From NCBI RefSeq assembly GCF_018613315.1, contig NZ_JAGGQL010000025.1:1-56666 (forward strand): DNA of 56,666 nucleotides. Reading direction: 5' to 3'. The notes below the pieces were generated by a model. The model saw only the letters and a list, made by a program, of their open reading frames with translations, was not told the DNA's origin and did no database searches. This stretch comes from Bacillus sp. ISL-37 (GTDB taxonomy: Bacteria; Bacillota; Bacilli; Bacillales; Cytobacillaceae). The position numbers and the translations under genes are program-made. This document shows, in pieces, positions 1 through 56,666 of this stretch; within the stretch, counting starts at the first letter, position 1, and every line of letters starts with the position of its first letter.

Positions 1-64
1 CGCTGGTCGTAACGACGTAAGGTTCTATCTTAAGAAAAACGAGACGTACCAAGTTGACTTGTAA
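1..64 (+). CDS. 3' end of a gene cut by the window edge
   Basis: Reading from base 2, an open frame of 20 codons ends in TAA at 62-64. The peptide ends in KKNETYQVDL and is followed 7 bases later by a terminator-like hairpin, which is what a real gene end looks like. Too little is present to identify the family. It is the only plus-strand gene in the left 5 kb and probably belongs to the same accessory island. Confidence 0.5.
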   Translation, partial: AGRNDVRFYLKKNETYQVDL

Positions 65-71
65 AATCGTA

Positions 72-108
72 GGGAAGCAGGAAAACTGCCTCCCTTTTCA
101 TTTTGGAC
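72..108 (+). terminator. Rho-independent terminator after the left-edge gene
   Basis: GGGAAGCAG (72-80) pairs with CTGCCTCCC (86-94) around a 5-nt loop with one mismatch, followed by a short T-rich run. It lies 7 bases after the stop codon of the partial plus-strand gene. Confidence 0.6.
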
Positions 109-228
109 AGGAAATCCGTCAGTTTTAGGACAATTAGTACCGTCAATTTCCGGACATTGTAGAACGTCATTAACACTCCAATGCATCGGCAATTATTTAA
201 GCAGATAATAATTACTAAAATGTAACCT

Positions 229-984
229 TTATCTTTCAACCTCAAAGTTAAACAAGTTGGCAAGTCTGACTAACTCTTCAGAATCACCCTGCTTTTTATT
301 CAACAACCCCTGATTAGTCATATAGTATACATAATTTTTGGTAACGATATATAACGCAGCTGAGCCATATTCTGTTGTAGGTTCATGTAGAAATGCCCGT
401 TGACCTGAAACATTTATTTCTGTGACTTTTGTTCCGTAGAGGGGATGTTCGGGAAAGAAATACTTACTCCTTTCTTCAACTGATCCCGTTTCATTCTTTG
501 TATAATGTACGGAAATAAACCTTCCTTCTGAAGTCGGGTAAAAGGCCTGTGTAAATATTTGTTCTTTACTACCTATATTTTCAACAGATACTGCAAGAAG
601 TGGTTCTCCTGAGATTGTATTAATCTCCTTGTAGGCATCCATTGGATAAACGACATATTCCATCCCTTTTTCGGTTAAAACTGGTGTCTCTTTCCCGTTG
701 ATCACTTCCATTGTATACAGCTTTTCTTCATTTGATAGCATTGCTGAGACAAATGAATCTTCATTCCCCAATTGAATAATTAGCAAAAAAAGAAGAGAAA
801 AAGTGATACTTATAGATGATACGTAACCGAAAATCTTGAAAGCTCGAGATTTAACCTTTTCCTTATAAATTTGCCTCTCCAGTTTTCTTCTGACTAAATC
901 GGCTTGCTCCTGACTCCATTCCAAATCATATTCTACTTTCTGAAGAGCACGATTATAAGTGTTCAATTCACTTTGTATGTTCAT
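229..984 (-). CDS. Membrane protein paired with the ECF sigma factor (possible anti-sigma)
   Basis: A 251-aa protein with a charged, probably helical cytoplasmic N-terminus (residues 1-48), one hydrophobic segment at about residues 50-70 (ITFSLLFLLIIQL) and a large extracytoplasmic C-terminal domain with no motif I recognise. Its start overlaps the 3' end of the sigma-factor gene by 17 bp, so the two are translationally coupled. This topology and coupling are typical of ECF anti-sigma factors. I see no clear zinc-binding HxxxCxxC motif, so the role rests on position and topology. It could instead be a sensor or accessory protein of the sigma system. Confidence 0.65.
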   Translation of the reverse strand: MNIQSELNTYNRALQKVEYDLEWSQEQADLVRRKLERQIYKEKVKSRAFKIFGYVSSISITFSLLFLLIIQLGNEDSFVSAMLSNEEKLYTMEVINGKETPVLTEKGMEYVVYPMDAYKEINTISGEPLLAVSVENIGSKEQIFTQAFYPTSEGRFISVHYTKNETGSVEERSKYFFPEHPLYGTKVTEINVSGQRAFLHEPTTEYGSAALYIVTKNYVYYMTNQGLLNKKQGDSEELVRLANLFNFEVER

Positions 985-1495
985 TTAACCCCGACTCCTT
1001 AATTAATCTTTTTTCCAAAGCTAACATTCCACGATGCAATGTGGACTTAACTTTACTTTCCGAACAATTCAATATTTCTGCTGTTTCGGTAATTGAAAAA
1101 CCCTTGATCTTTCTAAGGATGATAACTTCCCGGTGCGATTGTTTAAGTGCACTTAGTGCTTCGTGAATTTCCTTTGAACTTTCTTTAAGCTGGACCACAT
1201 TTTCTGGCAATAGTTTAATGTCAATTTGAGGTTGGAATAACTCTTTAAAAAAGCGAATTGGCTTTTGTTTTCTCATGTGGTCAACAGTCACATTATGAGC
1301 GATACTGAACAACCATGTTTTTTCGCTAGAATCTCCTTTGAAAGTATGATGATATTTATAGGCCTTAAAAAATGTTTCCTGAGTTAAATCCTCAGCTTGC
1401 TGATAATCTTTAGTAAGCATAAAAATAAATTTAAAGATTGTTTGATGATACAGATTGTACCACTCATGAATATCCTCTTCCCTGTAGTCAGCCAT
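968..1495 (-). CDS. ECF-type RNA polymerase sigma factor
   Basis: 175 aa, the normal length for an extracytoplasmic-function sigma factor. Region 2 is at about residues 10-80: the DLTQETFFKAYKY segment corresponds to sigma 2.2 and WLFSIAHNVTVDHMRK to 2.3-2.4. Region 4 is at about 110-165, with a helix-turn-helix at SITETAEILNCSESKVKSTL. It directs RNA polymerase to a small regulon. It is followed by an overlapping membrane protein that probably holds it inactive. Upstream at 1528-1555 lies a canonical ECF promoter, suggesting autoregulation. The start ATG follows GGAGAG at good spacing. The subfamily is not assignable by eye. Confidence 0.9.
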   Translation of the reverse strand: MADYREEDIHEWYNLYHQTIFKFIFMLTKDYQQAEDLTQETFFKAYKYHHTFKGDSSEKTWLFSIAHNVTVDHMRKQKPIRFFKELFQPQIDIKLLPENVVQLKESSKEIHEALSALKQSHREVIILRKIKGFSITETAEILNCSESKVKSTLHRGMLALEKRLIKESGLNEHTK

Positions 1496-1527
1496 CTAAT
1501 TTCTCTCCTTGTTAATTCACTTAAATC

Positions 1528-1555
1528 TTAGACGTGTGGGCTAGAAAAAGGTTTT
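1528..1555 (-). promoter_or_regulatory. ECF-sigma promoter, probably autoregulatory
   Basis: On the minus strand AAAAC is separated by 16 nt from CGTC (CGTCTAA). This matches the Bacillus ECF pattern of an AAC-containing -35 and a CGTC/CGTA -10. It ends 33 bases before the sigma-factor start codon, so the sigma factor probably drives its own operon. Confidence 0.7.
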
Positions 1556-1601
1556 GGTTTATTTTATTATTTTTTTTATATTTTTTTAACGAGTTCTATA
1601 G

Positions 1602-1636
1602 CAAAAAGAAGGAGCTGGCATAGCAACTCCTTCTTA
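1602..1636 (-). terminator. Terminator of the 236-aa gene
   Basis: AAGAAGGAG and CTCCTTCTT form a perfect 9-bp stem around a 12-nt loop. On the minus strand it is followed by T residues. It sits downstream of the gene ending at 1748 and separates it from the sigma-factor operon. Confidence 0.75.
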
Positions 1637-1747
1637 AATATAATGATACCGATAATATTCGACTCCTTACTATGTCAATCCTTCTTCAACATTACTGCAT
1701 CGATAGTTAAAGAAAACATCCCCTTACACCCGTAAGCAAAATATGAA

Positions 1748-2458
1748 TCACGGCATAAGAATTTTTGGGTAATCTTTTGCAGCAGCTTTGAATTTACTTG
1801 CCCCAATTACTTCTCGTGCCTTTTTTTCCAGATCAGCAATGGTTGGGTCGAAGGGATTTTCCGTCAATTCAGTAATAATTCCCTTTTTACTCAATTTCTT
1901 TATGCGATGCCAAGGAAAGTCATTAAAAGATTCCTCTTTATTTAAGTAATCTACAAAGACCTGAGAATAAAAGTTAATCCAAAAAACACCTGGAATTCTT
2001 TCTTTTAATGTACCTGTTATATGTTGCCTTTCCTCAGCCTCTTCATCGGTTACATAGCCGTAAATAGCATCAAAACAGCTCACTAAACCTTCGAACAATG
2101 GCAAAATATCGTTCTTTATTTGATAAAATACTTTTTTATTTACATAGATGGTCAGATGGTTAAGACTTAATTCTGTAGGGTGCAACCACCAATGAGTTTG
2201 GAACCAATATCCTTTACCCTTTCCAAGCATACCTCCTGATTTTCCAATCATTTTATTGGTTTCAAAATCATATATACCAGGTTCTTCCTTAGCCCACATA
2301 TCAATAGAATCTTCAATTGTAAAAGGCTTTTTGACAGGTTCAAATAAACCAATTTTGTCTATATTCAGTCCATACTTGTTCATTAAAACAAAAAATTGCT
2401 TTGCATATTTCTCAGTACCAGTATGCTTGATGGAATAAAGGCTTATATAAATTCCCAC
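1748..2458 (-). CDS. Unrecognised 236-aa protein, possibly immunity-like
   Basis: No catalytic motif is recognised. The protein is soluble, with no signal peptide or membrane segment, and rich in aromatic residues. Two conspicuous stretches are GKGKGYWFQTHWWLHP (about residues 75-90) and IPGVFWINFYSQVFVDYL (about 155-172). The second resembles, by memory only, the large family of type VI-immunity-like proteins (DUF3396 type); I am not sure of this. The start is a GTG preceded by GGGGTGAT at proper spacing. It stands alone between two terminators in the island. No toxin gene lies next to it, so an immunity role is only a guess. Confidence 0.6.
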   Translation of the reverse strand: MGIYISLYSIKHTGTEKYAKQFFVLMNKYGLNIDKIGLFEPVKKPFTIEDSIDMWAKEEPGIYDFETNKMIGKSGGMLGKGKGYWFQTHWWLHPTELSLNHLTIYVNKKVFYQIKNDILPLFEGLVSCFDAIYGYVTDEEAEERQHITGTLKERIPGVFWINFYSQVFVDYLNKEESFNDFPWHRIKKLSKKGIITELTENPFDPTIADLEKKAREVIGASKFKAAAKDYPKILMP

Positions 2459-2604
2459 TGTATCACCCCGCTGCTTATACCATTTATTTTATTCAAAATT
2501 CTAAGTCCTTCTTCAACATAACTGCTCCTATAGCTTAATAAGGAATTCAACAAAAAAGTACATTAATCCTTCTTTGTCAACTCACACTTTACTTTCACAA
2601 ATTT

Positions 2605-3351
2605 TTAGTTTTTTCTTTTGAAAACCTTATTTCGTTCTATAACTGTACATCCATTATTCTGGAATGTTTTAAGCATTGGAAGGTTGTTGTGACCAGTACA
2701 GCCAATATAATAAATCGCCATAAAGTCATTTTTTAATATTTCTAATGCTTGCTGATGAAGAAGTTTGCTTTTTCCCTTCCCTCTTTCGTTTGGAATAATG
2801 CCAAAATAAAATATCCTTCCTTCTTCTGAAGTCCCTGGTTCTATATGGGGCATAACTACTCCGATTGGATTTCCTTTATCATAAGCAATAATACAAGATT
2901 TCTTATAGTTTGGGCCTAACTCCAACTCTACACTTCGCATTTGTTCATCAACATCTAGCGAAGAAGGTGCATTTAATGATCCTTTCATAGATTCCTCCCA
3001 AACCCTTTTAAACTCTGCTAACGAAAGTTCGTGTAAATCCTTTAGTAAGAACCCGTTTTCAACCTTAGATGAATCATCTAAAACCTTGTGAACAGTAACA
3101 TTTTCATCATGTAACTTAAACCCATTTTCTATTAAAAGAGAGTCTACTTCTTTGTTGAATTTACTATTAACCAGTATATTCACATTTTTACAGTTCTTTA
3201 TAAATGACTGTCCCATCAGATATGTTATAAGTTCAATTAGTTCTTGATTCGCCAGACTTTTTGTATCTTCTATAGTTACAAAGTTTTCTCCTTTTACAAT
3301 TTTTATTCTTGCCAATAAACTAGAATTGCTTTGTAAATTCTTTACCTCCAT
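2605..3351 (-). CDS. GNAT-family N-acetyltransferase
   Basis: 248 aa. The C-terminal half (about residues 95-245) has GNAT fold signatures: a strand with a hydrophobic core (IIAYDKGNPIGVVMP), then the acetyl-CoA pyrophosphate-binding segment IIPNERGKGKSKLLHQQAL (R/Q-x-x-G-x-G/K form) and a final strand MAIYYIGCTGHNN. The N-terminal 90 residues look like a degenerate second GNAT domain. The substrate is unknown. Downstream on the same strand is an MFS exporter with its own start and a terminator-like hairpin, so the two may not be co-transcribed. Confidence 0.8.
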   Translation of the reverse strand: MEVKNLQSNSSLLARIKIVKGENFVTIEDTKSLANQELIELITYLMGQSFIKNCKNVNILVNSKFNKEVDSLLIENGFKLHDENVTVHKVLDDSSKVENGFLLKDLHELSLAEFKRVWEESMKGSLNAPSSLDVDEQMRSVELELGPNYKKSCIIAYDKGNPIGVVMPHIEPGTSEEGRIFYFGIIPNERGKGKSKLLHQQALEILKNDFMAIYYIGCTGHNNLPMLKTFQNNGCTVIERNKVFKRKN

Positions 3352-3379
3352 CTTTTCAGCCCCTTAAAGCACAAATATA

Positions 3380-3412
3380 AAAGCATGGGACCACAGATGA
3401 TCCGCAGTCCCA
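3380..3412 (-). terminator. Terminator of the MFS transporter gene
   Basis: GGGACTGCGGATCATCTGTGGTCCC, read on the minus strand, forms a stem. It is followed by ATGCTTTTAT, a moderate T run. It lies between the MFS stop codon (3422) and the acetyltransferase start. Confidence 0.6.
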
Positions 3413-3421
3413 CTCTATCAA

Positions 3422-4639
3422 TTAATTATTCAATTCGATTATATTCCTAACAAACAAGTGCTTACTTTTAAAAACAATTAAACTGACCACTGCAAGCAGT
3501 ATTCCTGAGATCATAAACACGATTCTTATTCCCAATAAATCTGCTAACAGTCCCATAACAAGAGAACCAACGCCAAAGATTCCAGTACCGATAGCTCCTA
3601 ACGAAGTATAAACCGTTGATAACTTTTCTTTTGTAACGCTGGTTTGTATCACTGTTTGTTGAGGTATGCCTTTAATTTGACCAAAAAGCCCTACAAAGAG
3701 CGACAATAGGAGTGCAGCGATTGGTATGCTGTTTATGCTAAATAGTAATGTAACTAAGGAGCTTAGGATTGAACCAATAAATATAAAGGTCCCCAATTTC
3801 TTTTCAATGATTGAAGAATATTTAATACAATAAACACTTCCTAAAATCAATCCCAAAAAGTAGGCACCATTGATAAATCCCCACCACTGTCCACCAACGT
3901 CTAAGGCATCGTTAACGAACACCAGGAGTATGGCTGCTATCCAAACCGTTCCTGCCATTGTCTCATATAGGTCCAGCCAAGCGATTTTTCTTAATACTGG
4001 AGTGTTAGATAAAGTTACCCATCCCTCTGTAATCTGTTCAAATTTCCCTTTTGCCTCAATTCTATTATCAGCTACATTTTCTAATAGACTAAGCAAGATG
4101 CTTGCTACTATAAACAAACCTCCTGCCAACCAGACAAGTTGCTGTGAGCTCAATATAATTAAGAATAAACTCCCAATGAACCACATCACTGCTTGTATGA
4201 TCTGCGTAACAGTTTCTGCAAGTCCATTAGCTTTAATTAATTGACTAGGCTTAACATAGTATGGAATTAATGTCTGTCTAATTGGATTTGCACATCCATC
4301 TAGTAAAGCAATCAATCCTATGATTAAGAAAATCAAATAATAATTTGATGTTGTAACTCCAACTAACATAAATCCCAGAATAAAAAGCAGAATAGTCTTT
4401 CCGATTTGCGATCCAGCCATTAACCATTTAAGATTTACTTTACCCACCAAAAGTGGTGTTAACAGACTAGATATAAACATGGAAGAAGTAATTGTAAATG
4501 GTACAAATGAAGAAGCGGTTGCCGAGCCTGTTAATTCAAAAATCGTACTAATAATACTGACCATATACAATACATCGCCAATATTAGCGAGTGATTGACC
4601 CAATAGTAATAAAGAAAAGTTTTTATTCAAGTTCATCAT
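3422..4639 (-). CDS. MFS transporter, probable drug or metabolite exporter
   Basis: 405 aa with about 12 hydrophobic segments spread along the protein, the normal size and topology for a major facilitator superfamily exporter. The first helix contains FSLLLLGQSLANIGDVLYMVS, typical of the MFS_3 / enterobactin-exporter-like group. The protein resembles macrolide-efflux-type MFS proteins in Bacillus, but the substrate cannot be read from sequence. Tandem ATG codons are present at the start, with GGGGGA upstream. It is an island gene and is AT-richer than the core genes to the right. Confidence 0.85.
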   Translation of the reverse strand: MMNLNKNFSLLLLGQSLANIGDVLYMVSIISTIFELTGSATASSFVPFTITSSMFISSLLTPLLVGKVNLKWLMAGSQIGKTILLFILGFMLVGVTTSNYYLIFLIIGLIALLDGCANPIRQTLIPYYVKPSQLIKANGLAETVTQIIQAVMWFIGSLFLIILSSQQLVWLAGGLFIVASILLSLLENVADNRIEAKGKFEQITEGWVTLSNTPVLRKIAWLDLYETMAGTVWIAAILLVFVNDALDVGGQWWGFINGAYFLGLILGSVYCIKYSSIIEKKLGTFIFIGSILSSLVTLLFSINSIPIAALLLSLFVGLFGQIKGIPQQTVIQTSVTKEKLSTVYTSLGAIGTGIFGVGSLVMGLLADLLGIRIVFMISGILLAVVSLIVFKSKHLFVRNIIELNN

Positions 4640-5003
4640 TTTATGTCCCCCAATTTCTGAAATGAATTTTTCTTGAATAGGGGAACTTTTAAATTGGATT
4701 GTTCATTAAATATTTACTCCTTTCATATATCTGATAAATCTGGGGACTAGATTTATCACAAGAATTGTCAGTATCATTATTAAATGTTTATATGAACTTC
4801 AGGCATATTTAAGACACTTAAAAACATTGTATTTGTACTTCTCCATATACATTTCAACACTTCGAATGAATTAGCTCATTAGAAGACTTAGTTAAATTAC
4901 CTAAGTTTATTAGATATTTTACAAATTCTATTCACCAAGTCTAAATTTCTATAAAACTGGCAAGAATACCTTCTAAAATCCTAATTAAATAGGAGGGATT
5001 AGT
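4640..5003. other. 364-bp divergent intergenic region with one dyad
   Basis: AT-rich sequence between the divergent MFS and tyrosine-recombinase genes. It must hold both promoters, but no strong sigma-A promoter stands out. The clearest structure is a perfect 9-bp inverted repeat, TGATAAATC (4732-4740) and GATTTATCA (4750-4758), with a 9-nt centre. It could be an operator or an RNA hairpin in the MFS leader. Otherwise I see nothing. Confidence 0.45.
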
Positions 5004-5843
5004 TTGTTACTATCAACTGCTTGGAAGTCCTATGAAGCCGATAAACGTATTGAAGGATTCTCACCATTTACCTTAAAAGCATATGGTATTCAGGCAAAGC
5101 TGCTCATAGGCTATTTTAAGGACCCAATTATTGATACCTTCAATACAGAAGAATTAAAGAAATATCTTGTTACTCAAGGTAAGGATTTAAAACCCTCAAG
5201 TTTAGCCCATAGAATCCGGTTTATGAAGTCATTGTTTCGCTGGTGTCACGAGGAAGGCCATTTAACCATAAATCCAGCAGCAAAGATCAAGGAACCTAAA
5301 GCCGGCAAGAGAATCCCAAAGTTTCTATCAGAAAGGGAGATTGAACTTTTACGTGAAGCCTGTATTAGCCCTATGGAAAAGGCACTATTCGAATTAATGT
5401 TTTCTACTGGCTGCAGAATTGGAGAAATCGCTGCACTTGACCGCAATTGCATTAATTGGTCTAACCGCTCTGCCATCGTCAGGGGAAAAGGTGACAAGGA
5501 GCGTGAAGTGTATTTTAATATTCGGGCTGAATTATGGCTTAAACGATACATTGACAGCCGTCAGGATAAAGGTCCGGCCATTTTTGTAACAGAGAGACAG
5601 CCACACAGGATGAGTATTGCCCAAATGAGGTATTACATTAAGAAAATCTCAGCGCGTGCCGGCATAGATAAGGAAATTCATCCCCACCAACTCAGACACA
5701 GCTATGCTACCCATTTATTGAATAATGGAGCACCAGTTGAAGTTATCCAAAGCCTTTTGGGCCACGAGAAAAGTGAAACCACTCGAATATATGCCCAACT
5801 AAGCGGAAGGCTGAGACAGGAGTTTTACCAGAAATACTTCTAA
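5004..5843 (+). CDS. Tyrosine recombinase of the XerC/XerD type
   Basis: 279 aa, two domains. The N-terminal core-binding (SAM-like) domain is at about residues 1-95 and the catalytic domain at about 105-279. The catalytic set is complete: Arg in STGCRIGEIAAL, Lys in RGKGDKERE, HxxR in HPHQLRHSYATHLL, His in LLGHEKSETTRIYAQL and the Tyr nucleophile at its end. The start is TTG at 5004, 7 nt after AGGAGG. This is an additional XerC/D-like enzyme; the housekeeping pair lies elsewhere in Bacillus. Its place in the island suggests a role in element excision, integration or dimer resolution. It may be an island passenger rather than the integrase. Confidence 0.9.
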   Translation: MLLSTAWKSYEADKRIEGFSPFTLKAYGIQAKLLIGYFKDPIIDTFNTEELKKYLVTQGKDLKPSSLAHRIRFMKSLFRWCHEEGHLTINPAAKIKEPKAGKRIPKFLSEREIELLREACISPMEKALFELMFSTGCRIGEIAALDRNCINWSNRSAIVRGKGDKEREVYFNIRAELWLKRYIDSRQDKGPAIFVTERQPHRMSIAQMRYYIKKISARAGIDKEIHPHQLRHSYATHLLNNGAPVEVIQSLLGHEKSETTRIYAQLSGRLRQEFYQKYF

Positions 5844-5852
5844 TAAAGCGAG

Positions 5853-5880
5853 GAAGCAACGCAAATTATGCGTTGCTTCT
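5853..5880 (+). terminator. Hairpin after the tyrosine recombinase gene
   Basis: A perfect 11-bp stem, GAAGCAACGCA (5853-5863) with TGCGTTGCTTC (5869-5879), starts 10 bases after the stop codon. The T run after it is weak, so it may act partly as an RNA stabiliser. Confidence 0.6.
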
Positions 5881-5960
5881 GTACTCTTGCACAAAGTCAG
5901 TAAGGTACCAAATTAATATTTTTCATACCAAGATACATAAAGTAATATAACCTCAACATT

Positions 5961-6311
5961 TCATTCCCATTGCTTTAGTAATTCAATAATTTCTATTTGT
6001 ACATGTTCATCCCAACCGTTTTTTGCTCTTTCTAAACATCCCGACATGTCTGCTCCGTTTTCTAGCAAAAATGACGCAATCTCAACAAAGCCAAAATAAC
6101 AAGCAATTATTAAAGGAGTTCGGCCTAAACGATCCAATTGATTCACATCAGCACCTTTTAGAACTAAATGTTTTGTAAAATCAATATTTCTATAGTGAAC
6201 AGCCCAGTATAAAAGACTTTGCCCCTGAAAAACTTCATTAACATCGCATGTGTTTAAATATTCTTTAAACCCATCAATATCATTTCTATGCACTAAATTT
6301 GTAAAATTCAC
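5961..6311 (-). CDS. Small ankyrin-repeat protein
   Basis: 116 aa with about three ankyrin units. The clearest are QSLLYWAVHYRNIDFTKHLV (about residues 31-50), a unit with DVNQLDRLGRTPLIIACYFG (about 56-75) and a partial one ending in SFLLENGADM. There is no signal peptide. The start is a GTG with AAGAGG upstream. Ankyrin proteins bind other proteins and have no intrinsic reaction; the partner is unknown. It sits alone between the two recombinase genes on the opposite strand, as accessory cargo. Confidence 0.8.
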   Translation of the reverse strand: MNFTNLVHRNDIDGFKEYLNTCDVNEVFQGQSLLYWAVHYRNIDFTKHLVLKGADVNQLDRLGRTPLIIACYFGFVEIASFLLENGADMSGCLERAKNGWDEHVQIEIIELLKQWE

Positions 6312-6539
6312 AGTAACCAGCCTCTTTTATCTTCTAGATCCAATGAATATCTAGTTTTAACATAATTCTTAAGAATCCATGATTTCAACATATTAACCAG
6401 CTTATTTAGTTAAGTATAGATACCCTATTATTAACAAACACTTTTTTACACTTCAAGTACTATCTTTGTTTCCATGGCTTCTAGTAATAAACAAACTTCC
6501 GTAACGCCTCTTATTAAATCAATAGTCAGTTATTTTTAT

Positions 6540-6578
6540 CTCCTTTAATACCAATACTGTTATAAACAGTTAAAGGAG
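6540..6578 (+). promoter_or_regulatory. Nested inverted repeat covering the recombinase ribosome-binding site
   Basis: CTCCTTTAA (6540-6548) is the exact complement of TTAAAGGAG (6570-6578), which contains most of the Shine-Dalgarno of the serine recombinase. Inside it is a second perfect dyad, ACTGTT-ATA-AACAGT (6556-6570). In RNA the outer stem would hide the ribosome-binding site. In DNA the inner dyad could be an operator. No regulator is identified. Confidence 0.6.
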
Positions 6579-6585
6579 GATCAAA

Positions 6586-8316
6586 ATGAATGGAATAAAA
6601 AGTGTTGCAATATACTGTCGTGTGAGCACTGAAGAGCAAGCAAGTGAAGGCTATAGTATTTCTGCACAATTACACACTTTGCGTCAATATGCTTCTTTAT
6701 ATGGTTGGCATATTGCAGAGGAGTATGTTGATGAAGGTATTAGTGGTAAGGACATTAAAGGCCGCCCTGCATTGCAAAAGCTTATTGCTGAGGTTGACAA
6801 GAATAAATATCAGGCTGTCCTTGTTTGGAAGATATCTCGTCTTTCTCGAAATATGTTGGATACTCTTGTATTACTAGAAAAATTTGAGGTGTATGATGTG
6901 AAATTCATCTCATATTCAGAGAACTTTGATACAGCTACCCCAATTGGGAAATTGGTTGTGCAATTGATGGCTTCTATTGCTGAGATGGAGCGAAATACCC
7001 TATCTGAAAACGTTAAACTCGGAATGACACAAAGAGCGAAAGAAGGTAATTGGAACGGAGGAGTAGTATTCGGATATGACTCCATAAAGAAAGAGCTCGT
7101 TATAAATCCTGATGAGGCTAAAATTGTTCAACATATTTTCCAAATGTACGCTGATGGAAAGGGACTTAAAGCTATAACTAACCATCTAAACAAGGCAGGT
7201 TACCGCACCAAAAGGAATCGACATTTTTCTATAAATGGTATTGCCACCATATTGGATAACCATATCTATATTGGAAAAATACGTTGGCTACAAGTTGAAA
7301 ACTGGGATAAAAAACGAAGACGCGGGAAAAACCCCAACCCTATTTTAGTGGATGGAAAACATGAAGCAATTATATCCCATGATCTTTGGAGTATTGTTCG
7401 AGCAAGGAGACAAAGTAAATCCTTTAAACAACGTCAATCTAATGAGCCATTTCTATTAAGCGGTATTCTTCGCTGTCCTGATTGCGAGCAAGGCATGGTA
7501 CCATCAATAACAACTTATACACTTAAAGATGGAAGCAAACGGAAGCATCGCTACTATGTATGTGGGAATTTCCACAACAAAGGTTCTGCTGCTTGTAAAA
7601 CGAATTCAATTAAAGCTTACGAGGCCGAAGATGCAATCATTAATCGTATAACCTCGTTCCTAAATGATTCAGAAGACTTCCTTAAGAGCATTGATAACAT
7701 TAATAAGGAAAACATTCAATCGAACAAAGAAATAAAAGAACAACTAGACGTAATTCAACTACAACTGGATGAAACAGATGCCATGCAAGCGAAATATATG
7801 GAAGCATTTGAGCAAAGTTTGTTTCCTATAACTATCTTACAAGATCGGTTACAAAAGGTGTCTAAACAAATAAGTGAATTAGAACAAAATAAAAATGAAC
7901 TTAGCACTCAACTAAGTTCATCTGAATTCAAGGTTATTAAACCTGACTTGATTAAGCATTTATTAGAAAAATACGTTGAAGCATTCCAACAATCTTCCAG
8001 AGAGAAGAAAAAGCAACTTTTTCAACTTTTACTTAAAAAAGTAACAGTAAAGCAATCTGTTTCTCGTTCTCGAACTGTAGACAAAATTGAACTAGATTTT
8101 GACTTTTCCGAAGTCAATTTGTCCAAGACATTTACACTGATCCACTCACTTTACTTTGAACCAGATGATACAGAGGAAACGCCCTCTTTTTTTCCTGATT
8201 CAAACGACAAAATGCCTCCTTATCTTCAAATTTTTTTGCCTCTATTTATGGTACGGTTCACCGCGATTGATCCTGTAAGCCCGATAGATTTGCTCGACGA
8301 GGATCAAACGCATTAA
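6586..8316 (+). CDS. Large serine recombinase (integrase-like), running into rlmH
   Basis: 576 aa, three-domain large serine recombinase, cytoplasmic. The catalytic resolvase domain (about residues 5-150) holds [10 protein letters not shown] with the Ser nucleophile, WKISRLSRN and [10 protein letters not shown]. The recombinase domain (about 165-265) is followed by a zinc ribbon (CPDC about 305, C..C at YVCGN and AACKT) and a coiled coil at about 365-430, as in CcrA/CcrB/CcrC and phage integrases. Such enzymes cut two att sites and exchange strands for directional integration. The start ATG follows TAAAGGAGG. The last 25 codons are antisense to the 3' end of rlmH (stop at 8242). The C-terminus is therefore partly host DNA, which suggests that this end of the island joins rlmH here. 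Confidence 0.92.
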
Positions 8317-8721
8317 TTGGTGAGGGAAAGTCATTTTGGAGAAGGAAAGTTGCTCATCTGCCCTCTTCAAAACTTCATCGCTCAGTCCCAGAGATCCACC
8401 GATGACAAAAGCGATTTTACTTTTTCCGTACGTCGCTAGTTTATCGAGAGTGTCTGCAAGCTCTTCTGACGATTTGAGTTTCCCATTAATGGCTAATGCG
8501 ATGACATATGTATCTGGGCCAATTTTTGCGAGGATTCGCTCTCCTTCTTTTTGCTTGACCTGGACCATTTCAGTTTCGCTCAATTCCTCCGGTGCTTTTT
8601 CATCTGGTACTTCGATGACTTCCACTTTTGCATAGCTTCCGAGTCGTTTTAGGTACTCCTCAATCCCCTGTTTCAGGTATTTTTCTTTTAATTTTCCAAC
8701 CGTCACGATCGAGATATTCAC
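8242..8721 (-). CDS. rlmH: 23S rRNA (pseudouridine-1915-N3) methyltransferase RlmH
   Basis: SPOUT-class methyltransferase that methylates pseudouridine 1915 in helix 69 of 23S rRNA on assembled ribosomes, using SAM. The SAM-binding knot is seen in [11 protein letters not shown] and the conserved tail ends in INRGEPYHK. Starting at GTG 8721 gives 159 aa, exactly the family length; an upstream ATG at 8727 is possible. The 3' end is intact although it carries the island junction, as in staphylococcal orfX/rlmH where SCC elements integrate without breaking the gene. It overlaps the serine recombinase tail to tail by 75 bp. The upstream region is rich in DnaA-box-like motifs. Confidence 0.95.
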
Positions 8722-8821
8722 AGCCATCCCCACTTTACAAACAGATTACAAACAGTTTACAAACAAGATATCCACAATAGTTATCCACATATTCACATCA
8801 CTATCCACATTTAGTAGGCGA

Positions 8822-8983
8822 TCATTCGTTCGCCACAATATATACAGCAGGTTGTCCACAGTATCCACAGACAAACTCCGACTTATCAACAGACTCTAAC
8901 TTTGTTAATTGTGGTGCTACCTCAAACTCATCAACCGCTTCATCCAGCGCTAATTCAACATGTTCACCGCAGCAATACTTCAT
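8822..8983 (-). CDS. Small zinc-knuckle protein (CxxH/CxxC type)
   Basis: 53 aa, too short for usual ORF cut-offs. It begins MKYCCGEHVELALDEAVDEF and ends in SEFVCGYCGQPAVYIVANE. The paired motifs CCxxH near the N-terminus and CxxC near the C-terminus look like a split zinc site. I recognise it as the small CxxH/CxxC protein often found next to rlmH in Bacillaceae; its function is unknown. The start at 8983 is chosen because GAAGGG lies 9 nt upstream. An in-frame ATG at 8992 has no usable spacing. It lies between htrC and rlmH on their strand. Confidence 0.85.
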   Translation of the reverse strand: MKYCCGEHVELALDEAVDEFEVAPQLTKLESVDKSEFVCGYCGQPAVYIVANE

Positions 8984-9068
8984 AACACTCATCCCTTCAA
9001 CTTCATTTTATATAATTATCATTTGCTTAAATTCACTTTTAAATTTATCCACAATGACCATTTTAACA

Positions 9069-9098
9069 CAAAAAAACAGGAAGCATTTCGCCTCCTGT
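9069..9098 (-). terminator. Terminator of the walRKHIJ-htrC operon
   Basis: CAGGAGGCGAAATGCTTCCTG on the minus strand forms a stem followed by seven T residues. It lies just downstream of the htrC stop codon. Confidence 0.85.
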
Positions 9099-9113
9099 CA
9101 TTATCCACAACTC

Positions 9114-10349
9114 CTATAATGTTTCTCCGCCTAACTTCATTGTTGTTTCTTCCAGTTGGCCATTTCGATAATACTTGACCTGCATGTCATCGCCAACCTT
9201 CTTTTTATTGTAAAGGTGCTTGCGCAGATCAACAACATCCCGGATTTCCTCGCCATCCATTTCAACAATGACGTCATACTCCTTCAATCCTGCCTGGGCT
9301 GCAGGAGAATTGGGCTGTACGCCTCTAACTGCAACACCATAGGTAATTTCCTTCGGCAGCTTCAACGTGTTTTCCTGGTGGTAGGCTGAAATTTCATTTA
9401 CGGAAGCTAATTCTACACCCATGAATGGACGTTTTACTTCCCCAGTCTTCTCTAAGTCTTCAATAATTGGTGCAGCGTAATTAATGGGAATAGATAATCC
9501 AATTCCTTCGACAGCACTCTGGGCGATTTTCATTGAGTTAATTCCTATCACCTGGCCTTCAATATTGATCAAGGCCCCTCCGCTGTTGCCGGGGTTAATC
9601 GCTGCATCTGTCTGTAAAACTTCTGCCTGCCAATCGGGAGTTCCATCCTGATTGATATCGACTGGAATCGCACGTTCTAAACCAGAGATAATTCCCTGTG
9701 TAACAGAACCTGAAAAAGTAAGTCCGAGTGGATTACCAATCGCGATGACTGGCTCACCAGGCTTCAGCTTATCAGAGTTGCCAAATTCGGCTACGACTTT
9801 AATTTCGTCAGCTGGTACTTCCAACACGGCCAGATCAGTCCAGATATCACTTCCTAAAAGCCTGGCGGGAATTTTCGTGCCATCACTCAGGCTGACTTCA
9901 AGTTCGGAGGCTTCCGCCACGACATGATGGTTTGTGACTATATAGGCTTTGTCACCTTCCTTCTTATAAACTACGCCAGATCCTGTTCCGCCTGATTCCT
10001 GGGATTCGCCCCAGAAGCTTGTGCTCCCCTGGATATTCGTAATGCCGACTACTGCATCTCCAGCTTTGTCGACTGCGTCGGTAATTTGCGAGTATACATC
10101 AATCGATACATTCTTTTTAGTAGTTTTGCCTTCTCCACTTTCTTCAGAACGCTCTTCGTCAGTTGCCGCTGTTTGATTATGAGGTTCAATTTTGTATGGC
10201 AGCACATCCAAGTTAGCTAATATAGGAATCGAGAAGATCACCAATAATGCACCTATGATAGCGCCTGCCAGGCTAGCCCAGAAAAAGCCGCCTTTACTTC
10301 TGTTCTGCGGTTTATACCGGCTTTGATAATCCTGATCATAATAACCCAA
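9114..10349 (-). CDS. htrC: Membrane-anchored HtrA-type serine protease (YyxA/HtrC)
   Basis: 411 aa. The cytoplasmic N-terminus is Arg/Lys-rich, with one membrane anchor at about residues 25-45 (FFWASLAGAIIGALLVIFSI). The trypsin-like domain carries His in IVTNHHVVAEA, Asp in SDIWTDLAVLEV and Ser in INPGNSGGALINIEGQ. One PDZ domain at about 310-405 includes VRGVQPNSPAAQAGLKEYDV. It degrades misfolded extracytoplasmic proteins. It is the last gene of the walRKHIJ cluster, the position of yyxA/htrC in B. subtilis, though 185 bases and a terminator-like hairpin separate it from walJ, so it may also have its own promoter. Confidence 0.92.
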   Translation of the reverse strand: MGYYDQDYQSRYKPQNRSKGGFFWASLAGAIIGALLVIFSIPILANLDVLPYKIEPHNQTAATDEERSEESGEGKTTKKNVSIDVYSQITDAVDKAGDAVVGITNIQGSTSFWGESQESGGTGSGVVYKKEGDKAYIVTNHHVVAEASELEVSLSDGTKIPARLLGSDIWTDLAVLEVPADEIKVVAEFGNSDKLKPGEPVIAIGNPLGLTFSGSVTQGIISGLERAIPVDINQDGTPDWQAEVLQTDAAINPGNSGGALINIEGQVIGINSMKIAQSAVEGIGLSIPINYAAPIIEDLEKTGEVKRPFMGVELASVNEISAYHQENTLKLPKEITYGVAVRGVQPNSPAAQAGLKEYDVIVEMDGEEIRDVVDLRKHLYNKKKVGDDMQVKYYRNGQLEETTMKLGGETL

Positions 10350-10460
10350 TGTCCACCAATCCTTTCATTGACCAATAGATACGTTAGTTATTCTTATACA
10401 GATTATTATACTATCAGTAATGCTGATTTCTAAAACATAAGCCCCTCTTATCCTCGGGAA

Positions 10461-10507
10461 AATAAAAAGGAGCAAAAGCAATCAATCCAGATGCATTTAC
10501 TCCTTTT
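10461..10507 (-). terminator. Terminator-like hairpin after walJ
   Basis: AAAAGGAG pairs with CTCCTTTT across a long internal region. On the minus strand it is followed by TTTTATTTT. It may end part of the wal operon transcripts before htrC. Confidence 0.6.
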
Positions 10508-10534
10508 ACCTATAAATTTCATTCTATAAACAAG

Positions 10535-11329
10535 TTAAATTGCTGTCAAAGGTGTCGGAGTCTTAGGATCTGTATCTATCAAATCGAATTGTTCTCCTAC
10601 TAAGATGCCCCTTCCTTCGAGGGTCTGGCTAACTGACATCCTTGCAAGGTCCTTCATATTGTTATCCGTACTTAAGTGGGCTAGATAAATCCTTTTTGTA
10701 TTATCTCCAGCGACTTCGCTCATCGCGACTGCGGCATCCTCATTCGAGACATGACCGTAATCGCTCAGGATCCGGCGCTTGACGCTCCACGGATATCTCC
10801 CCATCCTCAGCATCTGGACATCATGGTTACTTTCGAACACATATGCATCAGCATTAGAGATGATCCCCTTCATCCTATCGCTGACATAGCCTGTGTCTGT
10901 GATGAGCACCAATTTTTTTCCGTCTTTATGGAAAACGTAGAACATCGGCTCAGCCGCGTCATGCGAGACACCGAAGGATTCGATGTCCAATCCGCCAAAA
11001 GTTTTAACGTTCTCCATGTCAAAGGAGAACTTCTGGTCAAGCGGGACTTCTCCAATCAATCCATCCATCGCTTTCCATGTCTTTTCATTCGCATAGATTG
11101 GCAGTTTGTATTTACGGGCAACGATTCCTATGCCTTTTATATGATCGCTATGTTCATGCGTCACTAATATTCCAGAGAGGTCTTTCATTTCCCGGCCAAT
11201 TTGCTTGAATAAAGCCTCCATTTGTTTGCCGCTTAATCCGGCATCCACCAAAAAGGACTGGCCCTCCGTCTCCACATAGATCGCATTTCCCGTACTCCCG
11301 CTGGCGAGAACACTAAAATGCAAACTCAT
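10535..11329 (-). CDS. walJ: WalJ/YycJ metallo-beta-lactamase-fold hydrolase
   Basis: 264 aa. It has a metallo-beta-lactamase fold with the metal ligands of the family: HEHSDH (about residues 57-62), Asp in [11 protein letters not shown], and the later His in LAHLSTDN. YycJ proteins are cytoplasmic nuclease-like hydrolases tied to WalRK signalling and, by phenotype in other species, to coordination of DNA replication with cell division. It begins 6 bp after walI ends and so is translationally close to it in the wal operon. Confidence 0.92.
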
Positions 11330-11335
11330 ATCTCT

Positions 11336-12130
11336 TCACTCCGTAGTTTTATTTTCTCCGTCAGACAACGGGATGACCCGACCTTCGAATGCATGTACAA
11401 AAAGGTTTTCCTTGCCATTGACTTCAATTCTCCACGTCGGTGTCACGACATGTGATGCAGTCAGTGAAACAAGAGTAGAATATCCTAATTCAAAATCGGT
11501 AATTTCACTCTTCGGCTTGAGCACACCTTTTTTATATAATGTTTCCAGCGCCCTTAATGGCGGCAGCAATTCTTCTGCATCCGAAAGTTCATCGATGATC
11601 TCCAAATACGTTTGCTTATACGAAGTCACTTCATTATCTTCGTTGAAGGAGAAAGTTAGTTTCGCATTGCTATTATAGTAGAACGTTTTACTATCATGCT
11701 CTTGATAATACGTAATGGTCCCTGTCTCATCATTTTTACTCCAGAACTTATACTGTTCACCAGCAAAAATGTTCGTTTTTATAAAATCAGACAGCTCCGC
11801 TGGCTGGAACTTGCTAGTTAATTTAATTGGCTTTTCCAGCTTGGCTTCAATAGATGTTCCGTCCCCGAGGCTGACTGTTTGTCCTTTGACTTTTGCCACT
11901 TCCTCAGTCGTGAATACTTTCGTTCTGACACTAAGATACTGCTCTTTCTTTTTTATATCAGGAAGTTCGCCATAGGTGATATCATCATTCCTCAGTTTTT
12001 CCTCAAGGGGTGCTTCCTTTGGAATTTCATACTGGGCCGCATCCCTTGTATTCATAAACTGGTACACGAGATATATATCCAGGACGAGGAAAGTGAGAAT
12101 AAAGATTGTCTTGATCCTACTCCAATCCAT
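11336..12130 (-). CDS. walI: WalI/YycI, membrane regulator of WalK
   Basis: 264 aa. One N-terminal membrane helix (residues 7-25, IKTIFILTFLVLDIYLVYQF) is followed by an extracytoplasmic domain with the YycI two-part fold. WalI and WalH sit in the membrane with the WalK kinase through their transmembrane helices and restrain it. It overlaps walH by 14 bp, so the two are translationally coupled and made together. Confidence 0.92.
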   Translation of the reverse strand: MDWSRIKTIFILTFLVLDIYLVYQFMNTRDAAQYEIPKEAPLEEKLRNDDITYGELPDIKKKEQYLSVRTKVFTTEEVAKVKGQTVSLGDGTSIEAKLEKPIKLTSKFQPAELSDFIKTNIFAGEQYKFWSKNDETGTITYYQEHDSKTFYYNSNAKLTFSFNEDNEVTSYKQTYLEIIDELSDAEELLPPLRALETLYKKGVLKPKSEITDFELGYSTLVSLTASHVVTPTWRIEVNGKENLFVHAFEGRVIPLSDGENKTTE

Positions 12131-13430
12131 TATTCAATTCCTCCTCCCATATCAGCTGCCGCCATTCCTGATCGTATAAATAAAACCAGCCTGGCTCCAG
12201 CAGGATTAATGAATCTTCTGGTCCCTGGGTCATATAGTAGCCTGGCATTAGGTTTTGCAGCAATTCCGACTTAAAGTCCTTCTTGCTTTGCAGGTAATCC
12301 AGCGCTTCATATCCAGACGGCAATGTCTTGGTGACGACATCTGGATTCAAAGGCAGCTCCAGGTGGAATCCAGGGCGTACATATCTGCTGATTTCCGATT
12401 GTCTCCACTGCTGATAGATCTCTGACATCCCTATCTGGTTGAACACAGGATATCCTTCCTTGCTGTAAAGACGGAAAAGAACGTTCTGGTTAAAATCATC
12501 TTTATAAACATAACGATAAGGTTCCGTCCAGCCACCATGGTTATTAACAAACTCGATACTCTTCTGGAGAACATTGTTGGTGCCGATGACTGAATCACCA
12601 CTCCTGACAGGATTCACATAGTTAATCATGTTTGTTTCCGTGTCAACGATCATTTTACTGGCATCATCCGTATATTCCTCAATTCCATCGACTATACTGC
12701 GCTGTACAAAGCTCGGGTCCGTGAACAATGCTTCCTTGAATTGTTCGGAATCAAGGGGATTCTGATAGTAAGTGTGCAGCACCATCTTCACTTTTTCAGT
12801 TGGCAGGTAAATCTTCTTGATATCGGAAACAGTGTGAAGGAAATATGGCGTCAGCCTTTTTGCAGATTCATAAAATTGATTTGTAAAATCATTAATATAG
12901 GAAGGACTGACATTGCTGACGTAGGCTTCCTGATTTTTCTGCGAATAGAAATAGACAATCCCTTCCTGCTTTTGCTGGGTCTCTGAATTAATGATAATCC
13001 GGTCGAAATCAAATTTAGGTATATCCTTTTCGTCGATATTCAGTACCCTTTTATAAAGTTCAATCGGTACCTCATCAGGGAAAATAATTTCGGTATTCTC
13101 TCCCTGAGCAATCTTCTCATTAAATTCGCTGATCCGACCAGGATACTTCTCCATATCAAAGTACTTCCATTTTGAAATAGCTCCGATTATGTCATCAATA
13201 TAGCCATTTCCTATAGAGCCAAACTGTTTACCATTCACATGGTAGATCACCTGGTGTGGCTTGACGATTTTCTTAATTTCCTTCTGTGTGGCTATGCTTA
13301 TATCTTCAAAAGTCTTTTGATTGTTTACAATTTCATAGTCCGGCTGATATGTCCAGATATTCCAGGTTAAAAAACCACTTAGAACAACGAGCACTGTTAA
13401 AATAACGGTTTTAATATTTTCATATGTCAT
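12117..13430 (-). CDS. walH: WalH/YycH, membrane regulator of WalK
   Basis: About 437 aa, starting MTYENIKTVILTVLVVLSG. An N-terminal membrane helix (about residues 6-27) is followed by a large extracytoplasmic domain of the YycH type. It forms a complex with WalI and WalK at the division site and modulates kinase activity. The ATG at 13430 overlaps the walK stop by 4 bp. The upstream in-frame codon at 13436 lies inside walK and is less likely. Confidence 0.92.
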   Translation of the reverse strand: MTYENIKTVILTVLVVLSGFLTWNIWTYQPDYEIVNNQKTFEDISIATQKEIKKIVKPHQVIYHVNGKQFGSIGNGYIDDIIGAISKWKYFDMEKYPGRISEFNEKIAQGENTEIIFPDEVPIELYKRVLNIDEKDIPKFDFDRIIINSETQQKQEGIVYFYSQKNQEAYVSNVSPSYINDFTNQFYESAKRLTPYFLHTVSDIKKIYLPTEKVKMVLHTYYQNPLDSEQFKEALFTDPSFVQRSIVDGIEEYTDDASKMIVDTETNMINYVNPVRSGDSVIGTNNVLQKSIEFVNNHGGWTEPYRYVYKDDFNQNVLFRLYSKEGYPVFNQIGMSEIYQQWRQSEISRYVRPGFHLELPLNPDVVTKTLPSGYEALDYLQSKKDFKSELLQNLMPGYYMTQGPEDSLILLEPGWFYLYDQEWRQLIWEEELNNGLE

Positions 13431-15250
13431 GACCAATCATCCTCTGCACTTCGGTCATAAGGAAGCGTAAATTGAACAGTCGTTCCTTTTCCTTCAACGC
13501 TTTCTGCCCAAATCCTTCCCCCGTGGGCATTAACCATTTCCTTGGCAATAGCCAGTCCAAGGCCTGTGCCGCCAAGCTTGCGAGTCCTGGCTTTATCGAC
13601 TCGATAGAACCGATCAAATATTTTATCAAGGTTATCTTTCGGGATGCCAACACCTTCATCAGAAATACTAGCAACAATCTTGTCATCCAGCTCTTTCACT
13701 CTGAACGTAATCGTTCCGCCTTCTGGCGAATACTTCATGGCGTTAGAAATGATATTATCGAGTACTTGCGTGATTTTATCTTCATCTATTTCTACGAAAA
13801 ACGCATCCATGGGGATTTCCCTTATGAAGGATACATTTTGTTCCTTCGTCATTTCGAACCGATCAATAATCCGGTTAAAAAAGACCGGGAAGTTGACCCA
13901 TTCCTTTGAGAGGCGATAATCTACACTATCCAGTTTCGAAAGCTGCAGTAAATCGTTGACAAGGCGAATCATCCGCTCCGTTTCACCTCTGGTAGTCTCA
14001 AGGAAGTTTGGAGCGATTTCCTCATCCCTCCATGCTCCTTCCGCTAACGCTTCAAGGTAGCTGCGCATCGTAGTCAGCGGAGTCCGTAACTCATGGGAAA
14101 CATTGGCAACGAATTCGCGTCTTTCCATATCGATTTTTTCTTGTTCAGTAATATCATACAGGACTGCAATCAATCCATTTACAAAGCCGCTTTCCTTCTG
14201 TATGACCGAAAAGTTTGCCCGAAGGATGAATGGCTTGCTTTTCGTACTGTAATCCAGGACAATCGAGTCTTTCTCCTGAAGCAAGTCATCAAAAGTATAA
14301 TTCTCATCTAGTCCAAGTACAGAAACTAACGGCCGCGACAGCACTGTTTCACGTGGAACACCGAGCATCTGTGCAGCTGGGTCATTTATGAGGATGATGC
14401 GTCCTTTCCGGTCAGTCGAAATGACACCGTCGGTCATATAGGAAATGACAGAGGAAAGCTTTCTTTTCTCTCCTTCAGTTGTTGCCTGTGCCTCTTGCAG
14501 CTTTTTCGTAAGATTGTTGAAAGTGATCGCAAGTTGGCCAATTTCATCGTAACCATACACTTTAACCTTTCTTGAAAAGTTGCCGCGCGTCATGGCCAGC
14601 GCCTGTTTACGCATATCCGATATCGGTCTCGTGATTGTCTGTGCCAGTAAGACTCCTAAAATGGCTGTAAAAATCAGGGCAATGGCTGTTCCAGTAGCCA
14701 GGATTTTATTGATATCATTCATCTGGTCAAAAATGTCATCAATCTTGGCAACAAGATAGACAGCGCCTATCGCTTCACTATTATGCATGATAGGTGTTGA
14801 CAGTACCCAGACCCTTTTCCCCGCTTTCAACTGGATGACGTCTTCATCTTCTTCAAAGATGATCGAACGCTTGATCTTGACGTCAGGAGTCCTCTGTCCC
14901 ACCATGCCTTGATTGCTAAGGCTTGATGTTCCAAGTATTTTAAAGCTGCTCCCATCAATTACACGAATTTCTGAAATATCAGAGGCCTTATTATAATCTC
15001 TTAAGATCTGCCTGATCGCTTCCTCTTTCGTGGGATCTTCTTTCCCGCGTTCTTTTACCAACTCTTCCTGGATATCATAAACCAGCAGGTCCACACGGGA
15101 TTTTACAGATTCCTGGTAATTCGTCATCAGGGTCGTCTCAAGTTTGCGGACAAAGTAAACTCCGATGATTTGCATGGCAACGAGAATAAGCAGGACGTAT
15201 ATAAGCACAAATTTAAGGTGTATCGAACGAAAAAAACCTACCTTTTTCAT
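13427..15250 (-). CDS. walK: WalK/YycG sensor histidine kinase
   Basis: 607 aa, the usual WalK length. Two membrane helices (about residues 12-32 and 183-205) enclose an extracytoplasmic sensor domain. They are followed by HAMP (about 205-257), PAS (about 262-365), a HisKA domain with the phospho-acceptor in NVSHELRTPLTTM (about residue 384), and a HATPase with N box DNIISNAMKYSPEGG, G1 DEGVGIP and G2 GGTGLGLAI. It phosphorylates WalR to control cell-wall hydrolase genes. The coding sequence contains a perfect parS site at 14345-14360. It starts 8 bp after walR. Confidence 0.97.
   Translation of the reverse strand: MKKVGFFRSIHLKFVLIYVLLILVAMQIIGVYFVRKLETTLMTNYQESVKSRVDLLVYDIQEELVKERGKEDPTKEEAIRQILRDYNKASDISEIRVIDGSSFKILGTSSLSNQGMVGQRTPDVKIKRSIIFEEDEDVIQLKAGKRVWVLSTPIMHNSEAIGAVYLVAKIDDIFDQMNDINKILATGTAIALIFTAILGVLLAQTITRPISDMRKQALAMTRGNFSRKVKVYGYDEIGQLAITFNNLTKKLQEAQATTEGEKRKLSSVISYMTDGVISTDRKGRIILINDPAAQMLGVPRETVLSRPLVSVLGLDENYTFDDLLQEKDSIVLDYSTKSKPFILRANFSVIQKESGFVNGLIAVLYDITEQEKIDMERREFVANVSHELRTPLTTMRSYLEALAEGAWRDEEIAPNFLETTRGETERMIRLVNDLLQLSKLDSVDYRLSKEWVNFPVFFNRIIDRFEMTKEQNVSFIREIPMDAFFVEIDEDKITQVLDNIISNAMKYSPEGGTITFRVKELDDKIVASISDEGVGIPKDNLDKIFDRFYRVDKARTRKLGGTGLGLAIAKEMVNAHGGRIWAESVEGKGTTVQFTLPYDRSAEDDWS
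14345..14360. other. parS site inside walK
   Basis: TGTTTCACGTGGAACA, whose reverse complement TGTTCCACGTGAAACA is the ParB/Spo0J recognition sequence of B. subtilis. It is a perfect 16-bp match, identical to the second site at 34736-34751 in spo0J. Confidence 0.9.
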
Positions 15251-15258
15251 TCCTGCCC

Positions 15259-15969
15259 TTACTCCTGCTCAGAGTTTCTTAAATAATAGCCTACTCCTCG
15301 TCTTGTCACGATCCACGTCGGATGGCTTGGGTTGTCCTCGATCTTTTCTCGCAAACGTCTTACAGTAACGTCTACTGTACGGACATCTCCATAATAGTCA
15401 TAGCCCCAAACTGTTTGCAGCAGATGCTCCCTTGTCATGACTTGTCCAATATGCTTGGCAAGGTAGTGAAGAAGCTCGAATTCACGATGCGTCAATTCGA
15501 TTGTTTCTCCTCTTTTGGAAACAACATAAGCGTCAGGGTGGATGGTCAATGAGCCAACAGCAATTTCATTTGATTCTTCTTGCTCATCTTCCTTGATCGC
15601 ATTCTGCTGATGGCGGCGTAGGTTTGCTTTTACCCTTGCAATCAATTCTCTTGTGCTGAATGGCTTCGTGACATAGTCATCTGCCCCAAGCTCAAGTCCA
15701 AGCACTTTATCAATTTCAGAATCTTTAGCAGTAAGCATGATAATCGGCATCTCGTATTTTTTGCGTACTTCACGGCAGACCTCCATGCCATCACGCATAG
15801 GCAGCATGATATCCAGCAGGATCAAATCAGGCTGGATTTCCTCCACCATTTCAACTGCCTGGTTTCCATCATATGCACAGTAAACATCGTAACCCTCTTT
15901 TTTCAAGTTGAACTGTAGAATATCTGCAATTGGCTTTTCATCGTCTACTACCAGGATTTTTTTCTCCAT
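15259..15969 (-). CDS. walR: WalR/YycF response regulator
   Basis: 236 aa, OmpR/PhoB family. The receiver domain at 1-120 has the acidic pair DD (9-10), the phosphorylated Asp53 in LILLDIMLP, and Lys in TKPF. The winged-helix DNA-binding domain is at about 135-232, with the recognition helix in [13 protein letters not shown]. It is the essential regulator of cell-wall turnover genes and binds direct repeats TGTWAH-N5-TGTWAH. It is the first gene of the wal operon. Confidence 0.97.
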
Positions 15970-16184
15970 ACCAATTCTCCTTTTTCAAACCAAATTTATA
16001 ACCTTATATGAATAATTCTTATCTTTGTAAAAATGCTATCTTATCTATTTTACTTTAAAACAGAGAAAAACTGAATTTTTCTGTTATACAACTTCTATTC
16101 TTCTCTTCCCAATTGTACCAATCCTGCCCATAACAATAAAATAACTATGATTGCGAACTTTTATTTTAAAGGCAAATCTCTAAT

Positions 16185-16218
16185 GAAAAAAGTCTCTAGT
16201 TTGACTAGAGACTTTTTT
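16185..16218. terminator. Bidirectional-looking terminator of the M23 gene
   Basis: A perfect stem, AGTCTCTAG with CTAGAGACT, around a 5-nt loop, with A-rich and T-rich flanks on both sides. It lies between the M23 peptidase gene and the walR promoter region. Confidence 0.9.
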
Positions 16219-16227
16219 ATAAATGGA

Positions 16228-17712
16228 TCACTTTCGATTTAATTTAGAAAGTGGATCGATAATCTTGCCGTTTTGATATACTTCAAAATGAAGATGAATT
16301 CCAGTGGAATTACCTGTTCTTCCCATGATCCCGATACTCGAACCGCGGGAAACTGTCTGGCCTACGCTAACTGAGATGGATGCAAGGTGTGCATACATCG
16401 TGCGGTAGCCGTTATTGTGGTCGATGATGATTTTGTTGCCGTATCCATCACCCTTATTACCAGCATATACTACGTTCCCATTATCAGCAGCCTTGATAGT
16501 GTAGTTGCTTGGTCTCGCGATATCGATTCCTTTATGCATCCTGCTCCAGCGATAGCCCTGGCGGCTCGATACATATCCGCCGTTTGTCGGCCATACGAAA
16601 GTACCATCTCCGCGTGAAGGAACAACTTTTGTTCCTTTGATGACGATTTCCTTAACGGGCTCTTCAAGCACTTCTTCATTTATAACTTCTCTCTTGATTT
16701 CCTTGCCGTTTTGTTCAGATACGGAGTAGGTAGTGCCTTTCAATCCAACTTGGCCTTCCTGCTGCTTTTTCGTATCTCCCTTGAACATGGAAGAGTCTTC
16801 TTTAATTTCTCTTTCGAAAGGCACTTCTTTTTGTTCGTAAACCTGGCGATCGACCACGACTTCGACGAATGGCTTCAAGACAGTCACATTCAATTCCTGT
16901 CCTGGTTTTAGTACAGCGTCTTCAGTAAGACCTTCATTTAAAGAAAGTAATTCAGCAAGCTTCAGGTTATGTGAATTCGCAATGTTTCCTAACACATCCC
17001 CTTCTTTAACCTGGTACTTCTGTTCCTCTAAAGTACCCTTTTTAAGGAGCTCGACCGCTTCCGCTATAGAAAGTACTTTTCCAGGATCAACTTTTTCATC
17101 AGCATGTGAAACTTCACGAGTTAAATAAACGTCTATTATACGAGTTTCATTTGCTTTTACTTCGGGTACTGGTAGATTAGGAGTTTCTTTTCTACTCTCC
17201 ACCTCGGCTAATTCTTCTTCAGTAACGTGTTCTAGCATTAATGTCCTAAGGACTTCATTTGCTGCTTCTTGATCTTTTACATAAGCAACAGACTGTTCAC
17301 CGATCACAATAGCGGATGCTTCAGCCTGGACATTCAACTCGTCTTTAAGAACATCTAGTACTTCATTTGTATTTGTATTGTCAGCTGAGCTGAACACCTG
17401 CTCAGGAACAAAAGACACATCTAACCCAAGCTCGACATCAAGATCTGCGTATTCCTTCTCAACGGATGTCAACTTATCTTCTACCAGCTGTTCTACTTGC
17501 GCCTTATCTGTAACAGTTCCTACAAATTTATTATTTACATAAACATGATACATTGTTGTTAAGTCTGAATCCGCCGCAAGTGCAGAATTCCCTGCACCAA
17601 AAGACAATGCAGCTACAGTTACCGCTGCCATGATTGACTTTTTTATTGCTGGCTTCATCTCTTTAGATGTTTTGCCGGCAAGATTGGACAGCCTATGTTT
17701 TAAATTATTCAT
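16228..17712 (-). CDS. Secreted LysM-G5-M23 peptidoglycan endopeptidase
   Basis: About 494 aa, starting MNNLKHRLSNLAGK after an AGGAGG. A hydrophobic export segment lies at about 28-47 (IMAAVTVAALSFGAGNSALAA), with a possible AxA cleavage. A repeat-rich stalk follows, then a LysM domain (VKEGDVLGNIANSHNLKLAELLSLNEGL), a G5-like domain with many Lys-Glu-Val strands, and a C-terminal M23 metallopeptidase with HKGIDIA and the HLHFEV zinc motif. It cuts peptide cross-links of peptidoglycan. Candidate WalR boxes lie upstream at 17830 and 18038, consistent with control by the adjacent WalRK system. Confidence 0.9.
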   Translation of the reverse strand: MNNLKHRLSNLAGKTSKEMKPAIKKSIMAAVTVAALSFGAGNSALAADSDLTTMYHVYVNNKFVGTVTDKAQVEQLVEDKLTSVEKEYADLDVELGLDVSFVPEQVFSSADNTNTNEVLDVLKDELNVQAEASAIVIGEQSVAYVKDQEAANEVLRTLMLEHVTEEELAEVESRKETPNLPVPEVKANETRIIDVYLTREVSHADEKVDPGKVLSIAEAVELLKKGTLEEQKYQVKEGDVLGNIANSHNLKLAELLSLNEGLTEDAVLKPGQELNVTVLKPFVEVVVDRQVYEQKEVPFEREIKEDSSMFKGDTKKQQEGQVGLKGTTYSVSEQNGKEIKREVINEEVLEEPVKEIVIKGTKVVPSRGDGTFVWPTNGGYVSSRQGYRWSRMHKGIDIARPSNYTIKAADNGNVVYAGNKGDGYGNKIIIDHNNGYRTMYAHLASISVSVGQTVSRGSSIGIMGRTGNSTGIHLHFEVYQNGKIIDPLSKLNRK

Positions 17713-17829
17713 CCTGATCCTCCTACAACGGTCAAACACTATTAGTCTAGTTCTAAATAACTATTATCTGATAATTGTACCTTTATACTTTACCATATAA
17801 TGTATCGTTAGGAAGACTAGTCTTCATTA

Positions 17830-17846
17830 TGTAACAAAAATGTATA
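17830..17846 (+). promoter_or_regulatory. Near-match WalR box
   Basis: TGTAAC-N5-TGTATA differs from the WalR consensus TGTWAH-N5-TGTWAH at one position. It is about 120 bp upstream of the M23 start, in reverse orientation to the gene. Confidence 0.4.
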
Positions 17847-18037
17847 ATAGCTGACATTTTATTACGATATTTGTCAGTTAAATGGAATTCGGTGTCAGCA
17901 TATTTTCCTATCTCTTTTATTAAAAATGAGCAGAAAACCTAGTAATATCAGCGTATTCTCCTACTTTAGGAGCATAATTAATGAACAATGTTGTTAATAG
18001 CAACACAAACATGTTAAAAATAGGAAGTTTATCTTTA

Positions 18038-18054
18038 TGTTACATAAATGTTAC
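18038..18054 (+). promoter_or_regulatory. WalR box, perfect consensus
   Basis: TGTTAC-ATAAA-TGTTAC fits TGTWAH-N5-TGTWAH exactly. It lies 326 bp upstream of the M23 start and immediately downstream of the tRNA-cluster terminator. The distance and the orientation opposite to the gene leave its role unproven. The rest of 17713-18037 shows no gene. Confidence 0.5.
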
Positions 18055-18055
18055 A

Positions 18056-18094
18056 AAAAAAAGAGAGCATGTCATATGACACGCTCCCTTTTTT
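18056..18094 (-). terminator. Terminator of the tRNA cluster
   Basis: On the minus strand GGGAGCGTGTCATATGACAT continues into GCTCTC, forming a strong stem around a central palindrome and followed by T residues. It starts just after tRNA-Phe. Confidence 0.9.
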
Positions 18095-18096
18095 AA

Positions 18097-18169
18097 TGGC
18101 TCAGGACGGAATCGAACCGCCGACACAAGGATTTTCAGTCCTTTGCTCTACCGACTGAGCTACTGAGCC
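18097..18169 (-). tRNA. tRNA-Phe (GAA)
   Basis: 73 nt. Acceptor stem GGCTCAG/CTGAGCC with discriminator A, D arm GCTCAGTCGGTAGAGC, anticodon loop CTGAAAA giving GAA, and T loop GGTTCGATTCC. CCA is not encoded. It is the last gene of a minus-strand Lys-Glu-Phe cluster. A copy of its first 27 or so nucleotides, plus a structured element, lies just upstream. Confidence 0.97.
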
Positions 18170-18174
18170 AAGAT

Positions 18175-18311
18175 AAAATGTTGTTCCCTAAACTTTGATT
18201 GGTTTAGGTCCTTTGCTCGAATGACCTTGCGGTCTTTCTCGCAGGTTGCCGCAGATGCTTAATCGATGATGTGAGCAACCTGCTCTACCGACTGAGCTAC
18301 TGAGCCAAGAT
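18175..18311 (-). repeat. tRNA-associated structured element, copy 1, with tRNA-Phe 5' fragment
   Basis: Bases 18281-18311 repeat exactly the 31 bases 18144-18174 covering the 5' part of tRNA-Phe. Between them are about 106 bases related to copy 2 near tRNA-Lys. The element contains two dyads: GACC-ttgc-GGTC, and GCAGGTTGC pairing with GCAACCTGC. The acceptor 3' strand is missing, so the fragment cannot make a tRNA. Confidence 0.75.
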
Positions 18312-18339
18312 ATTATTTAATTTTTCGCTAAGCCTTTTA

Positions 18340-18371
18340 AGGATGTTTATTTTCGCTGCGCGAAAAAAACT
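18340..18371 (-). repeat. Inter-tRNA hairpin repeat, diverged copy
   Basis: AAGGATGTTTATTTTCGC-TGC-GCGAAAA: TTTTCGC pairs with GCGAAAA. It is the same unit as the three tandem copies at 18478-18570 and lies between tRNA-Glu and the Phe fragment. Confidence 0.65.
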
Positions 18372-18374
18372 AAG

Positions 18375-18446
18375 TGACCCCTACGGGATTCGAACCCGTG
18401 TTACCGCCGTGAAAGGGCGGTGTCTTAACCGCTTGACCAAGGGGCC
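18375..18446 (-). tRNA. tRNA-Glu (TTC)
   Basis: 72 nt. Acceptor GGCCCCT/AGGGGTC with one G-T pair and discriminator A, anticodon stem CCGCC/GGCGG with loop CTTTCAC giving TTC, and T loop GGTTCGAATCC. CCA is not encoded. It is the middle gene of the cluster. Confidence 0.97.
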
Positions 18447-18477
18447 AGATATTAAGTTGATCCTTTTTCTCTGAGTT

Positions 18478-18570
18478 AAGGAAGTTTATTTTCGCTGTCG
18501 CGAATCTAAGGAAGATTATTTTTGCTGACAAAAATCTAAGGAAGTTTATTTTCGCTGTCGCGAAAAAAAC
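18478..18570 (-). repeat. Three tandem 30-31 bp hairpin repeats between tRNA-Lys and tRNA-Glu
   Basis: Units begin at about 18478, 18508 and 18538 with the consensus AAGGAAGTTTATTTTCGCTG, ending in TCGCGAA. Each contains a palindrome: TTTTCGC-TGTC-GCGAAAA in the third unit and TTTTTG-CTGA-CAAAAA in the second. The stem sequence changes while pairing is kept. They lie in the spacer of the tRNA transcript. Confidence 0.75.
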
Positions 18571-18574
18571 TTGG

Positions 18575-18647
18575 TGAGCCATGAAGGACTCGAACCTTCG
18601 ACCCTCTGATTAAAAGTCAGATGCTCTACCGACTGAGCTAATGGCTC
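18575..18647 (-). tRNA. tRNA-Lys (TTT)
   Basis: 73 nt. Acceptor GAGCCAT/ATGGCTC with discriminator A, D arm GCTCAGTCGGTAGAGC, anticodon stem TCTGA/TCAGA with loop CTTTTAA giving TTT, and T loop GGTTCGAGTCC. CCA is not encoded. It is the first complete tRNA of the cluster. A copy of its 5' end lies about 120 bp upstream next to the likely promoter. Confidence 0.97.
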
Positions 18648-18653
18648 GTAATA

Positions 18654-18778
18654 TGTTTCAACCCTAAACGAAGTTTTGTTTGATACAGTGCTCAAAAGAC
18701 CTTCGGCCTTTCTCGCAAGTTGCCGCTGAAGCGAACTCCTGGATGCAAGCAACTGACTGAGCTAATGGCTCGTAATAT
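18654..18778 (-). repeat. tRNA-associated structured element, copy 2, with tRNA-Lys 5' fragment
   Basis: Bases 18755-18778 repeat exactly the 24 bases 18630-18653 at the 5' end of tRNA-Lys. The intervening 101 bases align with copy 1: shared CCTAAAC, GACCTT-CGG-CTTTCTCGCA and GTTGCCGC blocks. The GCAAGTTGC/GCAACT dyad differs in sequence from copy 1 but still pairs. A TATATA -10-like sequence directly upstream suggests transcripts begin inside the tRNA fragment. Confidence 0.75.
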
Positions 18779-18960
18779 ATACAAACTTTATCACTTTTTG
18801 TCGAATCAGTGACAACGTTGTTTATATTACCATAGCATTTTATTGTTTGTATATATCTTTTTAAAATATTTTTTGCTTTTTCATGTTTTTCTTCGTAGTT
18901 CACTCTGCTTTCCTTAAATTTGTTCCATTTTATAATAGAGGTTTACTAAAATACGGGTTA

Positions 18961-19057
18961 ATTCCGCGAAGTTAGGTTGTTTTCCCGCGAAAAGGAATGG
19001 TATTCCCGCGAAAAACCACATTAATTCCGCGAATTCAAACCGGAATCCCGCGAACTG
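18961..19057. repeat. Array of five CCGCGAA motifs at exactly 21-bp pitch
   Basis: CCGCGAA starts at 18964, 18985, 19006, 19027 and 19048. Each is preceded by TTC/ATC and separated by non-conserved 14-bp spacers. The array lies between the purA terminator and the tRNA-cluster promoter. It is not a CRISPR: the repeats are far too short. Confidence 0.85.
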
Positions 19058-19086
19058 GAAACAGCTGGAATTACCGCTATAAAAAA

Positions 19087-19117
19087 CAAGCCCCCGATCC
19101 TAATCATCGGGGGCTTG
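19087..19117 (-). terminator. purA terminator
   Basis: CAAGCCCCCGAT pairs with ATCGGGGGCTTG (12 bp), followed on the minus strand by TTTTTT. It lies 11 bases after the purA stop. Confidence 0.95.
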
Positions 19118-19128
19118 ATCAATAATTA

Positions 19129-20418
19129 TTATGATCTCCACGGGCTGCGGACGACGTTTGTCTGGGTGCGGTCCGGGCCGACTGAGAAGATGGATAATGG
19201 GATGCCTGTCAGTTGTGAGATGCGCTCAAGATAGTGTCTTGCGTTTTCTGGCAGTTGGTCTAGTGATTTCACACCTGTGATGTCTTCTGTCCAGCCTGGC
19301 AGCTCCTCGTAGACTGGCTCACATTCAGCGAGTGTCTTAAGGCTTGCCGGGAATTCTTCAATTAACTCACCCTTGTAGCGGTATGCTACACAGATTTTGA
19401 GCGTTTCAATTCCCGTTAAAACATCGATAGAGTTCAACGATAAATCAGTGATGCCGCTGACACGGCGGGCATGGCGGACAACGACGCTGTCGAACCAGCC
19501 GACACGGCGCGGGCGGCCTGTTGTCGTACCGTATTCTCGTCCTACTTCGCGAATCTGGTGGCCGATTTCGTTATCTAACTCTGTAGGGAATGGTCCGTCA
19601 CCGACACGAGTCGTATAAGCTTTTGAAACTCCTACGATATGGGTGATTTTCGTTGGTCCTACACCTGAACCAATGGTGACACCGCCAGCTACGGGATTGG
19701 ATGATGTAACAAATGGATATGTTCCCTGGTCGATATCGAGCATGACGCCCTGTGCACCTTCAAATAGTACACGTCGTCCTTCATCCAAAGCATCATTCAA
19801 AACGACAGATGTGTCGACCACATAATCTTTGACTTGCTGACCATACTCGTAATACTCGTCTAAAATATCCTCAAGCTTAAATCCTTCAGTTTCATAGATG
19901 CGCTCGAGCAGGCGGTTCTTCTCCTCGAGATTGCGCTTTAGCTTCTCCTCGAAAACTTCCCTGTCAAGAAGGTCGGCAATCCTGATACCAGTTCTCGCAG
20001 CTTTGTCCATGTATGCAGGACCTATCCCCTTCTTGGTCGTTCCTATTTTATTGGCACCCTTGCTCGCTTCTTCCACTTCATCAAGTTTCAAGTGATACGG
20101 AAGAATGACGTGCGCGCGATTGCTGATTCGCAGGTTGTCTGTCGTAACGTTTTTATCGTGAAGATAGGCTAGTTCCTTCACGAGCGCTTTTGGATCCACA
20201 ACCATGCCGTTTCCGATAACACTGACTTTATCTCTATAGAAAATCCCTGATGGAATCAAATGCAATTTATATGTTTCACCATTAAACTTTATTGTATGTC
20301 CTGCGTTGTTCCCTCCCTGGTAACGGGCAATCACTTCAGCATTTTCTGAAAGGAAGTCAGTAATCTTCCCTTTTCCTTCGTCTCCCCATTGTGTACCAAC
20401 TACTACTACGGATGACAT
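19129..20418 (-). CDS. purA: Adenylosuccinate synthetase
   Basis: 429 aa, the full family length. It makes adenylosuccinate from IMP, aspartate and GTP, the first step from IMP to AMP, in the cytoplasm. Signatures include the GTP P-loop and catalytic Asp in [11 protein letters not shown] (8-18), His in GGNNAGHT (36-43), the IMP-binding [11 protein letters not shown], and C-terminal SVGPDRTQT. It stands alone with its own terminator. An inverted CGAAC pair about 95-130 bp upstream is a likely PurR operator. Confidence 0.98.
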
Positions 20419-20505
20419 AAAAAAAGCACCTCCAAAGGTATACGGTTAATTTTTTTCCGCTTCAAACATATAAAGTTTACCAGTAATAATACTATAAAGT
20501 CAATT

Positions 20506-20546
20506 AAACACGAACATTAATTTTATATTATAATTATTTCGTTCGT
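20506..20546. promoter_or_regulatory. PurR operator (PurBox pair) upstream of purA
   Basis: A CGAACATT core at 20511-20518 and an inverted GTTCG at 20541-20545, in very AT-rich DNA. This resembles the two facing PurBoxes of B. subtilis pur genes. The cores are 25 bp apart, slightly more than usual. Confidence 0.55.
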
Positions 20547-20584
20547 AAAACCCTACATCCTATATATACTAAATAAAATATCAG

Positions 20585-20620
20585 CAAAAAAAAGAGAATC
20601 AATCCATAAGGATCAATTCT
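20585..20620 (-). terminator. dnaB helicase terminator
   Basis: GAGAATTGATCC pairs with GGATTGATTCTC, followed by eight T residues on the minus strand, directly after the helicase stop codon. Confidence 0.93.
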
Positions 20621-20622
20621 CA

Positions 20623-21987
20623 TTATGCCCCAGGTGGAGCGTACGATTCGTCATACCTGTTTTCAATGTTGACGAATTTATTGTATTCTTTTACGAATGC
20701 CAGCTTTACGGTTCCTACCGGGCCGTTACGCTGCTTGGCAATGATGATCTCAATGATGTTCTTGTCTTCGGATTCCTTATCATAATAGTCATCACGGTAA
20801 AGGAAGGCTACGATATCGGCATCCTGCTCAATTGAACCGGATTCACGAATATCAGACATCATCGGACGCTTGTCCTGTCGCTGTTCCACTCCACGGGAAA
20901 GCTGGGACAGTGCGATGACAGGGACCTGCAATTCACGCGCTAACTGCTTAAGGGAACGGGATATCTCAGATACTTCCTGCTGACGGTTTTCGCCGGCACG
21001 TCCGCTCCCGAGGATCAACTGCAAATAGTCAATCATGATCATGCCCAGTCCTTGTTCCTGCTTTAGGCGGCGGCATTTTGACCTGATATCGGTAATTTTG
21101 ACACCCGGAGTATCGTCAATGAAGATTCCTGTATTCGACAGGCTTCCCATTGCCATCGTCAACTTGCCCCAGTCCTCATCAGTCAGGGAACCTGTACGAA
21201 GCCTCTGGGCATCGATATTTCCTTCCGCACAAAGGACACGCATGACAAGCTGTTCTGCCCCCATCTCCAAACTAAAGATCGCGACATTCTCTCCTGTCTT
21301 TTTCGCAACGTTCTGGGCGATATTCAAGGCGAATGCTGTTTTACCAACAGAAGGACGTGCGCCAACGATGATCAAATCGTTTCGCTGAAAGCCAGCTGTT
21401 ATTCGGTCAAGCTCGGTAAAGCCAGTCTCAAGGCCGGTGATATCACCTTGACGGTTATGCATTTCCTCAATATTATCGTATGTCCTGACAAGGACATCTT
21501 TTATATTATGGAAGGCTCCTCCGCCTTTGCGTTGGGCAACCTCCATTATGTTCTTTTCTGCTTCGGCAAGTAATGCTTCGACTTCATCCTCACGCATATA
21601 GCCATCTTCAGCGATGCCTGATGCTGTCCGGATCAGCCTTCTCAGCAATGACTTTTCTTCTACGATTCTAGCATAATACTCTATATTAGCAGCCGTCGGG
21701 ACGGATGCAGCCAATTCACTTAAATAACTGACCCCGCCAACGTCTTCAATCAGCTTGGATGAAGCAAGCTCTTCTGTGACGGTTACAAGGTCGATTGCTT
21801 TACCTTTATCATTCAAATCCAGCATGACGCTGAAGATTTTCTGGTGTGCTACGCGGTAAAAGTCTTCTGGTATAAGTAATTCTGAAGCAAGAGTTAAAGC
21901 TGATGGCTCTAAAAAAATTGCACCAATTACGGCTTGTTCCGCTTCCATGTTTTGCGGCGGAAGTCGATCCGCGAATAATTCACTCAT
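20623..21987 (-). CDS. dnaB: Replicative DNA helicase (DnaB family; DnaC in B. subtilis)
   Basis: 454 aa. The N-terminal helicase-bundle domain (about 1-110) is joined by a linker to a RecA-like C-terminal domain with Walker A GARPSVGKTAFAL (about 209-221), Walker B MIMIDYLQL and the arginine-finger region IALSQLSRGVEQR. The hexamer unwinds the chromosome at the fork, loaded at oriC. B. subtilis calls this gene dnaC. It lies between purA and rplI, as expected. Confidence 0.97.
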   Translation of the reverse strand: MSELFADRLPPQNMEAEQAVIGAIFLEPSALTLASELLIPEDFYRVAHQKIFSVMLDLNDKGKAIDLVTVTEELASSKLIEDVGGVSYLSELAASVPTAANIEYYARIVEEKSLLRRLIRTASGIAEDGYMREDEVEALLAEAEKNIMEVAQRKGGGAFHNIKDVLVRTYDNIEEMHNRQGDITGLETGFTELDRITAGFQRNDLIIVGARPSVGKTAFALNIAQNVAKKTGENVAIFSLEMGAEQLVMRVLCAEGNIDAQRLRTGSLTDEDWGKLTMAMGSLSNTGIFIDDTPGVKITDIRSKCRRLKQEQGLGMIMIDYLQLILGSGRAGENRQQEVSEISRSLKQLARELQVPVIALSQLSRGVEQRQDKRPMMSDIRESGSIEQDADIVAFLYRDDYYDKESEDKNIIEIIIAKQRNGPVGTVKLAFVKEYNKFVNIENRYDESYAPPGA

Positions 21988-22108
21988 CTGCCTGCCCCCT
22001 TACAAAGTGACTCTCTTTCCTCAATGAAAAAGATGACCAGAAGAACCGATCATCTATTTTCTGTAACTATATTATTTTATCATGTTTAAGGCTATATGGA
22101 ACTGTAAA

Positions 22109-22558
22109 TTATTTACCTTCTTTAATGTGGACATTCAAAGTTGCCAGAACATCCTTATGAAGCTTTACTGGAACCTTTGTGTATCCAAGTGTGCGAATAG
22201 CATCCTGAAGCTCAATTTTCCGCTTATCAAGCTTGATGCCATTAGCTTTTTGTAGTTCATCAGCAATCTGCTTGCTTGTGATTGAGCCGAAAAGACGGCC
22301 ATCTTCTCCGGATTTCGCGGATAATTCAACTGTAACTTTTTCCAGCTTTTCCTTCAAAGCTTTCGCATCTTCAAGCTCCTGCTGAGCCACTTTCTCTTCT
22401 TTCTTCTGCTGTGCGTTCAGGGAACTCATAGCCGCTTGATTTGCTTCAACTGCAAGACCCTGTTTAATCAGGAAATTGTGTGCGTAGCCATCTGCCACAT
22501 TTTTGATTTCGCCTTTTTTGCCTTTTCCTTTAACGTCCTTCAAAAAGATTACTTTCAT
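22109..22558 (-). CDS. rplI: 50S ribosomal protein L9
   Basis: 149 aa. The N-terminal RNA-binding domain [20 protein letters not shown] is followed by the long connecting helix (about residues 40-75) and the C-terminal domain with [10 protein letters not shown]. It binds 23S rRNA at the base of the L1 stalk. Its ATG overlaps the gdpP stop codon by 4 bp (ATGA), so the two are translationally coupled. Confidence 0.98.
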
Positions 22559-24528
22559 TCTTTTTGTCCCCCTTCTAAATAATCCTCTATCGCATTTTGT
22601 AAAAGTGTTTCTGCCTCATCCGTAGAGATATCATACATTTGCGTCGCAGCATTGGTTAAATGCCCGCCACCTTGGAGATTTTCCATGACCACCTGGACAT
22701 TGATTTCCCCAAGCGATCTTGCGCTGATGCCTACCGTGTCTTCTGATCTTTTGGAGATCACGAAGGACGCTGACACGCCGTCCATCGTCAGGAGTGTATC
22801 TGCTGCCTGTGCAATCAGGACCTGGTCACAGTAAACATCGTCTTCTCCTTTTGAAATGACAATGCCATCCCGGTAAAAATAAACATTCTCTATAATTTTT
22901 GCTCTTTTGATATAAGTATTAATATCTTCTTTTAAGAACTTCTGTACAAGAACAGTATCCGCTCCATGGCTTCGCAGGTATGATGCAGCGTCAAAAGTAC
23001 GGGCCCCTGTCCTTAAGGTGAAGCTTTTCGTGTCGACGATGATTCCTGCCAATAAAGCAGTAGCCTCAAGCATCTGGATTTTTCCATTCTTCGGCTGGTA
23101 TTCTAGCAATTCCGTTACAAGCTCAGCCGTCGATGAAGCGTAAGGCTCCATATAGACGAGCAGCGGATTTTTAATAAATTCCTCACCGCGGCGATGGTGA
23201 TCAATCACGATTACGTTCTCAATCCGGTTCAATAGTCTTTCATCGATGACAAGTGAAGGTTTATGAGTATCGACAACGACAAGCAATGTGTCGTCAGAAG
23301 CAATTTCATATGCCTGTTCTGGTGTAATGAATCTTGAGTAAAGAGATTCGTTTTCCTTAATCTCATCCATCAAGCGCTGTACACCTGTATCAATCTCATT
23401 TTTATTATACACAATAAAGCCTTCACGCTTGTTCATTTGTGCTACTTTAAGGATACCTATTGACGAACCAATTGCGTCCATATCCGGATTCTTGTGTCCC
23501 ATGATCAAGACCTTATCACTTTCGATAACGAGTTCCTTCAATGCATGAGAAATGACTCGCGCCCTTACCCTTGTGCGCTTTTCAACAGGATTCGTCTTGC
23601 CGCCATAAAACTTAACTTTGCCGTTAGGCTGTTTGATCGCTACCTGATCGCCGCCACGTCCCAAAGCCAAGTCCAGACTGGACTGCGCCTGACTTCCGAG
23701 CTCAGGAAGCGAGGAGTAACCCGTACCAACACCAATGCTCAAAGTTAATGGGACATTCTGCTTCGATGTTGTTTCCCTGACTTCATCGAGAATCGTAAAT
23801 TTTCCTTTTTCGAGCAGCTGGAGAATATGTTCACTAAAAACAGCGATGAATCGTTCTGAAGAAACCCTCTTAAGGAATACTCCATTATTGGTAGCCCATT
23901 TATTTAAAATGGAGGTAACAAGACTGTTCAAGCTACTTTTCGTCTGGTCATCCATTCCCTGAGTCAGTTCCTCATAGTTATCAAGATAAATAATCGAAAT
24001 GACTGTGCGCTCATCATGGTACATTTTTTCAATTTCTGCCTGTTCGGTCACATCGAAAAAGTAGAGCAGCCTTTCCTCAGGTTTGTGAATAATCCTAAAC
24101 TTCCGGTCATGAAGAGTAATGATTTCAGTTTCTACCTCTTGCTTAATCAATGGAATGACCGCATCGGCTACATCATAAAGCGATTTGCCGACAAGCGAGT
24201 CTTCATTGAAACTAGCAGCAATGAAAGGATTCGTCCACTCAATATAATAGTCGTCATTGATCAGCATGATTCCAATCGGCATTTCCATCAATGCTTCCTC
24301 GCCGACTTTTTTTACCCGATAAGACAGCGTGGAAATGTAGTCTTCCGTCTCCTGCCTAATTATATGGTTCACTTGAAAAATGAGATATATCAACAGGCCA
24401 GTGAGAATGAACCCTGCTGCTCCTATAATCCAGTTATAGTAAGACAGAAATCCAATTAGCACCAGTGTTACGGCCATCAATCCATACAATGGATAACGTA
24501 TTTGCCGCCTCTCTAAATAAGAAGGCAT
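22555..24528 (-). CDS. gdpP: Cyclic-di-AMP phosphodiesterase GdpP
   Basis: 657 aa. Two membrane helices (about residues 12-50), a PAS-like domain (about 85-150), a degenerate GGDEF domain (about 175-300) and a catalytic DHH/DHHA1 module. Metal ligands are seen in [13 protein letters not shown] (about 341), VVVDTHKPS and VIDHHRRG, and the DHHA1 signature is GGGHLTNAA. It hydrolyses c-di-AMP to pApA and so affects potassium, cell-wall and beta-lactam responses. It is coupled to rplI downstream and follows yybS. Confidence 0.97.
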
Positions 24529-24558
24529 GTGCTCAGCTCCTAAAGCGTTAGTTTCTGA

Positions 24559-25500
24559 TTACTTCTTCTCCCCAAGACGTTTTCTTAAGTCAAACCCTAA
24601 ATCAATTATACCTAATATCCTGACAATATAAAGAACAAATGGCAGGAGGAAGGTCAGGATAATGACGATGATTGGAACAGCTTTAGGATACCGTTTTACA
24701 TGTGTTACATAAAAAACTAATGATAAACCCTGGAGAACCATCAGCATATGCAATATGAATGTAAGATTGGAAATCGCCCAGTACCAGTAAGTCCCTTTTT
24801 CCGGCTGCATGATTAATGCTGCTATCATCGCGATGAGATAGTACCATAAGATACTTTTTGGCAAATTCAATTCCCTGAATGGAGGCCAGGATGGCACCTT
24901 GATCCCAAAACGCTTCAAGAACGGGAACGAGACAAGCTGAAGCAGGAACACAATCAAAAATGAAGCCATGACGAACATGCTTGGCATAAGCACTTCCATC
25001 ATATCGATCATTGTTTCAAATTGCTTGATGAGTTTCTCATCAGGGGTCTGCCCCATTTGTTCCAGCATTTTGATCGCCTGGTCAGTAGAGACACGAAAAG
25101 CCTCCATCAGTTCTTCGATAATATTAATTTTAAATAAGATGACCGACAATGCATATTGTGCCACCAAATTCAAAAGAAACACGAGGGAACCTGCTATGTA
25201 TGCTGTAAACCTGCTTTTCCCTTTCCTGACCATGTATCCCATCACAGCACCAGTCGTCCCATATGCCAATGCAAGCGGGATTGCCAGAAGTGACCCTAGA
25301 ATCATCGATAATAATACAGCTGCGATCGTAAACACAGCCGTACTTTTGCCGTCATACTTAGCACCGAAAAACAAGAATGGCAAAGAAAGAAAGAGGTTCA
25401 CAACTAACCCCAGGCCAGGTATGTAAAAAGTGATCAACAATAAAACCGCAAAAATTGCTAACAGAATGGCTCCTTCCGTCAGCTTGTATGTATTCTTCAT
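24559..25500 (-). CDS. yybS: DUF2232 membrane protein YybS
   Basis: 313 aa with about eight hydrophobic segments, a polytopic membrane protein of the YybS/DUF2232 family. Its biochemical role is unknown; the fold resembles ECF-transporter S components. The start MKNTYKLTEG at 25500 is preceded by GAGGTGGATT. It lies directly upstream of gdpP on the same strand with a 30-bp gap, so it is probably co-transcribed. Confidence 0.9.
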   Translation of the reverse strand: MKNTYKLTEGAILLAIFAVLLLITFYIPGLGLVVNLFLSLPFLFFGAKYDGKSTAVFTIAAVLLSMILGSLLAIPLALAYGTTGAVMGYMVRKGKSRFTAYIAGSLVFLLNLVAQYALSVILFKINIIEELMEAFRVSTDQAIKMLEQMGQTPDEKLIKQFETMIDMMEVLMPSMFVMASFLIVFLLQLVSFPFLKRFGIKVPSWPPFRELNLPKSILWYYLIAMIAALIMQPEKGTYWYWAISNLTFILHMLMVLQGLSLVFYVTHVKRYPKAVPIIVIILTFLLPFVLYIVRILGIIDLGFDLRKRLGEKK

Positions 25501-25509
25501 AATCCACCT

Positions 25510-25790
25510 CACAGAAATGCGTAAGTGCCTTGGTCAGCCTCGACAAGCGCTGGAGGGCCTGACAGTGAAGTCGTTCTTTGACTTCATTGGCAGGACCGAA
25601 CTCGAAAAGCGAAGGCGACTGTCCAACTCCGACAAGCGTTGGAGGGCCTGGCGGTGAAGTCGCTCTTTGACTTCATTGGCAGGACCGAAACGTCTCGAGG
25701 AGTTAGGAGCCGCAGCTAGACAAGCGTCTCGAGAGGCTAGGCGCTGAAGCTAGACACAGAAAAGCATAAGCTCCTTGGTCGGCCTTAAGG
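25510..25790. repeat. Composite block of dispersed structured repeats
   Basis: It contains two direct copies (25541-25601 and 25630-25689, about 90% alike) of a unit starting CGACAAGCGYTGGAGGGCCT, with an internal GAAGTC-N7-GACTTC hairpin. Next to them are GCGTAAGTGCCTTGGTCAGC and GGCTAGGCGCTGAAGCTAGA, which recur in diverged form at 37446-37600. There is no coding potential. It fills most of the gap between rpsR and yybS. Confidence 0.75.
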
Positions 25791-25904
25791 TTCAAGCAAG
25801 ATATTATAACTGAACCAAAGTAGCAACCATTTTTAAAATAACCGATAAGAACTATTTTATCTTCTAAAACTCTGACAAGCAAACGAAGTGTCTAATAGCT
25901 AATA

Positions 25905-25937
25905 TAAAAGGCAGCGGGATGCCCCGCTGCCTTTTAA
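25905..25937 (-). terminator. rpsR operon terminator
   Basis: AAAAGGCAGCGGG and CCCCGCTGCCTTTT form a strong GC-rich stem with A/T flanks, just after the rpsR stop. Confidence 0.93.
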
Positions 25938-25947
25938 AAACCGATCA

Positions 25948-26205
<258 letters not shown>

Positions 26206-26309
26206 CTAAAGGTTTTGTATTGTAAGTCGTTAATATCCTTTGATTAGAAAGGTAAGTTATAGGTTTCATCTCTACCAAAGAAAAGGAACTGTCCTCTCTC
26301 TTTGAAGAA

Positions 26310-26500
26310 ATTACACATTACTCAGAATGCAACAAATAAACCTTTAAACTGCACCCCTAAGATATAGATTACTCACTAAAATAAGTCAGTATAAATAATC
26401 TTACTGAAACGCTTAAATATCTCTTAAAGATTACTCACCGGAAATCTTATTAAACCATTGATATAAATGAGTTTCAGAACAAATTACACATTACTCACTA
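26310..26500. repeat. Degenerate repeats in the ssb-rpsR gap
   Basis: ATTACTCA occurs at about 26317, 26369, 26430 and 26490, roughly every 52-61 bp. The longer AAATTACACATTACTCA occurs twice (about 26308 and 26481). The sequence is AT-rich with no open frame. It sits inside a normally compact ribosomal-protein operon. Confidence 0.6.
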
Positions 26501-26509
26501 TTACACTTC

Positions 26510-27007
26510 TCAAAATGGAAGATCATCATCTGAAATGTCGATCTGGCCGCCACCTGCAAATGGATCTTCATCTACTTTTGTATAACCTTGGTTCTGGCGT
26601 TGATTCTGATTCCCGAATGGGGAACCTTGATCATTTTGGCGGGAATAGTTGTTATCCCCTCTGTCTGAAGTTTGACCTTGACCTTGACCTTTTGGCTCAA
26701 GGAACTGAACACTCTCAGCAAGAACTTCTGTAACGTATACACGCTTACCATCTTGTCCTTCGTAGCTGCGAGTTTGAACGCGTCCATCAACACCTGCAAG
26801 GCTGCCCTTCTTCAAGAAGTTAGCAACGTTTTCAGCTGGACGGCGCCATACCACACAGTTGATGAAGTCAGCTTCTCTTTCCCCCTGCTGGTTGGTAAAT
26901 GAACGATTTACCGCAAGAGTGAAAGTAGCCACCGCAACTCCATTCGGTGTGAAACGTAATTCAGGATCCTTGGTCAAACGGCCAACAAGAATGACACGAT
27001 TCATCAT
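26510..27007 (-). CDS. ssb: Single-stranded DNA-binding protein SsbA
   Basis: 165 aa. OB-fold at 1-110 ([38 protein letters not shown]) and a Gln/Asn/Gly-rich disordered linker, ending in the interaction tip DISDDDLPF. It coats single strands in replication and repair and recruits partners through the acidic tip. ATG-ATG is preceded by AAGGAG. It is in the rpsF-ssb-rpsR operon. Confidence 0.97.
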
Positions 27008-27036
27008 CAGAATCAACTCCTTCCCCCCAGCTTGAA

Positions 27037-27052
27037 TGTTCCATGTGAAACA
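27037..27052. other. parS-like site between ssb and rpsF
   Basis: TGTTCCATGTGAAACA matches the parS 16-mer at 15 of 16 positions; the central CACGTG is CATGTG. It is intergenic, 30 bp upstream of ssb. Confidence 0.55.
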
Positions 27053-27085
27053 TTTTCCGCTGAAAGTTTATATTTATATCATTAA

Positions 27086-27373
27086 TTATTCTTCTTCTCT
27101 AATCACGATGTGGCGAAGGATATCTTCGTTGATCTTAGCAAGACGAGAGAATTCCTCAACTGCTGCCGGAGTAGCGTTTACCTTAACAAGCTGGTAGTAG
27201 CCATCACGGAAATCATTGATTTCATAAGCTAGGCGGCGTTTGCCCCATTCCTTAGCTTCTGCAACTTCCGCACCGTTTTCTGTAAGGATTGTGCTGAAAC
27301 GCTCAGTAAGAGCCTTTTTAGCTTCCTCTTCAATGCTTGGGCGGATGATGTACATAATTTCGTACTTTCTCAT
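27086..27373 (-). CDS. rpsF: 30S ribosomal protein S6
   Basis: 95 aa starting [17 protein letters not shown], preceded by AGGAGGTGACAGTG. S6 pairs with S18 on the small-subunit platform. It is the first gene of the rpsF-ssb-rpsR operon. An in-frame GTG-containing extension upstream overlaps the ribosome-binding site and is not used. Confidence 0.97.
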
Positions 27374-27589
27374 CACTGTCACCTCCTTTTGGTCTAAACG
27401 GCCCCATTACAGGGCAAGGAGTAATTGTTTAATTACTCACAAGATGAAATTATATCACAGAATATATTCAAAGGCAACGCTATGTATAGCAATTCTACTT
27501 TTCATATTCTGGACTATTAATTCCTTTAATGAAATACTAACATATGTTCGTGTTTTTGTCCATTTTAACTTTGGGAAATTCAAACCTTT

Positions 27590-27626
27590 TAAAAAAAAAT
27601 AAAACCCTGCGAATTACGCAGGGTTC
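27590..27626 (-). terminator. ychF terminator
   Basis: CCCTGCGTAATTCGCAGGG followed by TTTTATTTTTTTT on the minus strand, directly after ychF. Confidence 0.93.
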
Positions 27627-27632
27627 AGCTCA

Positions 27633-28733
27633 TTAGACATTGAAACGGAAGTGGATGATATCTCCGTCTTTTACTTCATATTCTTTTCCTTCAAGGCGAA
27701 CTTTTCCAGCTTCTTTGGCTGCTGCCATGGATCCGGCTGCAAGAAGGTCATCGTAATGTACTGTTTCTGCACGGATGAATCCACGCTCGAAATCAGAGTG
27801 AATGACACCTGCACACTGAGGTGCTTTCATGCCATGGCGGAATGTCCATGCACGGACTTCCTGGACGCCAGCTGTGAAATATGTTGCCAGACCAAGCAGA
27901 CTGTAAGCCGCACGGATCAACTGGTCCAAACCTGATTCTTCAATCCCTAGTTCTTCAAGGAACATTTGCTTTTCTTCGCCTTCAAGCTCAGCGATTTCTT
28001 CCTCGATTTTGGCACTGATGACGATTACTTCTGCATTATCTTTTTGTGCAAACTCGCGGACTTTCTGTACATATTCATTTCCGCTTGGATCTGCGACATC
28101 CTCTTCACCTACGTTAGCAACATAAAGCATCGGCTTAATTGTAAGCAAATGAAGGTGTTTAACAATTTTCATTTCATCTTCAGTAAATTCGACCGCACGC
28201 GCTGGTTGTTCAGCTTCAAATGCATCGCGCAGGCGAGCCAGGATTGGAAACTCAATAGAAGCTTCCTTATCTTTTTGCTTAGCCAATTTCTCAACACGGC
28301 TAATTCTTTTTTCAACTGACTCCATGTCAGCAAGAATCAATTCCAGGTTAATAACCTCGATATCAGAAATTGGATCTACTTTACCGGCAACGTGAGTGAT
28401 ATTGTCATCTGCAAAACAGCGGACTACCTGGCAGATCGCATCTACCTGGCGAATATGGGAAAGGAATTTGTTTCCGAGTCCTTCACCTTTGCTCGCCCCT
28501 TTTACGATTCCGGCGATGTCAGTGAATTCGAAAGCTGTTGGTACAGTCTTTTTCGGCTGTACTAGCTCAGTCAATTTAGTTAAACGATAATCAGGAACCT
28601 CAACGATTCCGACATTCGGGTCAATCGTACAGAACGGATAGTTGGCTGATTCAGCACCAGCCTGTGTGATCGCATTAAACAATGTAGATTTCCCAACGTT
28701 AGGAAGTCCAACAATACCTGCTGTTAAGGCCAT
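27633..28733 (-). CDS. ychF: Redox-regulated ATPase/GTPase YchF (OLA1 type)
   Basis: 366 aa. G1 GLPNVGKSTLFNAIT (about 8-22), switch/G3 DIAGIVKGASKGEGLGNKFL, a coiled-coil insert (about 130-200) and a C-terminal TGS domain ending GDIIHFRFNV. It binds ribosomes and prefers ATP in characterised members, with a stress role. The start at 28733 follows AGGAGTGACATGG. B. subtilis yyaF is in the same place. Confidence 0.97.
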   Translation of the reverse strand: MALTAGIVGLPNVGKSTLFNAITQAGAESANYPFCTIDPNVGIVEVPDYRLTKLTELVQPKKTVPTAFEFTDIAGIVKGASKGEGLGNKFLSHIRQVDAICQVVRCFADDNITHVAGKVDPISDIEVINLELILADMESVEKRISRVEKLAKQKDKEASIEFPILARLRDAFEAEQPARAVEFTEDEMKIVKHLHLLTIKPMLYVANVGEEDVADPSGNEYVQKVREFAQKDNAEVIVISAKIEEEIAELEGEEKQMFLEELGIEESGLDQLIRAAYSLLGLATYFTAGVQEVRAWTFRHGMKAPQCAGVIHSDFERGFIRAETVHYDDLLAAGSMAAAKEAGKVRLEGKEYEVKDGDIIHFRFNV

Positions 28734-28881
28734 CCATGTCACTCCTCTATTTAAAAATGTATCTATTCAAGCAAGAATCACCTAAACGATTTTTTCCTCT
28801 CACAATTATAGAGATTACGAAAGGAAAAGACAAGCTTGTAAAAGGAAGCAAGCTCTTGGTAGCATTGTGGAGATGAAATTG

Positions 28882-28983
28882 CTTGCATAAGGGTATCTTT
28901 CTGCTTGAATCGTACCCTTATGACGGGGAAATGCCTTGCATAAGGGTGTCTTTCTGCTTGAACGGTGTCCTTATGAAAGGGAA
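28882..28983. repeat. Two tandem approximately 52-bp hairpin units upstream of ychF
   Basis: Each unit begins CTTGCATAAGGGT-TCTTTCTGCTTGAA and closes with a CCTTATG that pairs with CATAAGG. The first arm pair is CATAAGGGTA/TACCCTTATG. No credible gene is present. The rest of 28734-29066 shows nothing further. Confidence 0.6.
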
Positions 28984-29066
28984 GTTACTTTCGTGTGGAG
29001 TAAAAAGATTAAAAATAATTCTATTAATTCCCATCATATATATATTTCTGGTCCTATTCACTCAAA

Positions 29067-29098
29067 AAGAAAAACCGCACTCTATTCAAGTGCGGCGA
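29067..29098 (-). terminator. Terminator of the molybdopterin oxidoreductase gene
   Basis: CCGCAC-N9-GTGCGG stem followed on the minus strand by TTTTTCTTTTT, about 10 bp after the stop codon. Confidence 0.9.
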
Positions 29099-29106
29099 AA
29101 GATTCA

Positions 29107-31107
29107 TCAATCTTTTTCCACTTTTTCAATATTAACCAAGCAATCGTATAGCGTGCTTCCGAGTCCGTTGTCAGATTCCCTGCTTGAGGTCAGCTGGTTG
29201 ACGGAGCCACCAAACCTCGCGCTCAATCCTTCGTCGATGTTCACGGTTCCCGGGTGGGCAGCCTTGAGGATCGAAACTGTTCCATGAATTTCGCCTCTGT
29301 CATTCCACACTCGGACATAGTCCTGGTCTTTCAATCCCTTTTCAGCAGCCACGCTGCTGGCCATCTCGACTTTCACATACGGCTCTGGCTGGAACAGGTG
29401 GAAGTGCTGCGAGTGGTTGGAACGCAGCGGATGGATCGTCAGCAATGTATATGGGTATTTTTCGGCCAGATCGGGATTTGTCCATTTTGTTTCGGTTGGC
29501 AGTGACAGCTTGATCCGGCTGTCAGTGACTGCAGATGAAGTGAATTCATATTTGCCGCTTGGCGTTTTGAATTTTCGATCAGCCCATGGAATCTCATCCA
29601 CTGGCAGTTCGGCAAATTTATCATCACGAATTTTTTCGAGCGAAATGCCCTTCTTCAACAATGAAACGAGCCCCATTTCCAAGAATTCTTCTCTTGTAAA
29701 ATCGAATTCCTCGCCAAAGCCTAATCTTTTTGCGAGTTCCGCCCAAATCCAGACGTCCGGCTTTGCTTCTCCCGGTGGCTCAACCAGCTTCGGACCGTGA
29801 TTCACATAATGGTGGTACATCGATGAATAGTAAACATCTTCTACCTCAAAGGCCGTGGCAGCTGGCAAAATATAATCAGCCAGTTCAGCTGTATCCGTCA
29901 TGAACTGATCAATCACCACCAGGGTTTCTAGCGATTCAAAAGCCTCTCGTACTTTGTTCGTATCCGGAACTTGTGTCAGCGGATTGCCACATGTGACAAT
30001 GCCCATTTTTATCTGAGGATCAATAGCTGATAGGATCCCCTCGGCCTGCCTCATCATTGTAAAAGTGCGTGAAGAACTTTTCCGCTCAGCCATGGTCATG
30101 TTCTGATAGTCAAAACTCTGCCCTACCTGCTTGTTCGCATAGTTGGCTCCGCCGCCAGGAATGCCGATGTTGCCGCTGACAGCAACCAGAGCGTCCAGCA
30201 GCCTGATCGTATTGCCTCCATTTTCATACCGCTGCATCCCAAGCCCCATGATCGTTGACACTGGCCGGTCAGCATATACTTCAGCAAGATGAGTGATAAT
30301 CTCAATCGGAACTTCGGTCACTTCACTGATATATTCCAATGTTACGCTATCCAGCAATGCCTTTAAATCCTGGAAGCCCACTGAATGAGCTGCCAAAAAC
30401 TCCTCATCATGCAATTTCATCCTGAGCAGTTCCTTCATTATCCCAGCTGCCAAAAGTCCGTCAAATCCTGGCTTGATGGAAATGTATTCATTCGCCAGCT
30501 TGGCTGTTGCATTAAAGATCGGATCAATCACATAAATTTTTGTGCCTTTCTTTTTCACAGACTGCAGGTTTTGAAAAAGATGCATATTCGTACGTGCGAT
30601 ATTCCTGCCCCAAATGACGACATGCTTACTGTTCGTCAAATCTTTTGGTGCATGGCTGTATGCATCGCCAAAATCCCAGTTCTGTGCTTCAATCCCTGCT
30701 CCCCAGCAAATCGAACCGGTCAATTCAGTCACACCGCCATATAAGTTGAAAAAGCGGCTGTCAAGATTGGAGAGCAATCCACTGTTTGCGTAATCATGGC
30801 TATGCAAAACGGAAGTGGTTCCATAGCTTTTTTTATAATGAGTCAGTTTTTCTGCAATCTCATCGAGTGCCTGCTCCCAGGAAATCTGCTGGAAATTGCC
30901 CTCGACTTTTTTTAGCGGATAAAGCAAGCGGTCTGCAGAATTCGCCCTGTTCTCAAGCATCCTGCCGCGGCCGCAAATTTTCCCCTGAGTGATCGGGTGC
31001 TCCGGATTGCCTTCGACCTTCGTTACCTTCCCATCCTCAACGGTAACTAGGAATCCGCAGCTGTCCCAGCAATTCAGCGGACATGCTGAATGATGTACTG
31101 TTGCCAT
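29107..31107 (-). CDS. yyaE: Molybdopterin-dependent oxidoreductase (YyaE type)
   Basis: About 666 aa. The N-terminal Fe-S site is in CPLNCWDSCG (Cys-x2-3-Cys-x3-Cys) with a further Cys in GKICGRGR, followed by the molybdopterin domain (about 55-520) and the MopB C-terminal barrel (about 550-660). It resembles formate dehydrogenase/DMSO reductase family enzymes and the B. subtilis YyaE protein; the substrate is unknown. No twin-arginine signal is visible, so it is probably cytoplasmic. The start MATVHHSACP at 31107 is more likely than the upstream codon. It is monocistronic with its own terminator. Confidence 0.9.
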   Translation of the reverse strand: MATVHHSACPLNCWDSCGFLVTVEDGKVTKVEGNPEHPITQGKICGRGRMLENRANSADRLLYPLKKVEGNFQQISWEQALDEIAEKLTHYKKSYGTTSVLHSHDYANSGLLSNLDSRFFNLYGGVTELTGSICWGAGIEAQNWDFGDAYSHAPKDLTNSKHVVIWGRNIARTNMHLFQNLQSVKKKGTKIYVIDPIFNATAKLANEYISIKPGFDGLLAAGIMKELLRMKLHDEEFLAAHSVGFQDLKALLDSVTLEYISEVTEVPIEIITHLAEVYADRPVSTIMGLGMQRYENGGNTIRLLDALVAVSGNIGIPGGGANYANKQVGQSFDYQNMTMAERKSSSRTFTMMRQAEGILSAIDPQIKMGIVTCGNPLTQVPDTNKVREAFESLETLVVIDQFMTDTAELADYILPAATAFEVEDVYYSSMYHHYVNHGPKLVEPPGEAKPDVWIWAELAKRLGFGEEFDFTREEFLEMGLVSLLKKGISLEKIRDDKFAELPVDEIPWADRKFKTPSGKYEFTSSAVTDSRIKLSLPTETKWTNPDLAEKYPYTLLTIHPLRSNHSQHFHLFQPEPYVKVEMASSVAAEKGLKDQDYVRVWNDRGEIHGTVSILKAAHPGTVNIDEGLSARFGGSVNQLTSSRESDNGLGSTLYDCLVNIEKVEKD

Positions 31108-31183
31108 TTCCTCATCTCCCCCCACTAATTCTCTATATCGTTCAGTAATTTTAATAATAAGGATAATACAATAATGAACAAAA

Positions 31184-31210
31184 AAGAAGCAGGATTATTC
31201 TCCCTGCTTC
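31184..31210 (-). terminator. Terminator overlapping the DUF951 stop
   Basis: GAAGCAGG and CCTGCTTC form an 8-bp stem followed by TTTTTT on the minus strand. The ascending arm is within the last codons of the gene. Confidence 0.85.
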
Positions 31211-31389
31211 GATAAAACCTTCTTTACTTTTCTTGTGAATTCTTTTCTTGGAATCAAGACACTGTGCTCGCAGCCTTCACACTTGATTCGGATATCCATG
31301 CCAAGACGGATGATTTTCCACTTGTTGGTGCCGCAAGGATGTGGTTTTTTCATTTCAACAACATCATTTAGTTGAAACTCGTGGTCCAA
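31195..31389 (-). CDS. DUF951 small zinc-ribbon-like protein
   Basis: 64 aa. A basic protein with MKKPHPCGTNKWKIIRLGMD and IKCEGCEHSVLIPRKEF, giving a Cys and a CxxC as possible metal ligands. This is the DUF951 family, widespread in Firmicutes and usually near ychF or parB; its function is unknown but a nucleic-acid-binding role has been suggested by the fold. It lies 17 bp downstream of the MscS gene and is probably co-transcribed with it. Confidence 0.9.
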   Translation of the reverse strand: MDHEFQLNDVVEMKKPHPCGTNKWKIIRLGMDIRIKCEGCEHSVLIPRKEFTRKVKKVLSKQGE

Positions 31390-31406
31390 TTTTAAAACCT
31401 CCTTGT

Positions 31407-32315
31407 TTATTTACCGAATTCTTTCTGCTCTCCGCCTTCCTGGCGAGAGTACATGACCATTCTTGGGAATGGAATTTCAATTCCGTTCTGGTCGAGGAGA
31501 AGCTTGATGTCCTTGCGAAGTTGCCTGCCCATATACCAGTGTTTCATTGGCAAGGTTTCAGCAACGATCCGCAACACGACCTCTGAAGCGCCAAATTGCT
31601 GAACGCCTAAAAGCTCAGGTGTCTTAACCAGTTCTGGGTACTTTTCAGTTGTTGTTTCCAGGTACTCCTGCAGTACTTTTTCAGCGTATTCAATATCCCC
31701 TTCATAAGCAATCCCGATATCAAGAACTGCCACACTGTTGTATAGAGAGAAGTTGGTGACTTCTACGATGCTGCCGTTAGGGAGAATATTGATTTCTCCC
31801 GTAAAGCTTTTAATTTTCGTCGTACGCAGCCCGATTTCCTCCACAGTTCCCTCAAATTGTCCAATTCGCACATAATCGCCTACAGAAAACTGATCTTCGA
31901 AAATAATGAAGAAACCGGTAATGATGTCCTTCACAAGACTTTGCGCACCAAAGCCTACTGCCAAACCGACAATCCCAGCGCCGGCAAGCATTGCTTTGAC
32001 ATCGATTGCCATCGCCGCAAGAATGGACATGATCGCAATAAAATAGACAACGTACGTTAGCATATTTTCAAGCAATTTCATCAATGTTGCTTCACGCCGC
32101 TCCGTAATCCTTAGCGGCCCTCTCGTCCTGACCTTGAAGAAATTGTGGATCGCAATCTTTCCAACTCGAATGAACAAGCCTGTGATAATGAGGATCGCAA
32201 TGATTTTCAAAACACTTTCCCCAATCGCAAACCAGAGATTCTCATCCATCAGCTTTTGACTCATTTTATTAAAAAATGCTTGTGTCTTGGTTAGACTTTC
32301 TTCTGTTTTACTCAT
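31407..32315 (-). CDS. Small-conductance mechanosensitive channel (MscS family)
   Basis: About 302 aa. Three membrane helices (about residues 20-45, 75-95 and 100-125); the pore helix is GLAVGFGAQSLVKDIITGFF, followed by the MscS beta domain (EDQFSVGDYVRIGQFEGTVEEIG). It releases solutes on hypo-osmotic shock as a heptamer. Start ATG 32315 (MSKTEESL) follows GGGTGAG; the longer TTG start overlaps that site. It is upstream of DUF951. Confidence 0.93.
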   Translation of the reverse strand: MSKTEESLTKTQAFFNKMSQKLMDENLWFAIGESVLKIIAILIITGLFIRVGKIAIHNFFKVRTRGPLRITERREATLMKLLENMLTYVVYFIAIMSILAAMAIDVKAMLAGAGIVGLAVGFGAQSLVKDIITGFFIIFEDQFSVGDYVRIGQFEGTVEEIGLRTTKIKSFTGEINILPNGSIVEVTNFSLYNSVAVLDIGIAYEGDIEYAEKVLQEYLETTTEKYPELVKTPELLGVQQFGASEVVLRIVAETLPMKHWYMGRQLRKDIKLLLDQNGIEIPFPRMVMYSRQEGGEQKEFGK

Positions 32316-32333
32316 ATTCTCACCCGCCTGCAA

Positions 32334-32715
32334 AATTCATGCTTACATTAAGCTATAACAGAACCTCTTTATTAAACGTTATGTAACAAACTAGTAAGTT
32401 TCATACAAACACAATCATTTTATCAAGTTTTATAATGTAGTTAAAGAAGGCTGTTTCTGTAAGTTGATGCCAAACCGAAATATTTACACTCAAAAGCATG
32501 TTGTCATTCTAATATAATATTATTCTAATATAATATTATTATTTTCCGATAGAGTCCAAACCATTATAAAGCCTTTTAAAAAAATAAGTCATTATTCCTC
32601 TATAAATGATTCACCACTCCAAAAGACCCTGTTTAAATCTTTCTGTTTACAGGTATGTATAGATTACAAAAAAAGTCCGTATACTGATAGTACGAATTTT
32701 TAAGGAGTTGATCCA
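32334..32715. other. 382-bp divergent intergenic region upstream of yyaC
   Basis: AT-rich. It contains a perfect tandem duplication of ATTCTAATATAATATT (32506-32521 and 32522-32537). Near the yyaC start is GTATA (32657-32661) and, 18 bp on, TATACTG (32680-32686), which weakly resembles a forespore sigma-F/G promoter. Nothing else stands out. Confidence 0.4.
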
Positions 32716-33348
32716 ATGAATCTCAAAAACCATTTTTTCGAGCGGAAAAACAATGTGGCAAAAATTAACCATGAAGATGAACTGGCTGCCGAAAAGCTGG
32801 CTTCTGAAATCCTGGACCATTTGCCTAATTTCAGCACACGCCCAATTGTTTTTGTCTGTATTGGAACTGACCGCTCTACCGGTGATTCATTGGGTCCGCT
32901 AATCGGAACGCTGCTGCAGGAAAAAGAAATCGCACCATACCATGTATATGGAACACTTGATGATCCAATCCACGCTGTAAATATGGATGCAAAACTGGCC
33001 GAAATCAAACAAAAACACTTCAATCCTTTTATTATCGGCATAGACGCTTGCCTTGGCCGCTTAAAAAGCGTAGGCTCCATCCAGGTAGGCAATGGGCCCG
33101 TCAAGCCAGGTGCAGGAGTGAATAAGGAGCTGCCTGAAGTCGGAAACATGCACATTACCGGCATCGTCAATGTCAGCGGGTTCATGGAATTTTTTGTATT
33201 GCAAAATACAAGATTGAACCTCGTTTTAAAAATGGCAAAAACGATCGCAAACGGTATTTTCGAGAGCAGTCAGCAACTACCGAAGAAACAGGATTGGCCT
33301 AAGATCAACTGGGACCTTGAAACCGAGCAGCCAACAGTTGCTGAATAA
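32716..33348 (+). CDS. yyaC: Spore protease YyaC
   Basis: 210 aa. It has a GPR-like peptidase fold with the GTDRSTGDSLGPLIG and IGIDACLGRL segments and GNMHITGIVNVSGFMEF near the end. This is the sporulation protein family found only in spore-formers, related to the germination protease GPR. The start at 32716 follows AAGGAG. It is the only plus-strand gene of the left arm between the recombinase and oriC, so it is transcribed against the general direction. A poor forespore-type promoter lies upstream. Confidence 0.93.
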   Translation: MNLKNHFFERKNNVAKINHEDELAAEKLASEILDHLPNFSTRPIVFVCIGTDRSTGDSLGPLIGTLLQEKEIAPYHVYGTLDDPIHAVNMDAKLAEIKQKHFNPFIIGIDACLGRLKSVGSIQVGNGPVKPGAGVNKELPEVGNMHITGIVNVSGFMEFFVLQNTRLNLVLKMAKTIANGIFESSQQLPKKQDWPKINWDLETEQPTVAE

Positions 33349-33353
33349 TTTTA

Positions 33354-33382
33354 AAATGCCTGGAGGCTATCCAGGCATTTTT
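33354..33382 (+). terminator. yyaC terminator
   Basis: TGCCTGGA-GGCTA-TCCAGGCA stem followed by TTTTT. Confidence 0.95.
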
Positions 33383-33391
33383 CTATTCTTT

Positions 33392-33565
33392 CTACTTATC
33401 AATCCTTTTTGAAACAAAGAGTGTAACAAGGCCGATTGTTAACGAAATGAGAAAAGGAACAACGAACCACCCTGGCATCACGATCGTCCAATAAAGCAAG
33501 TAAGCCGTTATCGTAAAAATCAAAATGCTAAGTATAAATAATAGACTGGAGAAAAACTCTTTCAC
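33392..33565 (-). CDS. Small two-helix membrane protein
   Basis: 57 aa from a GTG at 33565 preceded by GGGGTGA. The sequence MKEFFSSLLFILSILIFTIT begins a first helix (about 6-28), and VVPFLISLTIGLVTLFV forms a second (about 35-51), ending in SKRIDK. There is no recognised family. It starts 19 bp after the DUF554 gene ends and is probably in the same transcript. Correct codon structure over 57 codons and a good ribosome-binding site support it. Confidence 0.65.
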   Translation of the reverse strand: MKEFFSSLLFILSILIFTITAYLLYWTIVMPGWFVVPFLISLTIGLVTLFVSKRIDK

Positions 33566-33583
33566 AACGAACTCACCCCAACA

Positions 33584-34294
33584 TTAAATCCCAATCATAT
33601 AATGTGAGATCGTGACAAGAACACCGGTTACAAGAATACCTGGCAGCAGGTTCGCAACCCTGATTTTTGTCAATCCAATCAGGTTCAAGCCGATGGCAAA
33701 AATCATGACACCGCCGGTTGCAGTCAGTTCAAGGATAAAACTGTCCATCAATGCCTGCGGTATAAACTTATCGATTTGTGTCGCAAACAAAGCAATTATC
33801 CCCTGGTACAGCATGACGGGAATCGCAGAAAACAGAACGCCAATACCCAGTGTTGTGGTCAAAATTAATGCCGTGAAACCGTCAATGATTGCTTTTGTAT
33901 AGAGGACGTCGTGGTCTCCGCGAATTCCGCTGTCGAGCGCGCCGATAATGGCCATCGCGCCAATGACAAAGATCAGCGTTGCCGTCACAAACCCTTGTGA
34001 AATACTGCCTTCCCCTTTTGACCCAAGCTTCCTTTCAAGCCAATCTCCAGCAGAATTCAGCTTATCCTCCAGCTTCCAGGCTTCACCTAGGACTGCACCA
34101 ATCACAAGACTCAAAATAACAATAAGGAAATTGGCACTTTTAAAGCCCATTTGCAGGCCCAGCACCATTACCGCAAGCCCGATGCCATGCATGACTGTGG
34201 CTTTCATATTTTCAGGGATTCTCGTCAGAAGCCTGCCCAGCAAGGTCCCTATGATAATCAATAGCCCATTAACAATGGTGCCAAGTAAAAACAT
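33584..34294 (-). CDS. DUF554 membrane protein
   Basis: 236 aa with about seven hydrophobic helices and conserved Gly-rich turns (GTIVNGLLIIIGTLLGRL, GALDSGIRGDHDVLYTKAIIDG, LLPGILVTGVL). It is the DUF554 family, whose transport role is unknown. The ATG at 34294 sits 6 nt after AGGTGA; the GTG nine bases upstream overlaps that site. It is preceded by a MITE-like element. Confidence 0.88.
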   Translation of the reverse strand: MFLLGTIVNGLLIIIGTLLGRLLTRIPENMKATVMHGIGLAVMVLGLQMGFKSANFLIVILSLVIGAVLGEAWKLEDKLNSAGDWLERKLGSKGEGSISQGFVTATLIFVIGAMAIIGALDSGIRGDHDVLYTKAIIDGFTALILTTTLGIGVLFSAIPVMLYQGIIALFATQIDKFIPQALMDSFILELTATGGVMIFAIGLNLIGLTKIRVANLLPGILVTGVLVTISHYMIGI

Positions 34295-34339
34295 ATTGTT
34301 CACCTATCTTCGGATTTTGTATGAATACGGGTATGTAAA

Positions 34340-34523
34340 GGCTGTTTTCGTAAAAATTGTTGTTAAAATCCTAAAGCCGATTTTAACGGGATAAAAGGCT
34401 ATTTTGTAGATCGGTATTAAGAGTGCAAGCTCTTTTCTTCATAATAAGCTTTAATTTTGTGAAGAAACATAGGTCATTCAATCCTATTTTGTAATCAATA
34501 GCAACAAAGTTTGAGAAAAGAGC
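34340..34523. mobile_element. MITE-like element, copy 1
   Basis: 184 bp. The left end is GGCTGTTTTCGTAAA and the right end GTTTGAGAAAAGAGC. The ends form imperfect inverted repeats (18 of 23 positions alike). It is flanked by an exact 8-bp duplication, TATGTAAA (34332-34339 and 34524-34531). It is about 75% alike, in inverse orientation, to 42302-42484. There is no coding sequence. End sequence and 8-bp duplication suggest an ISL3-like transposase in trans. Confidence 0.85.
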
Positions 34524-34527
34524 TATG

Positions 34528-34556
34528 TAAAAAAAGAAGCCATCAATTTGATAGCT
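34528..34556 (-). terminator. spo0J/parB terminator
   Basis: GCTATCAAATTGATGGC followed by TTCTTTTTTT on the minus strand, at the parB stop. Confidence 0.75.
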
Positions 34557-35404
34557 TAAGAGTTTTGCTGATCTAATAGTTCCAGAATCCGTTCTAAATC
34601 ATCTTTCGAGAAAAACTCTATTTCAATTTTCCCTTTATTTTTGGATTGTTTGATGTTAACAGTGGTTCCGAAACGTTCTCGAAGTGTAGTTTCACGCTCT
34701 CGAATGAAAACATCTTTTGTTACTTTCTCTTTTTTTGTTTCACGTGGAACAACTTCGTTCATCTCCTGGATCAGCTGTTCAAGCTGGCGGACATTCATTC
34801 CATCTTTAAGGATTTTATCCACAAGAATCGGCAGCTTGTCTTTCTTCCTTAACCCTAGAAGCGCACGCCCGTGCCCCATTGAAATCTTGCCATCTGAAAT
34901 GAGTTGCTGGATTTTAGGAGGCAGCGATAGCAAACGGATATGGTTGGCCAGATGCGGTCTGCTTTTTCCCAGCCTTTTCGCTAACTCTTCCTGTGTAAGT
35001 TTCAGCTTCTCAATCAAAGTTTGATAGGCAATTCCCTCTTCAATTGGATTCAGGTCTTCACGCTGGAGATTTTCCAATACAGCAAGCTCCATCATTTGCT
35101 GTTCATTCAGCTCACGGACGACTGCCGGCACTGTTTCCAGCTTTGCTTCTTTTGCTGCCCGGTAACGCCTTTCCCCCACAACGATTTCAAAGCCTTTTAT
35201 CGTTTTCCTGACGATTATTGGCTGAAGAATTCCATGTTCCTGGATCGATAACTTCAATTCTTCTATCGCTTCTGGCTGGAATACTTTTCGTGGTTGATAA
35301 GGATTTGGCCTTATTTCTTTGACGCTTATTTCCTGGACCTTCTCTTCTCTCTCAGCTTCCATGTTAAAGAAAGCATTCAATCCTTTACCTAAGCCTTTAG
35401 CCAT
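34556..35404 (-). CDS. parB: ParB / Spo0J chromosome partitioning protein
   Basis: 282 aa starting MAKGLGKGLNAFF. The N-terminal CTPase domain contains GERRYRAAKEA; the helix-turn-helix (about 130-180) contains EELAKRLGKSRPHLANHIRL; a C-terminal dimerisation domain follows. It binds parS, spreads as a CTP-gated clamp and loads SMC. It starts inside the soj stop region (ATGGCTAA overlap), with AGGAAG upstream. A perfect parS lies within the gene at 34736-34751. Confidence 0.97.
   Translation of the reverse strand: MAKGLGKGLNAFFNMEAEREEKVQEISVKEIRPNPYQPRKVFQPEAIEELKLSIQEHGILQPIIVRKTIKGFEIVVGERRYRAAKEAKLETVPAVVRELNEQQMMELAVLENLQREDLNPIEEGIAYQTLIEKLKLTQEELAKRLGKSRPHLANHIRLLSLPPKIQQLISDGKISMGHGRALLGLRKKDKLPILVDKILKDGMNVRQLEQLIQEMNEVVPRETKKEKVTKDVFIRERETTLRERFGTTVNIKQSKNKGKIEIEFFSKDDLERILELLDQQNS
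34736..34751. other. parS site inside parB
   Basis: TGTTTCACGTGGAACA, a perfect parS, the reverse complement of TGTTCCACGTGAAACA. The same position in spo0J carries parS in B. subtilis. Confidence 0.95.
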
Positions 35405-36158
35405 TTGCAACCACTTCCTTTGCAAGATCTAAATAAACCTCTGCCCCGCGGGACTTTGGATCATAAATGATAATTGGCTCTCCATGGCTTGGAGCTTCAC
35501 TCAGCCGTACATTCCGTGGAATGACTGTCTTGTACACCTTGTCCTGAAAGTACTTCTTCACTTCTTCGATGACTTGAAGACCAAGGTTCGTACGTGCATC
35601 CAGCATTGTTAGCAGAACCCCTTCGATCTTCAAATCCTGGTTTAAATGCTTCTGTACAAGGCGAACAGTATTCAACAGCTGACTTAGTCCTTCAAGTGCA
35701 TAATACTCGCATTGGACAGGGATTATGACGGCATCTGAAGTCGTCAAGGCATTCAGTGTCAATAAACCAAGAGATGGCGGACAGTCGATGATAATATAAT
35801 CAAATTGATCCTTGACTTCCTCGAGAGCCCGCTTCAGGCGGACCTCCCTTGAAATCGTGGGCACAAGTTCGATTTCCGCTCCAGCAAGCTGGATGGTCGC
35901 AGGAATTGTATATAAATTTTCTACCGCTGTTGGATGAATGACATTTTTGGCTTCAACATCGTCAACAAGAACATCATATATGCATTGCTCAACATCCGCT
36001 TTTTCAATCCCAACACCACTCGTTGCGTTTCCTTGAGGATCCGTATCGACAAGCAGCACTTTTTTTCCTATGTATGCCAGGCATGCACCGAGGTTCACAG
36101 ATGTAGTCGTCTTGCCGACTCCACCTTTTTGATTCGCAATCGCAATGATTTTTCCCAC
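35397..36158 (-). CDS. soj: ParA / Soj ATPase
   Basis: 253 aa from a GTG giving MGKIIAIANQKGGVGKTTT, with the deviant Walker A KGGVGKTT, Walker B IIIDCPPSLG and the usual ParA length. GAAGGTGA precedes the GTG; the upstream ATG at 36176 lies before that site. Soj dimers bind DNA and, with Spo0J, regulate DnaA and origin segregation. The gene overlaps parB by 8 bp. Confidence 0.96.
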   Translation of the reverse strand: MGKIIAIANQKGGVGKTTTSVNLGACLAYIGKKVLLVDTDPQGNATSGVGIEKADVEQCIYDVLVDDVEAKNVIHPTAVENLYTIPATIQLAGAEIELVPTISREVRLKRALEEVKDQFDYIIIDCPPSLGLLTLNALTTSDAVIIPVQCEYYALEGLSQLLNTVRLVQKHLNQDLKIEGVLLTMLDARTNLGLQVIEEVKKYFQDKVYKTVIPRNVRLSEAPSHGEPIIIYDPKSRGAEVYLDLAKEVVANG

Positions 36159-36411
36159 ATTGTCACCTTCTTTCAAACCCGTAAAATAAAATATTCAGCT
36201 TTATCAAGCATAAAATGCATTAAATCAAGGCCTTTCCCATCATCCATATAGAATATGGGATGCTGAAAAAAGCAATCATGTATTCTATTTTATCATGAAT
36301 CTAGATAGTTGATAGAATTTTTATGCAAAAGTAATAATCCGGTAATATGACAGGTCTATTAAACAAAAAAAACACCATTACCGGGCGATTGACTCGGTTG
36401 GATTTTGCCAA

Positions 36412-36441
36412 CAAAAAAAGCGGGAGACAGCTTGTCCCCCA
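36412..36441 (-). terminator. noc terminator
   Basis: GGGGGACAAGCTGTCTCCCG on the minus strand followed by TTTTTTT, about 10 bp after the noc stop. Confidence 0.9.
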
Positions 36442-36452
36442 CTAGCAATCTA

Positions 36453-37349
36453 TTATTTCTTCTTTGGTATGCGAATCGTGAATTGATAGAACTCTTCAAA
36501 CTCTTCTTCTTCTGAATCGAGATTGATGCCGCTGTCGGAAACCATTGTCAGCGACTGGCGGATTGTATTGACCGCAATCCTCATGTCCTTGCTGAATGCC
36601 TTCCGTTTTGGCTTTGGTTTTTCTTCATTTTGACTCAGAAGCTTGACGACGCGTTCTTCCGTTTGTTTGACATTAAGGGATCTCTCTACGACCTCTGCCA
36701 AAACCTGCACCTGGAGCTGAGGATTTTTCAACGGGATTAACGAACGGGCATGTCGCTCTGTGATCAGTTTATTCAAAAGCGCATCCTGTACTTCCTGTGG
36801 AAGCTTTAGCAATCGCAGCTTATTCGCAACTGTTGATTGACCTTTTCCCAGTCTTTGCGCCAAGGCTTCCTGGGTCAGGTTATGAATTTCCAGTAATTTA
36901 CCATAAGCCATTGCTTCTTCAATCGGTGAAAGCTCCTCACGCTGGAGGTTCTCGATCAAAGCAACAGATGCCGTTTCGGAATCGGATAAGTTTTTAACGA
37001 TTGCAGGAACCTCTTCCCACTCAAGCTTTTTCATCGCGCGCCAGCGGCGTTCACCTGCAATGATTTCAAACTTATCCTGATCGAATTCCCGGACAACGAT
37101 TGGCTGGATTACTCCATGTATGTGAATGGTACGGGCCAATTCTTCAATTTTTTCATCATCAAAAACAGTTCTTGGTTGGTATCTATTTGGAATAATATGG
37201 TCAATCGGAATTTTCTTTATTTCTTCGTTTTCTATGTTGCCAATATCCTCAACAGTCTGTTCTTCCACTTGGTTCTGTTCTTCCACCTGGTTCTGTTCTT
37301 TTTCCTTTTCCCCAAGGCCAAAAAAGCGCGAAAGAGAAGGCTTCATCAC
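36453..37349 (-). CDS. noc: Nucleoid occlusion protein Noc
   Basis: 298 aa. The amphipathic membrane-targeting N-terminus is [20 protein letters not shown] ParB-like CTPase domain ([11 protein letters not shown]) and helix-turn-helix ([20 protein letters not shown]) follow. It keeps FtsZ from assembling over the nucleoid by binding NBS sites and the membrane. The linker after the amphipathic helix contains a tandem repeat of NQVEEQ. It is a ParB paralogue, distinguished from parB by the [10 protein letters not shown] start and by its place upstream of soj. Confidence 0.96.
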
Positions 37350-37445
37350 CCTACACCACCTTTATGAACTCCCTATTACATATTCTCTATAAAAATGACA
37401 AGTTCCTGCCTATAGACTCTATTATAAACTAAATTCATTATTCAA

Positions 37446-37600
37446 AATAGACCAAAAAGCATAAGCGCATTGGTCAGCCCCGACAGGCATAAGACGACCT
37501 GCGAGGAGGCAGTTTTCCAGCCACCACAGCAGGGCGGCTTATGACCCGAGGGGCTATGCGCTGAAGCTAGATTAGACAAAAAGCGCAAGCGTACATGACT
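37446..37600. repeat. Dispersed structured repeat
   Basis: It begins GCATAAGCGCATTGGTCAGC and ends GGGGCTATGCGCTGAAGCTA. The inner arms, CATAAGACGACCTGC and GCAGGGCGGCTTATG, pair. Most of the block folds into one long imperfect hairpin. End modules are shared with 25510-25790. There is no gene in the noc-rsmG gap. Confidence 0.7.
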
Positions 37601-37671
37601 GGTTTCCTGAATCATATAATAACGCGCACCCCAGGTCGTTGACCAGAGGCCCACTTAATGATCATAAGCCT

Positions 37672-38388
37672 CTATTCAATCGGCGTTTTATTCGGAGTTC
37701 CCGGTTTTCTAGGGTACTTCTTAGGTGTTGGCTTTTGTTTATTTATGATTAGAATATTTCGTTCACTTTCTTCCACCGGCAATGTGAATGAATGCGCGGA
37801 TTCCAGCTTGCCGCCAAGTACACCGATCGCTTTTTCACCAACCTGCAATTCCTCTCCTGCCTGGTTGCCCTTCATGGCGATAAATGTCCCGCCAACTTTC
37901 ACTAGCGGAAGGCAAAGCTCGCTTAATACTGACATTCTGGCAACAGCCCTGGCCATAACAACTTCATATTTTTCACGATGGGCTGGGTTCTGTCCGAATG
38001 TCTCCGCACGATCGTGGATGAATGTTGTTCCTTCAAGCCCCAGTTCTTTTGAAAGCTGCTCCAAAAACGTGATTCGCTTATTCAAGGAATCGACAATTGT
38101 AACCTTGATTTCCGGGAATGCAATTTTAATCGGGATGCTTGGGAAACCGGCACCGGCACCAACGTCGCACAAATTGAGCGGCTTATTAAAATCAAAATAA
38201 AATGCGGCAGAAACGGAGTCATAGAAGTGTTTCAAGTACACCTCTGGTTTTTCTGTGATCGCAGTCAAATTCATTTTTTCATTCCACTCGACGAGCATTT
38301 TATAATACGTTTCATATTGCTCCAGTTGCTTCTGGGAAAGCTCAATCCCCTTTTCAGCGAGCAAAGCTTTAAATTGATCTGTATTCAT
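37672..38388 (-). CDS. rsmG: 16S rRNA (guanine-527-N7) methyltransferase RsmG
   Basis: 238 aa starting [17 protein letters not shown], preceded by AAAGGG. The Rossmann SAM-binding motif is [33 protein letters not shown] precedes it. It methylates G527 of 16S rRNA on the 30S subunit; its loss gives low-level streptomycin resistance. It follows mnmG by about 44 bp on the same strand. The longer frame upstream overlaps the mnmG end and is not needed. Confidence 0.97.
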
Positions 38389-38431
38389 AAGCCAACCCTT
38401 TCTGTCCTTGCTGGTGGATTCATTGCAAAAT

Positions 38432-40318
38432 TTACGATTCGATTCGTGCAATACGCCCTTGTTCCAAATAAACGAGCAGGATTGAGATATCTGCAGGATT
38501 CACCCCTGAGATTCTCGATGCTTGCGCCAAGGTCAACGGACGTACTTCTTTCAATTTTTGGCGAGCCTCTGTTGCCAGTCCAGAAATTGCACTGTAATCA
38601 ATATTTTCCGGGATTTTCTTATCTTCCATCTTTTTCAGTCTTTCAACCTGCTGAAGTGATTTCTCGATATATCCCTCATATTTGATTTGAATTTCTGTCT
38701 GTTCCTCTGTTTCGAAATCAAGTTCACCAGCTGCAGGAACTAGCTGCTTGATATGCTCATAAGAAACCTCAGGACGCTTTAATAGATCTGAAGCACGGAT
38801 GCCATCCTTCAACTCACTGCCGCCAAGCGAACGAATCAACTCCTGAACCTCCGCTGTCGGTTTGATGATGATCGATTGAAGGCGATGTTTCTCACCTTCG
38901 ATTGCTTCTTTTTTCGCTAAAAACTTCTGATAGCGTTCCTCAGTAATCAAGCCAATTTCATGGCCTTTTTCAGTTAAACGAAGGTCCGCATTATCGTGGC
39001 GCAGAAGCAGGCGGTATTCCGCTCTTGATGTTAAAAGACGGTACGGTTCATTTGTTCCTTTTGTCACGAGATCATCGATCAATACACCAATATAGGCATC
39101 AGCACGGCTAAGGATGACTTCTTCTTTGTCCAGTGCCCTTCTGCCGGCATTGATCCCAGCCATGATTCCCTGGCCGGCAGCCTCTTCATAACCGGAAGTT
39201 CCATTGATCTGGCCTGCAGTATAAAGATTTTTAACCATTTTCGTTTCAAGTGTTGGCCAAAGCTGCGTCGGCACGACAGCATCATACTCAATCGCATAGC
39301 CGGCACGCATCATTTGTACTTTTTCCAGGCCAGGTATGGTCTGAAGTATTTTATGCTGAACCTCTTCCGGCAAGCTCGTTGACAATCCCTGCACATAAAC
39401 CTCCTGAGTATTCCTTCCTTCAGGCTCCAGGAAGATCTGGTGGCGCGGTTTGTCATTGAACCGGACGACCTTATCCTCGATGGATGGGCAGTAACGCGGG
39501 CCAGTACCCTTGATCATTCCGGAATACATCGGTGAACGGTGTAGATTTTCATCAATCAGCTGGTGTGTGCTTTCATTCGTATACGTCAGCCAGCAAGGAA
39601 GCTGGTCGGTGATGTATTTCGTCGTTTCATAGGAAAATGCACGGTGGACATCGTCACCAGGCTGGATTTCTGTTTTTGAGTAATCAATAGTATCGCTGTG
39701 CACACGCGGCGGAGTTCCCGTTTTAAAACGAACCAGGTCAAAGCCAAGCTCCTCGAGGTGTTCCGAAAGCTTGATTGATGGCTGCTGGTTATTCGGACCA
39801 CTTGAGTATTTCAATTCGCCAAGGATGATTTCTCCGCGCATATAGGTACCCGTCGTGATCACGACTGTTTTCGCACGATAAATGGCTCCAGTCTGGGTAA
39901 TGACCCCTTTACATTCTCCATCCTCAACAATCAGGCGCTCAACCATGCCCTGTACCAATGTAAGGTTCTTTTCATTTTCCAGCGTCTTTTTCATTTCATT
40001 TTGATAATCGAATTTATCGGCCTGGGCCCTTAACGCACGTACTGCAGGACCCTTTCCTGTATTCAGCATCCTCATCTGGATGTATGTTTTATCGATATTG
40101 CGGCCCATTTCGCCGCCCAAAGCGTCAATTTCCCGTACAACAATTCCCTTTGCAGGTCCGCCGATTGACGGGTTGCACGGCATGAACGCAATCATATCAA
40201 GATTGATGGTAATCATAGCGGTTTTCGCACCCATGCGTGCCGGTGCAAGTGCCGCCTCAACTCCCGCATGGCCGGCACCAACTACAACCACATCAAAATT
40301 TCCGGCTTCATAACCCAT
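38432..40318 (-). CDS. mnmG: tRNA uridine 5-carboxymethylaminomethyl modification enzyme MnmG (GidA)
   Basis: 628 aa, family length. FAD-binding [17 protein letters not shown] (14-30), [11 protein letters not shown] with the catalytic Cys, and the C-terminal helical domain that binds MnmE and tRNA. With MnmE it builds the cmnm5 group on U34 of tRNAs. It lies in the usual mnmE-mnmG-rsmG order, about 120 bp after mnmE. Confidence 0.98.
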
Positions 40319-40439
40319 CCTGCTGCCTCCTTTTTATGCTGCAATCAAACTCTACAAGAATCTTTATAGTCTAAAAGTGCTACATCATAATTTTTCCGTA
40401 ACATATATAGAAAGTTTTTCAAAAATAATATCTTTATTT

Positions 40440-41825
40440 TTACTTCCCTAAACAGAACTGCGAGAATAACTGGTCAATCAAGCTTTCATGCACACTTTCA
40501 CCTATTACTTCGCCAAGCAGCTCCCAGGAACGTGTCAAATCTATTTGGACGATATCGATTGGCGTTCCCATTTCGACACCGCTGATCGCTTCTTCAATCG
40601 AATGTACAGCCTGGTTAAGAAGTGCGATATGCCGGCTGTTCGAAACATAAGTCATGTCTCCCGATTCAATCGCACCTGAGAAGAACAGGCTAGATATCGC
40701 TTCTTCCAGCTCATCCACTCCCTTGTCCTCTAGCAATGAGGTTGTTACAAGGGAATAATTATTCGCAAGCTCCTTCACCTGGTCCATATCGATTTTTTGC
40801 GGAAGGTCGGTTTTGTTGACGATGACAATTACGTCCATCCCCTCAACCGCTTTGAAAATGTTCCGATCCTCTTCCGAAAGCTCATCCGAATAGTTCAGAA
40901 CGAGCAAAATCAAATCCGCTTCCTTCAAAACCTGGCGAGAGCGTTCGACGCCTATTCGTTCGACGATATCTTCAGTTTCCCGAATTCCCGCTGTATCAAG
41001 CAGTCTTAAAGGAACGCCGCGGACGTTCACATATTCTTCAATGACATCGCGAGTTGTTCCTGGAATATCGGTAACAATCGCTTTGTTTTCATGTACAAGG
41101 CTATTCAGCAATGAGGATTTGCCGACATTCGGACGGCCAACAATGACGGTTGACAGTCCTTCACGAAGGATTTTTCCTTGCTGTGAGGTTTGCAGAAGCT
41201 TTTCCAGCTCCCCTTTTACATACTTCGCCTTTTCCAAAAGCATGTTATGCGTCATTTCCTCTACATCGTCATACTCCGGATAATCAATGTTCACTTCCAC
41301 ATGGGCAAGTATTTCAAGGATTTCCTGGCGCAGCTTCTGGATAAGCCTGGATAGGCGTCCTTCCATTTGACCAAGCGCCAGATTCATCGCACGGTCCGTT
41401 TTCGCCCTGATCAAGTCGATGACTGCCTCCGCCTGGGAAAGGTCGATCCGCCCATTTAAAAAAGCCCGTTTTGTAAATTCCCCCGGCTCTGCCAGTCTCG
41501 CTCCCTGGTTCAGAACAAGTTGGAGCACACGGTTTACAGAAACAAGACCCCCATGGCAGTTGATTTCGACTACATCCTCTTTCGTAAATGTTTTCGGCCC
41601 TCTCATAACAGAGACCATTACCTCTTCGGCAACTTGTCCAGTTTTCGGATCGATCAGATGGCCGTAATGGATTGTATGCGAAGCCACCTCACTTAGCTTC
41701 TTGCTGCCAACCCCTTTGAACAGACGATCTGCTATTTCAAAAGCTTGATCCCCGCTTAAACGGACAATCGCAATCGCACCTTCACCCATCGGCGTAGAAA
41801 TCGCCGCAATCGTATCAAATTCCAT
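40440..41825 (-). CDS. mnmE: tRNA modification GTPase MnmE (TrmE/ThdF)
   Basis: 461 aa starting [16 protein letters not shown]. The N-terminal formyl-THF domain (1-120) is followed by a helical domain holding the G domain: [25 protein letters not shown] and NKTD. The C-terminal catalytic motif is FCLGK, the CIGK variant with Leu. It dimerises with MnmG. The longer frame to 41849 includes 8 extra residues upstream of the GGGGTGA site and is not preferred. DnaA boxes lie just upstream. Confidence 0.97.
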
Positions 41826-41949
41826 TTGCTCACCCCACTTTTTCTGCAAAAAGTATATATATCAAAAGAGTAATTTTTGTTTTCTACAAATTACTAGAAT
41901 ACCACATCACTTTAGTGAAAAAAAGAAAGGAATCCTCGTAACTCAGAAT

Positions 41950-42059
41950 TTATCCACAACTCATTAAATAAACTTATTTAATTTTAACTTATCCACATGT
42001 GAATAACAATAAAACCAAGTGAGGAAATAATAATTGATTTTTATTTAGGATGTGGAAAA
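41950..42059. promoter_or_regulatory. DnaA-box cluster upstream of mnmE
   Basis: Perfect TTATCCACA at 41950-41958 and 41989-41997, and one-mismatch inverted boxes TGTGAATAA (41999) and TGTGGAAAA (42051). As I recall, B. subtilis has a DnaA-box cluster at thdF (mnmE); this appears to be its counterpart. Confidence 0.6.
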
Positions 42060-42193
42060 CTCAAATGGAATTTGAGAGAACTAATAGAGGAAGTGGATTA
42101 CAAGTGTAAATTGAGAATTGGATGAAGAAATGAGATTTGAGTGAACTTAAGGCTGGATGCTGAACTGGAAAAAATTCATGATATTTTCCAAGT

Positions 42194-42284
42194 CGCCAAT
42201 AAAAATTGAATTTCGCCAATAAACTACGTATTATCGCCAATAAATTTGTATTTTCGCCAATAAATTTGTGAAAACCGCCAATAA
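42194..42284. repeat. Array of five CGCCAATAA motifs at 20-21 bp pitch
   Basis: CGCCAATAA starts at 42194, 42214, 42235, 42255 and 42276 (spacing 20, 21, 20, 21). Spacers are AT-rich and variable. The array ends 10 bp before the target duplication of MITE copy 2. The pitch is like the array at 18961-19057 although the motif differs. Confidence 0.85.
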
Positions 42285-42301
42285 AATTATTTATTGAATT
42301 A

Positions 42302-42484
42302 GGCTCTTTTCTCAAACTTTGTTGCGATTGAATAAAAAAAGGATTGAATGAACTATGTTTCTTCGCAAAGTTGACTCTTTTTATGAGAACAGAGTATGCA
42401 AACTTAATACCGACATGCAAAATGGTTTTATATTACGTTAAAATCGGCTTTAGGATTTTAACAACAATCTTTACGAATACAGCC
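42302..42484. mobile_element. MITE-like element, copy 2
   Basis: 183 bp, inverse orientation to the copy at 34340. The ends are GGCTCTTTTCTCAAAC and TTTACGAATACAGCC. It is flanked by an exact 8-bp duplication, TTGAATTA (42294-42301 and 42485-42492). It carries no gene. The following bases 42493-42607 show nothing recognisable. Confidence 0.88.
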
Positions 42485-42607
42485 TTGAATTAAATTTCAT
42501 CATTGCTGGTTCAGAAAACACTATAATTCAACCCTTCTGAAGCAATTATGGAGCTCGATACCCCAAGAAATCTCCCAATTACTATAAAACAGGTGATAAA
42601 ATCGAAC

Positions 42608-42642
42608 AAAAACCCCGAACCAGCGCTTGGTTCGGGGTTTTT
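42608..42642 (-). terminator. Terminator of the rnpA-yidC-jag transcript
   Basis: AACCCCGAACCA pairs with TGGTTCGGGGTT around a 5-nt loop, with A/T flanks. It lies 10 bp after the jag stop. Confidence 0.95.
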
Positions 42643-42651
42643 TACTTATTA

Positions 42652-43272
42652 TTACTTCGCAGGCGCAATCACTATATGTCTATGTGGTTCTGTGCCATCG
42701 GAATAGGTTTTGATTTTCTTGTTTTTCATTAATGCAGTATGAATCACTTTGCGTTCATACGAAGGCATAGGTTCAAGCGCGACGGTTTGGCCTGTTCTAA
42801 CTGCTTTTTGTGCAAGACGTTCGGCCAATTGGATGAGTGTATCATTCCTGCGCTGGCGATAGTCCTCAGCATCAAGCAAGACAGTAGCAAACTGTTCAGA
42901 ATAACGGTTCATCACGAGCTGGGTCAAAAATTGCAAGGAATTCAGTGTTTGGCCTCTTTTTCCGATCAGCAAAGCGATTTTCTCGCCAGACATCGTAAAG
43001 AGTACTGTTTTCCCTTCCTTTTTCACATCAACTTCAATTGGAGCTCCCATTTGCAAGCCAACCGACTTCAAATAATTTACGGCTTCTTCAACAGCATCGA
43101 TTTTCACTGTCACTTTGACGACAGCCGGGCGTGTGCCGAAAAATCCGAAAATCCCCTTTTTGCCTTCATCAATTACATCAATCTCTGTGCGGTCTTTGGT
43201 TGTCTTTAATTGAGCTAAAGCGGATTCTACTGCTTCGTCGACATTTTGTCCTGTAGCAGTTACCTGTTTCAC
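42652..43272 (-). CDS. jag: RNA-binding protein Jag / KhpB (EloR)
   Basis: 206 aa. The Jag N-terminal domain (1-50, ending [13 protein letters not shown]), a KH domain with the GXXG loop [13 protein letters not shown] (about 128-140) and a C-terminal R3H domain ([17 protein letters not shown]). It binds RNA and, in relatives, controls cell elongation with KhpA. It overlaps yidC by 4 bp, the standard spoIIIJ-jag arrangement. Confidence 0.96.
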
Positions 43273-44042
43273 TTTTTTGCTCCTCCCGCATTGCCGGCAG
43301 CAGTTGCTTTAAGGTCCGGCCCTTTAATAAAGTAAGTTTGAACAATCATGAATAAGTTACCGACTACCCAGTACAATGAAAGTGCTGCTGGGAAGTTGAT
43401 CGCGAATACAATGATCATGATTGGCATCAGCCAAAGCATCATTGCCATTTGCGGGTTTGCTTCCTGGCCAGCCATCATCATTTTTTGCTGGATGAAGGTT
43501 GTCACACCTGCAACTAACGGCAGGATATAATATGGATCCGGAGAACCAAGGTCGAACCACAAGAAGTTATGCTCGGCAATCTCCCTCGTTCTTGAAATCG
43601 CGTGGTAGAAACCAATCAAGATTGGCATCTGTACGATCAGCGGGAAACAGCCTGCAAGCGGATTGACACCATGCTTCTGGAAAAGTGCCATTGTTTCCTG
43701 CTGGAGCTTCTGCTGGGTTTTCTGATCCTTGGAGCTGTATTTTTCTTTTAACTTTGCCATTTCCGGCTGCAATGCCTGCATAGCCTTCGAGCTCTTTGTT
43801 TGTTTGATCATAAGCGGCAGAATTACCAGGCGGATCAGTAACGTAACAGCGATAATCGATAATCCGTAGTTGTCCCCGAGCCATTCAGCCATCTTGACGA
43901 TTAACAAGGACAATGGATAAACAATGTATTCATTCCAAAAACCCTTGCTTTCCTCAGTGATTGGCTGGTCATACTCCATACAGCCTGTCAGCACGGTCAT
44001 CACTAAAAGCAAGCCCATTATCAATAATATTCTTTTTTTCAA
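43269..44042 (-). CDS. spoIIIJ: Membrane protein insertase YidC / SpoIIIJ
   Basis: 257 aa. A lipoprotein signal with lipobox LTGC (Cys about 21) and five membrane helices, including [20 protein letters not shown] with the conserved Arg and [22 protein letters not shown]. It inserts and folds membrane proteins with or without SecYEG; SpoIIIJ is also needed for sigma-G activation in the forespore. It sits in the rpmH-rnpA-yidC-jag order, overlapping jag. Confidence 0.97.
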
Positions 44043-44204
44043 GCTTCATTTCCTCCTAACTTCCCGGTACGTTCATTTATTTTCAAAAGTTTGTCCCAAA
44101 ATTTATGTACATTTAGCCTTATTAGGGCAATGCAATCAAGAGTATTTTAACATCTTTTATAGGGAAGCGCTTTTAAAAATTGCAATTCGGCAAATATTTT
44201 TGCC

Positions 44205-44567
44205 TCAATCATTATCTCCACGTTTTGGCTTCTTCAAAACCTTACCGACCTTCAAAACATGCTCCAGGCTTTTCTTCACTTCATGCATGTCCATTTCAGC
44301 GGTTGGCTTTCTGGCAATGATGATGTAGTCGTTCCCGTTATGGACCCGGTCCTGCAGTTCATGGAATGACTGCCGGATATATCTTTTGATCTGGTTGCGC
44401 ATGACGGCATTGCCAATTTTTTTGCTGACTGACAGCCCGATGCGGAAATTATCCTGATCAGGTTTTTTTAAAATATAGACAACAAATTGCCGGTTCGCAA
44501 CCGATCTTCCTTTTTTAAAAGCCTCTTGGAATTCTTTATTTTTTTTCACTCTGAAGTCTTTTTTCAT
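44205..44567 (-). CDS. rnpA: Ribonuclease P protein component
   Basis: 120 aa, basic. The family signature is [15 protein letters not shown]; the N-terminal [21 protein letters not shown] and [15 protein letters not shown] are also typical. It binds RNase P RNA and helps process tRNA 5' ends, including presumably the tRNA cluster at 18 kb. It lies between rpmH and yidC. Confidence 0.97.
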
Positions 44568-44724
44568 CTATAGCACCTTCAATTCTCTATGGATCTAAAT
44601 TTTTCTTTGGGGTTCTTTTAAAAAGGCGGGCAAAGGAATTTATTCTTTCAGTATTGCCAAAAATAAATCCCCCTAATGCCACTTTGCCAGCACACAGAGC
44701 TCCCAAAATAGTATTGCCCAAAGA

Positions 44725-44752
44725 GAAAAAAGACCACTGACATTTCAGTGGC
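44725..44752 (-). terminator. Terminator or attenuator between rpmH and rnpA
   Basis: GGCCACTGAAATGTCAGTGGTC followed by TTTTTT on the minus strand, immediately after the rpmH stop. It should reduce read-through, giving more L34 mRNA than rnpA mRNA. Confidence 0.85.
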
Positions 44753-44887
44753 CTAAGCTGATAATACTTTTCTTCCTTTGCGACGACGACGAGCAAGAAC
44801 CTTACGGCCATTTGCACTGCTCATGCGGGCACGGAATCCGTGAACTTTGCTGTGTTTACGTTTATTTGGTTGATAAGTACGTTTCAT
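44753..44887 (-). CDS. rpmH: 50S ribosomal protein L34
   Basis: 44 aa, [18 protein letters not shown] and a basic tail RKGRKVLSA, the exact family length and sequence type. It is part of the large subunit. AGGGAGG precedes the ATG, and the strong sigma-A promoter at 44935-44964 drives it away from oriC. It is below the size of usual ORF lists. Confidence 0.97.
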
Positions 44888-44934
44888 ATATGTTACACCT
44901 CCCTGAGGAATAGCTGTTACAGACAGTCTTTGTA

Positions 44935-44964
44935 ATTATAAAGAGGCGCAGTATAAATTGTCAA
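44935..44964 (-). promoter_or_regulatory. Strong sigma-A promoter of rpmH
   Basis: On the minus strand TTGACA, an 18-bp spacer, then TATAAT: both hexamers perfect, 48 bp upstream of rpmH. Confidence 0.88.
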
Positions 44965-45266
44965 GTGCCTATTCGGAAATCGACGGCATTACCAGAATTT
45001 AAAATTCAGTTCCACTTGGATTTCTTTCTATCTCTTTATATGTTTGTTTTCTCTAATCTGGAGCATAACCATTTTTCAACATTTCGGAACCCTTTCGGAA
45101 CTTTATGATCCATTAAGATAAAATCCAGAAGTCAGTCTTATAAAAATTTCATAAAGAAAAGTTCACTAAGAAATCATTCACTAAAAATTTGTGAAGAATA
45201 TTTTCCGCCTTAAATAGAAATGTTAATCGATATATTTTTATTGGTTATTTTGTGTCTCCAAGCGCC

Positions 45267-45542
45267 CTGTGGACAAAAATCGACAAGAATTTTATTATCC
45301 ACAAGGCTTCCTGACAGCTTTTACACAATTCAAGTGCCTGTGGACAATTAATCTCCACAGTGATAGTGTATTGTGGATAATGTATTAAAAAGCGTTGCGC
45401 CATGCTAGATTATCTGATATTATATTTGTGTTTTCACTCTTAATAATTCGATAACGAAAATATATTTATCCACAAATTGTGGATAAGCTGTGGATAGGTT
45501 ATTCAGGCCTGTTGTAAAACTTTGTCCACAGAAGGTGGATAT
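45267..45542. other. oriC upstream half (DnaA boxes before dnaA)
   Basis: Perfect boxes: TTATCCACA at 45294 and 45466, and TGTGGATAA at 45372 and 45478. Near matches are TGTGGACAA (about 45269 and 45339), TGTGGATAG (45489), TTGTCCACA (45522) and GGTGGATAT (45534), in both orientations. Followed by AT-rich DNA before dnaA. It corresponds to the incA/incB regions of the B. subtilis bipartite origin. The rest of 44965-45763 shows no gene. Confidence 0.92.
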
Positions 45543-45763
45543 TGTCGAAAAGCTTCCTTTCTTCCTTATTATATATTTTTCCACATTAATAGTTTTGTAT
45601 ATTTATTAATTCAGGGGTTGTACAGTATGTATAACCTTTGATTTTATGCTTTTCGAGCAGACTTTTTTCCTGAAGGCCAGAAGATTTGTGTGAAATTGTG
45701 AGTGCAAATGCAGCTAGATATAGAGAAAAAGCGTAAAAACGACGAGAAAAGGAGGGATAATTG

Positions 45764-47110
45764 TTGGAGAACATTGCAGATCTCTGGAACAACGCTCTCG
45801 CTAAAATCGAGAAAAAGATCAGCAAGCCTAGTTTCGATACATGGCTTAAATCAACAAAGGCACATTCCTTGCAGGGTGATGTCCTTACGATTACAGCCCC
45901 GAATGAGTTTGCCCGTGACTGGCTGGAGGAACGTTATTCCCAGTTAATCAGCGGTATATTGTATGAAATCACTGGTGAAGAGCTTTCTGTAAAATTCATT
46001 ATTCCCCAGAATCAGAACGAAGAAGATCTCGACATGCCATTGCCGCCCAGACGAGTGAAGAAGGAAGACGATATTCCTGATCTGCCTGTCAGCATGCTGA
46101 ACCCAAAATATACATTCGATACTTTTGTTATTGGTTCAGGCAACCGTTTCGCCCACGCGGCATCGCTTGCTGTAGCTGAAGCGCCGGCAAAAGCCTATAA
46201 CCCTTTATTCATTTATGGGGGCGTAGGACTTGGTAAAACACACTTGATGCATGCAATCGGTCACTATGTTCAAGATCATAATCCGAATGCCAAAGTGGTT
46301 TATTTGTCATCTGAAAAATTCACGAATGAATTCATCAACTCGATCAGGGATAACAAAGCGGGAGATTTTCGCAATAAATACCGCAATGTCGATGTCTTGC
46401 TCATTGATGATATTCAGTTCCTGGCGGGAAAAGAACAGACGCAAGAGGAATTTTTCCATACATTCAACACATTGCATGAGGAAAGCAAGCAGATTGTCAT
46501 CTCAAGTGACCGTCCGCCTAAAGAAATTCCAACACTTGAAGACAGGCTGAGATCCCGCTTTGAATGGGGTTTGATTACTGATATTACTCCGCCGGACCTC
46601 GAGACGAGGATTGCGATCCTCCGTAAAAAAGCAAAAGCAGAGGGCCTGGATATTCCGAATGAGGTTATGCTTTATATCGCGAACCAAATCGACTCTAACA
46701 TCCGTGAGCTTGAAGGAGCTTTGATTCGTGTCGTCGCTTATTCTTCACTGATCAATAAGGATATCAATGCAGACCTGGCAGCTGAAGCGCTAAAGGATAT
46801 TATCCCGAGCTCAAAGCCGAAGGTCATTACGATTCTCGACATCCAGAGGGTTGTCGGACAGCACTTCAATGTGAAGCTAGAGGACTTCAAAGCGAAGAAA
46901 AGGACAAAATCCGTAGCATACCCTAGACAAATCGCTATGTACTTATCCAGAGAGCTGACTGATTTCTCGCTTCCTAAAATTGGAGAAGAATTCGGGGGCC
47001 GTGACCATACGACGGTCATCCATGCCCATGAAAAAATATCTAAAATGATTTTAGTTGATGCGAACCTGCAAAGGCAGCTGAAAGATATAAATGAACAATT
47101 AAGGGTTTAG
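45764..47110 (+). CDS. dnaA: Chromosomal replication initiator DnaA
   Basis: 448 aa starting [18 protein letters not shown]. Domain I is at 1-85, AAA+ domain III with Walker [11 protein letters not shown] (about 150) and Walker [11 protein letters not shown], then domain IV with the DnaA signature [15 protein letters not shown]. The start is the second of two adjacent TTG codons (45761 and 45764). The second gives the B. subtilis-like MENI start and 8-nt spacing from GGAGG. It binds the boxes on both sides, loads the helicase and represses its own promoter. Confidence 0.98.
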
Positions 47111-47147
47111 GAAAGTGTGAATAACTCTCCATTGGTTACGCACAGTC

Positions 47148-47280
47148 TGTCCACATGTGGATAGGCTGTGTTTCCTTTGAATAAACCCACTTATCCACAA
47201 ATCCACAGGCCCTACTAGTACTTCTACTCTTTTTTTAAAACATATTAATATATGCATTTAAGAAAAAAATATACCTAACT
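47148..47280. other. oriC downstream half with DnaA-trio unwinding element
   Basis: Back-to-back boxes at TGTCCACATGTGGATAG (about 47149-47165), then TTATCCACA (47191-47199) and AATCCACAG, a GGCCC spacer, and a run of TACTAGTACTTCTACTC (about 47213-47229) that fits the DnaA-trio. An AT-rich DNA-unwinding stretch follows to about 47280. This matches the B. subtilis dnaA-dnaN basal unwinding system. Confidence 0.9.
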
Positions 47281-47292
47281 GGAGGCAAAAAA

Positions 47293-48429
47293 ATGAGATT
47301 TATTATCCAGCGCGATTCATTGCTTCAAAGCGTCCAAGACGTAATGAAGGCAGTGACCAGCAGAACAACAATCCCTATTTTGACAGGTATTAAGATTGTT
47401 GCGAATGAAGAGGGAGTAACTCTTACAGGCAGCGATTCTGATATTTCAATCGAATCTTTCATCCCTAAAGAAGAAGCTGGGGATGAAATCGTCGAAATCA
47501 AACAGCCAGGATCCATTGTTTTGCAGGCGCGTTTCTTTAGTGAAATCGTTAAAAAGCTTCCTACAGATACAGTAGAAATCGAAGTCCATAACAATCTGCA
47601 GACCATTATCCGTTCTGGCAGATCAGAATTTAACTTAAATGGCCTTGATGCTGAAGAATATCCACATCTTCCGCAAATTTCGGAAGAACATGTATTCAAA
47701 ATTCCTACAGACTTATTGAAAGGCCTGATCCGCCAGACTGTCTTTTCAGTGTCCACCTCAGAAACACGCCCCATCTTGACAGGTGTAAACTGGAAAGTAG
47801 AAAACAACGAACTAATCTGTATTGCAACAGATAGCCACAGGCTTGCTTTGAGAAAAGCGAAACTCGAAGCGGAGCACACTGGCAACTATAATGTGGTCAT
47901 CCCTGGTAAAAGTTTGACAGAATTGAGCAAGATTCTTGATGACAGCTCAGAATCAGTGGATATCGTCATTACAGAAAACCAGGTATTGTTCAAAGCAAAG
48001 CATTTATTATTCTTCTCAAGACTGCTGGAAGGGAATTACCCTGATACAGGAAGATTGATCCCAACTGAGAGCAAAACAGGTGTAGTCGTTAATACGAAGG
48101 AATTCCTTCATGCGATCGACCGTGCATCCCTGCTTGCAAGAGAGGGAAGAAACAATGTCGTCAAGTTCTCCACAATCGAAGGCGGTGCAATTGAAGTTTC
48201 GTCAAATACACCGGAAATTGGTACTGTTGTCGAAGAAATTCAAAGCCAATCAATCGATGGTGAAGACCTGAAAATTTCATTCAGCGCGAAGTATATGATG
48301 GATGCCCTGAAAGCATTGGAAGGAACAGAAATCCAAATCAGCTTCACAGGCGCAATGAGACCATTCGTCATCCGTCCGCTTCACGACGACTCCATCCTGC
48401 AGCTAATCCTGCCGGTAAGAACGTACTAA
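47293..48429 (+). CDS. dnaN: DNA polymerase III beta sliding clamp
   Basis: 378 aa, three repeated clamp domains, starting MRFIIQRDSLLQSVQDVMKA and ending ILQLILPVRTY, the usual length and C-terminus. It forms the ring that holds polymerases on DNA and recruits other partners through their clamp-binding motifs. It follows dnaA, with the unwinding part of oriC between them. ATG is preceded by GGAGG. It has its own terminator. Confidence 0.98.
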   Translation: MRFIIQRDSLLQSVQDVMKAVTSRTTIPILTGIKIVANEEGVTLTGSDSDISIESFIPKEEAGDEIVEIKQPGSIVLQARFFSEIVKKLPTDTVEIEVHNNLQTIIRSGRSEFNLNGLDAEEYPHLPQISEEHVFKIPTDLLKGLIRQTVFSVSTSETRPILTGVNWKVENNELICIATDSHRLALRKAKLEAEHTGNYNVVIPGKSLTELSKILDDSSESVDIVITENQVLFKAKHLLFFSRLLEGNYPDTGRLIPTESKTGVVVNTKEFLHAIDRASLLAREGRNNVVKFSTIEGGAIEVSSNTPEIGTVVEEIQSQSIDGEDLKISFSAKYMMDALKALEGTEIQISFTGAMRPFVIRPLHDDSILQLILPVRTY

Positions 48430-48436
48430 TTCCATA

Positions 48437-48467
48437 ACGCCACCAGTTTTTGCTGGTGGTTTTTTCT
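48437..48467 (+). terminator. dnaN terminator
   Basis: CCACCAG and CTGGTGG stem around a 6-nt loop, followed by TTTTTT, 10 bp after the stop. Confidence 0.93.
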
Positions 48468-48707
48468 TATATGTGGAAAAAACAGACTTTATTTTAGACC
48501 AAAATGATGTTTAGCATCCTGTTGACCACTTGCTGTCTTTTTCATAAGCAATTCTTCCTTGGGGCTGAAGTATTCTTCCCATGGAAAGCGAAGCGCCTGG
48601 AACGGAAATCAACAGGCCATAGGCAAAAAAATAAGAAAATTTGTTTCTATGGAAAATATTTAGTAAAATAAAGTATTAAGTCCTTTTGGAAGAAAAGGGT
48701 GAGAAAC

Positions 48708-48923
48708 GTGAATGAGGAAATAAAAATTGATACGGAATATATCACGCTTGGCCAATTCCTGAAACTTGCCGATGTAATTCAATCAGGCGGAATGGCAAAG
48801 TGGTTTTTAAGTGAACATGATGTTTTTATCAATGGTGAACAAGATCAGCGAAGAGGCAGAAAGCTTCGTTCCGGAGACCAGGTATCGATTCCGGGTTTTG
48901 GCGAGTTCAGCATAACGCAATAA
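48708..48923 (+). CDS. yaaA: S4-domain protein YaaA (RlbA type)
   Basis: 71 aa, a single S4 RNA-binding fold with [20 protein letters not shown] and [18 protein letters not shown]. The protein is conserved between dnaN and recF in Firmicutes and is thought to act in ribosome assembly. The GTG at 48708 with AAGGGTGAG upstream is preferred; another GTG at 48699 would add three residues but overlap that site. It lies 19 bp before recF. Confidence 0.93.
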
Positions 48924-48942
48924 TCCAGAGGATGAACTGTTC

Positions 48943-50061
48943 ATGTATATAGAGGAACTGCAGTTAAGGAATTACCGCAATTATCAGGCATTAGAGGCGA
49001 CATTTGAAAATAAGGTCAATGTCATCCTCGGAGAGAATGCCCAGGGGAAAACCAATGTCATGGAGTCCATCTATGTATTGGCAATGGCAAAATCGCACCG
49101 GACCTCCAATGATAAAGATTTGATTCGCTGGGACGAGGAATATGCTAAAATAGAAGGACGGATAAAAAAAAGCAACGGATCATTGCCAATGCAGCTTGTC
49201 ATATCGAAAAAAGGCAAGAAGGCCAAAGTCAATCATCTCGAACAGCGGAAGCTAAGCCAGTATGTCGGCAATATGAATGTCGTCATGTTTGCACCTGAGG
49301 ACCTTAACCTGGTAAAAGGGAGCCCCCAAGTAAGAAGACGATTTGTCGATATGGAAATAGGCCAGGTTTCGGCGATTTATTTGCATGATATGGGACAGTA
49401 CAACAAAATTCTCCAGCAGCGTAACCATTATTTGAAACAGCTGCAAATCAAAAAAACAAGTGACCATACCATGCTAGATATACTGACGGAGCAGTTTATC
49501 CAGGCAGCTGCGAGGATCATTGTGAAGCGTTTTGAATTCCTTCATTTGCTTGAACAATGGGCATTGCCGATCCATCAAGGGATATCCAGAGGGCTTGAGG
49601 ACTTGAAAATCGTGTATAAACCTTCCGCAGACGTATCAGAAGATGATGATTTGTCGAAAATGATAGCAGTGTATGAAGAAAAATTTGCTAAAATAAAGAC
49701 AAGGGAAATTGATCGCGGCACCACCATGTTCGGGCCGCACCGGGATGACTTGCAATTTTTCGTGAATGGCCGCGATGTCCAGACATTTGGTTCGCAGGGC
49801 CAGCAGAGGACGACGGCACTTTCGGTAAAATTGGCAGAAATCGAATTGATCAATTCAGAAATTGGAGAATATCCAATCTTGCTGCTTGATGATGTCCTGT
49901 CTGAGTTAGATGATTATCGCCAATCCCATTTATTGAATACCATCCAGGGCAAAGTTCAAACATTCGTCACCACAACAAGTGTGGATGGGATCGACCATCA
50001 GACATTAAGGGAAGCAGCCACTTATAACGTGAAAACCGGCGAAATGTCAAGAATCCAATGA
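48943..50061 (+). CDS. recF: DNA recombination/repair protein RecF
   Basis: 372 aa, SMC-like ABC ATPase: Walker [15 protein letters not shown] (about 30-43), ABC signature [17 protein letters not shown], and Walker [14 protein letters not shown]. It loads RecA at gaps with RecO and RecR. It is preceded by yaaA and overlapped by the remB ribosome-binding site. Confidence 0.97.
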
Positions 50062-50071
50062 GGTGGACTAC

Positions 50072-50320
50072 ATGTATTTGCATGTTGGTGAAGAAGTCCT
50101 TGTAAGGACAAAAGATATTATAGCTATATTGGATATCGAAAGCGCCAGCTCTTCCCCGTTCATGGAAGAGTTCATAACGCGCCAGGACCAGCAGATTGTC
50201 CATTTGGCCAAAGGAACGGTCAAGTCAATCGTGGTAACAGGAAATCATATATATTATTCCCCACTTGCATCAGGAACATTAAAGAAACGCTCCCAAAAAT
50301 TATCCGTACAGGAATTTTAA
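50072..50320 (+). CDS. remB: Extracellular matrix regulator RemB (YaaB)
   Basis: 82 aa, DUF370-type, starting MYLHVGEEVLVRTKDIIAIL. It is related to RemA, the biofilm-matrix activator. The ATG at 50072 follows TGAGGTG, which overlaps the recF stop, so the two are coupled. The upstream GTG frame start lies inside that site. It sits between recF and gyrB. Confidence 0.93.
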   Translation: MYLHVGEEVLVRTKDIIAILDIESASSSPFMEEFITRQDQQIVHLAKGTVKSIVVTGNHIYYSPLASGTLKKRSQKLSVQEF

Positions 50321-50422
50321 TAGATCAGCGTATTCGCAAAAAATGTCGAAAAACAACGATATATGCGAAAATAGCCAATAGATAAGTTTTCAAAAAAAGT
50401 TGATTGAAAAATGAAAGTGTAG

Positions 50423-52360
<1,938 letters not shown>

Positions 52361-52371
52361 TAATATATGCA

Positions 52372-52406
52372 CAGGATAGTAGGTTTTGCCTCTATCCTGC
52401 TTTTTC
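52372..52406 (+). terminator. gyrB terminator
   Basis: CAGGATAG and CTATCCTG stem with a 12-nt loop, followed by CTTTTTCT. It lies between gyrB and gyrA, so gyrA may also have its own promoter. Confidence 0.85.
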
Positions 52407-52487
52407 TGAAATGGCCAGGGGCCGCGCAGAGCGCTTTGCCCCTAAATGGCCACGCTGAACAGAGTTCCTAAAGGAGGTCTCTCTTAA

Positions 52488-55043
52488 ATGTCTGAAACAC
52501 CAAATCCACGTGTAAAAGAGATAAATATTAGTACGGAAATGCGTTCATCCTTCTTGGATTATGCCATGAGTGTTATCGTGGCACGTGCGCTTCCGGATGT
52601 CCGTGACGGTCTGAAGCCGGTACATAGAAGGATCCTGTACGCGATGCATGACCTTGGTATGCATTCGGATAAGGCCTACAAAAAATCAGCGAGGATCGTC
52701 GGTGAAGTAATCGGTAAGTATCATCCGCACGGTGACTCTGCTGTATACGACACAATGGTCCGTATGGCACAGGATTTTAACTACCGTTACATGCTTGTCG
52801 ATGGACATGGAAACTTTGGTTCTGTCGATGGCGACGCCGCAGCAGCGATGCGTTATACAGAAGCACGTATGTCAAAAATCTCGATGGAACTTTTGCGTGA
52901 CATCAATAAAGATACAATTGACTATCAGGACAACTATGACGGTTCTGAAAGAGAACCGATTGTCATGCCTTCAAGGTTCCCGAACCTGCTCGTCAACGGC
53001 ACTTCCGGTATCGCGGTCGGAATGGCGACAAATATTCCTCCCCACCAGCTTGGCGAGGTAATAGATGGCGTATTGGCAATCAGTAAGGATCCTGACATGA
53101 CGATCATGGAATTGATGGAGATCATCACAGGACCTGACTTCCCGACAGCGGGATTGATATTAGGGCGCAGTGGTATCCGTAAAGCTTATGAAACTGGCCG
53201 CGGTTCAATTACCCTGCGTGCGAAGGTTGAAATCGAACAGAAATCAAACGGCAAGGAAGTCATCATCGTCAGAGAACTTCCTTACCAGGTCAATAAAGCC
53301 AAGCTGATTGAAAAAATCGCTGAATTAGTCCGTGACAAGAGACTTGACGGCATTACAGACCTGCGGGATGAATCTGACCGCAAGGGTATGAGGATTGTCA
53401 TTGAAGTTCGCAAGGATGCGAATGCCAATGTCCTTTTAAACAACCTTTATAAACAAACTGCATTGCAGACAAGCTTTGGTATCAACCTTCTGGCTTTAGT
53501 CGATGGACAGCCGAAGGTTCTGAACCTTAAGCAATGCCTTGAATATTATCTTGACCATCAGGTAGTTGTCATTCGACGCCGCACAGAGTTTGAACTTAGG
53601 AAGGCAGAAGCACGTGCTCATATTCTTGAAGGGCTGCGAATCGCGCTTGATAATCTTGATGCGGTCATCAGCCTGATCAGAAGCTCCCGCACGACGGATA
53701 TCGCTAGAGAAGGATTGATGACACAGTTCAAGTTATCCGAGAAGCAAGCACAGGCGATCCTTGATATGCGTCTACAGAGGCTTACAGGCTTGGAGCGCGA
53801 AAAGATCGAAGAAGAATTCCAAAATCTTATGCAGCTGATCTCAGAATTAAAAGCGATCCTTGCTGATAATGAAAAAGTGCTTGAAATCATCCGTGAAGAG
53901 CTTACTGAAATCAAAGAGCGCTTCAACGATGAGCGCCGTACGGAGATTGTGTCCGGTGGTCTTGAAATGATCGAGGATGAAGACTTGATTCCTCGTGAAA
54001 ATATCGTCATCACCCTTACACATAACGGCTACGTTAAGCGCCTGCCTGTATCGACATATAGAGCACAGCGCCGCGGCGGCCGCGGAATCCAGGGTATGGG
54101 AACGAATGAAGATGACTTCGTAGAACATCTGATTACCACTTCAACGCACGATACCATCCTTTTCTTTACAAACAAGGGTAAGGTGTATCGTTCGAAGGGT
54201 TACGAAATACCAGAATTCAGTAGGACAGCAAAGGGTATCCCAATCATCAACCTATTGGAAATCGAGAAGGGAGAATGGGTCAACGCCATTATTCCTGTTT
54301 CAGAATTCGTGGATGACTGGTTCCTGTTCTTCACAACGAAAGAAGGAATCTCAAAACGTTCACCACTTTCATCGTTTGCGAATATCCGCAACAATGGTTT
54401 AATTGCCCTAAACCTTCGTGAGGGTGATGAATTGATCTCTGTCCGTATGACAGACGGCAGCAAAGAGATGATCATTGGCACGAAGAACGGTTTATTGATC
54501 CGTTTCCCTGAAACCGATGTCCGCTCTATGGGCCGTACTGCCACCGGAGTAAAGGGTATCACCCTATCTGGTGACGATGAAGTTGTCGGCATGGAAGTAC
54601 TTGAGGAAAGTGCCGAGATTCTCGTCGTAACAAAGAACGGATACGGTAAAAGAACACCTTCTGAAGAATACAGAAGGCAAGGACGCGGCGGTAAAGGAAT
54701 CAAGACATGTAACATCACCGATAAAAACGGCGACCTAGTGACGATGAAAGTCGTGACTGGTGAGGAAGACCTCATGCTGATCACAACAGGTGGAGTCCTG
54801 ATCCGGATCCCTGTAAGCTCGATCTCAATGACAGGGCGTAATACGCAAGGGGTAAAATTAATCAGCCTTAATAAAGCGGAAAATGAATATGTTGCGACAG
54901 TGGCTAAAGTCGATAAGGAAGAAGAGAAACCTGAAGACCTCGAACTCGATGAAAATGCTGAAACAACAATAATTGATCCTGAAGAAGTTGGCAGTGAAGA
55001 AGCAGAAGTGACTGAAACACCAGCTGAAGATGGAGAAGAATAA
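52488..55043 (+). CDS. gyrA: DNA gyrase subunit A
   Basis: 851 aa. Winged-helix and tower domains with the active-site Tyr123 ([12 protein letters not shown]). The quinolone-determining segment [17 protein letters not shown] has Ser84, the sensitive-type residue, and Asp88. The C-terminal beta-pinwheel contains the GyrA box [11 protein letters not shown]. The last 40 or so residues are very acidic. It cleaves and rejoins DNA for supercoiling. It starts after AAAGGAGG. Confidence 0.98.
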
Positions 55044-55050
55044 ACTTTTT

Positions 55051-55082
55051 GAGAGGAACACAAAAATGTGTTCCTCTTTTTT
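55051..55082 (+). terminator. gyrA terminator
   Basis: GAGGAACACA and TGTGTTCCTC form a strong stem followed by TTTTTT. Confidence 0.95.
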
Positions 55083-55136
55083 GGTAAAATAAAGTAAAAT
55101 AATTGTAAGAAAATTAAAATTCTGGGGTGGAAAGCC

Positions 55137-56222
55137 TTGCGAGTACTCGTAGACAACCTTAAAGAGGGCTGTATCCTTACTGATGATGTTCTAATTAAAA
55201 CCAATAGACCTATCATGAACAAAAAAACAGTATTGTCTGAGCATCTAATCGATATACTGAAAGTTTTTTTGGTTAAAGAAGTGGATGTTGAGAAAACGTT
55301 AGTGAATGGGATGCCTTTCCTTGCACCTTCAACAGGCAGCGATAAGAAGTCGGGCTTGAAGCCTAATGAGGGTGGAGAAACTTTTATCGATTTGTTTTTA
55401 CAGGCGAGACTGAACTTCAAAAAAGAGTTTATCTCCTGGCAATCAGGAATGCAGATAGATGTTGCTAAATTGAGGTCCATTATTGTCCCGTTGATTGAGC
55501 AGGTTGAAATGACTTCGTCGGATATATTCAATCTTCATCACTATTCAACCAAGACTGAATACATATATGATCATCCTTTGGCTGTAGGAATTATCAGTGC
55601 CTTCATCGCCAAAAAGCTGAAATACAGCAAAGGGGATATAACCCAGATTGCACTGGCTGGATGTTTATCGGACTGCGGCATGGCGAAAATCAGTCCAACA
55701 CTTCTTAATAAAAACACGACTCTGACAGTAGATGAATTTGAGGAAATCAAAAAGCACCCTACTTACAGCTATCAGATGGTAAAGAATAGTTCATTGCTGA
55801 AGGAGGCCACAAAAATTGCGATTCTTCATCATCATGAAAGAATGGATGGCAGCGGCTATCCATTTGCTGAAAAGGCAAACAGGATTCATCCTTTTGCAAA
55901 AATCCTTGCTGTAGCAGATTCTTTCCATGCGATGACATCGGAAAGAATATATAAGCCAAAACACTCTCCATTCAAAGTGATCGAGATGATCAATGAGGAG
56001 CTATTTGGAGAATTCGACATTACTGCTCTGAAAGCATTGAGTTCTGCAATAATGAATTATTCAGTTGGTACAAAAATCCGCCTTTCAGATGGACAGGCAG
56101 CTGAAATTATTTTTGTAGAAGAAAAGAATCCGGCAAGGCCGTTGGTTAAACTGCTAGAAACAGACCAGATTCTTGCTTTGGAAAAGAACAGGTACTTGCA
56201 TATCGAGGAAATCATCCAATAA
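55137..56222 (+). CDS. HD-GYP-like protein with altered HD motif
   Basis: 361 aa. The N-terminal region (1-110) has no known motif. The HD-GYP domain (about 130-320) has His146 in YDHPLAV, His207, HHHE at 231-234 and GSGYP at 238-242, with VADSFHAMTSERIY after. The central HD pair of the family is SD here (Ser178-Asp179 in AGCLSDCGMAKI), so the metal site lacks a His. It would normally cleave c-di-GMP; this one may be inactive or use a different metal site. Start TTG 55137 follows GGGGTGG. It lies between gyrA and the rRNA operon. Confidence 0.85.
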   Translation: MRVLVDNLKEGCILTDDVLIKTNRPIMNKKTVLSEHLIDILKVFLVKEVDVEKTLVNGMPFLAPSTGSDKKSGLKPNEGGETFIDLFLQARLNFKKEFISWQSGMQIDVAKLRSIIVPLIEQVEMTSSDIFNLHHYSTKTEYIYDHPLAVGIISAFIAKKLKYSKGDITQIALAGCLSDCGMAKISPTLLNKNTTLTVDEFEEIKKHPTYSYQMVKNSSLLKEATKIAILHHHERMDGSGYPFAEKANRIHPFAKILAVADSFHAMTSERIYKPKHSPFKVIEMINEELFGEFDITALKALSSAIMNYSVGTKIRLSDGQAAEIIFVEEKNPARPLVKLLETDQILALEKNRYLHIEEIIQ

Positions 56223-56250
56223 GCCGGCTGCGATGCCGGCTTTTGTTTCT
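56223..56250 (+). terminator. Terminator of the HD-GYP gene
   Basis: GCCGGC-TGCGAT-GCCGGC followed by TTTTGTTT, just after the stop codon. Confidence 0.85.
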
Positions 56251-56353
56251 CTCTCTTAAATTCTAAATAGAAGAATAGGCCTCTGTCTTTTGGAGTTCAG
56301 AAAAAGGGATATGAGTAAAAACTATAAAGATTTGAGAAAGTGGTTAAAATGTA

Positions 56354-56382
56354 TTGCATTAAAATAATTTGCCTGATATAAT
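56354..56382 (+). promoter_or_regulatory. rRNA promoter P1
   Basis: TTGCAT (56354-56359), 17 bp, TATAAT (56377-56382). The -10 and spacer are perfect sigma-A; it is upstream of the 16S gene. Confidence 0.8.
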
Positions 56383-56438
56383 CTTCAAAGTCAGTAACGA
56401 GACAACAACTTCAAATAAAGAGTTTTTTAAAAAAGTTA

Positions 56439-56468
56439 TTGACTTATACAGTTAGCAAATGTTATATT
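56439..56468 (+). promoter_or_regulatory. rRNA promoter P2
   Basis: TTGACT (56439-56444), 18 bp, TATATT (56463-56468), about 145 bp before the mature 16S 5' end. The two-promoter layout is usual for Bacillus rrn operons. Confidence 0.8.
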
Positions 56469-56501
56469 ATTAAAGTCGCTTCTGGGCGACGATGCAAGAA
56501 T

Positions 56502-56514
56502 TGCTCTTTGAAAA
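56502..56514 (+). promoter_or_regulatory. rRNA boxA antitermination element
   Basis: TGCTCTTTGAAAA matches the rRNA leader boxA bound by NusB/S10, in the leader before 16S. Confidence 0.85.
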
Positions 56515-56611
56515 CTAAACAAACAAGCGTCAACAAACAATAAATAATCATGACTTCTATTATAGAAGAACATGAGCCAACGTTTTAACTTTATGAGCTA
56601 ACTCATAACTC

Positions 56612-56666
56612 TTTCTTGGAGAGTTTGATCCTGGCTCAGGACGAACGCTGGCGGCGTGCCTAATAC
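56612..56666 (+). rRNA. 16S rRNA, 5' end (cut by window)
   Basis: GGAGAGTTTGATCCTGGCTC, followed by AGGACGAACGCTGGCGGC, is the universal 16S 5' end. Only the first 55 or so bases are present. The mature 5' end is placed by analogy with Bacillus. Confidence 0.97.

Follow-up and report, generated by a model that had tools for sequence, protein, structure and literature searches.

SCC elements of Staphylococcus insert at the 3′ end of rlmH, are bounded by repeats that include the last codons of this gene, and carry one or two large serine recombinases (LSRs) along with variable cargo (PMC10061031, PMC6222049). Islands at rlmH have also been published from outside Staphylococcus. ECC, described in Enterococcus in 2018, shares the rlmH target and has 50-bp att sites with inverted repeats, two LSRs, and variable cargo (PMC6222049), while a 2023 study reported rlmH islands in other Bacillota, including Bacillus and its relatives, with tandem copies, empty sites, and genetic-conflict cargo (PMC10061031). 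The latter set includes 17 A-family polymerase-SSB pairs, all closely associated with a helicase (PMC10061031). Helicase association aside, the island of Bacillus sp. ISL-37 analyzed here resembles all of these in the respects named. A preliminary description of the locus held that it would widen the SCC concept; an rlmH island outside Staphylococcus is indeed present, but it is not the first of its kind (PMC6222049, PMC10061031). It differs from ECC in its host genus and in having an att site inside a recombinase gene, an arrangement that the excerpted ECC report does not describe (PMC6222049), and its clade, mostly without a helicase, is set apart from the polymerase-SSB islands as these are described (PMC10061031). 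Unlike SCC, where the recombinases form a central operon, this island has an LSR that scores far under the Ccr cut-offs and lies at the att end; in its clade attP falls inside the LSR gene, and an SCC-type helicase was not found in 22 of 23 whole elements.

Attachment sites within genes have precedents of other kinds, one of them Mx8, a Myxococcus phage whose integrase is a tyrosine recombinase. In Mx8, too, attP lies inside the integrase gene and integration creates a new 3′ end, the present case differing in that it concerns a serine recombinase of an rlmH island rather than a phage (PMC6070905). Archaeal suicidal (SSV-type) integrases likewise hold the recombination site within their own gene; they differ in being tyrosine recombinases and in having the gene broken into two pieces (PMC8371274). 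In mycobacteriophage BPs, attP sits in the 3′ part of a gene and integration alters the C-terminus and stability of the product, although that gene encodes the repressor and not the integrase (PMC4557955). Among the matches listed in the open-access literature, we found no published attP inside a serine recombinase gene. This placement in an rlmH island looks to be the new part of our findings; rlmH islands outside Staphylococcus are not new. We read the locus as an SCC-like island at the 3′ end of rlmH that was inserted by its own LSR and has its attP inside the LSR gene, and we put the probability of this reading at roughly 0.83.

The recombinase, its target, and the extent of the island

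The window, by which we mean the whole 56,666-nucleotide stretch of DNA analyzed, makes up contig C18, one of the 62 contigs of a 4.7-Mb genome; its features are collected in Table 1. The LSR ORF contains Resolvase, Recombinase, and Zn-ribbon domains (Pfam PF00239, PF07508, PF13408). A structure model (mean pLDDT 76.9), which with a pTM of 0.45 offers a rough view of the domains and C-terminal region only, adds long coiled-coil helices at residues ~362–445. These are the features of a large serine recombinase: a Resolvase N-domain, a Recombinase domain, a zinc ribbon, and long helices forming a coiled coil. Ser14, Arg85, and Arg88, which we take to be catalytic, are unchanged across 28 aligned LSRs. 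All predicted domains and the coiled coil fall within residues ~1–510; after these the model has a weak short helix within the PPYLQ-FLPLF segment (545–553) and then a tail of low confidence (pLDDT ~40).

The LSR and rlmH ORFs are convergent and overlap by 75 nt, such that LSR residues 559–576 are encoded by rlmH DNA and not by island DNA. We rejected the idea that this tail is a conserved domain, as it is antisense rlmH and differs in length. rlmH itself is intact and exceeds the NCBIfam equivalog cut-off (266.5 bits against 172). Thus, the complete LSR converging on an intact rlmH and the AT-rich cargo island beyond it, both reported in the preliminary description, are borne out: G+C is 0.31–0.40 on the island side (1–8000) versus mostly 0.40–0.49 beyond rlmH, where some 1-kb windows are also low (0.35–0.39). 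The best NCBIfam model for the LSR is CcrB, at 383.6 bits against a cut-off of 900, followed by CcrC (325.5 against 900) and CcrA (130.9 against 700); with the same library, S. aureus CcrA (825) and CcrB (1137) exceed their cut-offs. By curated score, the window LSR is neither a ccrA, a ccrB, nor a ccrC product.

Table 1. Features of the window (contig C18) on the island side of the insertion and at its junction with rlmH
Feature	Position	Strand	Basis
251-aa protein overlapping ECF sigma factor gene	229..984	-	Pfam/NCBIfam: no match at E 0.001
ECF sigma factor, cargo	968..1495	-	PF04542, PF08281
236-aa protein, cargo	1748..2458	-	Pfam/NCBIfam: no match at E 0.001
GNAT acetyltransferase, cargo	2605..3351	-	PF00583
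MFS transporter, 405 aa, cargo	3422..4639	-	PF07690
XerC/XerD-like tyrosine recombinase, 279 aa, cargo	5004..5843	+	PF00589; under NCBIfam cut-offs
Ankyrin-repeat protein, 116 aa, cargo	5961..6311	-	PF12796 and others
Near part of island, visible	1..8258	.	Second att copy on C60; relatives' gene order
LSR ORF, 576 aa	6586–8316	+	ORF list; Pfam PF00239, PF07508, PF13408
Island-carried part of LSR, residues 1–558	6586..8259	+	Pfam; frame open into att core
LSR ORF tail in the integrated state, 18 residues + stop	8260..8316	+	Antisense rlmH strand; frame test
Near att site, rlmH 3′ end + near arm, GAACCGTACCATAAATAGAGGCAAAA	8234..8262	-	Near/far end comparison, 35 relatives
rlmH, target gene, 159 codons, intact	8242–8721	-	NCBIfam equivalog

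Among the cargo, the nearest NCBIfam model for the MFS transporter is the ryptide export MFS, at 209.1 bits against a cut-off of 575. The 251-aa protein is possibly the anti-sigma partner of the ECF sigma factor whose gene it overlaps. The XerC/XerD-like gene places a tyrosine recombinase within a serine-recombinase island.

Direct repeats of the rlmH end did not rise above chance within the window, because contig C18 ends at base 1. We searched the genome for the rlmH 3′ end GGNGAACCNTAYCAYAARTRR, allowing up to two mismatches and using the reversed pattern as control. This gave two mismatch-free matches with identical letters, rlmH itself and a 21-bp copy at C60:226776-226796 that marks the far island end; the control gave none, which rules out chance as the source of the C60 repeat. 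The preliminary description had placed the other junction outside the window and proposed a search there for a second rlmH-end copy; the junction is indeed outside, and the copy is on C60. Outward of this copy lie genes that, from reading their sequences, we take to encode a CoA-disulfide-reductase-like protein, DegV, and malate:quinone oxidoreductase (mqo), in DNA that matches the DNA downstream of rlmH in genus members. Near mqo (L059 7113-10668 being the position of the Gabija pair below, L059 123-682 that of the region meant here), apparent tandem repeats with a ~52-bp step are visible as stepwise alignment matches, also in other genus members. Inward lie an Mrr-like nuclease, a Gabija pair (C60:228612-232167; PADLOC scores of 517 bits for GajA and 558 bits for GajB), and several serine recombinases, which cluster at C60:232323-239240 (L059 10824-17741) and comprise proteins of 502, 519, and 451 aa plus short ones. 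A different Gabija pair occurs in the Virgibacillus salexigens element (L088).

From the way genes are ordered between rlmH and mqo in relatives, we infer that C18 and C60 adjoin and that the island would run past the end of C18 into C60, from 241491 down to 226776. Its minimum extent would then be 8.2 kb on C18 and 14.7 kb on C60, in addition to an unread gap between them. The two contigs are unjoined, and the att site on C60 is fused to an apparent relic of a near end, so that the parts could instead belong to different islands, with the C60 repeat a relic of another element. We consider this highly improbable: C60 has the chromosomal genes that relatives carry downstream of rlmH, its far terminus matches the clade of the window LSR, and its partner LSR, described below, falls in the group found alongside LSRs closely related to that of the window.

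Relatives, paired ends, and empty sites

We scanned GTDB genomes using a four-LSR alignment as query, which returned 95 relatives; the best 80 of these were analyzed. Within these 80, LSRs at least 66% identical to that of the window number 35 (L067–L098, L111, L115, L117), nearly all from Bacillaceae and related families and including the closest relative, M. boroniphilus (L067); as the genomes share ancestry, counts over them are not independent. A convergent rlmH adjoins the LSR at 32 of the 35 loci. The three others (L068, L075, L076) have a non-rlmH flank, yet their att core and its position are unchanged, and overall the core was found at the LSR, with at most two mismatches, at 35 of 35 loci. 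Relatives with this recombinase next to other genes, which the preliminary description had named as counter-evidence, number three, and these nonetheless keep the core. The proposal made there that the rlmH 3′ end is the att site finds support in the second exact copy, in these 32 loci at rlmH, and in the empty site presented below. The 45 less similar relatives among the best 80 of 95 gave an rlmH match in 11 cases, some of them distant within the fetched stretch.

Whole-genome searches for both ends covered 34 of the 35 genomes (all save L094), with far ends sought by a pattern built from the first seven of them. Near ends were present in 34/34 and far ends in 31/34, with no matches in either control. 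In 24 of the 34 genomes the two ends lie 3.6–42.1 kb apart on a single contig, with order and strand as expected, taking the shortest fitting pair per genome and excluding six near-end matches with two mismatches; differently ordered same-contig pairs number three, in two genomes. Counts of whole elements, 23 in all, exclude G037, whose end pair lies off the contig of its LSR. Far-end sequences were analyzed at one per genome (31) plus the window's own, giving 32, with 12 further matches uncounted.

When the flanks of the M. boroniphilus island (sister genome G001) are joined at the core, they align with the uninserted genome G005 over their full length (603 of 603 nt, 92%), and they also align across the junction with G014 (87%) and G008 (84%). 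The comparison with uninserted relatives proposed in the preliminary description thus yields the empty site expected of an SCC-type insertion at the rlmH 3′ end, and the rlmH end, directly repeated at the two junctions, completes this likeness. For the window genome, both sides of the joined flanks match relatives, with ~117–140 nt left unmatched after the core, depending on the relative. At its start, this unmatched DNA on C60 resembles a near end; fused to this relic, the far end forms a 46-bp attP-like site with one mismatch (C60:226768-226813). Our reading is that it may represent the remains of an earlier tandem copy. With up to three mismatches, attP-like sites occur in 3 of 193 genomes of the family, C60 of the window genome among them.

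Within the genus, the rlmH end is a hotspot. The rlmH regions of 19 genus members (at most 20 kb each, four being shorter at 1 to 9.4 kb) contain a second rlmH-end copy downstream, with at most one mismatch, in eight cases. In G017 this copy comes after a second, diverged rlmH; the region (C3:1-18656) has that second rlmH at 63% identity, then two mismatch-free rlmH-end copies. The insert of G011, 18.3 kb long and carrying an LSR of 42% identity, ends at an rlmH-end copy, beyond which the sequence matches, at 93% over 806 nt, that found directly after rlmH in G016. In the inserts of G004 and G011, a helicase lies just before the LSR, as in SCC, and the LSR of this SCC-type relative G011 is not beside the att site.

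An attachment site within the recombinase gene

Comparison of the near and far ends delimits the crossover. The base preceding GA varies by host (T, G, C, or A), being the wobble position of the codon that precedes Glu, whereas the whole sequence from GA as far as the A-run is island-derived. In L077 and some others, the host sequence at the far junction leaves the near-end sequence of the island at the sixth base (GAACCA in L077). Since the host base before GA varies and the far-side hosts diverge at the sixth base, the crossover is confined to GAACC, and its dinucleotide would be the GA at 8258-8259; one far end reads GACCC (L152). The joined ends consist of two 24-bp arms that flank GA and are identical at 16 of 24 positions, a value reached by 1 of 10,000 shuffles, giving the island the terminal inverted repeats typical of SCC. 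A length of 50 bp is in line with the 42–69 bp given for serine-integrase attP sites (PMC4068962). At the far junction, the displaced host end reads EPYHK in 28 of 32 cases and EPYHK-stop in 24, while the present rlmH owes its last codons (Pro-Tyr-His-Lys-stop) to the island side of the crossover. A search for excised circles or phages with this attP found none: in viral contigs, neither the joined attP nor the near arm had an exact match, and plasmid and phage records held only LSRs less than 60% identical.

In 32 of 36 loci (the window and its 35 relatives), the LSR ORF passes through the core, and the four that end before it (L095, L097, L111, L115) are all broken genes. Each of the 31 intact, in-frame genes, that of the window among them, is open through the core into rlmH in one shared frame, and M. 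boroniphilus (L067), frameshifted by an indel, crosses the core in another. The frame is kept even though the linker preceding the core varies in both length and sequence. Counted from the match start, the 31 intact genes encode 568–623 residues in the integrated state, depending on the host. Just before the core, the peptide PPYLQ is conserved, with codon changes that are mostly synonymous (Leu: CTT, TTA, CTA, CTC, CTG). The last nine codons before the crossover show no synonymous change (pS 0), the pattern expected of a DNA site that is itself fixed. Read in the LSR frame, the far arm encodes Thr-Val-Val-Ile-stop or a close variant, with the stop present in 32/32 far ends (31 TAA, 1 TGA) and a first Val codon of GTG in 19, GTA in 10, GTT in two, and GCG in one. 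In the LSR frame, pN/pS is 0.37 for the four far codons (0.91 and 1.76 when read in the other frames) and 0.32 for PPYLQx (0.98 and 2.69), and the linker before PPYLQ gives 0.68; coming from related rows and few codons (four at the far end), these values serve as indications without a p-value. They are signs of what may be protein-level constraint on both pieces of the LSR gene.

The far and near ends are naturally joined in Aquibacillus albus, where the LSR frame is read through the joint. We rejected this joint as a complete tandem LSR gene: it holds only the last ~110 LSR residues, preceded in turn by unrelated sequence and the contig end, and is a 5′-truncated remnant. A joined site in Lederbergia lenta encodes PLFMIRFTVVI-stop on a shorter broken LSR piece. 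With these two joined sites both being broken genes, no complete LSR gene with the Thr-Val-Val-Ile-stop end was found among the relatives. In Tumebacillus (L109, 9986-12028), an LSR of 38% identity shares the core frame, with a computed joined end of MIRFTVSL-stop. The LSRs of L103, whose core is damaged, and L114 are open into the core, and that of L101 stops before it; the joined-end row for L112 was excluded. The trait of carrying attP in the LSR gene may be older than the clade of the window LSR. As in the suicidal integrases, the reconstructed attP is inside the integrase coding sequence; given that the integrated LSR ORF keeps all its domains, an inactive product is not expected from the sequence.

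Partner recombinase and a model of integration

A second LSR accompanies the first in 19 of the 23 whole elements. It lies directly upstream in 12, on the same strand at 1.8–5.2 kb in three, and inverted and farther away in four. The four partnerless elements are G050, G052, and G053, which have a broken first LSR, and G042, in which the LSR gene is open; partner matches in G050 and G052 were discounted as cross-hits of the first LSR. In a quick LSR tree, the partners, including the 502-aa LSR on C60, form their own clade (24 rows, SH-aLRT 99). S. aureus CcrB sits on a long branch in this tree, so a position of the window LSR within staphylococcal CcrB was not adopted. Within the subclade of the window, the partner is distant and inverted, and these partners group together (five rows, SH-aLRT 99). 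These features suggest that two recombinases work as a pair, much like CcrAB, although the partner tested scored best against CcrB and not CcrA (202 vs 113 bits). LSRs of the 519-aa type occur in three and those of the 451-aa type in two of the 23 whole elements; the elements of Rossellomorea (G023) and Paucisalibacillus (G025) are those in which the 519/451-aa pair recurs.

This frequent companion raises the question of which recombinase does the work. In SCC, CcrA and CcrB cooperate (PMC6222049), and with a partner in 19/23 whole elements, the true integrase could be the 502-aa protein on C60, or else the 519/451-aa pair, leaving the window LSR as a passenger or helper. We judge this unlikely, as it is the window-type LSR that adjoins the att core in 23/23 whole elements and 35/35 loci, while the 519-aa and 451-aa types are confined to the few elements just given and four elements do without a partner, one of them (G042) with an open LSR gene. 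In the reading we favor, the window LSR would catalyze integration and excision, and the second, distantly related LSR of the island probably acts together with it.

SCC-type helicases were sought by tblastn with three queries, two of them from the genus members G011 and G004. One of the 23 whole elements (G033) has such a helicase, 27 kb from the rlmH side and not adjoining the LSR, and in L068 one lies beyond the core, outside the element of the window-type LSR; the same queries match six less similar loci. None was found by tblastn in the read parts of the window island (C18 and C60), where the SCC arrangement of a helicase just before the recombinase gene or genes is accordingly not seen. 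An ordinary member of the SCC/ECC group, with Ccr recombinases and a helicase-recombinase core, would show the same target gene, direct repeats, and defense cargo, and would have CcrB as its closest NCBIfam model, all as found here. It is nevertheless quite improbable that the island is one, with its LSR disfavored by the curated CcrB cut-off (383.6 against 900) and placed at the att end rather than in a central operon, and with the helicase so rare in its clade and lacking from the parts read.

For the SCC-like island inserted by its own LSR, we propose the following model. The island circle would carry the 50-bp attP, two 24-bp arms around the dinucleotide GA, within the last LSR codons, stop codon included. 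attB would span the Glu-Pro codons close to the rlmH 3′ end, and its recombination with attP would interrupt both genes, such that integration amounts to an exchange of 3′ ends between the convergent int (LSR) and rlmH. rlmH would gain the island-derived Pro-Tyr-His-Lys-stop end and, because this new end is equivalent, stay intact. The Thr-Val-Val-Ile-stop of the LSR would move to the far island end, 3.6–42 kb off in relatives, and the integrated LSR would read into antisense rlmH, acquiring a tail of host-dependent length. A complete LSR of 562 residues is predicted only for the circle or an intact tandem copy. With the end of the integrated LSR swapped in this model, excision would fall to the tailed form, the partner, or a complete copy elsewhere. 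Formation of the circle, a need for the partner LSR, and an effect of the C-terminal swap on activity or stability are further proposals of the model.

What the exchange does to the protein allows two readings. In one, the split is real but neutral: both forms work alike, and the conserved end reflects the folding of a short C-terminal helix. The model, in which little beyond a weak helix and a low-confidence tail follows residue ~510, and the span of integrated ORF lengths among hosts, from 568 to 623 residues, are consistent with this, while the constraint on the far-end codons suggests a circle-specific end worth keeping; we regard the chances as evenly balanced. In the other, which we put forward tentatively and with the odds somewhat against it, the LSR C-terminus would act as a sensor of the integration state: the circle would yield the complete form (...MVRF-TVVI) and the chromosome the form tailed by antisense rlmH, with a difference in stability or contacts between them setting integration versus excision.

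These data define a clade of rlmH islands, some with Gabija anti-phage cargo, that spans many genera of Bacillaceae and related families and has a recombinase layout unlike that of SCC. They add a bacterial serine-recombinase case to those in which an att site would lie inside the integrase's own gene, and the sites defined by sequence, a 50-bp attP and an attB in rlmH, are a candidate tool for DNA integration. What directs serine integrases toward integration or excision is a long-standing question, and here two versions of one protein give access to one candidate answer. Should the C-terminus indeed sense the integration state, the att site itself would carry a built-in control of directionality, and would do so in a family of bacterial serine recombinases found across many genera.
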